Assembly (NCBI RefSeq): GCF_001306175.1
Contig: NZ_LGKN01000009.1
Coordinates: 372,001-436,000 of the forward strand
Direction of reading: 5' to 3'
Source: Ardenticatena maritima
Lineage (GTDB): Bacteria; Chloroflexota; Anaerolineae; Ardenticatenales; Ardenticatenaceae
DNA length: 64,000 nucleotides
Positions 1 through 64,000 of the stretch are shown piece after piece. The notes beneath the pieces were generated by a model. That model was not told the DNA's origin. It did no database searches and saw nothing but the letters and a program-made list of their open reading frames with translations. A program made the position numbers and the translations under genes. Position 1 is the first letter of the stretch, and each line of letters opens with the position of its first letter.

Positions 1-411
1 CGCCAGGGCGCCAACGGCTGCTTTACCACCTGGCCCCACCCCCACGAACTCTGTGCCGCACTCACCCTGATCACCAATGGGCACACTTTTCTCGACCGTC
101 ACGCCGCCGCTCTGCTGAACTTGCCTTTTGCGCCTTCCCTCACTGCGCCGCCCGAATTTTCCCCCTTCGCGCAGCTGACCAAGCGCGAACAACAGGTGCT
201 CGCCATCCTGGGACACGGCGCAAGCAATCAGGAAATCGCGCGGGTTTTGGGCATTTCCATCACAACCGTCCGCACCCATCTCAAGCACCTCTACCGCAAG
301 TTAGGCGCGCGCAATCGCAGCGAGTTGATCCACATGGCGATGATGTGTCACGAAGTGTTTTTTCGTCTGTTCGTGGTGAGGGAGGGTCGAAGAAGTGGTT
401 TAAATCTTTGA
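1..411 (+). CDS. LuxR-type response regulator, C-terminal part (5' end outside window)
   Basis: The reading frame is open from base 1, so this is the tail of a longer regulator, about 136 residues here. The C-terminal half is a clear LuxR/GerE helix-turn-helix: LTKREQQVLAILGHGASNQE, then IARVLGISITTVRTHLKHLY and RKLGARNRSEL. The residues before it resemble the end of a receiver domain plus linker, so a NarL-type response regulator is likely, but the phosphoacceptor domain is not visible. The stop codon lies inside the -35 box of the next gene's promoter. An internal TTG at 121 is not needed as a start. Confidence 0.85.
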   Translation, partial: RQGANGCFTTWPHPHELCAALTLITNGHTFLDRHAAALLNLPFAPSLTAPPEFSPFAQLTKREQQVLAILGHGASNQEIARVLGISITTVRTHLKHLYRKLGARNRSELIHMAMMCHEVFFRLFVVREGRRSGLNL

Positions 412-435
412 CTTCCTTTTATATCTACATATAAT
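408..435 (+). promoter_or_regulatory. sigma70-type promoter of the KAP NTPase gene
   Basis: TTGACT at 408-413 and TATAAT at 430-435, 16 bp apart, in an A/T-rich patch just upstream of the KAP gene. The -35 box overlaps the stop codon of the preceding regulator gene, so the two genes abut but are transcribed separately. Confidence 0.7.
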
Positions 436-460
436 GATTAAATAAAAACAACCTGCAACC

Positions 461-3199
461 ATGGGGGCAGTGGTTATGTCCGATAACTGGTTTGAAAGAG
501 GATTTACTGCTGAAGAGATAGTGGAAGTGGGAGACAAAAAGATAGGAGAGTATGTAGAAACTATTAAAAATAAAAGTATAAATCTTAGTAAACAAAAAGA
601 TTGGCTTAAAAAATATGTTTTAGTGTTGTATATTTATTTTTCAAGCAACGAAGAAAGTGTTGAGAAATTTATTGCAGGATTTGAATTCGAAACATATCTT
701 GAGGATTGCAGAAATTTTTATAGAAAAAAAGAGCATGATTTACCTGAATATAAAAGGAAGTTTATTTCAGATATATTAGAAAAAATAGATAATAGTATAT
801 TAGAAAAAATAGATAATAGAATAGATAAACTAAAAAGAAAAAAATCTAATCAATCTCCAAAGACAAATGCATCCCTAGAGACTGGTGCACCCCTAGAGAC
901 TAATGCATCCCTAGAGACTGATGCATCCCTAGAGACTGATGCATCCCTAGAGACTGATGCATCCCTAGAGACTAATGCATCCCTAGAGACTGATGCATCC
1001 CTAGAGACTAATGCATCCCTAGAGACTGATGCATCCCTAGAGACTAATGCATCCCTAGAGACTAATGCATCCCTAGAGACTAATGCATCCCTAGAGACTA
1101 ATGCATCCCTAGAGACTAATGCATCCCTAGAGACTGATGCATCCCTAGAGACTAATGCATCCCTAGAGACTGATGCATCCCTAGAGACTAATGCATCCCT
1201 AGAGACTAATGCATCCCTAGAGACTAATGCATCCCTAGGCGAAGGTGATGTTTGGGAGGAATGGGTTACGTTTTGGAAGGAAAACAAAATGGAACGGAAG
1301 GAGAGAATTATTTTTTTAATAAAGCTTATTAATAAGATTCCAACAGAAAATATCGAAAAAAATATTATCTCTTTAAGAACATATCAGGTTCTTACTCTTC
1401 AAATAATCTACCATGCTATTACATCTAAACCTAAACTAACCCAAAATGATATTAAGGAAATAGAAGTTAAAGCAAAAAATAAAATTGATAAAATTTGCAA
1501 AGATTTTATCGAATTTCAAATCAAATATGAAAAAAACCTAGATTTGCATCTAGGTAACAGACTTCATGCTGACACATATTCGTTGCATGACACATTGGGA
1601 TTTGAGGATTATAAAAAGGCGCTAAGAGATTTCATTTTAGATGAAGGCACCAAGGGTCCCTTTGTGATAGCTATTAATGGACCTTGGGGATCTGGCAAAA
1701 CATCTTTTATGCGTCAATTGCAAAGGGACTTGGAAGAAAAAGACGCGCAAAGGGACTTGAAAGAGAAAGACGCTATCACCGTCTGGTTTGATGCCTGGAA
1801 ACATAACTCAAAGGAGTCAGTTTGGGCAGCTCTGGCATTAGAAGTGGAATCTGAAATCTACAAGGGATTAGGATTATGTCCATATTACGAGAAAGTTATT
1901 TGTCATTCTTTAAAAACTAACAAATATAAGCTAATTTCAGATTTTTTTATACTTTTATTTATAACGCTTTTAGCTTGCGATATATATTTTATTTATACCA
2001 ATATACCTGATATAATTAGTGATAATTATACAACATATTTTTATATATTACTTTATTCATTTTTAATAGTTTTAGGCGCTAATTTGCTTTCGCAGGATCC
2101 AATTTCGAATTATTTTGAATTAACCAAAAGTTTTTATCAAAAGATAAAATTATACACAAAAAACAAATACGAAGACCATCTAGAATTTGTAAATGTATTT
2201 AACAAGGATTTTAATAACATAGTTGATTTACTTAAAAAAGTTAAGGGGACAGAAAAGAGTAAAATTGTTATTTTCATTGATGATCTTGATCGATGCAAAC
2301 CTGAAAATATTATTCAAACACTTGAAGCTATTAATCAAATCCTGTACAACGAAAATTGTATTTTTATATTAGGTATTGATGAAGAAAAAATAAAGAAACA
2401 AATTGAGATTCAACATGAAAAAATAATCCAAAAAGATCCAAGTTTCGTAAATGAATACCTTGAGAAAATCATACAAATCAGCATTCAAATCCCGAAGCCA
2501 AAAGATATAGAACTATACATCGAAACTCTTCTGATTACTTCAAACACCAGTCAAGAACCTAGTGAAAACAATAGTCAAGAACCAGAACCAACGCCTGTCC
2601 AAGAACCTAGTGAAAACAATAGTCAAGAACCAGAACCAACGCCTGGTCAAAAGCCTAGTGAAAACAATAGTCAAGAACCAGAACCAACGCCTGGTCAAAA
2701 GCCTAGTGAAAACAATAGTCAAGAACCAGAACCAACGCCTGGTCAAAAGCCTAGTGAAAACAATAGTCAAGAACCAGAACCAACGCCTGGTCAAAAGCCT
2801 AGTGAAAACAATAGTCAAGAACCAGAACCAACGCCTGGTCAAAAGCCTAGTGAAAACAACGAAAAACAATATACTTTATCAACATTCCTGGAAACCCATA
2901 AAGAACTTATCTCAAAAATCTGCCAAGATCCTGACATCATAAACAGTAACCCAAGACGCATCAAAAAATTCATCAACTATCTACGTCTCACTATTGCGTT
3001 AGCACGTCAAACACAAAAATTCACACCTAAAGATAAGAAAATACCTCCAATAATCCTAGCCACAGCCTACATTATAAAAGAATTTCAACCCGACAAATAC
3101 TTTGAAGACTTTGATGAACAACAAATACAGGAATTCAACCACTATATAGAAAAGTTTTGCTACCTAAAAACCCAACCAACCAAGGAGCATTCCCCATGA
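461..3199 (+). CDS. KAP-family P-loop NTPase with two tandem-repeat blocks and two membrane helices
   Basis: Membrane-linked P-loop NTPase of the KAP family (named for Kidins220/ARMS and PifA). Walker A is GPWGSGKTS near residues 407-415. Walker B is IVIFIDDLDRC near 602-612. The late KAP motif NPRRIKKFINYLR is near the C-terminus. Two hydrophobic helices (about residues 491-515 and 524-545) interrupt the NTPase domain, as is usual in this family. Residues 135-260 are 21 copies of a six-residue unit (LETNAS/LETDAS). Residues 701-796 are six copies of SENNSQEPEPTPGQKP plus a partial copy. The gene is strikingly A/T-rich next to its GC-rich neighbours, which suggests recent transfer. Start is 461 or the in-frame ATG at 476, which has a better-placed G-rich site. 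The molecular role is unknown; some KAP proteins act in phage exclusion, so defence is possible but unproven. Confidence 0.9.
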   Translation: MGAVVMSDNWFERGFTAEEIVEVGDKKIGEYVETIKNKSINLSKQKDWLKKYVLVLYIYFSSNEESVEKFIAGFEFETYLEDCRNFYRKKEHDLPEYKRKFISDILEKIDNSILEKIDNRIDKLKRKKSNQSPKTNASLETGAPLETNASLETDASLETDASLETDASLETNASLETDASLETNASLETDASLETNASLETNASLETNASLETNASLETNASLETDASLETNASLETDASLETNASLETNASLETNASLGEGDVWEEWVTFWKENKMERKERIIFLIKLINKIPTENIEKNIISLRTYQVLTLQIIYHAITSKPKLTQNDIKEIEVKAKNKIDKICKDFIEFQIKYEKNLDLHLGNRLHADTYSLHDTLGFEDYKKALRDFILDEGTKGPFVIAINGPWGSGKTSFMRQLQRDLEEKDAQRDLKEKDAITVWFDAWKHNSKESVWAALALEVESEIYKGLGLCPYYEKVICHSLKTNKYKLISDFFILLFITLLACDIYFIYTNIPDIISDNYTTYFYILLYSFLIVLGANLLSQDPISNYFELTKSFYQKIKLYTKNKYEDHLEFVNVFNKDFNNIVDLLKKVKGTEKSKIVIFIDDLDRCKPENIIQTLEAINQILYNENCIFILGIDEEKIKKQIEIQHEKIIQKDPSFVNEYLEKIIQISIQIPKPKDIELYIETLLITSNTSQEPSENNSQEPEPTPVQEPSENNSQEPEPTPGQKPSENNSQEPEPTPGQKPSENNSQEPEPTPGQKPSENNSQEPEPTPGQKPSENNSQEPEPTPGQKPSENNEKQYTLSTFLETHKELISKICQDPDIINSNPRRIKKFINYLRLTIALARQTQKFTPKDKKIPPIILATAYIIKEFQPDKYFEDFDEQQIQEFNHYIEKFCYLKTQPTKEHSP
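863..1240 (+). repeat. 18-bp tandem repeat, 21 in-frame units in the KAP gene
   Basis: The unit is actaatgcatccctagag or the one-base variant with actgat, encoding T(N/D)ASLE. Twenty-one consecutive units cover 863-1240. The second unit is divergent (TGAPLE) and the last ends in LG. Most units differ only by A/G in one codon (Asn/Asp), which implies recent expansion. Because the unit is a multiple of three, copy-number change keeps the frame. Confidence 0.97.
2561..2860 (+). repeat. 48-bp tandem repeat, six units plus a partial one in the KAP gene
   Basis: Six units encode SENNSQEPEPTPxQxP; the first ends VQEP and the next five GQKP. A partial seventh (SENN) follows. The five GQKP units look identical at the DNA level. 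The block is inserted between the Walker B half and the C-terminal NPRRIKKF motif of the KAP domain. Pro/Glu/Gln-rich composition suggests a disordered linker. Confidence 0.97.
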
Positions 3200-3663
3200 G
3201 CACCACAATCAACGAACAACAAATCCGCGACCTCATTCAATCCCACTCCGTCCTGCTCGCCCGCGATGGGCTGGCTACCCTTTACGAAAACATCTTCAAA
3301 ATGGCCGGCTTTGGGCTGGGCGGCATTCTCTACAATGCCGGCAAGAAAGCCGGTGAGCAAGGTGTGGCTATTCTGCAAAACGAACTGGGACTGAGCGGCG
3401 AAGATTTGCTCCGGGCGGCGCTGATTGGCTTCAACCATTCCGGCTGGGGGCAAGCCGAACTGGAACGCACAGACGGAACCTTGCGCGTCCATGTGTACAA
3501 TTCCGCACTCGCCGGCACAATGCAAAGCAAAAAGCCCGTCTGCCACCCCATCGCCGGCTACATGGCGGGCTTCCTCGAAGCGGCGCTGGGGCGCTCCGTG
3601 AAGGTGCGCGAAACCGCCTGCGTCGCTAGCGGGAGCGACCACTGCATTTTTGAAGTGGACTGA
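3196..3663 (+). CDS. V4R-domain protein
   Basis: A 155-residue stand-alone V4R (4-vinyl reductase) domain. The C-terminal signature is CHPIAGYMAGFLEAALG, then a Cys in RETACVASG and DHCIFEV at the end. V4R domains bind small molecules or metal in XylR/DmpR-type sensors and in BchJ-like proteins; the ligand here is unknown. The start at 3196 overlaps the KAP stop as ATGA, with AAGGAG ten bases upstream, so translation is probably coupled. Base composition switches abruptly to the GC-rich norm here, so only the upstream partner looks foreign. Confidence 0.85.
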   Translation: MSTTINEQQIRDLIQSHSVLLARDGLATLYENIFKMAGFGLGGILYNAGKKAGEQGVAILQNELGLSGEDLLRAALIGFNHSGWGQAELERTDGTLRVHVYNSALAGTMQSKKPVCHPIAGYMAGFLEAALGRSVKVRETACVASGSDHCIFEVD

Positions 3664-3684
3664 TGGCGCAACGCACACCAGAAG

Positions 3685-3712
3685 GGCGAGGCATTGCCTC
3701 GCCTTTTCTTTT
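3685..3712 (+). terminator. intrinsic terminator after the V4R gene
   Basis: Stem GGCGAGGC (3685-3692) and GCCTCGCC (3696-3703), 3-base loop, followed by TTTTCTTTT. It closes the KAP-V4R unit. Confidence 0.85.
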
Positions 3713-3721
3713 GGGTACAAT
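3694..3721 (+). promoter_or_regulatory. candidate promoter of the F420 operon
   Basis: TACAAT at 3716-3721 with TTGCCT at 3694-3699, 16 bp apart. The -35 box lies within the preceding terminator. The -10 box is good and the -35 box is only fair. Confidence 0.45.
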
Positions 3722-3765
3722 CGTGCCCACCTGCGTTGCCAACCAATCCCACAGGAGTACCAACC

Positions 3766-4449
3766 ATGTCAATGCCAACGATTGCCATCATTGGCGGCAC
3801 CGGCGCCGAAGGATCGGGGCTTGCCATGCGCTGGGTTGCCGCCGGCTACACCGTCATCATCGGTTCGCGCTCGGCTGAAAAAGCCCACACCCGCGCCGAA
3901 GAACTGCGCGCCGCCCTCGGCGAGCGCGCCCGCGGCACATTGCGCGGCTTGCCCAACACCGAAGCCGCCGCCGCCGGCGATATCGTGGTGCTCACCGTCC
4001 CGTACAGCGCCCACAAGTCCACCCTCGAAGGCATTCGCGAGCAGGTGCAGGGCAAAATCGTGGTGGATTGCACCGTCCCCCTGCAACCGCCCCACGTCAC
4101 GCGCGTCTTCATCCCCGAAGGCGGCTCCGCCGCGCAGCAAGCGCAAGCCCTGCTGGGGGAAAACGTGCGCGTGGTCGCCGCCTTCCAAAACGTCTCAGCG
4201 CACAAACTCCAAGACCTCGACGCCGACGTCAACTGTGACGTGCTGGTCTGCGGCGACGACCCCGACGCCCGCGAAACCGTCATCCAACTGGCGCACGCCG
4301 CCGGCATGGTCGGGCTGCATGCGGGACCGCTCCAAAACGCCGTCGTTGTCGAAGGGCTGACGCCCATCCTCATCGGCATCAACAAGCGCTACAAATCCAA
4401 AGGCGCGGGCATCCGCATCACCAACATCCCGCGCCCCGACGAGGCATAA
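3766..4449 (+). CDS. npdG: NADPH-dependent F420 reductase
   Basis: Transfers hydride between NADPH and coenzyme F420. The 227-residue product opens with an N-terminal Rossmann fold (IAIIGGTGAEGSGLAMRW) and the IGSR segment that reads the NADP phosphate. Length fits the F420:NADP oxidoreductase (Fno/NpdG) family. The ATG at 3766 is chosen because CAGGAG sits about 10 bases upstream and the fold starts directly after it. It is first in a five-gene run whose other members make F420, so cofactor synthesis and reduction are co-expressed. Confidence 0.9.
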   Translation: MSMPTIAIIGGTGAEGSGLAMRWVAAGYTVIIGSRSAEKAHTRAEELRAALGERARGTLRGLPNTEAAAAGDIVVLTVPYSAHKSTLEGIREQVQGKIVVDCTVPLQPPHVTRVFIPEGGSAAQQAQALLGENVRVVAAFQNVSAHKLQDLDADVNCDVLVCGDDPDARETVIQLAHAAGMVGLHAGPLQNAVVVEGLTPILIGINKRYKSKGAGIRITNIPRPDEA

Positions 4450-4452
4450 CCC

Positions 4453-5226
4453 ATGCCCGCGCACATCACCATCACCGCCCTGGACGGCTTCCCACTGGTG
4501 CAACCGGGCGACGACTTGCCCGCCCTCATCCTGGACGCGCTCGCCGCCAACAGCCTCACCCTGCAAGACGGCGACGTGCTTGTGGTGGCGCACAAGGTGG
4601 TCTCCAAAGCCGAAGGGCGGCTCATCCGCCTGGCGGACGTTGTACCATCGCCCGAAGCCGACGCGCTGGCGCGTGAAACCGGCAAAGACCCCCGCTTTCT
4701 GGAACTGGTTTTGCGCGAATCGCGCGAGATTGTGCGCACACGCCCCGGCCTGGTGATTGCCGAGCATCGCCACGGCTGGATTTGCGCCAACGCCGCGATT
4801 GACCGGAGCAACGTCCAGCAGGGCGACGACGGCGACGACTACGTGCTTCTGCTTCCCAAAGACCCCGACGCTTCCGCCCGCATGATTCGCCAACGCCTGC
4901 AAGAAGCCACCGGCGCAACCATCGCCGTCATCATCAACGACACCCACGGGCGACCCTTCCGCATCGGGGCAATGGGCGTCGCGATCGGCGTCGCCGGGCT
5001 GGCACCGGTAAGCGACCTGCGCGGCGAAAAAGACCTCTTCGGCTACACCATGCAGACCAGCGAAATCGCCACCGCCGACGAACTGGCGGCGGCCGCCAGC
5101 CTGTTGCAAGGGCAAACCGCACAAGGGCGCCCGGTAGTGCTCATCCGCGGGGCACACTACCAACCAGACGAACAGGCCACCGCCCGCCAACTGGTGCGCC
5201 CCCGCGAACTCGACCTGTTCCGCTAA
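4453..5226 (+). CDS. cofE: coenzyme F420-0:L-glutamate ligase
   Basis: CofE (FbiB N-terminal domain type) adds L-glutamate residues to F420-0 using GTP. The 257-residue product shows family blocks: GDVLVVAHKVVSKAEGR, RTRPGLVIAEHRHGWICANA, NDTHGRPFRIGAMGVAIGVA and DLFGYTMQTSEIATADELAA. It starts 3 bases after npdG. In Actinobacteria the same activity is fused to a nitroreductase-like domain as FbiB; here that domain is the next separate gene. Confidence 0.93.
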   Translation: MPAHITITALDGFPLVQPGDDLPALILDALAANSLTLQDGDVLVVAHKVVSKAEGRLIRLADVVPSPEADALARETGKDPRFLELVLRESREIVRTRPGLVIAEHRHGWICANAAIDRSNVQQGDDGDDYVLLLPKDPDASARMIRQRLQEATGATIAVIINDTHGRPFRIGAMGVAIGVAGLAPVSDLRGEKDLFGYTMQTSEIATADELAAAASLLQGQTAQGRPVVLIRGAHYQPDEQATARQLVRPRELDLFR

Positions 5227-5261
5227 ACGCCATGCCGGAGCACAGCACCGAAGGAACACGC

Positions 5262-5885
5262 ATGAACGAAGACCGTCTGAACACGTTTGAAGCGCTGGCC
5301 TGCTCACGGCGCAGTATTCGCCGTTATCGCGACGAACCCGTCCCGCGCGCCCTCATCGAACGCTTGCTCGCCATCGCCGGGCGCGCGCCTTCCGCCCATA
5401 ACCGCCAACCCTGGCGCTGGGCGGTCATCACCGGCGACATGCGCCGTCGCCTCGCCGACGCCATGGCGGTTCCCTTCCGCCGCGATTTGCTCGCCGACGG
5501 GGTGCCCGTGGATGAAGCCGAGCGCATCGTCGCCCGTTCGCGCGCCCGCATCAGCACCGCACCGGTGCTCATCCTCGCCTGCCTGACCATGGAAGACATG
5601 GACACCTACCCCGACGAACACCGCCGGCGCAATGAGTGGCTCATGGCGGCGCAAAGCGTCGCGCTTGCCTGCCAGAACCTGCTGCTTGCCGCACACGCCG
5701 CGGGGCTGGGGGCGTGCTGGCTCTGCGCGCCGCTCTTCTGCCCCCAAACCGTGCGCGACACTCTGCATCTGCCGGAAACGTGGGAACCCCAAGCCCTCAT
5801 CACGCTGGGGTGGCCGGCAAACACCGGTCGCGACCGACCGCGCCACCCTGTCAGCACTTTGACACGCTGGTACGATGAGGCGTAG
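5262..5885 (+). CDS. nitroreductase-family protein (FbiB C-terminal-domain type)
   Basis: A 207-residue FMN-dependent nitroreductase fold. The N-terminal CSRRSIRRYRDEPVPRALIE is the typical phosphate/FMN-binding start, followed by GRAPSAHNRQPWRWAVIT and the late GACWLCAPLF segment. Because it follows cofE directly, it is probably the unfused equivalent of the FbiB C-terminal domain, which reduces dehydro-F420-0. That role is inferred from position. The ATG at 5262 is preferred over one at 5232 because GAAGGA lies 8 bases upstream. Confidence 0.85.
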   Translation: MNEDRLNTFEALACSRRSIRRYRDEPVPRALIERLLAIAGRAPSAHNRQPWRWAVITGDMRRRLADAMAVPFRRDLLADGVPVDEAERIVARSRARISTAPVLILACLTMEDMDTYPDEHRRRNEWLMAAQSVALACQNLLLAAHAAGLGACWLCAPLFCPQTVRDTLHLPETWEPQALITLGWPANTGRDRPRHPVSTLTRWYDEA

Positions 5886-5918
5886 AATGCCAGCCCAACC
5901 AACGCATGGGAGAAGCCA

Positions 5919-6863
5919 ATGAGCACGGAGACCTGCCACATTGTCGCGCTTGCCGGTGGCGTCGGCGGCGCAAAACTCGCCGACGGGTTGTATCACCACT
6001 GTGGTGAGCGTCTCACCATCATTGGCAACGTCGCCGACGACCTCGAACTCTGGGGCTTGCGCATCTGCCCCGACCTGGACACTGTCATGTACACGCTGGC
6101 GGGCGTCGCCAACCCCACCACGGGCTGGGGCGTCAAAGATGACACGTTCGCCATGCTGGACATGCTCGCCGCCTATGGAGAATCGCCCTGGTTCAAACTG
6201 GGCGACAAAGACACCGCCACGCACATCTTGCGCTCGCATTGGTTGCGTCAAGGCATGCGGTTGACCGAAATCACCCAACGGCTCACGGGCGCCCTGGGTA
6301 TCGAAGCCACCCTTCTGCCGGTGACCGACGACGACGTGCGTACCATCGTCCATACCGACGAAGGGGTTTTGGATTTTCAAACGTACTTTGTGGCGCGGCG
6401 GTGCGAACCGGTGCTGCAAAGCATCATGTTCCGCGGTATCGAACGCGCCACCCTCACGCCCGAAGTCAAAAGCGCGCTGAAAGAAGCCGACATCGTCATC
6501 ATCTGCCCATCCAACCCCTTCGTCAGCATTGACCCCATTCTGGCGGTGGAAAACCTGCGCGCACGTCTCTGGGCGCAAGCCGTTCCCATCGTGGCGGTTT
6601 CTCCCATCATTGGCGGCGAAGCGGTGAAAGGTCCCGCCGCCAAAATGTTCCGCGAACTGGAGCAAGAACCCTCGGCGCTCGCCGTGGCGCACCACTACGC
6701 CGGCTTGGTGAGCCATTTCGTGCTGGATGAACGCGACGCCGACCAGCGCGACGCCATCGAAGCGCTGGGCATGCATGTCATCGTCACCGACACGCTCATG
6801 CAAACACGCGAAGACCGCCAGCGCCTGGCGCAACAGATTTTGGAGCGCATGGAGTATGTCTGA
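5919..6863 (+). CDS. cofD: 2-phospho-L-lactate transferase (F420-0 synthesis)
   Basis: CofD/FbiA transfers the activated phospholactyl-type group to the deazaflavin Fo. The 314-residue product has the family opening ALAGGVGGAKLADGLY, then NVADDLELWGLRICPDLDTV, and IICPSNPFVSIDPIL with the substrate-binding loop VAVSPIIGGEAVKGPAAKM. It overlaps cofC by 8 bases, so the two steps are coupled. No cofG/cofH (Fo synthase) lies in the window, so Fo must be made from elsewhere. Confidence 0.94.
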   Translation: MSTETCHIVALAGGVGGAKLADGLYHHCGERLTIIGNVADDLELWGLRICPDLDTVMYTLAGVANPTTGWGVKDDTFAMLDMLAAYGESPWFKLGDKDTATHILRSHWLRQGMRLTEITQRLTGALGIEATLLPVTDDDVRTIVHTDEGVLDFQTYFVARRCEPVLQSIMFRGIERATLTPEVKSALKEADIVIICPSNPFVSIDPILAVENLRARLWAQAVPIVAVSPIIGGEAVKGPAAKMFRELEQEPSALAVAHHYAGLVSHFVLDERDADQRDAIEALGMHVIVTDTLMQTREDRQRLAQQILERMEYV

Positions 6864-7470
6864 CCTCTGGGTGATTGTGCCCGCCAAGCGAGCCGCGCTC
6901 GCCAAATCGCGGCTCGCCGACGTGCTGGACGAACGCCGCCGCGCGCGCCTTGTCAGCCGCTTGCTGCACCACGTGCTGGCAACCGTCCAGCTTGCCGCGC
7001 CGTCGGCGGGCATTGCCGGCGGCATCGTCGTCAGCCGCGAAGCCCAATGGCTGGCGCTCGCACGCCGCTACGGCTTTCTGCCGCTGGTTGAATCCGCCCA
7101 CGGGCTGAACGCCGCCGTCCAACAAGGGGTGCACGCCGCCATCCGCCGCGGCGCCGGGGCGGTGCTCATCCTGCCGCTCGACCTGCCGCGCCTCACGCCA
7201 TCCGACGTGGTGGCGTGCGCCCGCGCCGGGCGGCATGCGCCGGCGGTCGTCATCGCCCCCGACCACGCCAACCTGGGCACGAACGCCCTGCTCATTCGCC
7301 CCCCCGCGCTCATTCGCCCCATGTTTGAAGGCGCGAGCGCCCTGCGCCATCTGCAACAGGCCGCACAGCGGGGCGTGCGCGCGCGTCTGGTGCGCCGCCC
7401 CGGTCTCATGCACGATTTGGACACCCCCGCCGACTGGCGCAACATTGCACACCTTTTCGCGCATCTCTGA
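6856..7470 (+). CDS. cofC: 2-phospho-L-lactate guanylyltransferase
   Basis: CofC/FbiC-type nucleotidyltransferase that activates 2-phospholactate (or phosphoenolpyruvate in some lineages) with GTP for CofD. The start WVIVPAKRAALAKSRLADVL is the GT-A-like opening of the family. ILPLDLPRLTP carries the metal-binding Asp, and the end HDLDTPADW is also typical. The 204-residue length fits. The ATG at 6856 overlaps the end of cofD. Confidence 0.92.
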   Translation: MSDLWVIVPAKRAALAKSRLADVLDERRRARLVSRLLHHVLATVQLAAPSAGIAGGIVVSREAQWLALARRYGFLPLVESAHGLNAAVQQGVHAAIRRGAGAVLILPLDLPRLTPSDVVACARAGRHAPAVVIAPDHANLGTNALLIRPPALIRPMFEGASALRHLQQAAQRGVRARLVRRPGLMHDLDTPADWRNIAHLFAHL

Positions 7471-7518
7471 CTTTCGCTATACTTCCCTTGCCAACCAACC
7501 CCAAAAAAGGAGGCGCAT

Positions 7519-7938
7519 ATGCCCACACGAACCGCTTCTGCCGAATGGCAAGGTACGCTCAAAGATGGTCGCGGCACGCTGAAACTGCCCGCCGCCGGGT
7601 ATGAAGGACCGTTCACCTACGCCTCGCGCTTTGAGCAAGGCGAAGGCACCAACCCCGAGGAACTGATTGGCGCGGCACACGCCGGCTGTTTCTCCATGTT
7701 CCTGTCGGCGTTGCTCACCAAAGCCGGCTACACGCCCAACAGCATTCGCACCAGCGCCACCGTCCACCTGACGGATGGTCCGACCATCAGCCTTATCGAA
7801 CTGGATTGCGAAGCCGACGTACCCGGACTGAGTGAGGAAGAATTCCAGACCTTTGCGGCGCAAGCCAAAGAAGGTTGCCCCGTCTCCAAAGCATTGGCGG
7901 GGCCTGACATTCGGCTGACGGCGCGGCTGGTCTCATAA
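7519..7938 (+). CDS. OsmC-family thiol peroxidase
   Basis: OsmC/Ohr-fold peroxidase reducing organic hydroperoxides. The 139-residue product carries both reactive cysteines, in AAHAGCFSMFLS and EGCPVSKAL. The opening TASAEWQGTLKDGRG and TNPEELIGAAHAGC match the OsmC branch rather than Ohr. A strong AAAGGAGG site precedes the ATG. It is convergent with the ABC transporter genes and closed by the shared terminator. Confidence 0.9.
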   Translation: MPTRTASAEWQGTLKDGRGTLKLPAAGYEGPFTYASRFEQGEGTNPEELIGAAHAGCFSMFLSALLTKAGYTPNSIRTSATVHLTDGPTISLIELDCEADVPGLSEEEFQTFAAQAKEGCPVSKALAGPDIRLTARLVS

Positions 7939-7955
7939 CCCAAGGCGCACACACC

Positions 7956-7987
7956 AAAAACGGCGGAGCCACGTGCTCCGCCGTTTT
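7956..7987. terminator. bidirectional intrinsic terminator
   Basis: CGGCGGAGC and GCTCCGCCG (7961-7983) around a 5-base loop, flanked by AAAAA and TTTT. It sits between the convergent osmC and ABC permease genes and can serve both strands. Confidence 0.85.
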
Positions 7988-8004
7988 CATTCGCCCAACC
8001 GCCG

Positions 8005-8952
8005 CTATGTGCGCTCTTCACGCACATAGGGCACGCCCAGCGCCGCCGGCGCGCCCAAACGCCGCCGCGCCGCCTCGCGGGCGCTGATGACCAAAACCGC
8101 AATCGTGAACAGATACGGCAGCATGTTGGCGAAATAGCCCGTTGCCGGATTGCGCAAAAAGAAGGCGAAACTCTGCAAATCGAGCGGCAGGCGCTTGATT
8201 GCGCCGAACAGATACGACCCCACCGCCGCACGCACGGGGTCCCAGCCGGCGAAAATCACCAGCCCGACCGCAATCCACCCTTGCCCGGCGGTCATGCCAT
8301 CCACCCACAGGGGCGTAATCGCCAGGCTGAGCGCCGCCCCCGCCAGACCGGCGAGCATGCCGCCCAGCACGGTGTAGGCGTAGCGCAGGCGGTAGACGTT
8401 CACCCCCATCACGTCCGCCGCCGCGGGGTATTCGCCCACCGCGCGCAATTCCAGCCCAGGGCGCGTGCGGTACATGTAGAACCACGCCAGCGGCACCAGC
8501 ACAAACCCCAGGTACACAATCACGTTGTGCTGGAAGAAAATCGGCCCCAGCAGCGGAATGTCCGCCAACAGCGGCACATCCCACGCGGGCAACCGCGGCG
8601 CTTGGCGCACTTCCACTAGCGGCGCACCCAGCACCGCGCTCAGCCCCGTCCCCAGAAACGTGAGCGCCAGGCCGCTCACCACCTGGTCGGCGCGCAAGGT
8701 GATGACCACGAACGCATGCAACAACGCCAGCAAGCCCCCCATGGCAATCGCCACCAGCACCCCCAACCACGGGTTGCCCGTGGCGTGCGCCACTCCAAAA
8801 GCGCTCATCGCGCCCATGAGCATCATGCCTTCCACGCCCAGGTTGAGCACGCCGGAGCGCTCGGCGAAAATTTCGCCAATCGTGGCAAAGAGCATCGGCG
8901 TGCCCGAACGCACACCAGCCGCCAGAATGTTCACCAGCAATGCCAGTTCCAT
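8005..8952 (-). CDS. nucleoside-type ABC transporter permease (NupQ-like)
   Basis: A 315-residue polytopic permease of the BPD_transp_2 family. The opening ending FATIGEIFAERSGVLNLGVE is the hallmark of BMP-linked purine nucleoside permeases (NupQ/YufQ type). It pairs with the adjacent second permease 3 bases upstream and is the last gene of the operon. Substrate is inferred from the BMP lipoprotein and the purine deaminase of the same operon. Confidence 0.9.
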   Translation of the reverse strand: MELALLVNILAAGVRSGTPMLFATIGEIFAERSGVLNLGVEGMMLMGAMSAFGVAHATGNPWLGVLVAIAMGGLLALLHAFVVITLRADQVVSGLALTFLGTGLSAVLGAPLVEVRQAPRLPAWDVPLLADIPLLGPIFFQHNVIVYLGFVLVPLAWFYMYRTRPGLELRAVGEYPAAADVMGVNVYRLRYAYTVLGGMLAGLAGAALSLAITPLWVDGMTAGQGWIAVGLVIFAGWDPVRAAVGSYLFGAIKRLPLDLQSFAFFLRNPATGYFANMLPYLFTIAVLVISAREAARRRLGAPAALGVPYVREERT

Positions 8953-8955
8953 GGT

Positions 8956-10029
8956 TCACTCCTGCTCAATCCGAATCGTGTAGCGCAAGAGCATATCGCC
9001 ACCCACCACCACAAAGAGGATGACGCCCTGCAACATCTGCGCAATCCCCGCCGGCTGGATTTCGGCCGCCCCGACCAGCAAGCCGCCGAACAGGTACGCC
9101 ACCAGCACAATCGCCAGCGGGTGCAACCGCGCCAACCACGCGATGATGATGGCGGTGAAGCCGTAGCCGGGCGAGAAGCGTTCTTGCAAACGGTGAACCA
9201 CCCCCGCCACTTCGCTGAATCCCGCCAGCCCAGCCAGCCCACCGCTCAACAGCATCACCAGCAGAATGTTGCGGCGAATGTGCATGCCGGCATAGCGGGC
9301 GGCGCGCGGGTTGTCGCCGATAATGCTCACTTCAAAGCCCCATTTGCTTTGCCGCCACACCACCCACAGGATGAGCGCCAGCACCAGCGCCAGCACAATC
9401 CCCAAATGCGCGGTCAGCCCACGAAACGCGGGCACGGCGGCGGCATAGTCGGTCAGGCGGGGCAGCCAGGCGCTTTTGGGGAACTGCGGCGTCAGTCCAA
9501 AACCGCGCTGGCTCCACGGTCCGTAGATGAAGTAGTTGTTCCAGAAAATCGCCACGTAGTTGAGCATCAGCGTTGTGATGATTTCGTTGACGTTGAGCCA
9601 GGCTTTGAGCAAACCGGGCAGCGCCGCCCACAACGCGCCCCCCACAAAGCCCGCCACCCCCATCGCCGCCAGCATGAGCGGCTGAGGCGTGTCCGGTGGA
9701 AGCCAGTGGAGCGCGACGCCGCTGGCAAAAAACGCCCCCAAAAAGAGTTGCCCCTCGGCGCCAATGTTCCACAACCCCATGCGGAACGCCGCCGAGACGC
9801 CCAACCCCGCCAGAATGAGCGGCGTGGCTTTGATTGTCGTATCCGACCAGCCGTAGCGGCTCCCGAACGCTGTTTCCGCCATACGCCGATAGACCAACCA
9901 GGGGTTTGCCCCCGCCATCTGCAAGAGCAAAGCCCCCACCAACAACGCCGCCCCTATCAGAATGATGGGCGACGCCCACGTCAGCCAAGCCGGTTGTTCA
10001 ATGCGTCGTTCGATCCGAATGCGTGGCAT
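8956..10029 (-). CDS. nucleoside-type ABC transporter permease (NupP-like)
   Basis: A 357-residue permease with multiple membrane helices. The family marker is GLGVSAAFRMGLWNIGAEGQ, followed by the cytoplasmic EAA-like segment including NPRAARYAGM. This is the longer member of the permease pair that accompanies BMP-type binding proteins. It lies between the ATPase gene and the shorter permease gene. Confidence 0.9.
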   Translation of the reverse strand: MPRIRIERRIEQPAWLTWASPIILIGAALLVGALLLQMAGANPWLVYRRMAETAFGSRYGWSDTTIKATPLILAGLGVSAAFRMGLWNIGAEGQLFLGAFFASGVALHWLPPDTPQPLMLAAMGVAGFVGGALWAALPGLLKAWLNVNEIITTLMLNYVAIFWNNYFIYGPWSQRGFGLTPQFPKSAWLPRLTDYAAAVPAFRGLTAHLGIVLALVLALILWVVWRQSKWGFEVSIIGDNPRAARYAGMHIRRNILLVMLLSGGLAGLAGFSEVAGVVHRLQERFSPGYGFTAIIIAWLARLHPLAIVLVAYLFGGLLVGAAEIQPAGIAQMLQGVILFVVVGGDMLLRYTIRIEQE

Positions 10030-10074
10030 AGCCTCAACCCATTCGCTCCACTCTCAACGCCATCAGTCGCCAGG

Positions 10075-11631
10075 TCAAGCGTTGGGCGGTTGTTCGCCCG
10101 CCATCAACAAGCCAACCGTCTCCAAGTCGGCTTGGTCGGCGGGCATGACACCCATCACCCGCCCTTCGTACAACACGGCGATGGTATCCGCCAGCGAGAA
10201 AATCTCGTCCAGGTCTTCGGAAATGAGCAGGATGGCCGTCCCCTGATTGCGGGCTTCCAGCAAAATGCGGTGGACGGTCTCGGTCGCGCCGATATCCAGC
10301 CCGCGCGACGGGTAGGCGGCGATAATCACCTGCGGGTGTCCCGAAATCTCACGCGCGAGGATGACTTTTTGCAAATTGCCGCCGCTCAACTTGCGCACGG
10401 GGGTTTCGACCGACGGCGTGGCAATCTGGAAGCGCGCCACCAATTCACGCGCCATCGCCCGCATACGCGCGCGGTCAATGAAGACGCCGCGCCCAATCGG
10501 CGGGCGGCGATAGGCTTTCAACGCCAGGTTTTCGGCGACGCTGTGGTTGGGGGCGCTCCCCATCCCACGCCGGTCTTCGGGGACATACGCCACGCCGGCT
10601 TCAATCGTCACCAGCGGGTGCGCATTCGTCACATCACGCCCGCCGATCTCAATCGTGCCGGCTTCGACGAGGCGCATGCCGTAGATGACTTCGGCGAGTT
10701 CGGTTTGCCCATTCCCCGCCACGCCCGCAATGCCCACAATCTCGCCCGCGTGCACCGTCAGCGACACGTGGTCCAGCGCGATGAGGCCGCGGTCGTTGCG
10801 CGCCACCACATCGCGCAACACCAGGCGCGGTTCGCCGGGGGTGGCGGGCGTTTTCTGCACCTGGAAGAGGATATCACGCCCCACCATCAGCCGCGCCAGT
10901 TCGTTCTTGGTCACGTCGGCGGCGTTGACGGTCGCCACGTTCTTGCCGTCCCGCAACACGGTAATGCGGTCGGCGATTGAGAGCACTTCATCCAGTTTGT
11001 GGCTGATGAAAATGATGGTTTCCCCGCGCGCGACCATCCGGCGCAACGTCTGGAAGAGTTGCTCCACTTCCTGCGGCGTCAACACCGCCGTGGGTTCGTC
11101 CAGAATGAGAATTTTGGCGCCGCGATAGAGCATCTTGATGATTTCGACGCGCTGTTGTTCCCCCACAGAAAGTTGCCAGACACGCGCCGAGGGGTCTACC
11201 GGCAAGCCGTACTGCTCGCCAATGCGGCGCACTTCGCTTTCAATGCGCTCCGGGTGCAGAATGAACCCCGCTTCGCGCAAGCCCAGCATCACATTTTCGG
11301 CGACGGTGTGCGATTCAACCAGCATGAAGTGCTGATGGACCATGCCAATGCCCGCCGCAATCGCATCGCGCGGTGAATGGAAGACCACGCGCCGACCGTC
11401 AATCCAAATCTCGCCTTCATCGGGCTGGTACAAGCCCGATAGAATGCTCATCAAGGTGGACTTGCCCGCGCCGTTTTCTCCCAGCAGGGCGTGAATTTCA
11501 CCCCAACGCACCTGAAAATCCACATGGTCGTTGGCTATCACACCGGGGAAGCGCTTGACAATGCCGCGCATATCCACGGCAAGCGGGCGCTCGTTCGGTT
11601 CGGTTGGGTGTACGTGTTCAGGTCTGCTCAT
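10075..11631 (-). CDS. ABC transporter ATPase with two nucleotide-binding domains (NupO-like)
   Basis: Double ATPase of the sugar/nucleoside (CUT2-like) class. The first domain has Walker A GENGAGKST, signature LSVGEQQRVEI and Walker B ILILDEPTAVL. The second has the degenerate Walker A GVAGNGQTE, signature LSGGNLQKVIL and the weakened Walker B VIIAAYPSRGLDIGA. Such asymmetry is usual for the family. Start 11631 (ATGAGC) is preferred because GGTGG lies 6 bases upstream; an ATG at 11637 is also in frame. The start overlaps the end of kptA. Confidence 0.92.
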   Translation of the reverse strand: MSRPEHVHPTEPNERPLAVDMRGIVKRFPGVIANDHVDFQVRWGEIHALLGENGAGKSTLMSILSGLYQPDEGEIWIDGRRVVFHSPRDAIAAGIGMVHQHFMLVESHTVAENVMLGLREAGFILHPERIESEVRRIGEQYGLPVDPSARVWQLSVGEQQRVEIIKMLYRGAKILILDEPTAVLTPQEVEQLFQTLRRMVARGETIIFISHKLDEVLSIADRITVLRDGKNVATVNAADVTKNELARLMVGRDILFQVQKTPATPGEPRLVLRDVVARNDRGLIALDHVSLTVHAGEIVGIAGVAGNGQTELAEVIYGMRLVEAGTIEIGGRDVTNAHPLVTIEAGVAYVPEDRRGMGSAPNHSVAENLALKAYRRPPIGRGVFIDRARMRAMARELVARFQIATPSVETPVRKLSGGNLQKVILAREISGHPQVIIAAYPSRGLDIGATETVHRILLEARNQGTAILLISEDLDEIFSLADTIAVLYEGRVMGVMPADQADLETVGLLMAGEQPPNA

Positions 11632-12190
11632 CGTCATCCACCAATTGCAAATAGTCAGGCGGAACACGCTCAGTCAGCCAAATGGTGGGGGCTGGATGAT
11701 AGAAGCGCCAGCCATCCGCCGCCATACGGGCGGCATCCACCGCCAGGACCACCACATCGCGCCCATGCCGCGCCCCGACGCGCCGCGCCGTCGCCACATC
11801 GTCCGAAAGGTGCACGTGGGTGCGCTGTTGAGGCAACAACCCCGTGCGCAAAATGGCGTTCAGCCGTGGGCGCACCGTGCCATGAAAGAGCCGCGCAGGC
11901 GGCGCAACCGGTTCCAACCCCAGTTCCACAGGGATGGAGTGCCCATACGTTGCGCGAATGCGCCGCCCATCGGCGCTGAACTCAAAGCGACGCTTGGGCG
12001 ACGTTGCCACGACCTCTTCCAGCATGTCGCGCGTGAACCTGCGCCCGTGCGCTTGCGCCGCCTGTATCAGCGCCTCCACATCCACCCAGCCCGCGGGGTC
12101 CAGGGAGCGCCCCAGCACCTCCGGACGATGCCGAAGCACCAGGCTAAGAAACTTGCTCAGGTTTCGGCGTTGCGCGTTTCTGTTCGGCAT
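11618..12190 (-). CDS. kptA: RNA 2'-phosphotransferase (Tpt1/KptA)
   Basis: NAD+-dependent enzyme that removes an internal RNA 2'-phosphate through an ADP-ribosylated intermediate. The 190-residue product has the family blocks NLSKFLSLVLRHRPEVLG, DPAGWVDVEAL, LFHGTVRP (NAD-binding HGT) and HVHLSDDVATARRVGARHG. ATG 12190 is chosen because the longer frame from 12238 starts inside a strong hairpin. The cellular substrate in bacteria is generally unknown. Oddly, the gene lies inside a nucleoside ABC transporter operon and overlaps the ATPase start. Confidence 0.92.
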   Translation of the reverse strand: MPNRNAQRRNLSKFLSLVLRHRPEVLGRSLDPAGWVDVEALIQAAQAHGRRFTRDMLEEVVATSPKRRFEFSADGRRIRATYGHSIPVELGLEPVAPPARLFHGTVRPRLNAILRTGLLPQQRTHVHLSDDVATARRVGARHGRDVVVLAVDAARMAADGWRFYHPAPTIWLTERVPPDYLQLVDDDEQT

Positions 12191-12206
12191 GGGGTGATAC
12201 AGCGAA

Positions 12207-12234
12207 CGCGGGGGTCTTTCAAGAGACCCCCGCG
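12207..12234 (-). terminator. hairpin between the BMP lipoprotein gene and kptA
   Basis: An 11-bp perfect stem (CGCGGGGGTCT at 12207-12217 with its complement at 12224-12234) around a 6-base loop. The T-run is poor, so it probably attenuates or stabilises rather than fully ends the transcript, giving more binding protein than transporter. Confidence 0.6.
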
Positions 12235-12256
12235 CCATAGACGGGTTGCTGTTGGT

Positions 12257-13555
12257 TTATTCGCCGCCGCCCGGAATTTCCGCATCGGGCACAAAGCCTT
12301 CGGCGAGCCAGTTCATGCAGATGGTGCACGGCTCGCGGTCCAAGCCGTTGGCTTCGATTGTGGCGGCGTCCAGCCCTTCAAGGTCTTCTTGCGTCAAGGT
12401 CACCCCTTCAGGCACGACGAGGTTGCCCTTGTTGTCGTAGATGGGACCCGTGAAAATGTCGAAGCGGGTCATTTCGCCCTTCAGCATCTTATCCAGCGTT
12501 TCACGCACCAGCGGAATCACGTCTTCGGGCACGCCCGGCTGCGGCGTTTGCCCTTCCATGAAGCCATAGAGCCCCACAATGCCGCTGTCCGCGTCAAAGT
12601 AGTAGTCGTCGGGCTTCCAAGTGCCCTCCATCATCTGCTTGACGAAATCGGCATAGACGGGACCCCAGTTCCAATAGGGGACGGTGAGGCAGTGTTCGGG
12701 TGCGGCATCGCACGCGTTGCGGCTGTCGTAGGCAATGCCCCACAACCCACGCGCGCCCGCCGCCTGCACAGGGCCGGGCGTATCCGCGCCGGTGATAATC
12801 ACCGACGCGCCCGCATCGAGCATTGATTCGGCGGCTTCACGCTCTTTGTCGGGGTCGAACCAGGTGAAAATCCAGCGCACATCGAGCACACATTCGGGGC
12901 ATGTTTCGCGCATGCCCAACGCAATGGCGTTGCCCAGGCGAATCACCTCGGCGATGGGGAACGGCGCAACATAGCCCACACGGTTCGAGCCGTCGGCTTT
13001 GGCGCGCGCACCGGCAATCATGCCCGCCAGATACTTCATGTCTTCCATCGCGCCAAAAAGGTTGGCAAAGTTCGTGTCGTTCTTCTTGAAGCCCGAAACG
13101 TGCACGAAATAGACATCAGGAAACTCTTCGGCAACGGCTTCGGTGGCGTCCATATAGCCAAACGAGGTGGTGAAGATGGCGTTGAAGCCTTTGCGCGCCA
13201 ACTGGCGAATGACACGCTCCGCGTCCGCCCCTTCGGGCACGCTTTCCAGATACGCCGTGTGTACCGCATCGCCCAACGCTTCTTCAATGTAGAGCCGCCC
13301 TTCGTTGTGGGCATACGTCCACCCACCATCACCGATGGGACCCACATAGACGAACGCCACGTTGAATTTGCCTTCCACCGGTTCGGGGATTTGAATGCCG
13401 CCCGTTTCCTCACCAGAGGGTTGTTGGGCTTGTTCTTCGGTGGTGGTTTCCCCACCTGTTTCGGCGGCTTCTTCGGTACCGCCACCGCCACACGCCGCCA
13501 GCGCCAACAGCGCCAACAGCAGGAATAATGGAATCAGTACGGATTTGCGTCGCAT
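12257..13555 (-). CDS. BMP-family ABC transporter substrate-binding lipoprotein
   Basis: Extracytoplasmic binding protein of the PnrA/Med (BMP) family, which mostly binds purine nucleosides. The 432-residue precursor has a signal peptide with lipobox LAACGGG and a Glu/Thr/Gly-rich linker. The BMP domain opens VAFVYVGPIGDGGWTYAHNE, with IFTTSFGYMDATEAVAEEFP and VGYVAPFPIAEVIRLGNA. It has a GGAGGAG ribosome-binding site. A hairpin follows before the transport genes. Confidence 0.92.
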   Translation of the reverse strand: MRRKSVLIPLFLLLALLALAACGGGGTEEAAETGGETTTEEQAQQPSGEETGGIQIPEPVEGKFNVAFVYVGPIGDGGWTYAHNEGRLYIEEALGDAVHTAYLESVPEGADAERVIRQLARKGFNAIFTTSFGYMDATEAVAEEFPDVYFVHVSGFKKNDTNFANLFGAMEDMKYLAGMIAGARAKADGSNRVGYVAPFPIAEVIRLGNAIALGMRETCPECVLDVRWIFTWFDPDKEREAAESMLDAGASVIITGADTPGPVQAAGARGLWGIAYDSRNACDAAPEHCLTVPYWNWGPVYADFVKQMMEGTWKPDDYYFDADSGIVGLYGFMEGQTPQPGVPEDVIPLVRETLDKMLKGEMTRFDIFTGPIYDNKGNLVVPEGVTLTQEDLEGLDAATIEANGLDREPCTICMNWLAEGFVPDAEIPGGGE

Positions 13556-13574
13556 GGTTCTCCTCCTTGCACAC

Positions 13575-13589
13575 TTCTGTTGAACAGAA
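13575..13589. promoter_or_regulatory. perfect inverted repeat upstream of the BMP gene
   Basis: TTCTGTT-G-AACAGAA lies in the 66-base gap between the deaminase and BMP genes, just upstream of the BMP ribosome-binding site. It could be an operator or a small RNA hairpin. No cognate regulator is visible. Confidence 0.35.
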
Positions 13590-13621
13590 CAAACACTCTG
13601 GTATCGTTGTCTGCGATGGCC

Positions 13622-14992
13622 TCACACATCGGCAACCAGCGCACGCGCTATCTGGTTATGCCGATGAACAAGCGCTCCCAGGTCCCAGCCCAGCAACTCG
13701 CCGTGGTCAACGAGCAAACGCCCGTTGACCATCGCCATGTCCACCTTGCGCGGGTAGCAGAAGACCAACGCCGCCACGGGGTCGTGGGGTGCTGCGCCGG
13801 CATAGTCGATCCTGTGCAGGCGAATGCCCACAATGTCCGCCGCCTTGCCAGGCGCGAGCACGCCAATGTCATCGCGCCGCAAGACTTCGGCGCCGCCACG
13901 CGTCGCCAACGCGAGCGCTTCGCGCGCGGTCAGCGCATCGGGTTCGCCCAGCACACGCTGCAACAACATTGCTTGCCGCGCTTCGGCGAGCATATGGCTG
14001 CTATCGTTGGACGCCGAGCCATCCACACCCAGCCCCACGGGCACGCCCGCATCAAGCATGGTGCGGATGGGCGCAATCCCGCTTGCCAGGCGCATGTTGC
14101 TGGTGGGGCAATGCGCCGCACCGGTGCGCGTCTTCGCCATCATGTCAATTTCGGCGCCGTCCACATGCACGGCATGCGCCCACCAGACATCATCCCCCAC
14201 CCAGCCCAATTCTTCGGCGTATTCCGCCGGACGCTTGCCAAACTGTTCAATGCAAAAACGCTCTTCATCCAGCGTTTCGGCAAGGTGTGTGTGCGCCAGC
14301 ACGCCATAACTGCGCGCCAGGGCAATGCTTTCGCGCATCAAATCGGGTGTCACGCTGAACGGCGAACAGGGCGCCACCCCCACGCGACACATCGAGTAGG
14401 GCGCGGGGTCGTGGTACATCTCAATCGCACGAATGGTATCGCGAATGATGGCGTCTTCGTCTTCCGTGACGCGGTCGGGGGGCAATCCGCCCTGACTTTC
14501 GCCCAGGCTCATGCTGCCCCGCGTGGGATGAAAGCGCACGCCCAATTCTTGCGCGGCGCGGATTTCGTCATCAATGGTGCAATCGTTGGGGTAAATGTAG
14601 AGGTGGTCAGCGACGGTGGTACAGCCGCTGAGCAAGAGTTCCGCCAAGCCAACCAGGGCGCTCACGTAAATGGCTTCGCCCGTGAGGTTCGCCCAGATGG
14701 GATAGAGGGTCTTCAACCAGTTGAAGAGGTTGGCGTTTTGGGCGGCGGGCACAGCGCGCGTGAGGGTCTGGTACAAGTGATGGTGTGTGTTGACCATCCC
14801 CGGCATGAGCACCATGCCGCGCGCATCGTAGAGGGTGTCAATCTGCCCATCATAGCGCTTCAGCAACTCGTCGGTCGTGCCAACCGCTTCAATCACTTGA
14901 TCGCGCACGAAAATGGCGCCATCGTGCCACTCGCGCTCTTCGTCGTCCATCGTCACAACAACATCGGCATGGGCGAATAACCAGGTCGGCAT
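13622..14992 (-). CDS. amidohydrolase, probable 8-oxoguanine deaminase
   Basis: Zinc-dependent amidohydrolase of the guanine-deaminase/AtzB superfamily, 456 residues. MVNTHHHLYQTLTRAVP carries the first metal ligands. The LFNWLKTLYPIWANLTGEAI segment is characteristic of 8-oxoguanine deaminases. HTHLAETLDEE, WWAHAVHVDG and GLGVDGSASND give the later metal-site His and Asp residues. The following nucleoside-type transporter supports a role in purine salvage or clearance of oxidised guanine. S-adenosylhomocysteine- or triazine-type substrates are less likely alternatives. Confidence 0.85.
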   Translation of the reverse strand: MPTWLFAHADVVVTMDDEEREWHDGAIFVRDQVIEAVGTTDELLKRYDGQIDTLYDARGMVLMPGMVNTHHHLYQTLTRAVPAAQNANLFNWLKTLYPIWANLTGEAIYVSALVGLAELLLSGCTTVADHLYIYPNDCTIDDEIRAAQELGVRFHPTRGSMSLGESQGGLPPDRVTEDEDAIIRDTIRAIEMYHDPAPYSMCRVGVAPCSPFSVTPDLMRESIALARSYGVLAHTHLAETLDEERFCIEQFGKRPAEYAEELGWVGDDVWWAHAVHVDGAEIDMMAKTRTGAAHCPTSNMRLASGIAPIRTMLDAGVPVGLGVDGSASNDSSHMLAEARQAMLLQRVLGEPDALTAREALALATRGGAEVLRRDDIGVLAPGKAADIVGIRLHRIDYAGAAPHDPVAALVFCYPRKVDMAMVNGRLLVDHGELLGWDLGALVHRHNQIARALVADV

Positions 14993-15103
14993 TGGGCACC
15001 CCGTGGCATGTCTGCTTGGCTCGTCACGTCCAGTATAGCATCAGCCGCCCAAATTGGCGAGACATCGCCACATCCTGCACGTCTGCCAATCAGGCAACCG
15101 CGC

Positions 15104-15132
15104 TTGTCAATTTGTCCCCCTCGCGATATGCT
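15104..15132 (+). promoter_or_regulatory. promoter of the deoxynucleoside kinase operon
   Basis: TTGTCA (15104-15109), 17 bp, TATGCT (15127-15132), about 43 bases upstream of the first kinase start in the divergent gap. A TATACT-like box on the other strand (15032-15037) may serve the deaminase gene, but without a clear -35. Confidence 0.6.
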
Positions 15133-15174
15133 ACCCGCTCGCACACCAACACTCAATCGTCACGAGGGGAAGCC

Positions 15175-16065
15175 GTGAGCCAACCGTTGTACATTGCCAT
15201 CGAAGGCGTCATCGGCGTGGGCAAAACCACGCTGGCGCGCCTCTTGCAACCACATCTCAACGCCGATTTGGTGCTGGAAGTTTTCGAGGAAAACCCCTTC
15301 CTCGCACCTTTCTATGCCGACCCTGAGCGCTACGCGTTCCAGACGCAGATTTTCTTCCTGCTGAGCCGCTACCGTCAACAGCAAACACTGCGCGAACAGG
15401 TGGGGCGCGCGCGCATCGTCAGCGATTACCTGTTCGACAAAGACCGCCTTTTTGCCCGCCTGAACCTGCAAGGCGATGAACTGCACACGTATGAAACGCT
15501 CTACGAGGCGCTGAGCGAACGCATTCCGCGCCCCGACCTGGTGGTCTATCTGCGGGCGTCGGTGGATACGCTTATGGCGCGCATTGCCGCCCGCGACCGC
15601 CCCTACGAGCGCAACATGCCGCGTTCGTACATCGCGGCGCTCCACCGCGTGTATGATGAATTCTTCCAGACCTATGACGCCACCCCGTTGCTCGTCATCG
15701 AAACCGACGACTTGAACGTGGTCGCCAACCCGCGCGACCTGCACACCATTTTGCAGCGCGTGCGCACCATGCTGGAACTGCACGCTTTTCAACCCGCGTT
15801 GCCCGCCATGGGGCAAGTGGCGTCGCACACCAGGCTGGAACCCGCCGCCGAGGCGGCATGGGAAGCGGACGAACCCACGCGCGACCCCTTCGACCGCTAT
15901 GTGGCGCTGCAAGCCGCCATGGGCACGCTGGCGACGCTGTTGCAAGCCCACAAACATGGCTACGCCGACCGCGAAGCGCTACGGCACGCCCTGGCGCGCA
16001 GCGCCGAACACCTGCACGAACTCGCCCGCGATTTGGGGCTGGACATCTCACGAAAGGACGTGTGA
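15175..16065 (+). CDS. deoxynucleoside kinase with C-terminal helical extension
   Basis: Phosphorylates deoxynucleosides in the salvage pathway. P-loop GVIGVGKTT at residues 11-19, the SDYLFDKDRLFARL substrate segment, and the lid-region Arg cluster RIAARDRPYERN. The kinase domain ends near residue 215. About 80 further residues, including YVALQAAMGTLATLLQAHKH, form an apparently helical tail not usual in dGK/dCK enzymes. Start is GTG at 15175, preceded by GAGGGGAA. A second kinase follows after 3 bases, as in the paired kinases of Firmicutes. Confidence 0.9.
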   Translation: MSQPLYIAIEGVIGVGKTTLARLLQPHLNADLVLEVFEENPFLAPFYADPERYAFQTQIFFLLSRYRQQQTLREQVGRARIVSDYLFDKDRLFARLNLQGDELHTYETLYEALSERIPRPDLVVYLRASVDTLMARIAARDRPYERNMPRSYIAALHRVYDEFFQTYDATPLLVIETDDLNVVANPRDLHTILQRVRTMLELHAFQPALPAMGQVASHTRLEPAAEAAWEADEPTRDPFDRYVALQAAMGTLATLLQAHKHGYADREALRHALARSAEHLHELARDLGLDISRKDV

Positions 16066-16068
16066 ACC

Positions 16069-16725
16069 ATGCAACCAACCAACGCACCAACACGCAAGTA
16101 TTTTCTGGCGGTGGCGGGCAACATCGGCGTGGGCAAAAGCACGCTCACCGCGCGCCTGGCGGAACGCCTGCACATGGAACCCTTCTTTGAAGCCGTCGCC
16201 GACAACCCGTATCTGGCGGACTTTTACGCCGACATGCCCCGCTGGGCGTTCCATAGCCAGATTTTCTTTTTGAGCCGCCGCCTGCAACACCACCGCCAAA
16301 TTCTCGACCACCCCACCTCGGCGATTCAAGACCGGTGCGTGTACGAGGACGCCGAGATTTTTGCCCGCAATCTCTACGAACAAGGCGCGATGAGCGCCCG
16401 CGACTATCAGGCGTACCACGAACTGTATCAGGCGGTGGTGGCGTTTATGCCGCCGCCGACGTTGATTGTCTATTTGCGCGCTTCGGTGGATACGTTGCTG
16501 GAACGCATCAAGCGCCGCGGGCGTGAATTTGAGCGCGCCATCAGCCGCGACTATCTGGAACGGCTCAACTTGCTTTACGAAGAGTGGATTGCCACCTTCA
16601 CCCACTGCCCGGTGCTCACCATTGACGCCGACGCCATTGACTTTGTCGCGGAACCCAAGCATATTGAAACCATTGCCACAGCCATTGAAGAGGCGTTGGG
16701 CGTGAAAACCCCCAACCAGGTCTAG
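16069..16725 (+). CDS. deoxynucleoside kinase (dAK/dGK family)
   Basis: A 218-residue kinase of normal family length. P-loop GNIGVGKST near residue 17, the IQDRCVYEDAEIFARNLYEQ motif (DRS/DRC-type with substrate-binding Glu-Asp), and lid-region basic residues in ERIKRRGREFER. It differs from the upstream kinase at the substrate motif, so the two probably split substrates (for example purine versus pyrimidine deoxynucleosides). Which is which cannot be read from the sequence. Confidence 0.92.
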   Translation: MQPTNAPTRKYFLAVAGNIGVGKSTLTARLAERLHMEPFFEAVADNPYLADFYADMPRWAFHSQIFFLSRRLQHHRQILDHPTSAIQDRCVYEDAEIFARNLYEQGAMSARDYQAYHELYQAVVAFMPPPTLIVYLRASVDTLLERIKRRGREFERAISRDYLERLNLLYEEWIATFTHCPVLTIDADAIDFVAEPKHIETIATAIEEALGVKTPNQV

Positions 16726-16752
16726 CAGCCACCAGAAGAAGGAGCAGCACCC

Positions 16753-17472
16753 GTGAACCGCGAATATCACAAATGGTACAGCCCCCACCTCAACCGCGAG
16801 ATGGAATTGCTGGTTTTCGGTCATGCCGGCGCGCGCGTGCTGGTCTTTCCCACATCCATGGGGCGTTTTTTTGAATGGGAAGACCGCGGCATGATTGCCG
16901 CCCTGCACCACCACATTAGCCAGGGCTGGTTTCAACTCTACTGCGTGGATAGCGTGGACACAGAATCCTGGTACTGCAAAGGCTGCCACCCCGCCGACCG
17001 TGTACGGCGGCATATCCAATACGAGCAGTACATCATGAACGAGGTGCTGCCTTTCAGCCTGAGCAAGAACCAGCATCCTTTCCTCATCACAACGGGCGCC
17101 AGTTTTGGCGCGTATCACGCCGTCAACATCGCCTTTCGCCACCCCGAACGCTTTGACCGCGTGATTGGCATGAGCGGCATCTATGACATTCGCAACTGGC
17201 TGGACGGCTACTACGACGACAACGTCTATTTCAACAACCCTGTGGATTACATCCCCAACGAACATGAACCGCACCGCCTGGCGGCGTTGAAGCATCTGGA
17301 CATCATCCTTGCCGTGGGTGAACACGACCCCAACATCGAGCACAACCGCTATTTTTCGCATCTGCTCTGGCAAAAAGATATCTGGCACGCGTTCCGCGTC
17401 TGGGAAGGCTGGGCGCACGATTGGCCCTGGTGGCAACAAATGATTGTGCGTTATATCGGCGGCCATGATTGA
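16753..17472 (+). CDS. esterase-family alpha/beta hydrolase
   Basis: A 239-residue putative esterase (esterase-D-like fold). Nucleophile elbow GASFGAYHA with Ser about 117, acid candidate in LAVGEHDPNIEHN, and catalytic His in GWAHDWPWW near the end. There is no signal peptide. It starts at GTG after AGAAGGAG and overlaps the aminotransferase gene by 8 bases. It heads a run of amidoligase genes, so it may hydrolyse or transfer an ester or thioester intermediate. The substrate is unknown. Confidence 0.8.
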   Translation: MNREYHKWYSPHLNREMELLVFGHAGARVLVFPTSMGRFFEWEDRGMIAALHHHISQGWFQLYCVDSVDTESWYCKGCHPADRVRRHIQYEQYIMNEVLPFSLSKNQHPFLITTGASFGAYHAVNIAFRHPERFDRVIGMSGIYDIRNWLDGYYDDNVYFNNPVDYIPNEHEPHRLAALKHLDIILAVGEHDPNIEHNRYFSHLLWQKDIWHAFRVWEGWAHDWPWWQQMIVRYIGGHD

Positions 17473-18316
17473 CGTTTGGCGCTGGCACAACAACACGCTT
17501 GCCCCTGTACGGCTGGCGTCTCCCGCCGCCACGCTCAACGACGCCACGCGCCAACTTCCGCATGGCGCGTACACCACTTTCCGCACCTACCACAACCGCG
17601 CCTGCGTCATCGGCCTGCGCGACCATCTGCAACGTCTTGCGACATCCGCCCGCGCGCTGGGGTGGCGCGGCGCGTGGGATGAAACGGCGCTCCGCACCGC
17701 CCTGGTGCAGGCGCTCGCCGCTTTCCAGGCGCCCGAAGCCCGTGTGCGCCTTGTGCTCGACACCACCCGCTGCCCCGGCGACCTCTACATCGTGCTGGAA
17801 CCACTGCACCCTCTGCCCCGCGAGGTGTACGAGCAAGGCGTCGCCACCATCACACACCACCTGGTACGCCACGCCCCCAACACCAAAACCACCGATTTCC
17901 TCGCGCAGCAAGAACTGTTGCGCCGCACAATGCCCCCTGGCGTGTTCGAAGTGTTGCTTACAGACGCAGAAGGTTGTATTTTAGAAGGGAGTTCGAGCAA
18001 TTTTTTCGCCGTCGCCGATGGGCTGCTCATCACCGCACCCGATGAGACGGTGCTGAAAGGCATCACCCGTTCGCGTGTGCTAGCGCTGGCGCAAGAAGAA
18101 GGTGTGCCCGTTCACTTTGCGCCGGTCTGCCCGCCATTCGAGCGCCTGGATGAAGCCTTCATCACCAGCAGTTCGCGCGGCGTTGTGCCGGTGGTGCGCA
18201 TTGACGACACCATCATCGGCGGCGGCGTACCGGGACGTCTCACCCACCGCCTGCACACGGCTTACAACGCCTACATCGCGCGGTGGTGCGAGCCAATTGC
18301 ACCGAACCCACGTTGA
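17465..18316 (+). CDS. class IV PLP-dependent aminotransferase
   Basis: A 283-residue branched-chain-aminotransferase-fold protein, related to IlvE, D-amino acid transaminase and aminodeoxychorismate lyase (PabC). The PLP lysine is probably in NTKTTDFLAQQ. EVLLTDAEGCILEGSSSNFF is the conserved Glu and cofactor phosphate loop. VLKGITRSRVLALA and FITSSSRGVVPV are later family blocks. Start ATG 17465 overlaps the esterase end. Its company suggests it supplies or trims an amino acid substrate for the ligases; a PabC role cannot be excluded. Confidence 0.82.
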   Translation: MIDVWRWHNNTLAPVRLASPAATLNDATRQLPHGAYTTFRTYHNRACVIGLRDHLQRLATSARALGWRGAWDETALRTALVQALAAFQAPEARVRLVLDTTRCPGDLYIVLEPLHPLPREVYEQGVATITHHLVRHAPNTKTTDFLAQQELLRRTMPPGVFEVLLTDAEGCILEGSSSNFFAVADGLLITAPDETVLKGITRSRVLALAQEEGVPVHFAPVCPPFERLDEAFITSSSRGVVPVVRIDDTIIGGGVPGRLTHRLHTAYNAYIARWCEPIAPNPR

Positions 18317-18349
18317 AAACCAAACCCATACCGAAAAGAGAGGTCGCCT

Positions 18350-19297
18350 ATGCCCGAACCCAAACGCATCGGCTTGCTGGTCGGCGCTGAATGGTCCTGG
18401 CCCCCCGCGTTCATTCACGAAGTCAACAGCCGCAACGTCGGCGTTGTCGCCGAAATGGCCAAACTGGACGCCGTCAAAATGGATGAGCCCGTTCCCTACG
18501 ACGTGCTGATTGACCGCATCTCCCATGAAGTGCCCATGTACCGCACCTACATGAAGTACGCCGCGCTCAACGGGTGCGCCGTCATCAACAACCCCTTCAA
18601 CTGGTCGGCTGACGATAAATTTTTCGACGCCGCGCTGGCGACCAAATTGGGCGTTGCCAGCCCCAAAACCGTGTTGCTCCCCAACAAGGAGTACATTCCC
18701 GGCGTCACCAGCAAGACGCTGCGCAACCTGAAATACCCCATTGACTGGGAAGGCGTCATCGAGTACGTCGGTTTGCCCTGCGTGTTGAAGGACGCCCACG
18801 GCGGCGGCTGGAAAGAAGTGTATGTGGTGCACTCTCTGGAAGAACTCATCGCCCGCTACGACCAGAGCGGATTGCTCACCATGATTGTGCAGGAATTTAT
18901 CGAGTGGGACGCCTATGTGCGCTGTATGTGCATCGGGCGCGAATTCGTCTTGCCCATGCGCTACGACCCGCGCGAACGCATGTACTACGTGGACGACGAA
19001 TACCCCTCGCCCGCCGTTCGCCAACGTTGCATCGAAGACGCCTTGAAACTGGTGCGGGCGCTCGGCTACGACATGAACACCGTCGAATTTGCCATCCGCG
19101 ACGGCGTGCCCTACGCCATTGACTTCATGAACCCCGCACCCGACATGGACATTTTCTCGCTCACGCCCAAATACTTCGACATTGTGGTCACCAAAATGGC
19201 CGACCTGGCGATCGAAAAAGCGCTCAGCCGCCGTGACCATCGGCGCGAATTTTACTGGTACAACGAAGTGCGCCGTGTTGAACGTCAAGGCAAGTGA
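18350..19297 (+). CDS. ATP-grasp ligase, RimK-like
   Basis: A 315-residue ATP-grasp carboxylate-amine/thiol ligase. LPCVLKDAHGGGWKEVYVV is the glycine-rich nucleotide loop, IVQEFIEWDAYVRCMCIG the central strand, and AIDFMNPAPDMD the metal-binding Asp/Asn end. AVINNPFNWSADDKFF is the linker preceding the grasp. Such enzymes form amide bonds through an acyl phosphate. The product is unknown. It is followed after 9 bases by a second, differently organised ATP-grasp gene. Confidence 0.85.
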   Translation: MPEPKRIGLLVGAEWSWPPAFIHEVNSRNVGVVAEMAKLDAVKMDEPVPYDVLIDRISHEVPMYRTYMKYAALNGCAVINNPFNWSADDKFFDAALATKLGVASPKTVLLPNKEYIPGVTSKTLRNLKYPIDWEGVIEYVGLPCVLKDAHGGGWKEVYVVHSLEELIARYDQSGLLTMIVQEFIEWDAYVRCMCIGREFVLPMRYDPRERMYYVDDEYPSPAVRQRCIEDALKLVRALGYDMNTVEFAIRDGVPYAIDFMNPAPDMDIFSLTPKYFDIVVTKMADLAIEKALSRRDHRREFYWYNEVRRVERQGK

Positions 19298-19306
19298 GGC
19301 GGAACC

Positions 19307-20668
19307 ATGCATCCGATTGAGACCATCATCCAAGCCTATCACGACATCTGCGAGCGCGAGCCGCGCCTGGTGGAAGAAAGCGCCGCTATCTTGCAGGCGG
19401 AACAGCCCAAGCGCCGCCTGCTCTTTGGCGACCGCCCGCTCTGCAACGTCTTGCGCCCGCACTTCCTCACACATGAGCAATACACCTACATCCGCCGACG
19501 CATCGGGCTGGTCGCCGACGCTTTGCGCAATGCATTCGAGGCGCTCATGAGCAACCCCACCTTGCGCGCCGAACTCTTCCTCTCACCGCTGGAAGAAGAA
19601 GTCATCCACTACGATTTTGGCTACGCCACCCCGGTGCCCACATCGCGCATGGATACGTTCCTGAGCCACGACGGCACGTTCCATTTCGTGGAATACAACG
19701 CCGAAACGCCCGCCGGTTCAGGCTACGAAGCCGAACTGAGCCGCCTGTTTCTGGAACTGCCCATCATGCAGCGCTTCATGGAAACGTACACGGTCGAAAT
19801 TCTGCCCTATCGCCGCCCCCTGCTCGATACATTGCTCACGCTCTACGAGCAAGCGGGCTTCACCGAGTCCCCCACCATTGCCGTGGTGGACTGGGAAGGC
19901 GTCGCGACGCGCCCCGAACACGAAATTTTACGCGAGTATTTTGAACGCCACGGCTACCCCACAGTCTGGGTTGACCCGCGCCACTTCGAGTACGACGGCA
20001 CAACGCTCCGCGCCGAAGGGCGTCCCGTGCACATCGTGTACAAGCGCGTGCTCACCAGCGAACTGCTGAACCGCCTAGGGCTGGAGACGCCGCTTGTGCG
20101 CGCCGTGCGCGACCGCAATGTGCTCATCGTCAACCCGTTCCGCTGCAAACTTCTGCACAAAAAAGCCATCTTCGCCATCCTCACCGATGAGCGCTTCGCC
20201 CACCTCTACACGCCCGAACAACACGCCGCCATTCGCGCCCACGTGCCCTGGACGCGCATTGTCCGCGAGCGCACCACCTACCTGGACGGCAAGCCCATTG
20301 ATTTGCTGGACTACATCACCCACCACCGCGACCAATTCGTGCTGAAACCCAACGACGAATACGGCGGCAGTGGCGTTGTCATCGGTTGGGATGTCTCACA
20401 AGCAGAATGGGAAAACGCCCTGCAACGCGCCCTGAACGAACCGACTATCGTGCAGCGGCGCGTCAAGGTCGCCCAAGAACCGTTCCCCGCGCTGATTGAA
20501 GGGCAACTGCACATTGCCAATCGGTTGGTTGACCTTGACCCGTACATTTACAACGGCTACGATGTGCAAGCCTGCCTCACGCGCCTTTCCGCCACATCGC
20601 TCCTCAACGTGACAGCAGGCACAGGCAGCGTTGTACCCACCATGCTGGTTGCGCCGCAAACCGCTTGA
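19307..20668 (+). CDS. circularly permuted ATP-grasp-type protein
   Basis: A 453-residue protein related to glutathionylspermidine-synthase-like and circularly permuted ATP-grasp ligases. HFVEYNAETPAGSGYEAELS resembles the permuted N-terminal metal/ADP segment. The C-terminal block DQFVLKPNDEYGGSGVVIGW is the glycine-rich nucleotide loop. PTIVQRRVKVAQEPFP and LVDLDPYIYNGY follow. It is probably a peptide-bond-forming ligase acting with the neighbouring ATP-grasp and GCS2 enzymes. The substrate is unknown. Confidence 0.8.
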   Translation: MHPIETIIQAYHDICEREPRLVEESAAILQAEQPKRRLLFGDRPLCNVLRPHFLTHEQYTYIRRRIGLVADALRNAFEALMSNPTLRAELFLSPLEEEVIHYDFGYATPVPTSRMDTFLSHDGTFHFVEYNAETPAGSGYEAELSRLFLELPIMQRFMETYTVEILPYRRPLLDTLLTLYEQAGFTESPTIAVVDWEGVATRPEHEILREYFERHGYPTVWVDPRHFEYDGTTLRAEGRPVHIVYKRVLTSELLNRLGLETPLVRAVRDRNVLIVNPFRCKLLHKKAIFAILTDERFAHLYTPEQHAAIRAHVPWTRIVRERTTYLDGKPIDLLDYITHHRDQFVLKPNDEYGGSGVVIGWDVSQAEWENALQRALNEPTIVQRRVKVAQEPFPALIEGQLHIANRLVDLDPYIYNGYDVQACLTRLSATSLLNVTAGTGSVVPTMLVAPQTA

Positions 20669-20695
20669 TGAGTGTTCGGATGAGGAGGAGGCTGT

Positions 20696-21838
20696 ATGCC
20701 CATCAAACCGCCCACGCTCACCGTCGGCATTGAAGAAGAATACCAGATTATTGACCCCGAAACGCGCGAGCTCAAAAGCTACATCACCCAATTGCTGGAA
20801 GGCTCGCGGCTCTACCTGCTCGAACGGGACATCAAGCCCGAACTGCACCAGAGCATGGTCGAAATCGGCACTGTTGTCTGCAACACCATCCAGGAAGCCC
20901 GCAACGACCTGGTGCAACTCCGCTGCATGATTGACGACCTGGCGCGCGCCAAAGGCCTGCGTATCGCCGCCGCAGGCACGCACCCCTTCTCATCCTGGCG
21001 CTTGCAAGAAATCACCCCCTACGAACGCTACCTCGGCGTGCTCGAAGACATGCAAGACCTCGCGCGTGAACTGCTCATCTTCGGCATGCACGTGCACATC
21101 GGCGTGGGCGACCCCGAATTTGCCATTGACGCCATGAACGTGTTGCGCTACATGCTCCCCCACGTGCTGGCGCTTTCAACGTCATCTCCGTTCTGGGAAG
21201 GGCGCAACACAGGGTTGAAAAGTTATCGCAGCGTGGTGTTCAAACGCTTCCCCCGCACTGGTTTGCCCGCCATGTTCAACAGCTACGCCGATTTCAAAAA
21301 TTATGTTGATGTGCTCGTGCGCACCAACTGCATTCCCGACGGCTCAAAAATCTGGTGGGACTTGCGCCCCCATCACAAATACCCCACGCTCGAATTCCGT
21401 ATCTGCGACCTCTGCACCAACATTGACGACGCCATCTGTTGCGCGGCTCTTTTCCAGGCGCTCGTCCTCAAACATTACAAAATGCGCCGCGACAACATCA
21501 CTTTCCGCAAATACCCCATCGCCATGATTGAGGAAAACAAATGGCGCGCCGTGCGCTACGGCATCAACGGCAAATTGATTGACTTCGGGCGGCAGGAAGA
21601 ATTGCCCGCCAAACAACTCATCTACGAACTGGTAGAATTCGTGGACGACGTGCTGGACGAATTGGGCACACGTAAAGAAGTCGAACACGCTTTTACCATT
21701 CTGGAACGCGGTACGAGCGCCGACCAGCAAATCGCCGTGTATGAACGCACAGGCGACGTGCGCGCTGTGGTGGACTGGCTCATCGAAGAAACCATGCGTG
21801 GGTGCCGCCTGCCCGACGGTTCACCCAACATCATCTAA
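20696..21838 (+). CDS. carboxylate-amine ligase, GCS2/YbdK type
   Basis: A 380-residue member of the glutamate-cysteine-ligase-2 superfamily. The metal-binding [12 protein letters not shown] is at the start. Also seen are HQSMVEIGT, the active-site [14 protein letters not shown], and [19 protein letters not shown]. The family couples an amine to glutamate-like carboxylates. Without other glutathione genes and beside two ATP-grasp ligases, glutathione synthesis is not the obvious role. An AGGAGGAGG site precedes the ATG. Confidence 0.88.
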
Positions 21839-21881
21839 CCCAACCCAGACCGAAGAAGCGAGAGCAGACGCAACCAGAGGC

Positions 21882-23810
21882 ATGCCAACAAACAAACACC
21901 CTCTCCAAAACACACTCGCACCGTTCATCAGCCGCTGGCGCGAAGATGAAGAAGCGCGGGCGGACCTGCTGGCGCGTGAACGGGCGCGCGTGGCGCAAAT
22001 CCAGGCTGGCTTTGAGCGTTTGCGCACCCATCCCCCCGCCTTCGACACCCAGGACCTGGAAACCCTGCTCGCTGCGCTGGACGCGGCACAACTCATCTAC
22101 CGCCAAATCGTCGAAGCCAACGATATCGAAGTCGTCATCCCCCTCTTGCTCGACCTGCTCGAAGGCGATGGTCCAGCCCACGAACGGGTGCGCCGTGTTG
22201 GTCGCGCCCTGCGCTACGCCGGTCCAACCGTGCTCAACGAATTGCTGGGCTGGTGGCATGTCGAAAAACTCGCGCCCCCCACCCGCGCTGTGCGGCGTCT
22301 GCTCACCTTCCTGCACGCCTACGCCACCATCGAGCAAAAACATCTCTTCCGCCATCTGCACGCCCTGGCGGACGCCTACGCCGACGCCATCGAAACCCGC
22401 CTCGCGCCCGACATCCCCCTCGGCGCGGAAGTGGCGGCGTTTTGCGCGTGGCTCGTGCCCCATTTGCGCACCGCCCCCCCGCCGCCCGAAGAACCAGCGT
22501 CTGCACCACTGCACGCCATTCGTGAATTTGGCGCAACATACACCATCACCCCCACCGCCCTGCCCGACGCGCCACTCACGCCCCCCGCGCCGCATACCCT
22601 GGCCGAACATGAAGCGCACATTCGCTCCTTGCTGGTCTTGCCCCCCGACACTATCCGCCGCGCGGTGGCGCACCTGCTGGCCGGGCGACATCTCATTCTG
22701 ACAGGCGCACCCGGCACGGGCAAAAGCCATCTGGCGCTCCTGCTGGCGGAACTGTTCGGCTACTACCCCATGCTCGTCACAGCCACCGCCGAATGGAGCA
22801 CCTTCGACGTGGTGGGGGGATTGCTGCCAACCACCGATGCAGAAGGGCGCATGCGCCCCGAAGTGCGCCCTGGCTATGTGTACGAAGCCCTGCGGCAAAA
22901 CTGGCTCCTCGACGAGCACGACGCGCTTGTGTACGACGCCGAAGGACGCCCCTTGCGCCGCTTCACCGTCATCGAAGGGCGCGAATGGCGCGGCGTCTGG
23001 CTGGTGATTGACGAACTGAACCGCGCCGACATTGACAAAGCCTTTGGCGATCTCTTCACCGCGCTGGAAACCGGGCGGCTGCGTGTGCCCTCACTCGGCG
23101 AAGAACGCACGCAACTTGTGCCCATCCCGCGCGATTTTCGTATCATCGCCACCATGAACACCCGCGACCGCCATCTGCTCTTCACGCTGAGCGACGCACT
23201 CAAACGGCGTTTTGCTTTCCTGCACCTCACGCCCCCCACCTTCGAGCAACGCGATGAAGAACAACACATCGTCCTGCGCCGCACCCAAACCGACCTCACC
23301 ATGCGCGGACTTCCCACGCATACCGCGCTCTTGCGCGCCGCCTTGCAACACCTGCATGCCGCCGTGCGCCTGGTGCGGGCGTATGAACCGCTTGGCACTG
23401 CGTATCTGCTGGCGGCACTGCGCTACGTGGGCGCGGCTGTGCACATCGCCCCACTCGACCCCAACCAGCTCGCCCGCGAAGCCTTCGAGGCGGAAATCAT
23501 CCCCCATCTTGAAAGTCTGCCCCAAATGGCGTACCACGTCATCACAGACGTGCTGGCGGGACACGCCACAGACATCTTTGTCTGGCTCACGCAACGCGCC
23601 GAAGAACCGCTCCACGCCCAGGAAGCCGCAGACGTCGCACAACGTCTGGCGGATTTCCTCGCTCAGGAACATCCCCCCGCCACTGACGACACCCGTCGCT
23701 GGGCGCACGCCGTGCATGCTCTCGCCCATGGCCGACCATCGGCACGTGCCGAAGCGCATGCGCTTGCGGCACACATGCAACAGTGGGCGGCATACTTGCC
23801 GAGGTTGTGA
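21882..23810 (+). CDS. McrB-like AAA+ ATPase
   Basis: A 642-residue protein. Residues 1 to about 245 are a helical region I do not recognise, ending in a Pro-rich linker. The AAA+ module has Walker A LTGAPGTGKSHLALLLAELF, Walker B VWLVIDELNRADIDKAFGDL, sensor-1 IIATMNTRDRHLLF and arginine-finger region DALKRRFAFLHL. These match the MoxR/McrB (AAA_5) clade. No McrC nuclease or VWA partner is adjacent. It follows the amidoligase genes by 43 bases and is closed by a terminator, so it may belong to that operon. Confidence 0.85.
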   Translation: MPTNKHPLQNTLAPFISRWREDEEARADLLARERARVAQIQAGFERLRTHPPAFDTQDLETLLAALDAAQLIYRQIVEANDIEVVIPLLLDLLEGDGPAHERVRRVGRALRYAGPTVLNELLGWWHVEKLAPPTRAVRRLLTFLHAYATIEQKHLFRHLHALADAYADAIETRLAPDIPLGAEVAAFCAWLVPHLRTAPPPPEEPASAPLHAIREFGATYTITPTALPDAPLTPPAPHTLAEHEAHIRSLLVLPPDTIRRAVAHLLAGRHLILTGAPGTGKSHLALLLAELFGYYPMLVTATAEWSTFDVVGGLLPTTDAEGRMRPEVRPGYVYEALRQNWLLDEHDALVYDAEGRPLRRFTVIEGREWRGVWLVIDELNRADIDKAFGDLFTALETGRLRVPSLGEERTQLVPIPRDFRIIATMNTRDRHLLFTLSDALKRRFAFLHLTPPTFEQRDEEQHIVLRRTQTDLTMRGLPTHTALLRAALQHLHAAVRLVRAYEPLGTAYLLAALRYVGAAVHIAPLDPNQLAREAFEAEIIPHLESLPQMAYHVITDVLAGHATDIFVWLTQRAEEPLHAQEAADVAQRLADFLAQEHPPATDDTRRWAHAVHALAHGRPSARAEAHALAAHMQQWAAYLPRL

Positions 23811-23819
23811 AAAACAAAA

Positions 23820-23851
23820 AACCTGCCAGGCGTCCAGGTGCCTGGCAGGTT
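23820..23851. terminator. bidirectional intrinsic terminator
   Basis: AACCTGCCAGGC (23820-23831) and GCCTGGCAGGTT (23840-23851), perfect 12-bp stem, preceded by an A-run. It sits between the convergent AAA+ and mreB genes. Confidence 0.85.
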
Positions 23852-23879
23852 GCCTTCTCGCCACAAGCGGCAAGGGCGT

Positions 23880-24875
23880 TTACAATTCCGGCTGATACTG
23901 CAAAATATCGGGACGCTCCAGCGCACGCCCCGCCCCAATCGCCACACACGCCATCGCATTTTCAGCTACATAGCAGGGTACACCCGTGCGCTGAGTCAGC
24001 AACCGGTCGAGGTTGCGCAACAACGCCCCGCCGCCCGTCAACACGATACCGCGATCAATGATATCGCTAATCAACTCGGGCGGCGTCTTTTCCAGCACAT
24101 TCTTCACCACACGCACAATCTCTTCCAGCGGTTCGGAAATGGCTTCGGTAATCTCATCCGATGAAATTTCCAGCGTCTTGGGCAAACCGGCAACCTGGTC
24201 GCGCCCGCGAATCTCCATCGTCAACGGCTCATCCAGCGGCAACGCACTCCCAATCTGAATTTTGAGTTGCTCCGCCGTTTGGTCGCCGATGATGAGGTTG
24301 TATTTGCGGCGAATGTAGTTGACAATCGCTTCATCAATTTTCACACCGCCAACACGCACACTGCTACTCACCACAATCCCTTTGACGGAAATCACGGCGG
24401 CTTCACTCGTCCCACCGCCAATATCAAGCACCATGTTGCCGGTTGGGGTATCAATGGGCAAGCCCGCGCCAAGCGCCGCCGCCACAGGCTCGTAAATCAG
24501 ATGGGCTTCGCTCGCGCCCGCTTTCAAGGCCGCATCACGCACCGCGCGGCTCTCCACACTCGTCACGCCAACGGGAATGCTCACCACCACCTGCGGCTTG
24601 ACAAAACGCCCCGAAACCTTGCCGATGAAGTATTCGAGCATCTTGCGGGTGACGGTGTAATCCGCGATCACGCCGCCCTTGAGCGGACGCACAACCTCGA
24701 TGGTCTCCGGTGTTCGCCCCAACATTTGGCGGGCGCGCTCACCAATTTCCACAATATGCTGGTCTTTGATACGGATTGCCACCACACTTGGCTCTTGGAG
24801 CACAACACCGCGCCCCTTCACATAGACCAACACCGAAACAGTTCCCAGGTCAATCCCTATTTGCCGTGCAAACAT
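23880..24875 (-). CDS. mreB: rod-shape-determining actin homologue MreB
   Basis: Bacterial actin that directs cell-wall elongation beneath the membrane. The 331-residue product has phosphate-1 [37 protein letters not shown], phosphate-2 [18 protein letters not shown] and adenosine motif [18 protein letters not shown] 24875 is chosen because actin-fold residues begin at once; an in-frame ATG at 24893 would add six residues. It follows the ATP synthase operon behind a stem-loop. Confidence 0.95.
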
Positions 24876-24937
24876 AGCCTCAACACCTTTCATCTGCCGC
24901 CACGCGGACTTCACGCGGCAGTCCATTTACAAGCGGA

Positions 24938-24975
24938 AACGGGTGCCCACCGTCCGGCAACGTGGGACACCCGTT
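24938..24975 (-). terminator. stem-loop between atpC and mreB
   Basis: AACGGGTGCCCAC and GTGGGACACCCGTT form a long stem with one bulged base. The T-run toward mreB is weak, so it may only partly terminate ATP synthase transcripts. Confidence 0.5.
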
Positions 24976-25001
24976 GTACACCTCATCTGTGCGAATAGGT
25001 T

Positions 25002-25451
25002 TTACTCTTCGTAGGTTGTGGGTACGCCACGCTGCTGGCGTCGGCGGCGCACCACTTTCAAGCGCACCTGGTGGCGCATCAGCGCCAGGCGGATGTCCGC
25101 CAGGCTGGGTCCTTCCTCGGGCGGGTTGCGCAACAATTCCTCAGCCCGTCGGCGGGCGGCTTCCGCACGTTCGATATCAATTTCGTCAACGTGCTCCGCG
25201 GTGTCAGCCAACACAATCACCTTATCGGGCAACACCTCGGCAAACCCGCCGCCAATCGCAAAGGGTTCCTCAATGCCACCGGCACGCCGAATAATCAATT
25301 CCCCCGGGCGCAAAGCCGTCAGGGTTGGCGTATGGCGCGGCAAAACGCCCATATCGCCTTCCACACCCGGCAACAACACCATTTCGACGTCGTCCGCCGA
25401 GTAGACTTTGCGCTCGATGGTTACAATGTCCAGGCTCATTTGAGCAGCCAT
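25002..25451 (-). CDS. atpC: ATP synthase F1 subunit epsilon
   Basis: Central-stalk subunit that couples rotation and inhibits hydrolysis. The 149-residue product has a beta-sandwich N-domain (LDIVTIERKVYSADDVEMVL, GDMGVLPRHTPTLTALRPGE) and a C-terminal helical hairpin rich in Arg/Glu. ATG 25451 is favoured over the GTG at 25460. It is the last gene of the atp operon. Confidence 0.95.
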   Translation of the reverse strand: MAAQMSLDIVTIERKVYSADDVEMVLLPGVEGDMGVLPRHTPTLTALRPGELIIRRAGGIEEPFAIGGGFAEVLPDKVIVLADTAEHVDEIDIERAEAARRRAEELLRNPPEEGPSLADIRLALMRHQVRLKVVRRRRQQRGVPTTYEE

Positions 25452-25465
25452 AGGTATCACCCCGC

Positions 25466-26905
<1,440 letters not shown>

Positions 26906-26943
26906 TCAGGTGTTTCCGGCGACTCACTCTTCGATTAGCCGTT

Positions 26944-27819
26944 TCAGGCTTCGGCCTCCTGTGCCTGGCGAAGCGCCTCAGCACCACCGGCAATATCGAG
27001 AATTTCAGCGGTAATCGAAGCCTGGCGGGCTTTGTTGTAGGTCAGCGTCAAATCATCCACCAGGGCTTCGGCGTTTTCCGTCGCGTTGCGCATGGCCACC
27101 ATACGCGCCGAGTGTTCCGAGGCCTGCGATTCCAACACCGCCTGATAGACCAGCAACGAGACTTGCGACGGCAGCAACTCGCTCAACACAGCCATCGGCG
27201 ACGGTTCAATCAGGAAATCAGCAGGCAGTTTCGCCTCAGGAACCGGCTCAATCGGCAACAACTGCCGCACCACAGGCACCTGCCGCATCGTGTTGACAAA
27301 GTCGGCGTAGCAGATGAAGACCTGATCGAACGTCCCATCCAGAAACGCATCGATTGCGACACGCGCAATTGGCGTAATAGCCGTGACCGGCGGCGTATCA
27401 GGCGGCGCCGGAAAATCAGCGTAAATCGGCGGCCCATACTTGCGCATAAAGTCGCGACCTTTGCGCCCCACCGTAATCAACTCAACGGGTGCTTCGGCTT
27501 CTTGAATGAAGCGGTTCGCCGCACGCAAGATGTTGGAAATCAAGGCGCCGGCAAGCCCGCGATCGGGTGTGATGAGAATCAACCCGATTTTCTTGACGGG
27601 GCGCTGCACCATCAAGGGGTGTTGCGCCTCGCCACCGGCGGGCTGGGCTGCCAGATACCCCAACACTTCGCGCGACTTTTCCGCATAGGGGCGGGAGGCC
27701 AGCACACGGTCTTGGGCGCGGCGCATTTTGGAAGCCGAGACGGCTTCCATCGCGCGCGTCACCTGACCGATGTTCTTGACACTCCGAATTCGTCGCTTGA
27801 TTTCACGTAACGTTGACAC
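26944..27819 (-). CDS. atpG: ATP synthase F1 subunit gamma
   Basis: Rotor shaft. The 291-residue product opens with TLREIKRRIRSVKNIGQVTR and AMEAVSASKMRRAQ, and ends with the conserved MRNATENAEALVDDLTLTYN and KARQASITAEILDI. Start is GTG at 27819, following AAAGGAG. Confidence 0.95.
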   Translation of the reverse strand: MSTLREIKRRIRSVKNIGQVTRAMEAVSASKMRRAQDRVLASRPYAEKSREVLGYLAAQPAGGEAQHPLMVQRPVKKIGLILITPDRGLAGALISNILRAANRFIQEAEAPVELITVGRKGRDFMRKYGPPIYADFPAPPDTPPVTAITPIARVAIDAFLDGTFDQVFICYADFVNTMRQVPVVRQLLPIEPVPEAKLPADFLIEPSPMAVLSELLPSQVSLLVYQAVLESQASEHSARMVAMRNATENAEALVDDLTLTYNKARQASITAEILDIAGGAEALRQAQEAEA

Positions 27820-27908
27820 GTACGCACTCCTTTATCATTCCTGTGCAGCGCCTGTTCTCACACAACCCTGCTTGACAAACACCCACTCAGCACGCTGCAA
27901 CGTCGTAT

Positions 27909-27939
27909 CGGCCGACCCCATGTCAAACGGGGCCGGCCG
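27909..27939 (-). other. intergenic stem-loop between atpA and atpG
   Basis: CGGCCGACCCC pairs imperfectly with GGGGCCGGCCG around a 9-base loop in the 131-base gap, the widest gap within the operon. There is no T-run, so mRNA processing or stability control is more likely than termination. Confidence 0.45.
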
Positions 27940-27950
27940 TGGCATGGTTA

Positions 27951-29504
27951 TCAGGCAACCGGCGCCGTCTTCTTGAATTCTTCGATGGCGCGTTTGAGCA
28001 TTTCTTCGGCTTCCGCGGTCAGGTCGTTGGTTTCGTCAATAATCCGCTGGAAGTCCGGATAGTTGGCGTCGAGGAAGCGGTAGAACTGCTGTTCCCACTC
28101 CGCCACTTTGTCCACCGGCACGTCGTCCACATAGCCGTTCGTACCGGCATAGATGATCGCCACCTGGCGGTAGAGCGGCACCGGCTGGTATTGCGGCTGT
28201 TTCAGAATTTCCTGCAAGCGGCGGCCACGCTCAATTTGCTGGCGTGTGGCTTCGTCCAGGTCGGAACCGAACTGGGCGAACGCCGCCAACTCGCGGAACT
28301 GCGCCATTTCCAGGCGCAACTTCCCGGCGACCTTCTTCATCGCCTTCGTCTGCGCCGCCGACCCCACACGGCTCACGGAGATACCGGCGTTGATGGCGGG
28401 ACGAATACCGGCGTAGAAGAGGTCGCTTTCCAGGTAAATCTGCCCGTCGGTAATCGAAATCACGTTCGTGGGCACGTATGCCGACACGTCACCCAACAGC
28501 GTTTCGATGATGGGCAACGCGGTCAGCGAGCCGCCACCGTACTCTTTGGCGAGTTTCGCCGAGCGTTCCAGCAGGCGGCTGTGCAGGTAGAACACGTCGC
28601 CAGGGTACGCTTCGCGGCCCGGCGGGCGGCGCATCAGCAACGAAACCTGGCGGTACGCCCACGCGTGCTTGCTCAAGTCGTCATAGACGATGAGCGCTTC
28701 GTTGACGCGGCGGCCGTTGATTTCGACGCCGTTTTCCATCACTTCTTCGCCCATGGCGGTACCGGCGTAGGGTGCGATGTACTGCATCGCCGCCGGGTCG
28801 GAAGCCGACGCCACCACGACGATCGTGTATTCCATCGCCCCGTACTTTTCAAGCGTCGCCACCAACTGGGCGATAGCCGACCGCTTCTGACCAATCGCCA
28901 CGTAGATACAGACGAGGTCTTTGCCTTTCTGGTTGATAATCGTGTCAATGGCAATCGCCGTCTTCCCCGTCTGGCGGTCGCCAATGATCAACTCACGCTG
29001 ACCACGCCCGATGGGAATCATCGAGTCAATGGCCTTGATACCGGTCTGCACCGGCGCGTTCACCGACTGGCGCACCACCACGTTGGGCGCAATACGTTCC
29101 ACGGGGCGGAACTTATCGGTGTTGATGGGCCCCTTCCCGTCAATGGGGCGCCCCAAGGCGTCCACCACACGCCCAAGCAAGGCTTGCCCCACAGGCACAG
29201 AAATAATGCGCCCCGTCGTGCGAACCTGGTCGCCTTCTTCAATCTTCAGGTAATCACCAAGGATGATGATACCGACCGAGTCCTCTTCGAGGTTGAACGC
29301 CACACCGTAAATCGGCTCAGCGTGGTTTTCGGTGGGCGGGAATTCCACCAATTCCTGCGCCATCACTGCGGACAAACCGCTGGCGCGGGCGATCCCGTCA
29401 CCCACCTGCAACACCTCACCGACGTTGACGTCTTCGATTGGCGCCTCGAAGGACTCAATCTGCTGCTTGAGAAACTGCGTAATTTCTTCGACTTTCAAGG
29501 TCAT
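27951..29504 (-). CDS. atpA: ATP synthase F1 subunit alpha
   Basis: Non-catalytic nucleotide-binding subunit, 517 residues. P-loop [40 protein letters not shown] near the N-terminus, and [20 protein letters not shown] with the conserved Arg. ATG 29504 follows GAGGAGG; upstream in-frame starts are rejected because they overlap atpH. Confidence 0.97.
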
Positions 29505-29556
29505 TCGTATGTCCTCCTCGTGTCTGGCCCCTCGTTCGTTTGAGGCCGACGCGCTC

Positions 29557-30081
29557 TTATCCAACTAACCGTTCACGCAGTGCGTTGAGGCGCCCGGCCA
29601 CCGTTGCATCGATGAGATGGTCACCGATACGGACGCGGACACCGCCCAAAACCGCGGGATCCACCTTGTACTCAAAGACAAGCCCCTCACCATACTGTGC
29701 GGTGAGTTTCTCTTCCAGTTTCGCCTTTTCTTCGGGAGAGAGTTCGACAGCCGTCGTAATTTCGGCTGTGCGCACATGCGCCCCCGTCTGCTCCAGGATG
29801 TCATCCAGCGTGGCGACAATGGCATCAAGCAAATTCAGGTCGTTATTGCGCACCAACAGGCGCACAAAATTCGCCACTTCCGGCTTCAAATCCTTGGGCA
29901 GAACCGCCGAAAGGCGCTTTTCACGTTCGGCGGGCGGCTTACCAGCGTCTTCGAGTTCGGTGAGCAACTCCGGGTTTTCTTCCAGCAGGCGCCGCACCTT
30001 CTGGATACCGGTCAGCCAATCTTCGAGCGCGGTTTGCAAAATGGCCTGCGCGTAGATTTTGGCTGTTTTTTGTGCGCTCAC
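29557..30081 (-). CDS. atpH: ATP synthase F1 subunit delta (OSCP)
   Basis: Peripheral-stalk cap. The 174-residue product opens [18 protein letters not shown], has the helical N-domain, and ends with the typical [20 protein letters not shown] segment. Start is GTG at 30081, overlapping the atpF stop as GTGA. Confidence 0.94.
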
Positions 30082-30572
30082 TTCAGATCACCTGCCTCTG
30101 CAATAAACTTCTCGACGAGCTCACGCTGCTTGGATTCATCCAACGCAGCACCGATGACCTTCTGCGCGATGCTGAGCGACAGTTGCGCCACTTCGTCGCG
30201 CAGTTGGGCCAGCATTTGCTGGCGTTCGTAAGCGATTTCTTCTTGTGCGCGCTTCTTCAACTGCTCGGCTTCCTGGCGTGCTTCCGCCAGAATTTCAGCG
30301 CGCTGACGTTCAGCGGCTTCGCGCGCACGTTCGATGATTTCTTGCGCTTCACGGCGGGCTTTCGCCAGTTCTTCTTCGTATGCTTTCTGGCTCGCCACCA
30401 CTTCAGCGCGCGCCTTTTCCGCCGCTTGCAAACTTTCGCGGATTTTTTCGCGGCGCTGATCGAGCATATTCAAGATAGGACGATACAGGAACATGCGCAG
30501 CAGAACCAGAATGACAACAAAGTTCACAACCTGCGCAATCCAGAAATTCAGATTAAGACCAAGGGCTTCCAA
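30078..30572 (-). CDS. atpF: ATP synthase Fo subunit b
   Basis: Peripheral-stalk subunit. One N-terminal membrane helix (FWIAQVVNFVVILVLLRMFL) is followed by a long charged coiled coil rich in Ala/Arg/Glu. Start is TTG at 30572, five bases after AAGGAGG; no better start exists. Length 164 is normal. Confidence 0.95.
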   Translation of the reverse strand: MEALGLNLNFWIAQVVNFVVILVLLRMFLYRPILNMLDQRREKIRESLQAAEKARAEVVASQKAYEEELAKARREAQEIIERAREAAERQRAEILAEARQEAEQLKKRAQEEIAYERQQMLAQLRDEVAQLSLSIAQKVIGAALDESKQRELVEKFIAEAGDLK

Positions 30573-30678
30573 TTTTGCCTCCTTACCTTAACGTATTTGC
30601 CTGTGCGGTCGAAAGGGCGGGCAACTCACTTCGTGCGCCACCCGCCCTGTTTGTTCCGCAATTCAGGCTCCCTCGCGA

Positions 30679-30909
<231 letters not shown>

Positions 30910-30990
30910 TTAAAACGTGATTGTCTGTTTTGTTGCACAGTTGACACTTTTTTCCGCTCCGTCAGAACGACAGATGCGGTTGTATCCGAA

Positions 30991-31986
30991 TTAGTGATGT
31001 TCGTCGTGCGCTTCCACCGCCGACGCGAAGAAAACCAGCGTCAGCATGGCGAACACAAACGCCTGAATGAACCCAACGAAGAGCTCCAACCCGAAGAAAG
31101 GCACCGGCAAGAGCCACGGGACCAGGAACGCCATGATGAAGAGCAGCACCTGCCCGGCAAAGATGTTCCCGAAAAGACGGAAGGCGAAGGAGATGATCTT
31201 GGCGAACTCTGAGACGGTTTCAATAAGCCCCACCAGGAAGCCCATGATACCGCCTTTGAAGTTCAGGAATTTCGAGAAGTAGCTCATACCCAACGCCTGA
31301 ACACCGTAGTACTGCACCAGCACCATTGAGATGACAGCCAGCGCAAGAGTGAAGTTCAGGTCCGTAGCCGAAGCGCGCAAGAAGGGCACCAGCACACCAT
31401 ACGGGCGACCATCTTCGGTGGTCGGCAATTCATGGTGCTCTTCACCCTTTGCCTCTTCACCATGGCCTTCTTCGCCATGCGCCTCTTCGCCGTGATGTTC
31501 CACAATAACTTCTTCGTTCGTCACGACGTAGAAAGGCCCGAGTTTTTCCAGAACATACCCTTTGTTGCCATGCGGGGCTTCAACCACACCCACGCTATCC
31601 ACGCCGGGCACCAATTCCCACCAGTTCGCCACAATCACCAAGAGGAAAATCGTCATGATGATGGGGAACCACTGGCGAGCACGGTCGCCGGCAATGTCTT
31701 CCGTAATGCTATAAAACCCTTCAATCACCCATTCGGCAAAGTTTTGCAGACCGTCGGGGATATCCTTCATGTTGCGCGTCGCCAACACGGCAAACAAAAT
31801 GAGCGTAATGTCAGCCAAAATCGTGTGAATGAGTGTGTTGGGGACGCGGAAACCGAGGATTGGCACCCCTTCGGCGGGCAACTGAATACCCGGAAGCGGA
31901 ACGGGGAAGTACATTTTGCTAATCACCATAGCGCCCAGAACGAGCACTACGGCAACCAGCACCTTCGGATTCAGTAACCTTTTCAC
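30991..31986 (-). CDS. atpB: ATP synthase Fo subunit a with a His/Glu-rich insert
   Basis: Proton-channel stator, 331 residues. The essential Arg is in SFAFRLFGNIFAGQ, and several membrane helices are present. Between the early and late helices, about residues 158-186 form an unusual acidic, His-rich stretch (EHHGEEAHGEEGHGEEAKGE) that ordinary a-subunits lack. Start is GTG at 31986. It is first in the order B-E-F-H-A-G-D-C; no atpI/atpZ precedes it. Confidence 0.94.
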   Translation of the reverse strand: MKRLLNPKVLVAVVLVLGAMVISKMYFPVPLPGIQLPAEGVPILGFRVPNTLIHTILADITLILFAVLATRNMKDIPDGLQNFAEWVIEGFYSITEDIAGDRARQWFPIIMTIFLLVIVANWWELVPGVDSVGVVEAPHGNKGYVLEKLGPFYVVTNEEVIVEHHGEEAHGEEGHGEEAKGEEHHELPTTEDGRPYGVLVPFLRASATDLNFTLALAVISMVLVQYYGVQALGMSYFSKFLNFKGGIMGFLVGLIETVSEFAKIISFAFRLFGNIFAGQVLLFIMAFLVPWLLPVPFFGLELFVGFIQAFVFAMLTLVFFASAVEAHDEHH

Positions 31987-32036
31987 CGCTTTGTGTCCTC
32001 CTTCGTCTATCGCCAGAAATCAGTCGTGGGGATACA

Positions 32037-32055
32037 GAGCAGGGTGGACCTGCTC
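32037..32055 (-). other. 5'-end stem-loop of the atp transcript
   Basis: GAGCAGG and CCTGCTC pair around a 5-base loop, about 12-30 bases downstream of the predicted -10 box. A hairpin this near the 5' end would protect the long atp mRNA. Confidence 0.4.
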
Positions 32056-32066
32056 AGACGGCGCGC

Positions 32067-32095
32067 ATTATAACACGCTCCCTATTGCTTGGCAA
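32067..32095 (-). promoter_or_regulatory. promoter of the atp operon
   Basis: On the minus strand, TTGCCA (32095-32090), 17 bp, and a perfect TATAAT (32072-32067), about 80 bases upstream of atpB. Confidence 0.75.
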
Positions 32096-32161
32096 GTCCA
32101 TTTTTTCACAAATGAAATTTTGCACAAGTGCGTGGTCGCCCGCATTTTTCGCTGATGAACC

Positions 32162-33538
32162 CTACCAGCGCAACCCTTTGGGGTAGTGGTTTTTGAGCAG
32201 ACGCCCCACCTGCTTGCCCCATCCCAACGCATAGCCGTCAACGGCAACGAGCGTCCAACCGGGTTCGCCAGAACGGTTGATGGTTTCGCCACGCAAGTAC
32301 GCCTGCGCTTCTTCGGCGTTCAAGTTGGCAACCCGCCGCACCGCCTGCGGCGCAAGGTGCAACGCCAACGCATGCGCCGGCTCGAAACGCCCTCGACGCG
32401 CCACCCCAACACGCAAACCGGCACGCACCACGGTGACGCCACGCCATTCACGCGCATCAACCGGAAGCAGGTGCCACGCATCGCCAAATGCCGCCCACCC
32501 TGTTTCGGGCAGTTCGGTGCGCATGGTCTCACGCCAGAACGCCTCTACATGGCGGCGCACCTGTCCCGACAAGCGCGAACGCGGTTCACGCCACGCCCAC
32601 GGCGCTTCTTCTCCCCGACGACGCAACAATGCCGCAAAATGCCCCTCACCCGGCGCACGGTGGGGCCACAAACGGACGCACCGCTCTAAAGGAAGCCCCG
32701 CCGCCTCTTCGGGCGCAACCCAATCGGGGCGACCGGGAGCGCTCCCCGGCCACGCCGGCGGTTCAACCAATTCAAAGTCGGGGTGTGTGCGGAGAAAGCG
32801 GGCAATCACGGCTTCGTTTTCTTCGGGGGCAAAAGTGCAGGTGGCGTACACTAACCGCCCCCCCGGACGCACCAGCCGCGCCGCGTCATCCAGCAGGTGC
32901 TGTTGCCGCACGGCGCACCCCAACACGTGCGTTGCGCTCCAATGCGTCGCTGCTTCCGGATTTTTGCGGAACATGCCCTCACCGGAGCAAGGCGCATCAA
33001 CCAGTACGGCATCGAAACGCTCCGCCCACACCTCAGCCAACCGCGCGGGGGCTTCATTCGTCACCAAGGCGTTGGCCACGCCAAAGCGCTCCATGTTTTC
33101 CACCAACGCCGCCACACGCCCACGCACAACTTCATTCGCCACCAACAGCCCCCGCCCTTGCATGCGTGTCGCGATAAACGTCGCCTTGCCGCCCGGCGCC
33201 GCTGCAATATCGAGCACCGCTTCGCCGGGTTGGGGGTTCAGCAGCGCCACCGGCATCATCGCGCTGGGGTCTTGCAGGTAGTAGCAGCCAGCGGCATGGT
33301 AGGCGTGCCGCCCAAGCGCCACGTCGCCGGCACGCACGACGTAGCCCTCCGGCGCCCACGCCAGCGGTTCCGCCTGAATGGCGAGCGCCGACAGAACCTC
33401 CGCCCCACATTTGAGTGTGTTCAGGCGCACGCCCACCATCGGCGGCGCCTGCAACGCCTCGAAAAAGTCCGTCGCTTCCTCTCCCAACAAACGCCGCATG
33501 CGTTCGACAAACTCAGTCGGCAAGATTGGCTCAGCCAT
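32162..33538 (-). CDS. NOL1/NOP2/Sun-family RNA m5C methyltransferase (RsmF-like)
   Basis: SAM-dependent cytosine-5 RNA methyltransferase, 458 residues. SAM site LDIAAAPGGKATFIATRM, the two catalytic cysteines in VDAPCSGEGMFRKNPEA and YATCTFAPEENEAV. A C-terminal PUA-like extension ends with GYALGWGKQVGRLLKNHYPK, as in RsmF/YebU-type 16S rRNA enzymes. ATG 33538 (MAEPILPTEF) has a GGGAGTGAAGG site; longer in-frame starts are rejected. Transcribed divergently from the lysine operon. Confidence 0.92.
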   Translation of the reverse strand: MAEPILPTEFVERMRRLLGEEATDFFEALQAPPMVGVRLNTLKCGAEVLSALAIQAEPLAWAPEGYVVRAGDVALGRHAYHAAGCYYLQDPSAMMPVALLNPQPGEAVLDIAAAPGGKATFIATRMQGRGLLVANEVVRGRVAALVENMERFGVANALVTNEAPARLAEVWAERFDAVLVDAPCSGEGMFRKNPEAATHWSATHVLGCAVRQQHLLDDAARLVRPGGRLVYATCTFAPEENEAVIARFLRTHPDFELVEPPAWPGSAPGRPDWVAPEEAAGLPLERCVRLWPHRAPGEGHFAALLRRRGEEAPWAWREPRSRLSGQVRRHVEAFWRETMRTELPETGWAAFGDAWHLLPVDAREWRGVTVVRAGLRVGVARRGRFEPAHALALHLAPQAVRRVANLNAEEAQAYLRGETINRSGEPGWTLVAVDGYALGWGKQVGRLLKNHYPKGLRW

Positions 33539-33662
33539 ACCTTCACTCCCTGCCCCTTTGAACAGCCGCATACGATACAGCATGCGCCCTCTCGCTCCAA
33601 ACCGACGGCACCAGGTGGGGCATCCCCTCCCACCCATACGGGTAGTTTTGCCCCGCAGGGGC

Positions 33663-33692
33663 TTGACAGTCGCCCATCGCTTTGCCTATACT
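33663..33692 (+). promoter_or_regulatory. promoter of the lysine operon leader
   Basis: Perfect TTGACA (33663-33668) and TATACT (33687-33692), 18 bp apart. Transcription should begin near 33700, giving a leader of about 470 bases before lysW. Confidence 0.85.
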
Positions 33693-33746
33693 GGGGCGCG
33701 GAAATGAGGTTGTACCTTTCATCACAAATCAAGAGGAAAAACCCGT

Positions 33747-33833
33747 ATGCGTTTCGTGTGCGTCGCCAAACAGCAGAAGAAAGCCAAAAAACCGGGCACC
33801 CTCCGGTCTGGCTGCTTCTGCGTGCAAACGTAA
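33747..33833 (+). CDS. Lys-rich leader peptide 1 (28 residues)
   Basis: Short reading frame with its own AAGAGG site 8 bases upstream of the ATG. The core VAKQQKKAKKP holds five lysines (residues 8, 11, 12, 14, 15); the end is LRSGCFCVQT. It lies between a strong promoter and an intrinsic terminator, upstream of the lysine biosynthesis operon. I read it as a regulatory leader whose Lys codons report charged tRNA-Lys. A free small peptide is less likely. Confidence 0.75.
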   Translation: MRFVCVAKQQKKAKKPGTLRSGCFCVQT

Positions 33834-33917
33834 GCGACGCACGACATCCGAAACGCCCACGAAGCAAGCAACGCAACGCGGCGGCCAGACCGAACAGGTG
33901 GCCGCCGTTTTTGTTTG
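33791..33917 (+). promoter_or_regulatory. attenuator 1 of the lysine operon
   Basis: Terminator: CGGCGGCCA (33879-33887) with TGGCCGCCG (33899-33907), then TTTTTGTTTGT. Antiterminator: CGGTCTGGCTGC (33804-33815) pairs over all 12 positions (one G-U) with GCGGCCAGACCG (33881-33892), which contains most of the terminator's left arm. A small protector stem ACCGG/CCGGT (33791-33807) follows the Lys codons directly. Region 2 begins 12 bases after the last Lys codon, where a stalled ribosome would leave it free. Confidence 0.75.
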
Positions 33918-33949
33918 TCTCAACACACAACCAAACCCGGACCAGACCC

Positions 33950-34066
33950 ATGCCTGACATGCTGCTAACCCAACCGACGCACAACATCCGCAAAAAGAAA
34001 TGCAAGAAAGCGAAACCCTCTCCTTTGCGGGGGTCTGGTTGGGGCTGCACGCCGGGCATATCGTAA
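33950..34066 (+). CDS. Lys-rich leader peptide 2 (38 residues)
   Basis: Second short frame in the same leader. [20 protein letters not shown] holds six lysines in eight residues (15-22) and ends GCTPGIS. The layout repeats that of leader 1: Lys cluster, then Pro, Leu-Arg, Ser-Gly, Cys. Its ribosome-binding site is weak (CGGA), and the ATG at 33959 is an alternative start. The start region contains ACCAGACCC, complementary to region 2 of its own attenuator. Confidence 0.7.
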
Positions 34067-34126
34067 GCCACACCACCATGCGCACAAAGCGCCAGACCTC
34101 CGCGGGGGTCTGGCGCTTTTGTTGTT
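34027..34126 (+). promoter_or_regulatory. attenuator 2 of the lysine operon
   Basis: Terminator: perfect 13-bp stem AAAGCGCCAGACC (34086-34098) with GGTCTGGCGCTTT (34107-34119), then TGTTGTTT. GCGGGGGTCTGG occurs twice, at 34027-34038 and in the terminator's right arm (34102-34113). The upstream copy therefore pairs with 34092-34103 (12 bp, one G-U) as an antiterminator. It starts 11 bases after the last Lys codon. ACCAGACCC at 33941-33949 can pair with the upstream copy as protector. Confidence 0.78.
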
Positions 34127-34169
34127 TCACACAGTCAACCAACACATCTCAAAAAGAGGAGGAAACACC

Positions 34170-34352
34170 ATGACCACAACTGTTCGCACAGCCGAATGCC
34201 CTGAATGCGCCGCTGTTGTCCCGCTGGCGGAAGAAGTGTTCCTGCACGAAATCGTCGTATGCCCTGAATGCGGTGTGGAATTGGAAGTGGTCGGACTGGA
34301 GCCCCCCACGCTCGACCTCGCGCCGGAAGTGGAAGAGGACTGGGGCGAATAA
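34170..34352 (+). CDS. lysW: amino-group carrier protein LysW
   Basis: Small acidic zinc-ribbon carrier (60 residues) whose C-terminal Glu gamma-carboxyl is ligated to alpha-aminoadipate, protecting the amino group during lysine synthesis. Zinc ligands are [10 protein letters not shown] and [10 protein letters not shown]. The C-terminus EEDWGE is the conserved EDWGE carrier motif. AAGAGGAGG precedes ATG 34170. First structural gene after the two attenuators. Confidence 0.97.
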
Positions 34353-34402
34353 ATCACCGGGGGCGTTCCAGCCCCCGCCATGACACCATGAGGAGGAACA
34401 GC

Positions 34403-35293
34403 ATGAACCATTTTGCACATCCCCACATCGGCATTCTGGTTGGGCGCATGCGTGTGGAAGAAAAGTTGCTTGTGCAAGAAATTGAGCGCCGCGGCCTGAC
34501 ATACGAACTGATTTATGACAACGAACTCATCCTCGACACCGCGCGCGCCGATGAGTGGCGCCGCTTCGACGTCATCCTGGAACGGTGCGTCAGCCACTCC
34601 CGCGCCCTGACGGCGCTGGCGTTCTTTGAAGCCATTGGCGTGCCCACGGTGAACACGCACGCCGTCGCCGAAATCTGCGGCGACAAGATTCGCACCTCAC
34701 TGGCGCTTGACCGCGCCGGCGTGCCACAGCCCCGCTGGCGCGTCGCCTTCACGCCCGAATCGGCGCTCCGAGCGATTGAAGAAATGGGCTACCCCGTAGT
34801 GCTCAAGCCCGCCACCGGTTCATGGGGGCGCTTGATGGCGCGTGTGAACGACCGCTACACCGCCGAGGCGATTCTGGAACACAAGAGCACCCTGGGCGGC
34901 GTGCAACATTCCATCTTCTACATTCAAGAATACGTCGAAAAGCCCGGTCGCGACATCCGCGCGTTCGTCGTGGGCGATGAAACGATTTGCGCCATCGAAC
35001 GCCGTTCCGACCACTGGATTACCAACACCGCCCGCGGCGGTTCCGCCGGCAACTTCCCCGTGACGCCCGAACTGCACGAGTTGTGTGTGCGCGCCGCCCG
35101 CGCCGTGGGAGGCGGCGTGGTCGCTATTGACGTGTTCGAGAGTGCGCGCGGGTTGTTGGTGAACGAAGTGAACTACACCATGGAATTCCGCAACTCCATC
35201 GCACCCACAGGGGTGAACATTCCAGCCCGCATGATTGACTACGTGGTGCAGGTGGCGCGCAGGCAAACCGAACCGCTGGGGGTGAGCGCATGA
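34403..35293 (+). CDS. lysX: alpha-aminoadipate-LysW ligase LysX
   Basis: ATP-grasp ligase joining alpha-aminoadipate to the LysW C-terminal Glu. The 296-residue product has [20 protein letters not shown] (nucleotide loop), [20 protein letters not shown], and [15 protein letters not shown], whose Asn and neighbouring residues are typical of LysX-type substrate recognition. ATG 34403 follows AGGAGGA. It overlaps lysY as ATGA. Confidence 0.95.
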
Positions 35294-36321
35294 CCATGCG
35301 AGCGGCGATTGTTGGCGCTTCCGGCTACGTGGGCGGCGAACTCCTGCGCCTCTTGCTGCATCATCCTCACGTGCAGGTTGTCGCCGCAACGTCTGAACGC
35401 TTTGCGGGGCGCTACGTGCACAGCGTGCACCCCAACCTGCGCGGTCGTACCGCGCTCCAATTTTCATCTATCGCAGACCTGCCCGAAACCGACGTGCTCT
35501 TTCTCTGCCTGCCGCACGGGCAAGCCGCGCGCCGCATGGACGAATTCGCACGCCTCGCGTCCATCGTGGTGGATTGCTCCGCCGACTTCCGCCTGCGCGA
35601 CCCCGACTGGCACGCCCGCTGGTACGACGCCGAAACCCGCGCCGACGAGTGGCGGGCGCGGTTCGTGTACGGCTTGCCCGAACTCACGCGCGACGCCTTG
35701 CACGGCGCTCGCTACATCAGCGGCGTGGGGTGCAACGCCACGGCGGTCAATCTGGCGCTGTTGCCGCTGGCGCGTGCAGGGTTGATTGAACGTGTGGTGG
35801 CGGACGTCAAAGTCGGGTCCAGCGAAGCAGGCGCACGCGCCACCGACGCTTCCCACCACCCGGAACGCGCCGGCGCTGTGCGTTCGTTCGCCCCGGTTGG
35901 GCATCGCCATCAGGCGGAAATTGTGCAGGCGCTGAACATTCCCGCCGAAGCGCTCTTCTTCTCGGCAACCGCCGTTGAAATGGTGCGCGGGGTGCTCGCC
36001 ACCTGCCACGTCTTTTTGAATGCCGACCTGACCGACCGCGACCTCTGGCGGCTCTACCGCGCCGCCTACGCCAACGAGCCCTTCATCCGCCTGGTGAAGA
36101 GCCGCACTGGTTTGTACCGCTACCCCGAACCCAAAATCGTCGCCGGCACCAACTATTGCGACATCGGTTGGGAACTGGACGACCACGGACGCCGCCTCGT
36201 CGTGATCAGCGCGATTGACAATCTGATGAAGGGCGCCGCGGGGAGCGCCGTGCAATCGCTCAACGTGGCGTGCGGCTGGGACGAGTGCGCCGGGCTGGAT
36301 TTTGTGGGCTTACACCCGTAA
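35290..36321 (+). CDS. lysY: LysW-aminoadipyl-phosphate reductase (LysY/ArgC family)
   Basis: NADPH-dependent reductase forming the LysW-bound semialdehyde. The 343-residue product has the Rossmann opening [20 protein letters not shown], catalytic Cys in [20 protein letters not shown], and [20 protein letters not shown]. The family also covers ArgC; the operon context decides for lysine, although bifunctional lysine/arginine use is known in this pathway. Confidence 0.93.
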
Positions 36322-36340
36322 ACGAAAACGAGAGGGAACG

Positions 36341-37231
36341 ATGACCATGCAAGAGCAATCTGTATTGGTGGTGAAGGTAGGCGGCGGTGAAGGCAACCGC
36401 ATCGAGCCGGTGCTGGACGACCTCGCCGACCTCTGGCATGCGGGGCGGCGCTGGGTGCTGGTGCATGGCGGTTCGGCACGCACCAACGAAGTCGCGACGG
36501 CGCTGGGGCATCCGCCGCAATTCATCACATCGCCGTCGGGCTTCACCAGCCGCCGAACCGACCGCCAAACCGCGCTCATTTTCACCATGGTGTACGCCGG
36601 CGAGATGAACAAGACCATTGTGGAAGGGCTGCACGCCCGCGGGGTGAACGCCGTCGGGCTGTCGGGGGCGGATGGGCGCGTGCTGGAAGGTGAACGCAAG
36701 AAAGCCATTCGTGCGGTTGTCAATGGGCGGCGGCTCATCATACGCGACGACTACACAGGCACCATCACGCGCGTGAACAGCAGCCTGCTGCACCTCCTGC
36801 TGAACGCCGGCTACGCGCCGGTGCTCTGCCCCCCCGCCATCAGCCAGGAGCACGAACTCATCAACGTGGACGGCGACCGCGCCGCTGCGGCACTCGCCGC
36901 CGCCCTGAGCGCCAAGACGTTGGTGCTCCTCACCGGTGCGCCCGGCTTGCTCCGCTTCCCCGACGACCCCGCCTCGCGCATTGCCACGCTCCCGTTGGCG
37001 GCGCTGGACGACGCCATGAACACCTACGCCCAAGGGCGCATGCGTATCAAACTGCTGGCGGCGCGCGAGGCGCTGGAAGGTGGTGTGCAGCGCGTGATAA
37101 TCGCCGCCAGCAACGCCGCGCATCCCGTGCGGCAGGCCTTGGCAGGCGACGGGACGGTCATCAGCCGATGGGGACGGCAAGAGGAGGAAACGCATGAGCA
37201 TTCAGCCACCGCAAACGAACACCGCGCTTGA
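36341..37231 (+). CDS. lysZ: LysW-aminoadipate kinase (LysZ/ArgB family)
   Basis: Amino-acid-kinase-fold enzyme phosphorylating the LysW-bound side-chain carboxylate. VLVVKVGGGEGNRIEPVLDD, LVHGGSARTNEVA, and VNAVGLSGADGRVLEG are the family blocks; VVNGRRLIIRDDYTGTITRV is typical of LysZ. The 296-residue frame starts at 36341 after GAGAGGGA. The end overlaps lysJ by 38 bases, an unusually deep but coding-plausible overlap. Confidence 0.93.
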   Translation: MTMQEQSVLVVKVGGGEGNRIEPVLDDLADLWHAGRRWVLVHGGSARTNEVATALGHPPQFITSPSGFTSRRTDRQTALIFTMVYAGEMNKTIVEGLHARGVNAVGLSGADGRVLEGERKKAIRAVVNGRRLIIRDDYTGTITRVNSSLLHLLLNAGYAPVLCPPAISQEHELINVDGDRAAAALAAALSAKTLVLLTGAPGLLRFPDDPASRIATLPLAALDDAMNTYAQGRMRIKLLAAREALEGGVQRVIIAASNAAHPVRQALAGDGTVISRWGRQEEETHEHSATANEHRA

Positions 37232-38375
37232 GACCGAAGAGCGCCTTGGAAGCGGCGCTTACGCCCTGCGCAGGTTGACGCTGGTGCGTGGTGAAGGGGC
37301 GCGCGTCTGGGACGCCGCAGGCAACGAATACATTGACTGCATCGCCGGACACGGCGCCGCCGTGCTGGGGCACGCGCACCCCGCCGTCACGGACGCCCTC
37401 ACCCGGCAAGCGGCGCAGTTGATTGCCTGCCCCGGCACGTTCGCCAACGAAACACGCGCCCGCCTGCTGGAACGCCTGCACACCGTGAGCGGTTTCGCCC
37501 GTTTCTTCCTCTGCAACAGCGGGGCGGAAGCGGTTGAAGGGGCGCTCAAAGCCGCACGGCTTTTCACCGGACGCGCCGGCATCGTCGCCATGCACCGTGC
37601 CTTTCACGGGCGCACCATGGGGGCGCTTTCGGCGACCGCCGCGCCCAAGTATCGTGAACCGTTCGAGCCGCTTGTGCCCCATGTGGCGCACATCCCCTTT
37701 GGCGACGTTGCCGCCGCCGACGCCGCCATCACCGACGAAACCGCCGCCGTCATTCTGGAACCGGTGCAAGGCGAAGGGGGCGTGCACCCCGCGACCGCCG
37801 AGTATCTGCACGCGGTGCGCCAACTGTGCGATGAACGGGGCGCACTGCTCATCTTCGACGAGGTGCAAACCGGCTTCGGGCGCACGGGGGCGTGGTTTGC
37901 GTTCGAGCATTTTGGTGTGCGTCCTGACATCATCGCCCTGGCAAAAGGCATCGCCAACGGCGTGCCGCTTGGGGCGGTGGGCTTTGCCGCGCATCTGCCC
38001 CCCTTGCCAACGGGGAGCCACGGTTCGACCTTTGGCGGCAACCCGCTTTCCGCGGCGGCGGCGCTGGCGACACTGGAAACGCTGGAACGCGAACGCCTGC
38101 CGGAGCGCGCCGCGCGGCTGGGCGCGTGGGCGCTGGATGAGTGGCGGCGCTGTCTCAACGGGCATCGCCAGGTGCGCGAAGTGCGCGGGTTGGGGCTCAT
38201 GCTGGGCATCGAACTGCGTTCGCGCGTGACGCCCCTGCTCAAGCGCCTGCAAGCACGGGGGATTTTGGCGTTGCCGGCTGGTCCGACGGTGTTGCGTCTG
38301 CTCCCCCCGCTCACCATCAGCGAAGGCGAGTGGGCAACCGTCATCGAAACCGTGCTGGATGAGGTGCGCCAATGA
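37194..38375 (+). CDS. lysJ: LysW-lysine aminotransferase (LysJ/ArgD family)
   Basis: Class III PLP aminotransferase converting the LysW-bound semialdehyde to LysW-lysine. The 393-residue product has FFLCNSGAEAVEGALKAARL, AVILEPVQGEGGVHPA, LIFDEVQTGFGRTGAWFAFE, and the PLP Lys in IALAKGIANGVPLGAVG. AAGAGGAGG precedes ATG 37194 inside lysZ. No separate LysN is present, so it may also transaminate 2-oxoadipate, or that enzyme lies elsewhere. Confidence 0.93.
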   Translation: MSIQPPQTNTALETEERLGSGAYALRRLTLVRGEGARVWDAAGNEYIDCIAGHGAAVLGHAHPAVTDALTRQAAQLIACPGTFANETRARLLERLHTVSGFARFFLCNSGAEAVEGALKAARLFTGRAGIVAMHRAFHGRTMGALSATAAPKYREPFEPLVPHVAHIPFGDVAAADAAITDETAAVILEPVQGEGGVHPATAEYLHAVRQLCDERGALLIFDEVQTGFGRTGAWFAFEHFGVRPDIIALAKGIANGVPLGAVGFAAHLPPLPTGSHGSTFGGNPLSAAAALATLETLERERLPERAARLGAWALDEWRRCLNGHRQVREVRGLGLMLGIELRSRVTPLLKRLQARGILALPAGPTVLRLLPPLTISEGEWATVIETVLDEVRQ

Positions 38376-39415
38376 CCGGCATTGAATTGCTTGAAGAACT
38401 GGTACGCATTCCCAGCGTGAGCGGTGAAGAGAAAAACGCTGTGCGCTGGCTGGTGGCGGCTATGCAGGCGCTGGGCTTCCAAGCCTTTCGCGACGACGCC
38501 GGCAATGCTGTGGGCGTGCGTGGGCACGGACCCCGCCAACTCGTGCTCCTGGGGCACATTGACACCGTGCCCGGCGGTCCACCGGTGGAGCGCCGCAACG
38601 GGCGGCTCTACGGGCGCGGCACGGTGGACGCCAAAGGACCGCTCGCCGCCTTTGTGACGGCGGGGGCGGCGGTCCAGGTGCCCGATGAGTGGCAACTGGT
38701 TGTGATTGGCGCGGTGGAAGAAGAAAGCGCCACCAGCAAGGGCGCACGCTACGCCGCCACCTGCTACCAGCCCGAAGCCTGCGTGATTGGCGAACCCAGC
38801 GGGTGGGACGCCATCACACTGGGCTACAAGGGGCGGTTGCTGGCGGATATCGAAGTGCGCCGCGCCACAGCCCACACCGCGGGACCAGAGCAGCGCGCGC
38901 CCGAAGTGGCTGTTGACTACTGGAACGCCGTTTGTGCGGCACTCGACACGCTGCCCACAGAGCAAGAAGGGGCGTTCTGGCGCGTCCAACCGTCGCTCCG
39001 ACGCATCAACTCGGCGCAAGAAGGCAACGCCGACGTGGTACGCATGACGCTGGGCTTCCGCCTGCCGCCGACGGTCCGCCCCGCCGACATTGAGCGGCTG
39101 TTGCACGACCTGGCGCCGGAGGGCGTGCATGTGCAGACCTACGGCGCGGAAGAAGCCTACATCGCCGAACGCACAACGCCGCTGGCGCGCGCGTTCCAGC
39201 GCGCGATTGCCGCCGCGGGCGCACGCCCGCGCTTCAAACTGAAAACCGGCACCAGCGACATGAACGTGGTGGGACCCGTCTGGCGCTGTCCTATCCTCGC
39301 CTACGGTCCCGGCGACTCATCACTCGACCATACGCCACACGAGCACATCGACATTGCCGAGTTCGAGCGTGGCGTTGCCGTCCTCACCAACGCTTTGCAA
39401 ACCATCATGGGGTGA
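38372..39415 (+). CDS. lysK: LysW-lysine hydrolase (LysK, M20 family)
   Basis: Metallopeptidase-type enzyme releasing lysine from LysW. The 347-residue M20 protein has LVLLGHIDTVPGGPPVE (metal His/Asp), GRGTVDAKGPLAAFVTAG, VVIGAVEEESATSKGARY (catalytic Glu pair) and PKAC-free CVIGEPSGWDAITLGYKG. KTGTSDMNVVGP carries a late metal-site region. ATGA overlap with lysJ. Confidence 0.93.
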   Translation: MTGIELLEELVRIPSVSGEEKNAVRWLVAAMQALGFQAFRDDAGNAVGVRGHGPRQLVLLGHIDTVPGGPPVERRNGRLYGRGTVDAKGPLAAFVTAGAAVQVPDEWQLVVIGAVEEESATSKGARYAATCYQPEACVIGEPSGWDAITLGYKGRLLADIEVRRATAHTAGPEQRAPEVAVDYWNAVCAALDTLPTEQEGAFWRVQPSLRRINSAQEGNADVVRMTLGFRLPPTVRPADIERLLHDLAPEGVHVQTYGAEEAYIAERTTPLARAFQRAIAAAGARPRFKLKTGTSDMNVVGPVWRCPILAYGPGDSSLDHTPHEHIDIAEFERGVAVLTNALQTIMG

Positions 39416-40621
<1,206 letters not shown>

Positions 40622-40622
40622 A

Positions 40623-41954
40623 ATGGGCGCGACATTCGTGCAAAAGGTGCTTGCCCGCGCCGCCGGGCGCAGCGAAGCCCGTGTGGGCGAGGTGTTGGAC
40701 GTGCGCCCCGACCGCATTCTGAGCCACGACAACACCGCCGCCATCATCGCCAAGTGGCGCACACTGGGGCAATCGCGCCTGCCCCACCCCGAACGGCTCG
40801 CCATCACGCTCGACCACGCCGCGCCGCCCCCCACGGTGCGCCATGCGCAGAACCACGCCACCATTCGCGCCTTTGTCGCCGAACAGGGTATCCGCCACTT
40901 TTTTGAGGTGGGGCGTGGTATCTGCCACCAGGTGCTGAGCGAAGAGGCGCTGGTGCTCCCCGGCGACGTGATTTTGGGGGCTGATTCGCACACGGTGCAT
41001 TTCGGCTGGCTGGGGGCGTTTGGCGCGGGTGTCGGGCGGAGTGAAGTGGCGGCGCTCTGGGCGTTGGGGCGCATCTGGTTGCGTGTTCCACCGACGATCC
41101 GTTTCGTGTTGCGTGGGCGGCTCGCACCGGATGTCTCCGCCAAGGATTTGGCGCTGCACATTATCGGGCGCTTCGGTGCAGACGGCGGGCTTTACCGTGC
41201 GGTGGAATTCGGCGGCGATGGATTGGCAACGCTCTCGCTGGACGACCGCATGACGCTCGCCAACATGATGGCGGAGTTTGGCGTGAAAAACGCCTACCTG
41301 CCGCCCGATGAGCACGTGTTCGACTGGCTGGCGGAACGCCTTGCCCGCCGTGAGGGCATTTCCCGCGAAGCAGCCTACGACCGCATCACCGCCCGCGCTC
41401 TCTACCCCGACCCGACCGCCGAGTACGAGGCGGTGCATGTCATCCGTCTGGACGAGGTGGAACCGGTGGTGGCGTGCCCCCACACAGTGGACAACGTAGT
41501 GCCGCTTTCGGCTGTCGCCGGGCGGCGCATTCACATGGCGTTTCTGGGCACCTGCACCAACGGACGGCTGAGCGACATCGCCACAGCCGCCGAGATTGTG
41601 CGCGGCAAACGCATTGCGCCGGGGGTGCGCTTTCTTGTCATTCCCGCCTCGTCGGAAGTGCTGCAAGAAGCGCTGGCGCGCGGCTACATCGCCGACCTGG
41701 TCGCCGCAGGCGCTACAATTGGCACACCGGGGTGTGGTCCCTGCATGGGGAACCATTTGGGCGTGCTTGCGCCGGGTGAAGTCTGCATCAGCAGCGCGAA
41801 CCGCAACTTTCGCGGGCGCATGGGCACGCCGGAGGCGGAGATTTATCTTGCCAGCCCCGCCGTCGTCGCGGCGAGTGCGCTGGCGGGCGTGATTGCTCGC
41901 CCTTCCCCCGAACCTGTTGCCGTGCAACAAGCGGCACCATCCGCACACGTCTAA
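40623..41954 (+). CDS. homoaconitase large subunit
   Basis: [4Fe-4S] hydro-lyase subunit acting on homocitrate and homoaconitate. The 443-residue product has the cluster cysteines in [17 protein letters not shown] and [40 protein letters not shown] is the substrate segment. It starts 1 base after the homocitrate synthase stop. The family also includes LeuC; context gives lysine. Confidence 0.92.
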
Positions 41955-41966
41955 CAAGGAGGCAAC

Positions 41967-42461
41967 ATGATTATCCGTGGGCGCGTCTGGAAGTATGGCG
42001 ATAACGTCAATACGGACGTGATTTTTCCCGGCAAGTACACCTACACCATCCAAGACCCCGCCGAAATGGCGCGGCATGCGCTGGAAGACCTGGACCCCAC
42101 GTTTACAACGCACGTGCAACCGGGGGACATTGTGGTTGGTGGGCGCAACTGGGGGTGTGGTTCCAGCCGCGAGCAAGCCGTCACGGCGCTGAAAGCCGCC
42201 GGTGTGGGGGCGATCGTGGCGGCGTCGTTTGCCCGCATCTACTACCGCAACGCCATCAACAACGCATTGCCTGCCATCATCTGCCCCGAAGCCGTTGAGG
42301 CGCTGCAACATGGTGAAACCGCCGAGATTGACTTGGAAAGGGGCGTTATTCAGTGCGCCGCGGGAGCGTTCACGTTTCCCCCCCTGCCCGAAGCGGTGCT
42401 TGGCATTTTTCAGGCGGGCGGGCTTTTGGCGTATGTTCGACAACAACTCTCCGTGGAATAA
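41967..42461 (+). CDS. homoaconitase small subunit
   Basis: Swivel-domain partner, 164 residues. [20 protein letters not shown] and the substrate loop [20 protein letters not shown], then [18 protein letters not shown]. Length and motifs match LeuD/LysU-type small subunits. Last gene of the operon; homoisocitrate dehydrogenase is absent from the window. Confidence 0.92.
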
Positions 42462-42463
42462 AC

Positions 42464-42498
42464 AAGAAGCGGCGCACAGAGCATGTGCGCCGCTTCTT
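42464..42498. terminator. bidirectional terminator after the lysine operon
   Basis: AAGAAGCGGCGCACA and its perfect 15-base complement around GAGCA. The A/T ends serve both the lysine operon and convergent rex. Confidence 0.88.
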
Positions 42499-42513
42499 AT
42501 TCATCAGCCTGCT

Positions 42514-43182
42514 TTATGAGCCGACTACCGTCTCCACTTCATTTGGTTCGAGGTAATAGGTCATGCTTTGCAACGCCAGCACCGGGTCAATGTATTCAAC
42601 GCGCACGCCTTCAGGCACACTCAGCGTAATGGGCGCGTAGTTCAGAATGGCGCGCACGCCCCCTTCGATGAGGCGATTGGCTACATCTTGCGCCGCTTCA
42701 GCCGGCACAGCAATAATGCCAATGCGAATCCCCAGTTCGGCGATACGCTCAGTCAACACATCCATGCTTTCAATCACCAGGCCGCCAATGCGTTGCCCAA
42801 TTTTGGCGGGGTCGGCGTCAAAAACCGCCACAACTTGAAATCCACGATTGGCAAACCCTTTGTAATTTGCCAGCGCGTGCCCCAAATCACCAGCCCCAAC
42901 AACCGCCATTGGCCATACGCGATCCACTTTGAGAATACGCCGCAACTGGTCGCGCAGGTACTCAACATCATAGCCGGTGCCTTGCTTGCCAAACTCGCCA
43001 AAGTGAGAGAGGTCTTTGCGAATTTGCGCCGAACTGATACCCAAACGCTCGCCCAATTCCTGCGACGATGTAATGCGCTTGCCTTGTCGAGCCATCAAAT
43101 CGAGAGCACGCAAATAGACGGGAAGACGGTGGATGACGATATCGGGGATAACCTTCTCAACAGGACCGTTCTTCTGGGTCAT
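42514..43182 (-). CDS. rex: redox-sensing transcriptional repressor Rex
   Basis: NADH/NAD+-responsive repressor of fermentative and respiratory genes. The 222-residue product has the winged-helix block [20 protein letters not shown], then [18 protein letters not shown], and the Rossmann motif [18 protein letters not shown] 43182 has a GAGG site; TTG 43188 is less likely. Its own -10 region carries a perfect Rex operator, so it is autoregulated. Confidence 0.96.
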
Positions 43183-43243
43183 TGACAAGCCTCACTTCAA
43201 CAATATGAATCTCTTGTCTTCGTTTGTGAAAGTCTGCACGCAC

Positions 43244-43278
43244 TTGTGCAGTATAGCACAAACAAAAGGCATGAGCAA
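43244..43278 (-). promoter_or_regulatory. rex promoter with Rex operator over the -10 box
   Basis: Perfect palindrome TTGTGCAGTATAGCACAA at 43244-43261 fits the Rex consensus TTGTG-N8-CACAA. On the minus strand it contains TATACT (43255-43250), with TTGCTC 17 bp upstream (43278-43273). NADH-free Rex bound here would block its own transcription. Confidence 0.85.
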
Positions 43279-43741
43279 TCAGACTTGTCCATAAGAACAG
43301 ACCGGAAGGCGGTGGCTGTGGAACATCACGTTCCACTGGTCAACATAAGAGGAGACCGATTGAAGCGCGAACGATGGTTCACACTTGTGCGCGGTTTTCA
43401 AAAAAGGTGCTCAGAAGGTACCCTTATTTTACAAATATTTTCAGCACTTCGCTACCGCAATTTTGCGTATTTTTTGCACAAAATTGTCCAAAAAAGCGGG
43501 GGGTGTGGGGAGAGTGGTGCGGTTGGGGCTTCCTTTATCTCTTATAGTTGGGGGGTAATACTCATTGCCAGAAAAAGGAACTTCCCAGCAATATGGCTGT
43601 TGAGGCAATGGCTGATGTGAAAAAAAGTAAAACGAGGCCAACTTAGAAGATTGGTTGCCCCGAGAATCAGACTTTATTCAACCTCAATGAAAAGTTTCAT
43701 TTTCAAACCAGAATAGTAAAACTTTGTTTTGAATTTTCATT
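43279..43741. other. intergenic region with no gene I can support
   Basis: About 460 bases, A/T-rich toward the right end. A frame of 124 codons exists on the plus strand (43246-43620), but it begins inside the Rex operator, lacks a ribosome-binding site and resembles no family. I see no clear riboswitch or RNA gene. Confidence 0.5.
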
Positions 43742-43769
43742 TTGAAAGCATGATTTTCTTTGATATGAT
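43742..43769 (+). promoter_or_regulatory. candidate promoter of the GGDEF/EAL gene
   Basis: TTGAAA (43742-43747), 16 bp, TATGAT (43764-43769), about 45 bases upstream of the coding start. Confidence 0.55.
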
Positions 43770-43814
43770 GCTATAAGGTAGGTCATAGAGGCAAAACTTT
43801 GATTGAAACGGCTT

Positions 43815-46076
43815 ATGAGTATCCTTCAACGTATAACAAGCACATGGCGTAGGTTGATTGAGCCATCAGCTTCCATCACGGACCCTGAGCGGCGTCTCAA
43901 ATCGCGCTTTCTTATTCGCACCTTGGCTATCCTCTTTCCTATTGGTTTTTTCTTTACATTTTTGCCATTGTTGATTCTCCCCCAGGCGAACTGGTTGCGT
44001 GATACAGACATTCTATTTGTGCTCCCTGCGCTTGCCTTGTTGGCTTTCGCGTATGGATGGGCGCATCGTGGTGAGCATGAAAAGAGTGTTTGGTGGTTAA
44101 GCCTTGTGGGAAGCATCATTATTTTTATCATTGCGGTGCAAGATGGTGATGTAGAAGATTTGGTTTACTTTCTTTTGGTGCTCTTCCTGGCGAGCATGTT
44201 CTTGCCGCCGCGCTGGTTGTGGAGTGTGTTTATTGGTCAAGTCATTTTGGTGTTTTGGGCGCCATTTGTTTCTCCTGTACCTGTAGATTTAGTGGAGTTT
44301 GTGACATCCGAAGTCGCTTTTCTGGTAGTTGGATTTGCCTTGATACTTTTATTGAACACGTATCGTGAGCAATTGGAAACATTGCACCAGCGCTTATTGC
44401 GCCAGCGCGAACGGCAGTACCGCGAGCTTTTTGAAATACTTTTCGAAGGCATGGTTATCGTGCGCGATGGTGTGATAGAACATGTCACAGAAAGTTTTGC
44501 TACATTTGTGGGGCGGCGGCGGGAGACATTGATAGGGCGGCCATTGTTGACACTTTTTCCGCCAGAATCACATGCCATTATCAAGCATATTTTGGCGGAG
44601 AAAAAAAGCCCCCATGCGCATGAAGTGGTCGCTTGGAATGCAGAGAACCAGCATGTGTATTTGGAAGTGGTGGGGAAAGTTTTTTACTTCGACGAGACAC
44701 CTGTGCATATTCTGGCGTTTCGGGATATTACGCATCGTAAGCACATGGAACAGGAATTGCAATATCGCGCCCATCATGATGTATTGACAGGACTTCCCAA
44801 TCGGGCGGCTTTACTGGCGCGGTTGCAACAGATGATTGATGAACACCAAAATGCGAAGAACAACAGCGGGGCATTTGCCTTGCTCTTTCTTGATCTGGAC
44901 CGTTTTAAGCTCATCAATGATAGCCTAGGACATGCCGTTGGTGATCAAGTTTTGCGGGAAGTGGCGATACGTTTGCAATCTGCGCGACGTGAGGATGACA
45001 TTGTCGCGCGGCTTGGCGGGGATGAGTTTGTCTTGGTATTGACGGATGTCCACAGCCCCCATGAGGCGGAACAAGTCGCAAAACGTCTGCTTGATGTGCT
45101 CCGTCAACCCATTCGCGTGAACGACCATGAATTGTATGTAGATGCGAGTATTGGTATCGCCATGGATATAGGCGATTACACCAGCGCCATGACGCTTTTA
45201 CAGGATGCTGACATTGCCATGTACCACGCCAAAGCCGAAGGGCGTGGCACATATCGCTTTTTTAAGACGGCAATGCGCGAGGAGCTCCAGCGAACACACG
45301 CCATGAAAATGGAGTTGCGCCGAGCCATTCAACACCAACAATTCGTGCCTTTCTACCAACCTATTTTCAATTTACAACAGAACCGCGTTGTGGGCATGGA
45401 AGTGTTTATGCGATGGCAACACCCAGAACGTGGGGTGATTTCTCCTGAGACGTTTTTGCCTCTGCTTGAAGAGATGGGCGCTCTTTATACGGTCAGTTTG
45501 AGTGTATACGAACAGGCCTTTCGCGATTTTTCTCAATGGAAGCGAACAATTCTGCATGAGACCGCCGCCTGGCTTCATGTGAATGTAGATACTTTGCAGT
45601 TGATGCAATCAGAGTTTGTCCAGGATCTGCTTACACGCATCGAAGCGCATGGTCTGTCTCCTTCGGACATTGCTGTGCAGGTGCATGAACCCGTGTTGTT
45701 AAGCCGTTCGGTCATGGTTGAAAAAACCTTGCAGATGCTCCAGCGTGCAGGTGTGCATTTGGTAATTGACGATTTTGGAACGGGGTACTCGTCGCTCACA
45801 CTGTTGCACCATGTAAAACCCGCTGCAGTGATGTTAGATCGCACCCTTATCGAGTGGCTTGATAGTGTTGAATATGTGCGTGTGCTAAAAGGGTTGGTCA
45901 ATTTGATGCACGCCATGCAGGTGACGATTGGTATTGAAGGCATAGAAACCGAAGCACAGTTACACCGCTTGCACCAGCTGGCCTTTGAATGGGGGCAAGG
46001 ATATGCTTTGGGGCGTCCGATGTCGAGTGCAGCGGCAATGCGCTGGTGGCACTCTCCACCAGTTGGCGCGGAGTAG
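43815..46076 (+). CDS. membrane GGDEF-EAL protein with PAS domain; EAL probably inactive
   Basis: Cyclic-di-GMP signalling protein, about 753 residues. Six N-terminal membrane helices are followed by a PAS domain (LFEILFEGMVIVRDGVIEHV). The GGDEF domain is intact (RLGGDEFVLVL) with an RxxD inhibitory site five residues upstream (REDDIVARL), so it can probably make c-di-GMP. In the EAL domain, EAL reads EVF. DDFGTGYSSL and the EGIET Glu are kept. The catalytic Lys of the KxD motif is Met (AAVMLDRTLI), so hydrolysis is probably lost. TTG 43803, with GAGG 11 bases upstream, is an alternative start. Confidence 0.9.
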   Translation: MSILQRITSTWRRLIEPSASITDPERRLKSRFLIRTLAILFPIGFFFTFLPLLILPQANWLRDTDILFVLPALALLAFAYGWAHRGEHEKSVWWLSLVGSIIIFIIAVQDGDVEDLVYFLLVLFLASMFLPPRWLWSVFIGQVILVFWAPFVSPVPVDLVEFVTSEVAFLVVGFALILLLNTYREQLETLHQRLLRQRERQYRELFEILFEGMVIVRDGVIEHVTESFATFVGRRRETLIGRPLLTLFPPESHAIIKHILAEKKSPHAHEVVAWNAENQHVYLEVVGKVFYFDETPVHILAFRDITHRKHMEQELQYRAHHDVLTGLPNRAALLARLQQMIDEHQNAKNNSGAFALLFLDLDRFKLINDSLGHAVGDQVLREVAIRLQSARREDDIVARLGGDEFVLVLTDVHSPHEAEQVAKRLLDVLRQPIRVNDHELYVDASIGIAMDIGDYTSAMTLLQDADIAMYHAKAEGRGTYRFFKTAMREELQRTHAMKMELRRAIQHQQFVPFYQPIFNLQQNRVVGMEVFMRWQHPERGVISPETFLPLLEEMGALYTVSLSVYEQAFRDFSQWKRTILHETAAWLHVNVDTLQLMQSEFVQDLLTRIEAHGLSPSDIAVQVHEPVLLSRSVMVEKTLQMLQRAGVHLVIDDFGTGYSSLTLLHHVKPAAVMLDRTLIEWLDSVEYVRVLKGLVNLMHAMQVTIGIEGIETEAQLHRLHQLAFEWGQGYALGRPMSSAAAMRWWHSPPVGAE

Positions 46077-46171
46077 GAAGGTTTTTTCTTCAGTACTGCT
46101 CAGACCACCCGTTGAACATGTGATTGACTTGCGTTTTCAAGTGCGCAACACAAACGAACCTCTTTCCCAAT

Positions 46172-46199
46172 TTGCCCCATTCGGCAACCTCATTATACT
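46172..46199 (+). promoter_or_regulatory. promoter of tRNA-Cys
   Basis: TTGCCC (46172-46177), 16 bp, TATACT (46194-46199); the tRNA starts 13 bases later. Confidence 0.65.
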
Positions 46200-46211
46200 T
46201 ACACACGGCAA

Positions 46212-46282
46212 GGCGACGTAGCCAAGGGGTAAGGCAGCGGTCTGCAAAACCGCGATCGCCGGTTCGAATCCGGCCGTCGCCT
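46212..46282 (+). tRNA. tRNA-Cys (GCA)
   Basis: Seven-base acceptor stem GGCGACG/CGTCGCC, three-pair D stem GCC/GGC, anticodon stem GCGGT/ACCGC with loop CTGCAAA (anticodon GCA), and T arm GCCGG-TTCGAAT-CCGGC. Discriminator base T73 is the tRNA-Cys identity element. CCA is not encoded. 71 nt. Confidence 0.96.
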
Positions 46283-46292
46283 CTGCAAAGCC

Positions 46293-46324
46293 AAACGCCC
46301 GCTCATGTGAGCGGGCGTTTTCGC
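46293..46324 (+). terminator. terminator after tRNA-Cys
   Basis: AAACGCCCGCTC (46293-46304) and GAGCGGGCGTTT (46309-46320) with TTTT at the end. On the other strand it can also serve the GH13 gene. Confidence 0.8.
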
Positions 46325-46336
46325 GTTCCAGCGCCT

Positions 46337-47800
46337 TTACGCGGTGTACCAGACAATCCCATCACACGGCGGCACAACCACTTCCAGGTGCCCATTGTCC
46401 AACGTATCCACCCCACTCCCGCCGTAGATGCGCGTCAACGCCACATGCTCTTTGCCGCACAACGCCCCCACATTCAGCGTGATGCGCCGTGTGCCATCAG
46501 CACGGTTGACCACCACCAGCGCCGTCTCATCACCCTGACACCGTGCAAAGGCATAGACATCGTCGTCGGCATAGAGACGATGATACGAACCCGTGCGCAG
46601 TGCTATGTGCCCCTTGCGCATGGCAATCAGGCGCTTGTAGAAGTCCCGCAACTCGTGGTTCCAGAGATGCGGGCGGTCCCATGGAAACGTGGCGCGTGCT
46701 TCACGGTCGGGACGGCCGCCTTCCATGCCGATTTCGCTGCCGTAGTAGATGCAGGGCGCCCCCGGAAACGTAAATTGCAACAGCGCCGCCAGTTTGACAC
46801 GGCGCACATCGCCATTGGCAACCGTCAATAAACGGGCGGTATCGTGACTGTCGAGCAAATTCATTTGTGCGCATTGAATTTCCCACGGATAGAGCGCCAG
46901 CAACTCGTCAATGCGCTCGGCATACTCTCGCGCCGTGATCGGCTCATCCACAGGCGGACGGCGGTCGAAAACGGCGTCGTGGTTGACGTGCTCGCCAATC
47001 ACATAGCGAATTACCCACGTGGCATAGAGGTAGTTCATCACCGCGTCGAATTGGTCGCCTTGCAACCACTCTTGCGCTTCAGCCCAAATTTCACCGACGA
47101 TATAGGCTTCTGGATTGGCGGCTTTCACCACCCGCCGAAACCCTTGCCAAAAACCGGGCGTCTTGATTTCAAACGGCACATCCAGCCGCCAGCCGTCAGC
47201 CCCCTGCTCAATCCAGTAGCGCGCCACCTGGTAAATGTAGGCTTGCACTTCGGGATTGTCGTGGTTGAGCGTGGGCATGTGGTGCAGGTTCCACCACGCC
47301 CAGTAGCCGGGGGGACGGCTGGTGTCGTAGGCGTTGGGCGGCCACTCCAAAATACGATACCAATCACGATAGGGCGAGGCTTCACCATTTTCGAGAATGT
47401 CGGCAAAAGGCTGGAAACTGCGCGCCGTGTGGTTGAAGACGCCATCAATCACAATGCGAATCCCCGCACGGTGGGCTTCATCCAGAAAGGTGCGGAAAGC
47501 CTCGTTGCCGCCCAGCAGGGGGTCTACCTGCAAGTAGTCATGCGTGTTGTAGCGGTGGTTGCTGGTGGAAGCAAAAATAGGGCAGAGATAAAGAGCGGTA
47601 ATCCCCAAATCACACAGATAATCAAGATGCTCGACAATGCCCAACAAATCACCGCCTTTGTAGCCATGCTCGGTCGGGGGTGTGTCCCATGGCTCAATGT
47701 GCGCCGGCTTGGGCAGACGCGCACTCCGCGCGAAGCGGTCGGGGAAAATCTGGTAGAAGATCGCGTGCTTGACCCATTCGGGTGTTTTAGCAGTTGTCAT
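46337..47800 (-). CDS. GH13 alpha-glucan hydrolase (neopullulanase/cyclomaltodextrinase-like)
   Basis: A 487-residue cytoplasmic alpha-amylase-family enzyme without signal peptide. Opening VKHAIFYQIFPDRFARS and conserved regions VIDGVFNHT, GWRLDVPFEI (nucleophile Asp), YIVGEIWAEA (acid/base Glu) and LLDSHDTARL. Length and motifs fit maltodextrin-degrading subfamilies. It has no N-terminal CBM34-like domain. ATG 47800 follows AAAGGAG. Sugar-responsive repression is likely through the upstream operator. Confidence 0.92.
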   Translation of the reverse strand: MTTAKTPEWVKHAIFYQIFPDRFARSARLPKPAHIEPWDTPPTEHGYKGGDLLGIVEHLDYLCDLGITALYLCPIFASTSNHRYNTHDYLQVDPLLGGNEAFRTFLDEAHRAGIRIVIDGVFNHTARSFQPFADILENGEASPYRDWYRILEWPPNAYDTSRPPGYWAWWNLHHMPTLNHDNPEVQAYIYQVARYWIEQGADGWRLDVPFEIKTPGFWQGFRRVVKAANPEAYIVGEIWAEAQEWLQGDQFDAVMNYLYATWVIRYVIGEHVNHDAVFDRRPPVDEPITAREYAERIDELLALYPWEIQCAQMNLLDSHDTARLLTVANGDVRRVKLAALLQFTFPGAPCIYYGSEIGMEGGRPDREARATFPWDRPHLWNHELRDFYKRLIAMRKGHIALRTGSYHRLYADDDVYAFARCQGDETALVVVNRADGTRRITLNVGALCGKEHVALTRIYGGSGVDTLDNGHLEVVVPPCDGIVWYTA

Positions 47801-47841
47801 GGGTGGCTCCTTTCCTGCTTGCACGTGTTACTTGCATACTT

Positions 47842-47881
47842 GGGAACGTTCTCAGCATATCACATGACATGCGTGTGTCAA
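47842..47881 (-). promoter_or_regulatory. GH13 promoter with LacI-type operator
   Basis: Minus strand: TTGACA (47881-47876), 16 bp, TATGCT (47859-47854). GAGAACGTTCCC (47853-47842) starts right at the end of the -10 box. The GGGAACGTTCCC-like palindrome matches operators of LacI-family maltose/maltodextrin regulators. No LacI gene is in the window. Confidence 0.65.
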
Positions 47882-47966
47882 TCAGACGCCACACGAAACG
47901 CCTTGTGGTTCGAGCAGACAGTCGGCAATGTGCCGATGCGTGCAGCAAAGGGCGACCACCGGTTTC

Positions 47967-47995
47967 TTGACAAGAGGCGCGAAGTGCGATATCTT
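47967..47995 (+). promoter_or_regulatory. promoter of the metal-resistance operon
   Basis: Perfect TTGACA (47967-47972), 17 bp, TATCTT (47990-47995). Confidence 0.7.
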
Positions 47996-48004
47996 TATTG
48001 CGCT

Positions 48005-48030
48005 TATATATGAACAATCGCTCATATTTT
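48005..48030. promoter_or_regulatory. ArsR/SmtB-type operator
   Basis: Inverted repeat ATATGA (48008-48013) and TCATAT (48022-48027), resembling the imperfect 12-2-12 operators of SmtB/CzrA repressors. It lies just downstream of the -10 box, where bound repressor would block transcription. Confidence 0.65.
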
Positions 48031-48055
48031 CATGTATCGAATAGGAGATTCAACC

Positions 48056-48370
48056 ATGATGACGCCAATTGCTTGCGACCTCGATGAGGCGACCGCCGTT
48101 GCCCTTGCCGACCTGTTTAAAGCCCTGGCCGACCCGACGCGCGTGCGGTTGATTGCATGTTTGTTGGAAGGCGAAATGTGCGTCCATGAACTCACCGATG
48201 CCGTCGGACCAAGCCAGAGCGCTGTTTCGCACCAACTGCGGCTTTTGCGCGCCATGCGCCTGGTCAACACCCGCCGCGAGGGACGCCACGTCTATTACAG
48301 CCTTGCCGACGACCATGTGGCGACGTTGTTGCAGGTGGGGCTGGAACACGTCCAGGAAAGCACAACCTGA
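48056..48370 (+). CDS. SmtB/ArsR-family zinc-responsive repressor
   Basis: A 104-residue winged-helix metal sensor. LFKALADPTRVRLIACLLEG and SQSAVSHQLRLLRAMRLV form the HTH, and GRHVYYSL the wing. The C-terminal helix DDHVATLLQVGLEHVQE matches the alpha-5 zinc site DxH-x10-H-x2-E exactly. EMCVHEL gives a possible alpha-3 ligand set. Zinc (or cadmium/lead) should release it from the operator upstream. It is co-transcribed with the P-type ATPase 5 bases downstream. Confidence 0.93.
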   Translation: MMTPIACDLDEATAVALADLFKALADPTRVRLIACLLEGEMCVHELTDAVGPSQSAVSHQLRLLRAMRLVNTRREGRHVYYSLADDHVATLLQVGLEHVQESTT

Positions 48371-48375
48371 GGGCG

Positions 48376-50700
48376 ATGCATATGGTCGAAAAGGTTAAAC
48401 TCCCGTCTCGCGATATTCTTCCCAACAATGCAACCTGCACGCATTGTGTCAACACACTGGCTGACGCCCTGCGTGACGAGCAGGGCGTCCTGAACGTCCA
48501 TCAAGATGGCGTGCACACGATTTGCGTGCACTACGATACAGACGTCACCACCGCCGACACCATTACGCGCACGGCACGCCTGCGTGGTGCAGACGTGCAA
48601 AGCCGCTATCGGCAGGTGCGTTTGGCGGTTGACGGGCTGGATTGCGGCAGTTGCGCCCAGACGCTTGAAGAAAGTTTGCGCCGCCTGCCGGGGGTTGTCC
48701 AGGCGCGTGCGTCCGTAGCAACCGGCGACGTTTTCATCGAATGGGATACCGCCTACGTCGACGAGGACGAGATTACCGCCGTGCTGCACGATTTGGGGCA
48801 TATTGTGCGCGAACCCACTTCAGAAGAGGAGACGCCCACAACTCCGCCAGCCTGGTGTCTTCATGCGCCGCTTCTCTTCGGGGTGGGCGCTTTTGTGGGG
48901 GGGCTTTTGCTCTCGTGGAGACATACGACGCCTTGGGAGAGTGTGGCGTTTGCGCTCGCCATGCTTGCGGCAGGAGCGCCAATTGCCCGTCGGGGCGTTC
49001 AGGCGTTTCGCCGTAGTCGGCGGTTGACGATTGACGCCCTGATGACCATTGCGGCCATTGGCGCCGCTCTTCTGGGTGAATGGGGCGAAGGCGCCGCCGT
49101 GGTGGTGCTGTTTGCCATTGGTGAATGGCTGGAACACTTCGCCATGGAACGCGCGCGCCACTCTGTGCGCAGTTTGATGGAACTTGTCCCCGATACCGCC
49201 CATCGCCTTCTTCCCGATGGAACAACCGAAACGGTGCCGGCGCGCGCCTTGCGTGTGGGGGATACGATTCTTGTTCGCCCTGGTGAGCGCATTCCCGCCG
49301 ATGGCGTTGTCGTCGCGGGGCAATCCGCCGTCAATCAGGCGCCTGTGACGGGCGAAAGTATGCCTGTTTTCAAAACCGTGGGCGACCCCGTGTTTTCTGG
49401 GACAGTCAATGGCGAAGGTGTCATCGAGGTGCGCATTACCCGCCCCGCCGACCAGAGCACGATTGCGCGCATTGTGGCGCTCGTGCAGGACGCCCAAAGC
49501 CGCAAAGCCGAAAGCGAGCGCATGGTAGACCGCTTTGCTGCACGCTACACCCCCGCCGTGGTCGTCGGCGCAATTGTGCTCGCCATTGTGTTGCTGCTTG
49601 TTGGGCTTCCCCCGCGCGAAGCAATGTTGCGGGCGCTTGTGCTCCTGGTGATTTCATGCCCCTGTGCGCTTGTCATCAGTACGCCCGTGAGTGTGCTCAG
49701 CGCCATCAGCGGTGCGGCGCGGCATGGCGTGCTCATCAAGGGGGGGCGCGCGCTGGAAGCGTTGGGGCGCGTGCGCGTCGTTGCCATTGACAAAACGGGA
49801 ACGCTGACGCGCGGCGAACCGCGCGTGACCAATATCATTCCCCTGGAAGGCGACCGCGAAACGCTCTTGCGGCTTGCCGCCGCTGTGGAAGCCCGTAGCG
49901 AGCACCCCTTGGCGCGTGCTGTTGTCGCGGCTGCTGAGGAGGAAGGGCTTGCCGTCCCGCCAGCGCAAGCGGTACGCACGTTGACAGGACGCGGCATCAC
50001 CGGTGTTGTGAACGGGCGCACCGTGCGCATTGGCACGCGCGATCTCTTTGAGCACATTCCCGATATTGCTGTTGACCATCTCCATCGGCTTGAAAACGAA
50101 GCCAAAACCACCATGCTCGTCGCGCAAGATGAGCGCATCCTCGGCATCATCGCCGTCGCCGATACCATTCGCGCTGAAGCCAAAGAAGCCGTCGCCGCCC
50201 TGCATCGCCTTGGTATCGAGCGGGTGGTGCTCCTGACAGGCGACAACGAGACCACCGCCCGCGCTGTCGCCGCGCAAGTGGGCATCGATGACGTGCGCGC
50301 CGGGTTGTTGCCTGAGGAGAAATCCGCGGCTGTGGAAGCCCTGCACGCCCAGTACGGCGCGGTCGCCATGGTGGGCGACGGCATCAACGACGCGCCGGCG
50401 CTCGCCACCGCCGATGTGGGGATTGCCATGGGCGCCGCTGGTACACATCAAGCCATCGAAACCGCCGATGTGGCGCTGATGAGCGACGACTTGCGCAAAA
50501 TCGCCTATGCCCTGCGGCTGGGGCGGGCGGCACGGCGCACCATTGCCGCCAACATTCTGTTCAGCGTGGGCATCAAACTGCTCTTCATGGCGCTTGCCAT
50601 CCCCGGCTGGACCACGCTCTGGCTGGCGGTGCTCGCCGATGACGGCGCCAGTTTGCTGGTCACCGCCAACGGGTTGCGCTTGCGCCGTGTGCGCGGCTGA
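48376..50700 (+). CDS. P1B-2-type Zn/Cd/Pb-exporting P-type ATPase
   Basis: Heavy-metal efflux pump in the membrane, 774 residues. Two N-terminal metal-binding domains carry CTHC and CGSC. Actuator APVTGESMPV, ion-path ISCPCALVIS, phosphorylation DKTGTLTRG, SEHPLA, and hinge VGDGINDAPALA. The TM7 Lys in GIKLLFMAL and the DDGAS in TM8 are the marks of the Zn/Cd/Pb class (ZntA) rather than copper pumps. Regulated by the adjacent SmtB-like repressor. Confidence 0.95.
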   Translation: MHMVEKVKLPSRDILPNNATCTHCVNTLADALRDEQGVLNVHQDGVHTICVHYDTDVTTADTITRTARLRGADVQSRYRQVRLAVDGLDCGSCAQTLEESLRRLPGVVQARASVATGDVFIEWDTAYVDEDEITAVLHDLGHIVREPTSEEETPTTPPAWCLHAPLLFGVGAFVGGLLLSWRHTTPWESVAFALAMLAAGAPIARRGVQAFRRSRRLTIDALMTIAAIGAALLGEWGEGAAVVVLFAIGEWLEHFAMERARHSVRSLMELVPDTAHRLLPDGTTETVPARALRVGDTILVRPGERIPADGVVVAGQSAVNQAPVTGESMPVFKTVGDPVFSGTVNGEGVIEVRITRPADQSTIARIVALVQDAQSRKAESERMVDRFAARYTPAVVVGAIVLAIVLLLVGLPPREAMLRALVLLVISCPCALVISTPVSVLSAISGAARHGVLIKGGRALEALGRVRVVAIDKTGTLTRGEPRVTNIIPLEGDRETLLRLAAAVEARSEHPLARAVVAAAEEEGLAVPPAQAVRTLTGRGITGVVNGRTVRIGTRDLFEHIPDIAVDHLHRLENEAKTTMLVAQDERILGIIAVADTIRAEAKEAVAALHRLGIERVVLLTGDNETTARAVAAQVGIDDVRAGLLPEEKSAAVEALHAQYGAVAMVGDGINDAPALATADVGIAMGAAGTHQAIETADVALMSDDLRKIAYALRLGRAARRTIAANILFSVGIKLLFMALAIPGWTTLWLAVLADDGASLLVTANGLRLRRVRG

Positions 50701-50725
50701 TTGCCGCATGCGGAAGATTTTCCCC

Positions 50726-50764
50726 GCGCCTCGCTGGTCCTTTCAACCGGCGAGGCGCATTTGA
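50726..50764 (+). terminator. stem-loop after the metal ATPase gene
   Basis: GCGCCTCGC (50726-50734) and GCGAGGCGC (50750-50758), followed by a short ATTTG. Stem strong, T-run weak. Confidence 0.6.
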
Positions 50765-50834
50765 CATCGCTTCTCACCTGTGGCACACCCTCGCCGGTGT
50801 CAAAAGCCAACCAATCCAGAAGAGGACACACCCC

Positions 50835-51911
50835 ATGAAGCGTTTTATCAAACCCGACATCCTGGCAATGCAGGCGTACACCCTCAAACCCTACACGTAC
50901 CGCCACAAAATGAACCAGAACGAAAACCCGTTCGGCTATCCCGAAGACCTCAAAGCCATTGTGCTGGAACGGGTGGCGCAAGCCGATTGGGCGCGCTATC
51001 CCTCGTTCACGCTTGATACGCTGCGCGAGGCGCTTGCCGCCCACAACGGCGTTCGCCGTGAGATGGTGTTGGTGGGCAATGGCTCGAATGAGTTGATTTA
51101 CGTGACGTTGGCGGCGACACTCCGCACCGGCGACCACGTTGTGATTCCCGTGCCGACGTTCAGCGTGTATGGCTTGCTGGCGCGTGTTTTCGGCGCACAC
51201 GTGCATGAAATCCCCATGCCGCCCGAAACCAACTTTGCCCTGCCTGTGGACGCCGTCATCGAGACGGCGCAACGCCACCAGGCGCGGGTAGTCGTGCTCT
51301 GCACACCGAATAACCCCACCGGCACCGCCTATGCCCCCGCTGATGTTGAGCGTGTGGCGGCGGAAAGCGGCGCACTGGTGCTGATTGACGAGGCCTACCG
51401 CGAATTTGCCGACCAGGACTTCACCCCACTGCTGGAACGCTACGACAATGTCGTGCTCTTGCGCACATTCAGCAAAGCGATGGCCATGGGGGGGCTGCGC
51501 GTGGGGTACGCCATCACCAACGAAGCCCTGGCGCGTGAATTGCACAAGGCGCAATTGCCCTACGCGCTCAACCTGTTCAGTGAAACCGCCGCCCTGGTGG
51601 CGATTGAGCATTTTGAAAGCCACTTCCGCCCCCTCATCGAGCGGCTGAAAGCCGAGCGGGAACGACTGATTCCCGCGCTGAATGCGCTCCCCGGTCTCCA
51701 TGCCTATCCCAGCGCCGCCAATTTTGTGCTGGCGCGCTTTGACCGCCCCGCGCGCGAGATTTTTGAGGCACTTCTCAATCGTGCCGGCATCCTCATCCGC
51801 GATGTCAGCGGCTACCCACTTTTGGCGGGACACCTGCGTATCAGCCTGGGAACGCCTGAAGAAAACGACTTGTTGGTGCAAACGCTGGCGGAGATATTGG
51901 GTGCTGCGTGA
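50835..51911 (+). CDS. hisC: histidinol-phosphate aminotransferase
   Basis: Class I/II PLP aminotransferase of histidine synthesis, 358 residues. MNQNENPFGYPEDL is the N-terminal substrate motif, VGNGSNELIYVTLAATL the cofactor loop, LCTPNNPTGTAYA and LIDEAYREFADQDF the central blocks, and TFSKAMAMGGLRVGYAI contains the PLP Lys. It stands alone; no other his gene is near, so the related aromatic or cobalamin (CobD-like) specificities cannot be fully excluded. Confidence 0.9.
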   Translation: MKRFIKPDILAMQAYTLKPYTYRHKMNQNENPFGYPEDLKAIVLERVAQADWARYPSFTLDTLREALAAHNGVRREMVLVGNGSNELIYVTLAATLRTGDHVVIPVPTFSVYGLLARVFGAHVHEIPMPPETNFALPVDAVIETAQRHQARVVVLCTPNNPTGTAYAPADVERVAAESGALVLIDEAYREFADQDFTPLLERYDNVVLLRTFSKAMAMGGLRVGYAITNEALARELHKAQLPYALNLFSETAALVAIEHFESHFRPLIERLKAERERLIPALNALPGLHAYPSAANFVLARFDRPAREIFEALLNRAGILIRDVSGYPLLAGHLRISLGTPEENDLLVQTLAEILGAA

Positions 51912-51928
51912 ACCAGGGCGAGTTTGTT

Positions 51929-51958
51929 GAAAAAACGGGGAACAGATCCCGCTTTTTT
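51929..51958 (+). terminator. terminator after hisC
   Basis: AAAAAACGGG paired with CCCGCTTTTTT (one bulge) around an 8-base loop, T-run included. Confidence 0.65.
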
Positions 51959-51984
51959 GACGCACATAGTTGTTTGAGTAAAAT
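51957..51984 (+). promoter_or_regulatory. promoter of the frameshifted secreted-protein gene
   Basis: TTGACG (51957-51962), 16 bp, TAAAAT (51979-51984), overlapping the hisC terminator. Confidence 0.5.
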
Positions 51985-52027
51985 AACCGCTCTTCGGCAT
52001 GAGGTATGTGTGCAAGAGAGGTGCGAC

Positions 52028-52680
52028 ATGCGTGTCAGCAAACCATTTTATCTTGCCTTGGTGTTGTTCCTGGTCTTCTTTGCGCCGCTTTTCTTCTATC
52101 CAGCCGAAGCCCAAGGCGGCGTGACGGTGACGATCACAAATGAAGTCAGCGGCAACAACAACACAGGCCGCACGGCCGCGGCAGCGCTCAACGACCAATG
52201 GATTGCCGACACACAATCGGTGTGTGGGTTGGGGATTTGGAAACACGCACCGACGGTGGCGGCACACCTGCGCTCCTGCGATACAAGCCAAGCGGCGGCT
52301 CTGTTGTCGAAGTTCAGATTCCGACCAGCACCACGGATCAAAGTGTGTGTCCGACCAATGGTGCGTGCGGGAACGTAACGACACGCTGGATTGGCTTGCG
52401 GGCAACAAGCGGCACAACAATTGAATGGGTGCTCTTGATCGTGGGGGATGATAGTTCACAAGGTGGTGTGAGTGAACACATCAGTTGGGTTGGCGCAACA
52501 GTCGCCCTTGCACCAAGCGGCAGTGGGTGTACTGCGGGAAGCGGCGGTCCCACAGCCGTGCACCTCACGGCATTCACCGCAGCGCCATCGGCAGCACGCA
52601 CACCCTTTTTGCCCTTTGTCGCCGGCGTCTTCGGGCTGACGGCGGTCGCGCTTCATCGTGCGCGCAAACGCACCAGGTAG
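52028..52680 (+). pseudogene. secreted, C-terminally anchored protein broken by a frameshift
   Basis: The first frame (52028-52378) starts after GAGAGG with a signal peptide (YLALVLFLVFFAPLFFYPA) and a secreted segment. Sense stops resembling a protein near 52215. From there the second frame (to 52680) continues plausibly with IGVWVGDLETRTDGGGTPAL. It ends in a C-terminal anchor: TPFLPFVAGVFGLTAVALHR followed by basic residues. A one-base loss or two-base gain near 52205-52220 would join the frames into about 216 residues. I recognise no family. Sequencing error and true decay cannot be told apart here. Confidence 0.7.
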
Positions 52681-52698
52681 CCTTCCCGCTCAACATCA

Positions 52699-52727
52699 AA
52701 ACGGCTGGGGAAGTTCCCCAGCCGTTT
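52699..52727. terminator. bidirectional intrinsic terminator
   Basis: AAACGGCTGGGGA and TCCCCAGCCGTTT, perfect 13-bp stem with a 3-base loop, between convergent genes. Confidence 0.85.
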
Positions 52728-52746
52728 GCGTTTGCCAGGTTGCCAA

Positions 52747-53334
52747 TCAACGTGGGCGGGCTTCCAGCAGCACCACCAACGAACCCGCGAATCTCTCTTG
52801 CCGCACAATCTCGAAGCCCGCTTCTTGCACGAGTCTGGGCGTGTCGCGGTTGAGGTGGCAACTCCCATTCATGCCGAACCACAACGGTTCAAACATGTCT
52901 GTGAACGTGCGTGCCAGCGGATGCGTGCCGCGCACATGTTCGAGCAAGCGCAAACGCCCGCCGGGTTTCAGCACGCGGCGGACTTCATGCAAGCCTTGTT
53001 GTGCATCGGGGACGGAGCAGAAAACAAGCGCCCCCACAACCGCATCAAAGGCGGCGTCAGGGAAGGGGAGCGCCTGCACATCACCCTGCACCAACCATTG
53101 CCGCGCGCGACGACGCGCGGGCGCATAGCGCAACATCTCCCACGTGAGGTCAAGCGCCACAACATCGGTGTTGGGCGGGTAGTGGGGCAGGTTGAGCCCC
53201 GTCCCCACCCCCACATCAAGCACACGCCCGTGCACATCACCCACCAACTGGCGACGCCAGGCGCGCAAGCGCCACGCTTCCACAGGCGCCAAAAACCAAT
53301 CGTAGAGCGGTCCCAATTGCTCAAACAGCCCCAT
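52747..53334 (-). CDS. class I SAM-dependent methyltransferase
   Basis: A 195-residue UbiE/Methyltransf_11-type enzyme. GRVLDVGVGTGLNLPHYP is the SAM loop, VVALDLTWEML the acidic strand, GDVQALPFPDAAFDAVVGAL and LKPGGRLRLLEHVRG the later motifs. The ending with a Cys-His-rich segment (GMNGSCHLNRDT) is typical of METTL7/phospholipid-like methyltransferases. The substrate is unknown. Its ATG overlaps the stop of the upstream thioredoxin gene as TAATG. Confidence 0.87.
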   Translation of the reverse strand: MGLFEQLGPLYDWFLAPVEAWRLRAWRRQLVGDVHGRVLDVGVGTGLNLPHYPPNTDVVALDLTWEMLRYAPARRRARQWLVQGDVQALPFPDAAFDAVVGALVFCSVPDAQQGLHEVRRVLKPGGRLRLLEHVRGTHPLARTFTDMFEPLWFGMNGSCHLNRDTPRLVQEAGFEIVRQERFAGSLVVLLEARPR

Positions 53335-54119
53335 TAGCGCACTCCTGCCAGCACGGCGTCCAACCGTTGGCGGAGCGCCGGCAACGATTGCACGCCCACA
53401 ATGCGGTCAACCGGTTGCCCATTGCGGAAAATGATGAGCGTCGGAATCCCGCGAATTTGGAACTGCATGGGCGTGCGCGGATTTTCGTCCACGTTGAGTT
53501 TCCCCACCTTGACGCGCCCCGCATACTCGCGCGCCAGCGACTCGATAGCGGGCGCAATCATGTGGCACGGACCGCACCACTCCGCCCAGAAGTCCACCAG
53601 CGCCACGCCCGATGAGATGAAATCAGCGAACGTGGCATCGGTCAGGACGACGGGTTTGCCGTCCGCATGCGCCGCACGTGGCTCAGGACGCGGCTGACGC
53701 GGTGGCGGCGGCGGCGTGCGTTGGGCGGTCGCGTGCAGGGGCACGCTAGCCCCGCTCAGCGTTTGTGTCGGCGTTGCCGAGCGTTCGCCCACGAGATAGG
53801 CTGCCCATTCGCGCAATGCGCTTTCAGTGGGCGCGCCTTCGCCCCGCTGAACAACACGCCCATCCTTCACCAGCAGCAACGTCGGCAGATGACGCACCTG
53901 TTCGCGCTGCGCGGCTTGGGGCGCATCTTCCACATTCAGTTTCACCACGAGCAGTTTGCCGGCGTACTCGCGCGCCAGCCGGTTCAACACAGGGTCCAGT
54001 TGCTCACACGGCGGGCATTCGCGCCGCCAGAAAACGGCGACCACAGGCACTTTCGCTTGATAGACGGCACGGTCATAGGTCATATCGTTGGCGTGAATGG
54101 GTGCATCGAAAATCGCCAT
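53334..54119 (-). CDS. tandem thioredoxin-domain protein
   Basis: A 261-residue cytoplasmic protein with two thioredoxin folds. The first has the active site FWRRECPPCEQLDP. The second, after a Pro-rich linker (TPPPPPRQPRPEP), has the canonical FWAEWCGPCHMIAP and IRGIPTLIIFRNGQ. The unlike CPPC and CGPC sites suggest different redox potentials in one chain. It is followed by the methyltransferase gene with overlapping stop and start. Confidence 0.93.
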   Translation of the reverse strand: MAIFDAPIHANDMTYDRAVYQAKVPVVAVFWRRECPPCEQLDPVLNRLAREYAGKLLVVKLNVEDAPQAAQREQVRHLPTLLLVKDGRVVQRGEGAPTESALREWAAYLVGERSATPTQTLSGASVPLHATAQRTPPPPPRQPRPEPRAAHADGKPVVLTDATFADFISSGVALVDFWAEWCGPCHMIAPAIESLAREYAGRVKVGKLNVDENPRTPMQFQIRGIPTLIIFRNGQPVDRIVGVQSLPALRQRLDAVLAGVR

Positions 54120-54194
54120 GTTTCCCTCCTGATACTCTCATCCAGTATTTTCAAGCGAAAGTGTAGCAGCCGCTTGTTAGAAAAATGTTGGCGC

Positions 54195-54737
54195 TTACTG
54201 GACAAGGCTCCAATGCGCCTCAATCATCTCTTTGGTGACTTGCCCCGTCCAGACCATTTGAATGACACCGTCGGCATCCACCAGCCAGGATGTGGGCAAC
54301 CCCAAGAGACGGTAGGCTTTTTCGGTGCTGGCGTCTTTGCTGATGTAAATCGGGTAGGTAATCGTCGGTTCAAATGTTTGCAAAAATTGCTCGACTACGG
54401 CGGGTCCTTCTTCCACATCAACACCAATAATGGTGTAGCCTTCTTCGTGGAGCGCCTGAAACTCCGGCATTTCTTTTTTGCACGGTGGACACCACGTCGC
54501 CCAGAAGTTGATGAGCCGCGGTTCGCCTGCGCCCAGCGTGTCGAGCGTGACGGCTTCGCCATCGAGTGTGTAGACCGTGGTGGCGGGGACGGTCGTGCCC
54601 ACAAGCGGGTGCCCGCCGCCGTTTTGAGCCAGGACGGGGTCGCGCGGGGTGTTGGTTTGGCTTGTGCACGCCAACCCCAGGAGACTGACAACAACCAACC
54701 CGACCAAGAGCGTGGTGCGATGCAACAGGTTCTGCAT
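54195..54737 (-). CDS. TlpA/ResA-like thiol-disulfide lipoprotein
   Basis: A 180-residue membrane-anchored thioredoxin-like reductase outside the membrane. The signal peptide ends in lipobox LLGLACTS. Active site FWATWCPPCKKEMPEF, with cis-Pro segment LLGLPTSWLVDADG. Such proteins reduce cytochrome c or keep secreted thiols reduced. ATG 54737 follows an AAGGA-rich site. Confidence 0.92.
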   Translation of the reverse strand: MQNLLHRTTLLVGLVVVSLLGLACTSQTNTPRDPVLAQNGGGHPLVGTTVPATTVYTLDGEAVTLDTLGAGEPRLINFWATWCPPCKKEMPEFQALHEEGYTIIGVDVEEGPAVVEQFLQTFEPTITYPIYISKDASTEKAYRLLGLPTSWLVDADGVIQMVWTGQVTKEMIEAHWSLVQ

Positions 54738-54789
54738 GGTTCTTCCTTCGCCTCCTTCCCCCAATGCTCAGGGGGTGTATTTTGGCCTG

Positions 54790-55410
54790 TTAGGGCATAC
54801 CCAGCAAATGCCAGAGGGCAATCGCCGCCGCCACTTCAACGTTGAGCGAGCGCTTGACGCCCTGCATAGGCACATAGACCACTTGCTCGCAGAGCGGAAA
54901 CAGGTCATGCCCAACGCCGCTCACTTCGTTGCCAACCACCAACGCCAGCGGCTTGTCCGGCGGCTGCAACCCACGAAGCGAGCGGGCGGTAGGCGTCTGT
55001 TCAAGCGCCCAAATCGTCCAGCCGCTTTGCCGCAAGGTGTGCAACACCTCCGCCGTGTTCGGGGCATACGACCACGGGACGCTGGTTTCGGCGCCCAGCG
55101 CTGTTTTGCGGACGTTGGCTTGTTCGGGCGTGGGGGTAATGCCGCACAGGTAGAGATGCGCCACGCCCAGCCCGTCGGCGGTGCGAAATAGCGCCCCCAC
55201 GTTCCACGCCGAGCGCAGGTTGTCGAGCACGAGCGCCACTGTGCGCGGGGGCAACGGTTCCGTCGGGGGCGGGGCATGGGGAGCGGTATCCCACGCCGCC
55301 AGGCGGATAGTCGGCGCGCCACAGCGGGGGCACGTTTCGCGATGTGGTTGGCGTTCATGCCAGGGATAGCGCAGGTTGCATTGTCGGCAATGGCGAATTT
55401 CGGCTTGCAT
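54790..55410 (-). CDS. SpoU/TrmH-family RNA methyltransferase with N-terminal zinc ribbon
   Basis: A 206-residue protein. Residues 1-45 hold two CxxC pairs (RHCRQCNLRYP and ETCPRCGAP) forming a zinc ribbon. The rest is a SPOUT fold: VALVLDNLRSAWNVGALFRT, ALVVGNEVSGVGHDLFPLCE, and VYVPMQGVKRSLNVEVAAAI carrying the knot motifs. It probably 2'-O-methylates tRNA or rRNA. The ribbon fusion is uncommon and may guide RNA binding. Confidence 0.9.
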   Translation of the reverse strand: MQAEIRHCRQCNLRYPWHERQPHRETCPRCGAPTIRLAAWDTAPHAPPPTEPLPPRTVALVLDNLRSAWNVGALFRTADGLGVAHLYLCGITPTPEQANVRKTALGAETSVPWSYAPNTAEVLHTLRQSGWTIWALEQTPTARSLRGLQPPDKPLALVVGNEVSGVGHDLFPLCEQVVYVPMQGVKRSLNVEVAAAIALWHLLGMP

Positions 55411-55470
55411 GGTTGCCTCTGGCTGTTCTCTGTTCACGGGGGAGCATACGCAAGCGTGCGAAAATGCAAA

Positions 55471-55490
55471 AAGCCGCCCGTAGGCGGCTT
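55471..55490 (-). terminator. terminator after the CBM48 gene
   Basis: AAGCCGCC/GGCGGCTT stem, 4-base loop, with a T-run on the minus strand. Confidence 0.8.
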
Positions 55491-55513
55491 GCGATATGCA
55501 ATTGTGGGGGTGG

Positions 55514-55804
55514 CTACACGCGCACGACGGCGTTTTGCGAACCGAACGTGTTGGGCGTGAACTCGTCGGCGGTCGGGTCGTCGTACCAGCGCTCGCCGTC
55601 GAGCAAGAAGCGGTACTGATAGGCGCGCCCGCTTTCCAGCGACACCGTGACGGAAAAGCGACCGTCTTTGCGGCGCGTCAGTTCAAGCGGCTGCCACTCG
55701 TTGAAGTCGGCGAGGAGCACGGCGTGCGATGCGGCGGCGTCGGCGGGGACTTCAAACGTGACGCGGCACTTTGCGCCGGTTTTGGAGTAGGTTTTTCGGG
55801 GCAT
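55514..55804 (-). CDS. stand-alone CBM48 (isoamylase N-terminal) glycan-binding protein
   Basis: A 96-residue protein made only of a carbohydrate-binding module 48 fold. CRVTFEVPADAAASHAVLLA, FNEWQPLELTRRKDGRFSVT, YQYRFLLDGERWYDDPTADE. These are the glycogen-binding blocks seen in isoamylases and AMPK beta. It has no catalytic domain, so a scaffold or glycogen-tag role is inferred. Start 55804 follows AAGGAGG. Confidence 0.88.
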   Translation of the reverse strand: MPRKTYSKTGAKCRVTFEVPADAAASHAVLLADFNEWQPLELTRRKDGRFSVTVSLESGRAYQYRFLLDGERWYDDPTADEFTPNTFGSQNAVVRV

Positions 55805-55830
55805 ACGAAACCTCCTTGACATGTTGACAA

Positions 55831-55870
55831 CAAAAAACGGTGCAGTCCGTCGGCGGGTGGACTGCACCGT
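55831..55870 (-). terminator. terminator of the liv operon
   Basis: ACGGTGCAGTCC and GGACTGCACCGT, 12-bp stem, followed on the minus strand by a T-run. Confidence 0.85.
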
Positions 55871-55920
55871 TGCGGCGGCGAGTATAGGGAAATGAGCACG
55901 TTTGGCAATTCTGCCGCCGT

Positions 55921-56655
55921 CTATTCCTCGCCCAGATAGGCTTTACGCACCATTTCGCTGGCGGCTAACTCCTGTGCGGGACCTTCGAGCACGATTTGCC
56001 CGGTTTGCAACACATAGCCCCGATGCGCCACTTCCAGCGCCATGAGGGCGTTCTGTTCGACAAGCAAAATGGTGGTTCCCTGCTTGTTGATTTCGACAAT
56101 CGTCTCGAAGATGGTTTCCACCAACACAGGCGCCAGCCCCATGCTCGGCTCGTCGAGCAGGAGCAATTTGGGGCGCGCCATGAGCGCCCGCCCAATGGCG
56201 AGCATTTGCTGCTCACCCCCCGAAAGGGTCCCGCCTTGCTGGTTGCGGCGTTCTTTCAGACGTGGGAACAACTCAAACACCCGTTCCAGGTCTTCGGCGA
56301 TTCCCTGGGGGTCGTTGCGCGTGTACGCACCCATTTCCAGGTTTTCGAGCACGGTCAGGCGGGGGAAGATGCGCCGCCCTTCGGGCGATTGCGCCACACC
56401 CAATTTCACGATTTCGTAGGCGGGCGTGTGCGAGATGTCGCGCCCTTCGAGGATGACTTGCCCCTCGCGCGGATGCAAGATGCCGCTGATAGTGCGAATG
56501 GTGGTCGTTTTCCCCGCACCGTTCGAGCCAATCAGCGTGACGATTTCGCCACGGTCTACCGTGAGCGAAATGCCTTTGAGCGCGTGGATAGCGCCGTAGT
56601 AGGAATGCACATTGCGCAGTTCGAGCATGTGCTCGCGTGTGCCATTGTGTGCCAT
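55921..56655 (-). CDS. livF: branched-chain amino acid ABC transporter ATPase LivF
   Basis: A 244-residue cytoplasmic ATPase. Walker A LIGSNGAGKTTTIRTI, signature LSGGEQQMLAIGRALM, Walker B LLLLDEPSMGLAPVLVE, and H-switch region. The LivF-type ending GPAQELAASEMVRKAYLG is present. Last gene of livK-H-M-G-F. AAGGAGG precedes the ATG. Confidence 0.94.
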   Translation of the reverse strand: MAHNGTREHMLELRNVHSYYGAIHALKGISLTVDRGEIVTLIGSNGAGKTTTIRTISGILHPREGQVILEGRDISHTPAYEIVKLGVAQSPEGRRIFPRLTVLENLEMGAYTRNDPQGIAEDLERVFELFPRLKERRNQQGGTLSGGEQQMLAIGRALMARPKLLLLDEPSMGLAPVLVETIFETIVEINKQGTTILLVEQNALMALEVAHRGYVLQTGQIVLEGPAQELAASEMVRKAYLGEE

Positions 56656-56664
56656 GTTGCCTCC

Positions 56665-57474
56665 TTAGCCTTCGCCCTCTTCGTCCGCGTGCGCCTGGGC
56701 AAATGCTTCCGCCGCCCGCCGCCCCAGGTAGGCTTCAATCACGCGCGGGTTGCGCTGGATGTCGCGGGGTGAGCCTTCGGCAATCTTCTTCCCGTAGTCC
56801 AGCACGGTCACACGATCGGAAATGCCCATCACAACCTTCATATCGTGCTCGATGAGCAGAATGCTCAGCCCCAAATCGTCGCGCAACTGCTGGATGAAGC
56901 GCGTCATCTGCAAGGTTTCGTTGGGGTTCATGCCCGCGGTTGGTTCGTCCAGCAAGAGCAGTTTGGGTTCGGTCGCCAGCGCGCGCGCAATTTCCAGGCG
57001 GCGCTGATCGCCATAGGGCAGGTTGCGGGCGGCTTCGTTGGCGCGGTCACGCAAGCCCACGTATTCGAGCAGTTCGAGCGCTTTGCGGTGGGCTTGGCGC
57101 TCTTCTTGCACCATCGAAGGCAAGCGCAAGATGGCGTGATACCAGGTTTGGCGCATGCGGCAGTTCATGCCCACCAGCACATTGTCGAGCGCGGACATGT
57201 TCGCAAAGAGGCGAATGTTCTGAAACGTGCGCGCGATGCCCATCGCCGTCACCTGGTTGGGGCGCTTGCCTGTGATGTCCTTGCCATCGAAGAAGATGCG
57301 CCCTTCGGTCGGGCGGTAGAAGCCCGTAATCATGTTGAAAAAGGTGGTTTTACCGGCACCGTTGGGGCCAATTACGCTCGCAATCATGCCGGGTTCCATC
57401 TCAAAATCTACGCTATCCACGGCGGTCAACCCGCCAAAGCGTTTGGTAATTCCCCGTGCTTCCAAAAGCGCCAT
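56665..57474 (-). CDS. livG: branched-chain amino acid ABC transporter ATPase LivG
   Basis: A 269-residue ATPase. Walker A VIGPNGAGKTTFFNMITGFY, LivG-typical GIARTFQNIRLFANMSALDN, signature LPYGDQRRLEIARALA, Walker B LLLLDEPTAGMNPNET and switch LLIEHDMKVVMGISD. Confidence 0.94.
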   Translation of the reverse strand: MALLEARGITKRFGGLTAVDSVDFEMEPGMIASVIGPNGAGKTTFFNMITGFYRPTEGRIFFDGKDITGKRPNQVTAMGIARTFQNIRLFANMSALDNVLVGMNCRMRQTWYHAILRLPSMVQEERQAHRKALELLEYVGLRDRANEAARNLPYGDQRRLEIARALATEPKLLLLDEPTAGMNPNETLQMTRFIQQLRDDLGLSILLIEHDMKVVMGISDRVTVLDYGKKIAEGSPRDIQRNPRVIEAYLGRRAAEAFAQAHADEEGEG

Positions 57475-57510
57475 GGTCTCTCTCCTCTTTCACCCGAACA
57501 GGCGCCCGCC

Positions 57511-58650
57511 TCAGCCTTCGGCGCCTGCTTCTTCCCATTCGTGTTCGTGGAGTTCGGCTTTGCGTGCTTCAGATGGGAACAACCCTTCGGGACGCCAGAC
57601 CATGATGAGAATCAAGCCGACGCCAAAGAGCACCCAGCGCCATTCGCGCAGGTCAATGGCGGTCAGCCACGACCAGCCCAATGCTTTCGCCAGCGAGGCT
57701 TGCCATTGGGGAATCCAGATGGCGATGAGCACCCGGTCGAGGATAGTGAGCATGAGTCCACCGACCAGCACGCCGTACACGTTGCCCATCCCGCTCAGAA
57801 TGACGATGATGAGCAGGAAGATGGAGACCTGGAAGCGGAACAGTTCGGGGAAAATGGCTTGAATCATCGAGGCATAAATGGCGCCTGCAAACCCCGAAAA
57901 CGACGCCCCCAGCGCAAACGCCAGCAGTTTCGTGCGGATGGGGTCAACCCCCATGGCGTCGGCGGCGATTTCATCTTCACGAATCGCCATCCAGGCGCGT
58001 CCCAAACGCGAGTTTTCCAACCGCCGCTCGGCGATGATGACCAGCACGCCGAGAATGACAACGAGATACCACCAATGCAGCGGGTCGAATCCGAATTCAA
58101 AACCGAAGATGCTGGGACGACCAACAGGGTTCAGCCCTTGTGGACCGTTTGTCAGGTTCAAGTGTTCAACCAGGTAGATATTCGTGAAAGGAATGCGAAT
58201 GGTGAGGTCGTCCAGGTTGCGGATGACGGTCGGCACGATTTCGCCGAACGCCAGCGTGACAATGGCGAGGTAGTCGCCGCGCAAGCGCAGCGTCGGCGCG
58301 CCGATAATCATACCGCAGATGGCGGCCACCACAGCGCAAATCCAGATGACCACCCAGAACGACCATTCCAGCCCCAGGTTGGGCCAGGTGAAAATGCCCA
58401 TCGTGTACGCCCCAATGGCGAAAAAGGCGGCGTACCCCAGGTCGAGCAAGCCGGCAAAACCGACTACGATGTTCAAACCCAGCGCCAAAATGACGAAAAT
58501 CAAGCCGGCTACGAGTGAGCCGAGCAATTCCAGCCCTAAGGCGCGGTCAATAAACGGGTATGTCAGGAAGATGACACCCCCGAGCGTGCCAAGAATCAGT
58601 TGGCGTTGCCGTCGGTCTTCGGGTAGAAATGCCAGAAGTTTCTGCACCAT
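57511..58650 (-). CDS. livM: branched-chain amino acid ABC transporter permease LivM
   Basis: A 379-residue membrane permease. GLNIVVGFAGLLDLGYAAFF and GAPTLRLRGDYLAIVTLAFG are LivM blocks. The EAA-like loop is near REDEIAADAMGVDPIRTKLL. Charged C-terminal tail (HEHEWEEAG). Confidence 0.94.
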   Translation of the reverse strand: MVQKLLAFLPEDRRQRQLILGTLGGVIFLTYPFIDRALGLELLGSLVAGLIFVILALGLNIVVGFAGLLDLGYAAFFAIGAYTMGIFTWPNLGLEWSFWVVIWICAVVAAICGMIIGAPTLRLRGDYLAIVTLAFGEIVPTVIRNLDDLTIRIPFTNIYLVEHLNLTNGPQGLNPVGRPSIFGFEFGFDPLHWWYLVVILGVLVIIAERRLENSRLGRAWMAIREDEIAADAMGVDPIRTKLLAFALGASFSGFAGAIYASMIQAIFPELFRFQVSIFLLIIVILSGMGNVYGVLVGGLMLTILDRVLIAIWIPQWQASLAKALGWSWLTAIDLREWRWVLFGVGLILIMVWRPEGLFPSEARKAELHEHEWEEAGAEG

Positions 58651-58692
58651 AAGTCCCCCACAAATCAGCGTCGCCGTTATGAACCAGCCCGA

Positions 58693-59628
58693 TTAGACTT
58701 TTTCCTGCGTGGCTTGCCCAAGCAAACCGGCTGGGCGGAACACAAGCACCAAGACCAGAATGGCAAACACCACGGCGCGCGTCCATTCGGACGGCAAGTA
58801 GAGGTCGCTCAGCGCCTTGAAGATGCCGATGAAGTAGCCGCCCAACACAGCGCCGGCGATGTTGCCAATGCCCCCCAACACGGCGGCGGTGAACGCCATC
58901 AAGCCGGCTTCAAACCCCATGAGGTAGCGCCCGGTGTTGAGGTACAACCCGAACACCATGCCGGCGGCGCCGGCCAGCGCCCCCCCGATGAAGAAGGTGC
59001 TCATGATGACACGCTCAACATTGATGCCCATCATCGCGGCGGCTTCACGGTCTTGGGCGGTGGCGCGCATGGCTTTGCCCAACTTGGTGCGCCGCACAAA
59101 GACCGAAAGCAAAACCATCAGCGGGATGGTGACGACCAGCAACATGAGGTCGGTCGTCGAAAAGCCGATGATGGTCTCAATGCCCAGCCATTCGCGCAGA
59201 ATGTCCACGCGGGGCACATAGGGCGGGTAGAAAATCTGGCTGGGTCCCTTCCAGATGGCAAACAGGTTTTCCAAAGCGAACGAAGCACCCACAGCGGTAA
59301 TCAACGGCGCCAGGCGGGGCGCGTTGCGCAATGGGCGGTAGGCGATGCGGTCAATGAAGACGTTGAGCAGCCCCGCGGCGAGCATGGTCAACAGCATGAC
59401 GGGGACCAAAATGTAAATGATTTGGGGCACAGAAAGCGGATATTCAAGGTTCAAAAACTGCAAGATGGTGAGCGAAAAGAGAAACCCAAAAGCGAAAATG
59501 TCGCCATGGGCGAAGTTGATGAGTTCGAGAATGCCGTACACCATGGTGTACCCCAGCGCAATCAGCGCCAGATACGACCCGATTGTGATGCCAATCACCA
59601 GTTGGTTCGCAAGCAGTTCAATGTTCAT
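58693..59628 (-). CDS. livH: branched-chain amino acid ABC transporter permease LivH
   Basis: A 311-residue membrane permease. ALGYTMVYGILELINFAHGD is the LivH signature; AQDREAAAMMGINVERVIMS is the ATPase-coupling loop. It begins behind a strong intrinsic terminator that separates it from livK. Confidence 0.94.
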   Translation of the reverse strand: MNIELLANQLVIGITIGSYLALIALGYTMVYGILELINFAHGDIFAFGFLFSLTILQFLNLEYPLSVPQIIYILVPVMLLTMLAAGLLNVFIDRIAYRPLRNAPRLAPLITAVGASFALENLFAIWKGPSQIFYPPYVPRVDILREWLGIETIIGFSTTDLMLLVVTIPLMVLLSVFVRRTKLGKAMRATAQDREAAAMMGINVERVIMSTFFIGGALAGAAGMVFGLYLNTGRYLMGFEAGLMAFTAAVLGGIGNIAGAVLGGYFIGIFKALSDLYLPSEWTRAVVFAILVLVLVFRPAGLLGQATQEKV

Positions 59629-59668
59629 GGTGTTCTTCCAACCCCCTCGATGCTATCCCCCAACATGA

Positions 59669-59706
59669 AAAAGGGGTGTGGGCGCTCCGCAGAGCGCACC
59701 ACACCC
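59669..59706 (-). terminator. terminator between livK and livH
   Basis: GGGTGTGG pairs with CCACACCC, and GCGCTC with GAGCGC inside it (one bulge); a T-run follows on the minus strand. Partial read-through would give excess binding protein over transporter. Confidence 0.8.
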
Positions 59707-59716
59707 GTTGCAGGCA

Positions 59717-61030
59717 TTATGGGCACGAGTCGGCCATTTCAGGGCTAATGGCGCCTTCAAACTTGAATTCGCCGTTTTCAACCGAGTAGGACGCCATCTG
59801 CACCAGCGTTGTGTCCCCATTTTCATCGAACGAGAAGACGCCGGTAATCCCTTCAAAGTCCTTGGTGTTGCGCATAGCGTCCAGCACGCTTGCGCGGGTG
59901 ACTTCACCGCTCGCCGCGGCGCGTTCGATGCTGTCCAGAATGACTTGCATCGCCTGGTAGGCGTATGTTGACCACGGGCTGGGTTCTTCGCCGTATTCAG
60001 CGATGAAGTCGTTGTAGAACTTCTTCCCGGATTCGGTTTCCAGCAAGTTGGGCGCCAAACCGGGGAAAGTGAGCAGGACGTTGCCGTCCACCACCTGCGC
60101 GCCACCGGCTTGCTCAGCCAGCGCGGGATTCACCAAGCCGTCGGGCCCCATGAACTTGACGCCCTGGTCGAAGAGCCCCAGCGTGGCCATTTGCTGGATG
60201 ATTTGCGGACCGCCGGAGTCAATCACGAAGCCGCCGTACACCAGGTCGGGCTGGGCGTCTTTCACTTTGGCAAGCAGCGCGCGGAAGTCAATATCGGTGG
60301 ATTCGACGCCGTCGCGGCCCACGATTTCAAGTCCAATCTTCTGGGCTTGTTGCTCGAACGCGTCCGCAACCCCCTTGCCGTAGAGTTGGCGGTCGTCGAG
60401 GATGTACACTTTCTTGAAGCCCAAGCATTTCGCCCACGATGCCGCCGAGTAGCCTTGCAGGTCGTCGGTGGCGTTCGTGCGGAAGTAGGTCGGGCGGTTG
60501 TCGGCGGGGTAGTAAATGTCGGGTTCGCCTTCCGCCCAGGGCTTCGTCAGACCGGGGTAGGTGTTGGCGGGGGTAATCTGTGCAATGCCAGCCTTGTTGG
60601 TGATGGGAATGGAAACCTTTGCCGCACCAGAGTTATACGTGGCGAAGTAGACCATACAGAGCGGGTCGTTGACGCATTTCTGGGCGTTTTCGGCTTCGAT
60701 CGTGCCGTCCCACGAGCCTGTGGTGGGCGAAGCGTCATCCAGGTTGACGATTTCGACGGTGTAGCCGCCGGGACCTTCACCGCCGTGCGCATCGAGGTAG
60801 TGCTTCAAGGCGAGGTCGGCCGCACGCTTCATGGATTGCCCTTCGGGGAGCATGGGACCTTGCAGAGGCCAGGAGGTGTACACACGCACGACTTTGCCTT
60901 CGGTGGTGGCGGCTTGTTCACCACCGCTTTCGCCGGTGCTTTCTTCGCCGCTTTGACCGCCACCGCATGCAGCGAGTGCCAGCAGAACAAACAAGAGTGA
61001 CAGCAGGGACAACAACTTGCGAGTGTTCAT
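59717..61030 (-). CDS. livK: branched-chain amino acid ABC transporter binding lipoprotein
   Basis: A 437-residue periplasmic-binding-type lipoprotein. Signal peptide with lipobox LAACGGG, Gly/Glu-rich linker, then the Peripla_BP_6 fold: VYTSWPLQGPMLPEGQSMKR, ANTYPGLTKPWAEGEPDIYY and YILDDRQLYGKGVADAFEQQ. The exact amino acid or amide ligand is not readable. Confidence 0.9.
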   Translation of the reverse strand: MNTRKLLSLLSLLFVLLALAACGGGQSGEESTGESGGEQAATTEGKVVRVYTSWPLQGPMLPEGQSMKRAADLALKHYLDAHGGEGPGGYTVEIVNLDDASPTTGSWDGTIEAENAQKCVNDPLCMVYFATYNSGAAKVSIPITNKAGIAQITPANTYPGLTKPWAEGEPDIYYPADNRPTYFRTNATDDLQGYSAASWAKCLGFKKVYILDDRQLYGKGVADAFEQQAQKIGLEIVGRDGVESTDIDFRALLAKVKDAQPDLVYGGFVIDSGGPQIIQQMATLGLFDQGVKFMGPDGLVNPALAEQAGGAQVVDGNVLLTFPGLAPNLLETESGKKFYNDFIAEYGEEPSPWSTYAYQAMQVILDSIERAAASGEVTRASVLDAMRNTKDFEGITGVFSFDENGDTTLVQMASYSVENGEFKFEGAISPEMADSCP

Positions 61031-61171
61031 GGCTTTTCTCCTCCATCTGGTTCACTCAGCACTCTGAACGACTCCGCACAACGTCACGACGGTGTGACAC
61101 AGGCACTCACGCTTTTGGCTGCTCTCACCTCCCTTCTTTGGTTGTCAAACCTGCCAGCAGGAACGCTTGCG

Positions 61172-61200
61172 AGTATACGAAAGCAGAGACCGCCTGTCAA
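61172..61200 (-). promoter_or_regulatory. liv operon promoter
   Basis: Minus strand: perfect TTGACA (61200-61195), 17 bp, TATACT (61177-61172). The mRNA leader before livK is about 130 bases. Confidence 0.8.
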
Positions 61201-61231
61201 TCACTTTCGCGCGGTGCACGCCCCCAATGAA

Positions 61232-61260
61232 ACACCCGATGGCATGGCACCATCGGGTGT
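61232..61260 (-). terminator. terminator after the UroD-family gene
   Basis: ACACCCGATGG and CCATCGGGTGT, 11-bp stem, then GTTTCATT on the minus strand. Confidence 0.7.
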
Positions 61261-61284
61261 GAGGTGGCGTTCCAGGCGCGGTGG

Positions 61285-62265
61285 TCAGGTATTGCGGCAC
61301 GCCTCCACAGCCGCGCGAATGTTGCCATAGGGCGTTGTCACAGGGATGACGCACCCCGCCCCGATAACCAGCCCGCGCCCGTCCACCTGGTCGCGGGCGT
61401 CCAGCACTTCGGCGCGCACCTGTTCGGGCGTACCCAACAGAAGGGTTTCCCACTGGCGCAAGCCGCCTACCAGCGCCCCCGAAAACCGCGCACGCGCTTC
61501 GGCAAGCGTGGGAGGCGTATGGCGGTCATGCCAGTTGATGGCTTGCACCGGATACGCCGCCAGCAAATCCCACATCACGGCGTCGCCGTGGGCGTGCAGC
61601 AGGTTGAACCACCCGCGCGACGCCGCCGCCAGAATGCGACGGTCGAACGGTTCACCAAAGCGGCGGTATTCCGCTTCACTCAGCAAATGATAACTTGCCG
61701 GTTGTACCGCCAGGAAAATGCCCGCCGCGCCTGTTTCCAACGCCGCCGCGACAAAATCCTCGTACACGCGCGTCACCACGTCGAGCGCGTGGAGCACACG
61801 GTCGGGGTGCTGGCGCAAGTCGGCAATGTAGGCATTCCCGCGCAAATAGCGGATGACGGTCAGCGGGCTGAAAACCGTGGCGATGAACGGCGTATCGGGG
61901 GGCAACGCCCGCCCAATCAATTCCAGGGCGCGCAATTGTTCCCCCAACATGCCTTTGCGCACGTCCAGCACTTCCAGCGTTTCGTAGTCTTCGGGACGTT
62001 GAATACGCCGCCGCACATAGGTGCGCGTGCCTTCCTGATTGCCCTCCCAACGGGTTTCCACGCCCCAATCAAAGGTGCAGTAGTTGCTGGAAGGGCTAAC
62101 CTTGACGAAGTCAAAATCCCACGTTTGTTGAAAATGCAAGGTCGCCGCCGCCAGTGTGTCGGCGCGCTGGTCGTCCACCGGAAAATGACGCCAGAACGCA
62201 ATCGGCAAGCGGTCTGGGCGTTCACCAGCCAAAACGGTTTCCAGGCGTGTGCGTTTGTCCATCAT
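61285..62265 (-). CDS. uroporphyrinogen-decarboxylase-superfamily protein
   Basis: A 326-residue TIM-barrel protein of the UroD/MtaA superfamily. TRLETVLAGERPDRLPIAFW at the start and FIATVFSPLTVIRYLRGNAY in the barrel. The HemE motif RQAGR is missing, so it is not haem-pathway UroD. The methyltransferase zinc motif HxC reads HAHG, with a Cys later in GAGCVIP, so metal binding is possible. The reaction is unknown. It follows a ferredoxin gene by 3 bases. Confidence 0.8.
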   Translation of the reverse strand: MMDKRTRLETVLAGERPDRLPIAFWRHFPVDDQRADTLAAATLHFQQTWDFDFVKVSPSSNYCTFDWGVETRWEGNQEGTRTYVRRRIQRPEDYETLEVLDVRKGMLGEQLRALELIGRALPPDTPFIATVFSPLTVIRYLRGNAYIADLRQHPDRVLHALDVVTRVYEDFVAAALETGAAGIFLAVQPASYHLLSEAEYRRFGEPFDRRILAAASRGWFNLLHAHGDAVMWDLLAAYPVQAINWHDRHTPPTLAEARARFSGALVGGLRQWETLLLGTPEQVRAEVLDARDQVDGRGLVIGAGCVIPVTTPYGNIRAAVEACRNT

Positions 62266-62268
62266 GGC

Positions 62269-62493
62269 TCACTGGGGATAGACTTGGTCGCCGTTTTCAT
62301 CATACAGGATAATCGCCAGCGCTGGGCACGAGTCGGCCACTTCCCACAACAGGGCTTCATCGGCTTGCGCGGCGGCTTCCTCATTCACCACCGCCTTGTT
62401 TTCGGCATCCAGGCTGAAAATGTGCGGCGCAATCAACGTGCATTCCGCTGCACCAATGCAGGCTGAACGGTCCACTTTCACACGAATTTTCAT
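62269..62493 (-). CDS. ferredoxin, [3Fe-4S]-type
   Basis: A 74-residue ferredoxin. RSACIGAAECTLIAP supplies two Cys spaced by six, with Ala at the position of the second classical Cys, and DSCPALAI supplies the last. This CxxAxxC...CP pattern indicates a 3Fe-4S cluster, as in ferredoxins serving cytochrome P450s. ATG 62493 follows AAGGAG. Its partner may be the adjacent UroD-family enzyme. Confidence 0.88.
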   Translation of the reverse strand: MKIRVKVDRSACIGAAECTLIAPHIFSLDAENKAVVNEEAAAQADEALLWEVADSCPALAIILYDENGDQVYPQ

Positions 62494-62635
62494 TGCTTCT
62501 ACTCCTTTGGCTCCTCGGTTGAATTGCCGCCCATACGATGAGGCTTTGCGCATATCGCCCCACTTTGGGCTTTCGCGTTTCACAGTATAATCGCCCTCAC
62601 ACAACGCCGAAAATGCACGCTTGTTTGAGAAGCAC

Positions 62636-63028
62636 ATGAGCACACCATCGCTACCGTTTCAGCACAAATTGCCGGCACGCTTGCGCCATCTGTGGGAGAC
62701 ACTCTACGCTGACCGCGCGGCTTTCTACACGATTGGGCTGGCGGTCTTTCTGCACCTTGTGCTCTGGTTTCTTGTGGTGATTGGCTATTTCCAACTGCCG
62801 CCGATCATCCCCCTGCACTTCGACGCCTTTGGGCAACCCGACCGTATCGAACCCCGCTCGCACATTTTCTTCTTGCCCATCATTGCGTTTGGGCTGCTGT
62901 TGGTGAACGGGGTTGGCGGTCTTCTCTTGCGGCAATGGGTGGACGAATTCGCCGCCTACCTGCTGTGGGGGGGGACAGTGGTGTTGCAACTGCTCTTCCT
63001 GATTGCCGTTCTCTCCGTCATTCTGTGA
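62636..63028 (+). CDS. DUF1648-type membrane protein
   Basis: A 130-residue protein with three hydrophobic helices: one from FYTIGLAVFLHLVLWFLVVI, one near IFFLPIIAFGLLLVNGVGGL and one at the C-terminus. LPPIIPLHFDAFGQPD between them is the DUF1648 signature. The function is unknown. A GAGAAG site precedes the ATG. Confidence 0.75.
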   Translation: MSTPSLPFQHKLPARLRHLWETLYADRAAFYTIGLAVFLHLVLWFLVVIGYFQLPPIIPLHFDAFGQPDRIEPRSHIFFLPIIAFGLLLVNGVGGLLLRQWVDEFAAYLLWGGTVVLQLLFLIAVLSVIL

Positions 63029-63047
63029 ACCACCAAGGAGTGCCAGC

Positions 63048-63482
63048 ATGCCTGTCTACGTCCACGAGACTTCTTTCCGTGTCCGATACGCCGAAACCGA
63101 CCAGATGGGCATTGTCCACCACACCGCTTACATCGTCTGGTTTGAAGAAGGGCGCAGTGATTTTCTGCGTGCGTACAACATGCCGTACAGCCGCATGGAG
63201 CGCGAAGGCATTGTCCTGCCTGTGACGGAGTGCTACGCACGCTATGTCTCTCCCGCCCGCTACGATGAAGTCGTCACTGTGCGCACCTGGATTCAAGAAT
63301 TCAAATCGCGCAAAATTGTTTTTGCGTATGAAGTCATCGGCCAAGATGGGCGTTTGTGCGCCGAAGGCTATACAGCACACATCTGTATTGACCCCGAGGG
63401 GCGCGTCCAGCGCTTCCCCAAAACCTTGCGCGAAGCAGCACAACATCCCCCGCATGAGGTGAACCAACATGAACGCGCGTGA
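63048..63482 (+). CDS. acyl-CoA thioesterase, YbgC/4-hydroxybenzoyl-CoA type
   Basis: A 144-residue hot-dog-fold thioesterase. RYAETDQMGIVHHTAYIVWF carries the catalytic Asp of the YbgC/4HBT motif (D-x-x-G-x-V-x-x-x-x-Y). LPVTECYARYVSPARYDEVV is the second strand region. AAGGAG precedes ATG 63048. It overlaps the next UroD-family gene by 14 bases. Confidence 0.9.
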   Translation: MPVYVHETSFRVRYAETDQMGIVHHTAYIVWFEEGRSDFLRAYNMPYSRMEREGIVLPVTECYARYVSPARYDEVVTVRTWIQEFKSRKIVFAYEVIGQDGRLCAEGYTAHICIDPEGRVQRFPKTLREAAQHPPHEVNQHERA

Positions 63483-64000
63483 ACGTGTCTGGGCAACGCT
63501 CCATGGCGAACCAACCGACCGCCCCGCGTTCAGCCTGTGGCGGCACTTTCACGATGAAGACGAAACGCCTGAGGGGCTGGCGGCGGCGACGATTGAATTT
63601 GCCGTGCGCTGGGAAGTAGATTTCGTGAAGCACACCCCCATGGGCATGTACGCCGTGGAAGATTGGGGCACCCCTATCCGCCGCTTCAACGACCCGCACC
63701 GCGCCCCCGAACGCATCCGCCCGGCGTTCACCACACCCGACGGCTGGCGGGCGCTCCCCCCGCTTGACGTACAGCGCGGCGCACTGGGGCGTGAACTGCG
63801 CGGCTTGCGCTTGGTGCGCGGCGGTTTGCCGCCCGATATCCCCATCTTGATGACTATTTTCAGCCCGCTGACGGTGGCGTATAAAATGGTAGGCGACCTG
63901 CTCTTTGAGCACATCGCCCAGGACGCCGACGCCGTCAAAACCGGGTTGCGCACCATCGCCGAGACCATGGCGCGCTACACCGAAGCCTGCCTTGCCGCTG
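63469..64000 (+). CDS. second UroD-superfamily protein, 3' end outside window
   Basis: The frame is open from ATG 63469 to the window end, 177 codons. RERVWATLHGEPTDRPAFSL and ILMTIFSPLTVAYKMVGDLL align with the UroD-family protein encoded on the other strand nearby, so the two are paralogues. The RQAGR haem-pathway motif is again absent. Start overlaps the thioesterase stop. Confidence 0.85.
   Translation, partial: MNARERVWATLHGEPTDRPAFSLWRHFHDEDETPEGLAAATIEFAVRWEVDFVKHTPMGMYAVEDWGTPIRRFNDPHRAPERIRPAFTTPDGWRALPPLDVQRGALGRELRGLRLVRGGLPPDIPILMTIFSPLTVAYKMVGDLLFEHIAQDADAVKTGLRTIAETMARYTEACLAA

Follow-up and report, generated by a model that had tools for sequence, protein, structure and literature searches.

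Two serial putative attenuators with lysine-codon leaders ahead of the lysW operon of Ardenticatena maritima, and the Chloroflexota attenuator type to which they belong

In Ardenticatena maritima (phylum Chloroflexota), the alpha-aminoadipate lysine operon, lysW-lysX-lysY-lysZ-lysJ-lysK-hcs-hacA by NCBIfam identification, is very probably preceded by two serial ribosome-mediated transcription attenuators, both of which would sense charged tRNA-Lys. The window, i.e. the whole 64-kb stretch of DNA that was analysed, holds the leader region upstream of lysW at 33660-34170, and the interval from the promoter to lysW contains two leader ORFs rich in Lys codons, with an intrinsic terminator after each. 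The initial annotation had likewise proposed two consecutive attenuators, with GGTCTGG/CCAGACC shared by their regions 2 and 3, and our motif positions, leaders and terminators agree with it. The promoter and the structural genes are as follows:

33663..33692, + strand: sigma70-like promoter TTGACA-18-TATACT, 11 of 12 consensus matches, the sole such site within 33500-34500
34170..34352, + strand: lysW, first structural gene (NCBIfam TIGR01206 lysW, 72 bits against a cut-off of 53)
34403-35293, + strand: lysX (NCBIfam LysX_arch)
35290-36321, + strand: lysY/argC-type gene (NCBIfam argC)
36341-37231, + strand: lysZ (NCBIfam [LysW]-aminoadipate kinase)
37194-38375, + strand: lysJ (NCBIfam argD-family transaminase)
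38372-39415, + strand: lysK (NCBIfam [LysW]-lysine hydrolase)
39431-40621, + strand: homocitrate synthase (NCBIfam homocitrate synthase)
40623-41954, + strand: homoaconitase large subunit (NCBIfam hacA_fam)

A similar TTGACA...TATACT was recognized by eye upstream of leader 1 in the sister species, which belongs to the same genus as the genome of the window. Rfam gave no lysine riboswitch or T-box match at the gathering threshold in the window, nor in 33640-34200 with E relaxed to 5, and as none matched, the Rfam classes were rejected as the identity of the leader. The first unit consists of the following parts:

33747..33833, + strand: leader peptide 1, MRFVCVAKQQKKAKKPGTLRSGCFCVQT and a stop, an ORF with Lys codons
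33758..33842, + strand: region 1:2 hairpin of unit 1, a predicted fold
33804..33815, + strand: region 2 of unit 1 (CGGTCTGGCTGC), 92% complementary to region 3 over 12 nt
33879..33912, + strand: terminator 1, CGGCGGCCA-loop-TGGCCGCCG and then a T-run
33881-33892, + strand: region 3 of unit 1, holding CCAGACC at 33885-33891

The Lys codons of leader 1 (33768-33770, 33777-33782 and 33786-33791) place five Lys within eight residues, a feature that is conserved, and the sister-species ortholog of the peptide is MRFVCVAKQQKKAKKPDTFRSGCF.... In the predicted 1:2 hairpin, GTGCGTCGC (33758-33766) pairs with GCGACGCAC (33834-33842) and GCAGAAG (33773-33779) with CTTCTGC (33815-33821), and a local ACCGGG/CCGGT hairpin lies around 33791-33807; the stem is retained in the sister with altered bases, GTGTGTCG/CGACACAC, as judged by eye and by folding. 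Between genera, the GGTCTGG/CCAGACC of unit 1 becomes GGTCCGG/CCGGACC, a U-A to C-G change made in regions 2 and 3 both. The second unit has the corresponding parts:

33950..34066, + strand: leader peptide 2, 38 protein letters, an ORF with Lys codons
33969..34043, + strand: region 1:2 pairing of unit 2, CCCAACC (33969-33975) with GGTTGGG (34037-34043)
34027..34038, + strand: region 2 of unit 2 (GCGGGGGTCTGG), complementary to region 3
34086..34119, + strand: terminator 2, a 15-pair stem and then a T-rich tail
34092-34103, + strand: region 3 of unit 2

Leader 2, for which the start common to the sister is ATG 33959, has six Lys within eight residues (codons at 33992-34000, 34004-34009 and 34013-34015), again conserved. 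The CCCAACC/GGTTGGG pairing has a predicted probability of 0.91-0.98 in the window and is retained in the sister at 0.99-1.0; a further local pairing joins ACCCTC (34015-34020) to GGGGGT (34029-34034). Regions 2 and 3 of unit 2 covary in the sister to GCGGAGGCCTGG/CCAGGTCTCCGC, the other arm of the terminator being altered to match, and two pairs of terminator 2 are altered there on both sides. No Shine-Dalgarno-like sequence was seen upstream of either leader 2 ATG, and none is clear in this genus. A short GTG-start ORF (33898-33957) overlaps the leader 2 ATG in ATGCCTGA fashion and could permit coupled initiation; in the sister, the frame of this ORF continues without that stop.

The arrangement suggests how the leader may work. 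A ribosome moving unhindered through the Lys codons would leave region 1, just past the codons, together with flanking stems, to hold region 2 (GGTCTGG), upon which the terminator (regions 3 and 4) would form and transcription would stop. Were the ribosome to stall at these codons, it would mask region 1, allowing region 2 to pair with the CCAGACC of region 3 and the RNA polymerase to continue to the next unit. Since the polymerase would have to clear both gates, repression is expected to be multiplicative and the response sharper. Stalling, termination, readthrough and this serial, multiplicative gating are what we infer from the organization of the leader. The parts on which the model draws are present in both units: the leader ORFs, presumably translated, carry a Lys run that is Lys-specific when set against other amino acids; an intrinsic terminator (3:4) lies between each leader ORF and the first gene; 1:2 stems are predicted in both the window and the sister; and the antiterminator 2:3 is mutually exclusive with the terminator, with compensatory changes within the family in both 2:3 and 3:4.

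Our survey covered 151 distinct lysW upstream regions. At least one unit of Lys leader plus terminator was found in 54 of the 151, with two units in 23 of the 151 and one in 31 of the 54; the other 97 of 151 had no unit under our detector, although some contigs end early and some units may be missed. Set to each of 19 other amino acids, the same detector returned two units in only 0-2 regions, and it found no two-unit regions on the reverse strand of the 151. The tandem layout is present in all five family members that have this lysW leader, all of which retain the Lys codons, the paired regions 2:3 and the terminators of both units, and the Lys-rich leaders of both units are conserved across the sister and three further genomes of the family. 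This distribution marks the tandem arrangement as genuine and old. Operation of a single attenuator, probably the operon-proximal unit 2, with the other unit a relic or serving some other purpose, is unlikely in view of this retention of both units across the family; in its favor, most genomes with units carry just one. Alternatively, with no Shine-Dalgarno sequence upstream of leader 2, it may be unit 2 that is the weaker.

Alignment of 23 canonical units with MAFFT and RNAalifold gave no consensus structure, as the variable linkers misaligned the stems, and covariation was therefore tested by comparing each unit's own duplex with swapped ones and by shuffling flanking positions. Cognate 2:3 duplexes averaged -25.2 kcal/mol as compared to -17.8 when swapped; all 77 of 77 beat the swapped mean, and none of 5000 permutations was as good. 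At the positions flanking TCTGG/CCAGA, pairing was observed 21 times against 12.5 expected at position 3 (0 of 2000 shuffles) and 20 times against 13.4 at position 5 (12 of 2000 shuffles). Region 2:3 pairing is thus supported by covariation, and the parts, their conservation and their covariation can all be read in the sequences. In 43 of 46 comparisons within the tandem loci, cognate 2:3 pairing was stronger than pairing across units, which fits the expectation for independent units; in A. maritima itself, however, region 2 of unit 1 pairs with region 3 of unit 2 nearly as strongly, at -34.2 kcal/mol, as with its own region 3, at -36.3.

The units of the window belong to a type that recurs in the phylum. 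In a typical unit the leader ends in ...KKPDxxSG and a stop, the Lys codons being followed by CCRGAC (region 1) and GTCTGG (region 2); the stop codon comes one base after GTCTGG, and the distance from the last Lys codon to TCTGG is most often exactly 12 nt. Regions 1 and 2 form a tight local hairpin, and region 3, CCAGAC, sits at the terminator apex. CYRGAC follows the codons in 20 of 43 units against 0.9 expected, and in 37 of 43 the hairpin just after the codons, which a ribosome would presumably mask, was better than in shuffles. Judging from footprint size, a Lys-stalled ribosome in such a unit would cover region 1 and a ribosome at the stop codon would cover region 2. The window's genus departs from this layout in that its stop codons are 20-28 nt past TCTGG, versus the canonical 4 nt, and its 1:2 stems are longer; a ribosome at the stop codon would therefore no longer cover region 2, and the 1:2 stems would have to substitute.

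The same signature was found, by pattern and by the sequence-only covariance model R1, upstream of argC, argG and carA, where the leaders are Arg-rich, and of proS, where they are Pro-rich. The window's own genome supplies an internal control, a separate argC with the same signature and an Arg-rich leader:

G000:C3:1021726-1021802, - strand: locus L265, attenuator signature ahead of the separate argC, Arg-rich leader MVYQVRSLNNRYPRRPRMVAPDDVSG and a stop

At L265 a CCAGAC-GATGT-GTCTGG hairpin lies within the leader, and the terminator is CCCCCCAGACACAGCGTCTGGGGGG. Elsewhere the signature stands upstream of argininosuccinate synthase (argG) in L264, L270, L271, L276 and L280 and of the carbamoyl-phosphate synthase small subunit (carA) in L279, with Arg-rich leaders read in L264, L270, L271, L276 and L279 and none called in L280. 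Pro-rich leaders, e.g. MNLNPSPAPATRSPARSG and a stop, accompany it in L206-L213 and L254 (one Chloroflexota family), L215, L216 and L275; prolyl-tRNA synthetase is downstream in L210 and L275, and a small gene beginning MNxxVFGGSQP follows directly in several other Pro-leader loci. In L226, L259, L262 and L274 the signature precedes a homocitrate synthase gene, with clearly Lys-rich leaders in L226, L262 and L274. Three loci (L053:1173-1246, L121:1179-1252 and, in reverse, L031:1916-1991) have a tRNA-Lys(CUU) gene immediately upstream of a Lys leader and on its strand, so that the tRNA and its sensor may be co-transcribed.

Within the leader of the window, the motif occurs at these places:

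33805-33811: GGTCTGG, region 2 of unit 1
33885-33891: CCAGACC, region 3 of unit 1
33942-33948, + strand: CCAGACC upstream of leader 2, ending 1 nt before the first leader 2 ATG
34032-34038: GGTCTGG, region 2 of unit 2
34092-34098: CCAGACC, region 3 of unit 2
34107-34113: GGTCTGG, region 4 of unit 2, a copy absent from the initial annotation

All the positions given earlier were exact, including 33942-33948 at the leader 2 start. Counting both strands, 309 nt hold six copies, where 7.2 would be expected for all 64 kb; this is far beyond chance, and five of the six are explained by 2:3 and 3:4 pairing. As the motif is also found in single-unit, arg and pro leaders, the shared letters are a hallmark of the class: attenuators of this Chloroflexota type have GGTCTGG/CCAGACC as their standard antiterminator pair, and it is not a bridge between units.

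The sixth copy, at 33942, is mildly unexpected (about 0.004 for the 79-nt spacer and about 0.024 for the whole leader, by arithmetic from the 64-kb motif rate). The proposal was that it might pair with region 2 of either leader and thereby couple the folding of attenuator 1 to initiation on leader 2. Its 7 nt are perfectly complementary to both regions 2, the stretch 33936-33949 is 86% complementary to unit 2 over 14 nt, and another genome of the family, L034, likewise has CCAGAC next to the start codon of leader 2. However, conservation, the test suggested with the proposal, went against it: in the sister, where concerted changes in regions 2, 3 and 4 have preserved their pairing, the letters at this place are AACAGACG, which do not pair with the sister's region 2. 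CCAGAC at the leader 2 start was seen in 2 of 23 tandem loci (the window and L034), and the spacers of the other tandem loci held none except region-1-like copies in L034 and L115. The element is predicted to pair with region 2 at a probability of 0.02-0.05 in unit 2 and of 0 in unit 1, prediction favoring CCCAACC (33969) at about 0.95 versus 0.05, and shuffles matched its pairing with region 2 in 13 of 200 cases for unit 1 and 8 of 200 for unit 2. The gap to the favored fold, by arithmetic from these probabilities, is only about 2 kcal/mol, so that conservation is the stronger argument. Moreover, the element would stay uncovered when a ribosome stalls at the Lys codons (33992-34015). Given the missing conservation, the pairing probabilities and the shuffles, we rejected 33942 as a link; such coupling is most improbable, and the extra CCAGACC is most likely incidental and not a working part.

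The initial annotation had also read the shared motif as the mark of a local tandem duplication. That the two units arose from a recent event of this kind, which supplied the motif, is quite improbable, and we rejected it on the class-wide distribution of the motif in single-unit, arg and pro leaders. Several short direct repeats between the units would speak for it, including one of 31 nt at 81% (33823-33853 and 33963-33993), whose spacing is 140 versus 207-233 for the other unit-to-unit repeats; this repeat was not seen in the sister by eye. Both units are family-wide and retain unit-specific features, such as the ...GSGxxCxP of unit 2 in two genera, and since the units match one-to-one between genera, any duplication must be old. 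In many Anaerolineae the distal unit carries a different pair, TTCGGGC/GCCCGAA, which argues that tandem units are often not copies. This second unit type, with TTCGGGC-like letters after the stop codon, GCCCGAA-like letters in the terminator loop and KKAKK-like leader runs, forms the distal units of L060, L062, L073 and L090 and the single unit of L177, and often lies upstream of a TCTGG-type unit. We think it more probable than not that a stereotyped cassette (codon run, CCRGAC, GTCTGG, stop codon and a terminator with CCAGAC at its apex) was copied among Lys, Arg and Pro operons of Chloroflexota with the sensed codon swapped, and was doubled serially in many Lys operons to give a two-gate switch for one signal.

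If true, this would mean that a single conserved switch design serves several amino acids in Chloroflexota, the codons alone being changed, and it would give a simple sequence-based annotation rule for their amino-acid operons; serial same-signal attenuators would also lend themselves naturally to testing whether metabolic control becomes sharper when terminators are stacked. The best-documented cases of ribosome-mediated attenuation come from Proteobacteria and Actinobacteria. In the literature, of which our coverage was incomplete, we found no report of leader attenuation for lysine, arginine or proline in Chloroflexota, and none of amino-acid operons with tandem leader peptides for the same signal; both the stereotyped type and its same-signal doubling appear to be undescribed so far.

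Like the trp, his and leu attenuators of E. coli, the present units have a leader ORF rich in the codon of the pathway, mutually exclusive 1:2, 2:3 and 3:4 pairings and an intrinsic terminator before the first structural gene; unlike them, the Chloroflexota switch is stereotyped in sequence (CCRGAC, GTCTGG, stop codon, CCAGAC at the apex) across Lys, Arg and Pro leaders, and in Ardenticatena two units for the same signal stand in series. Lysine riboswitches and T-boxes also control amino-acid genes by premature termination, whereas sensing here would proceed through a translated ORF, and the window has no Rfam match to either class. Tandem attenuators as such are known from Salmonella mgtCBR (PMC3641672). 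In both cases one leader holds two ORFs, each tied to attenuation-like control of transcription. The two ORFs of mgtCBR sense different signals, ATP and proline, whereas the two units here share Lys codons as their presumed signal and are each equipped with a separate terminator. A parallel in pathway, compared here by description, is the alpha-aminoadipate lysine cluster of Thermus thermophilus, in which a Lys-codon leader peptide reportedly exerts attenuation through one attenuator, whereas Ardenticatena has two.
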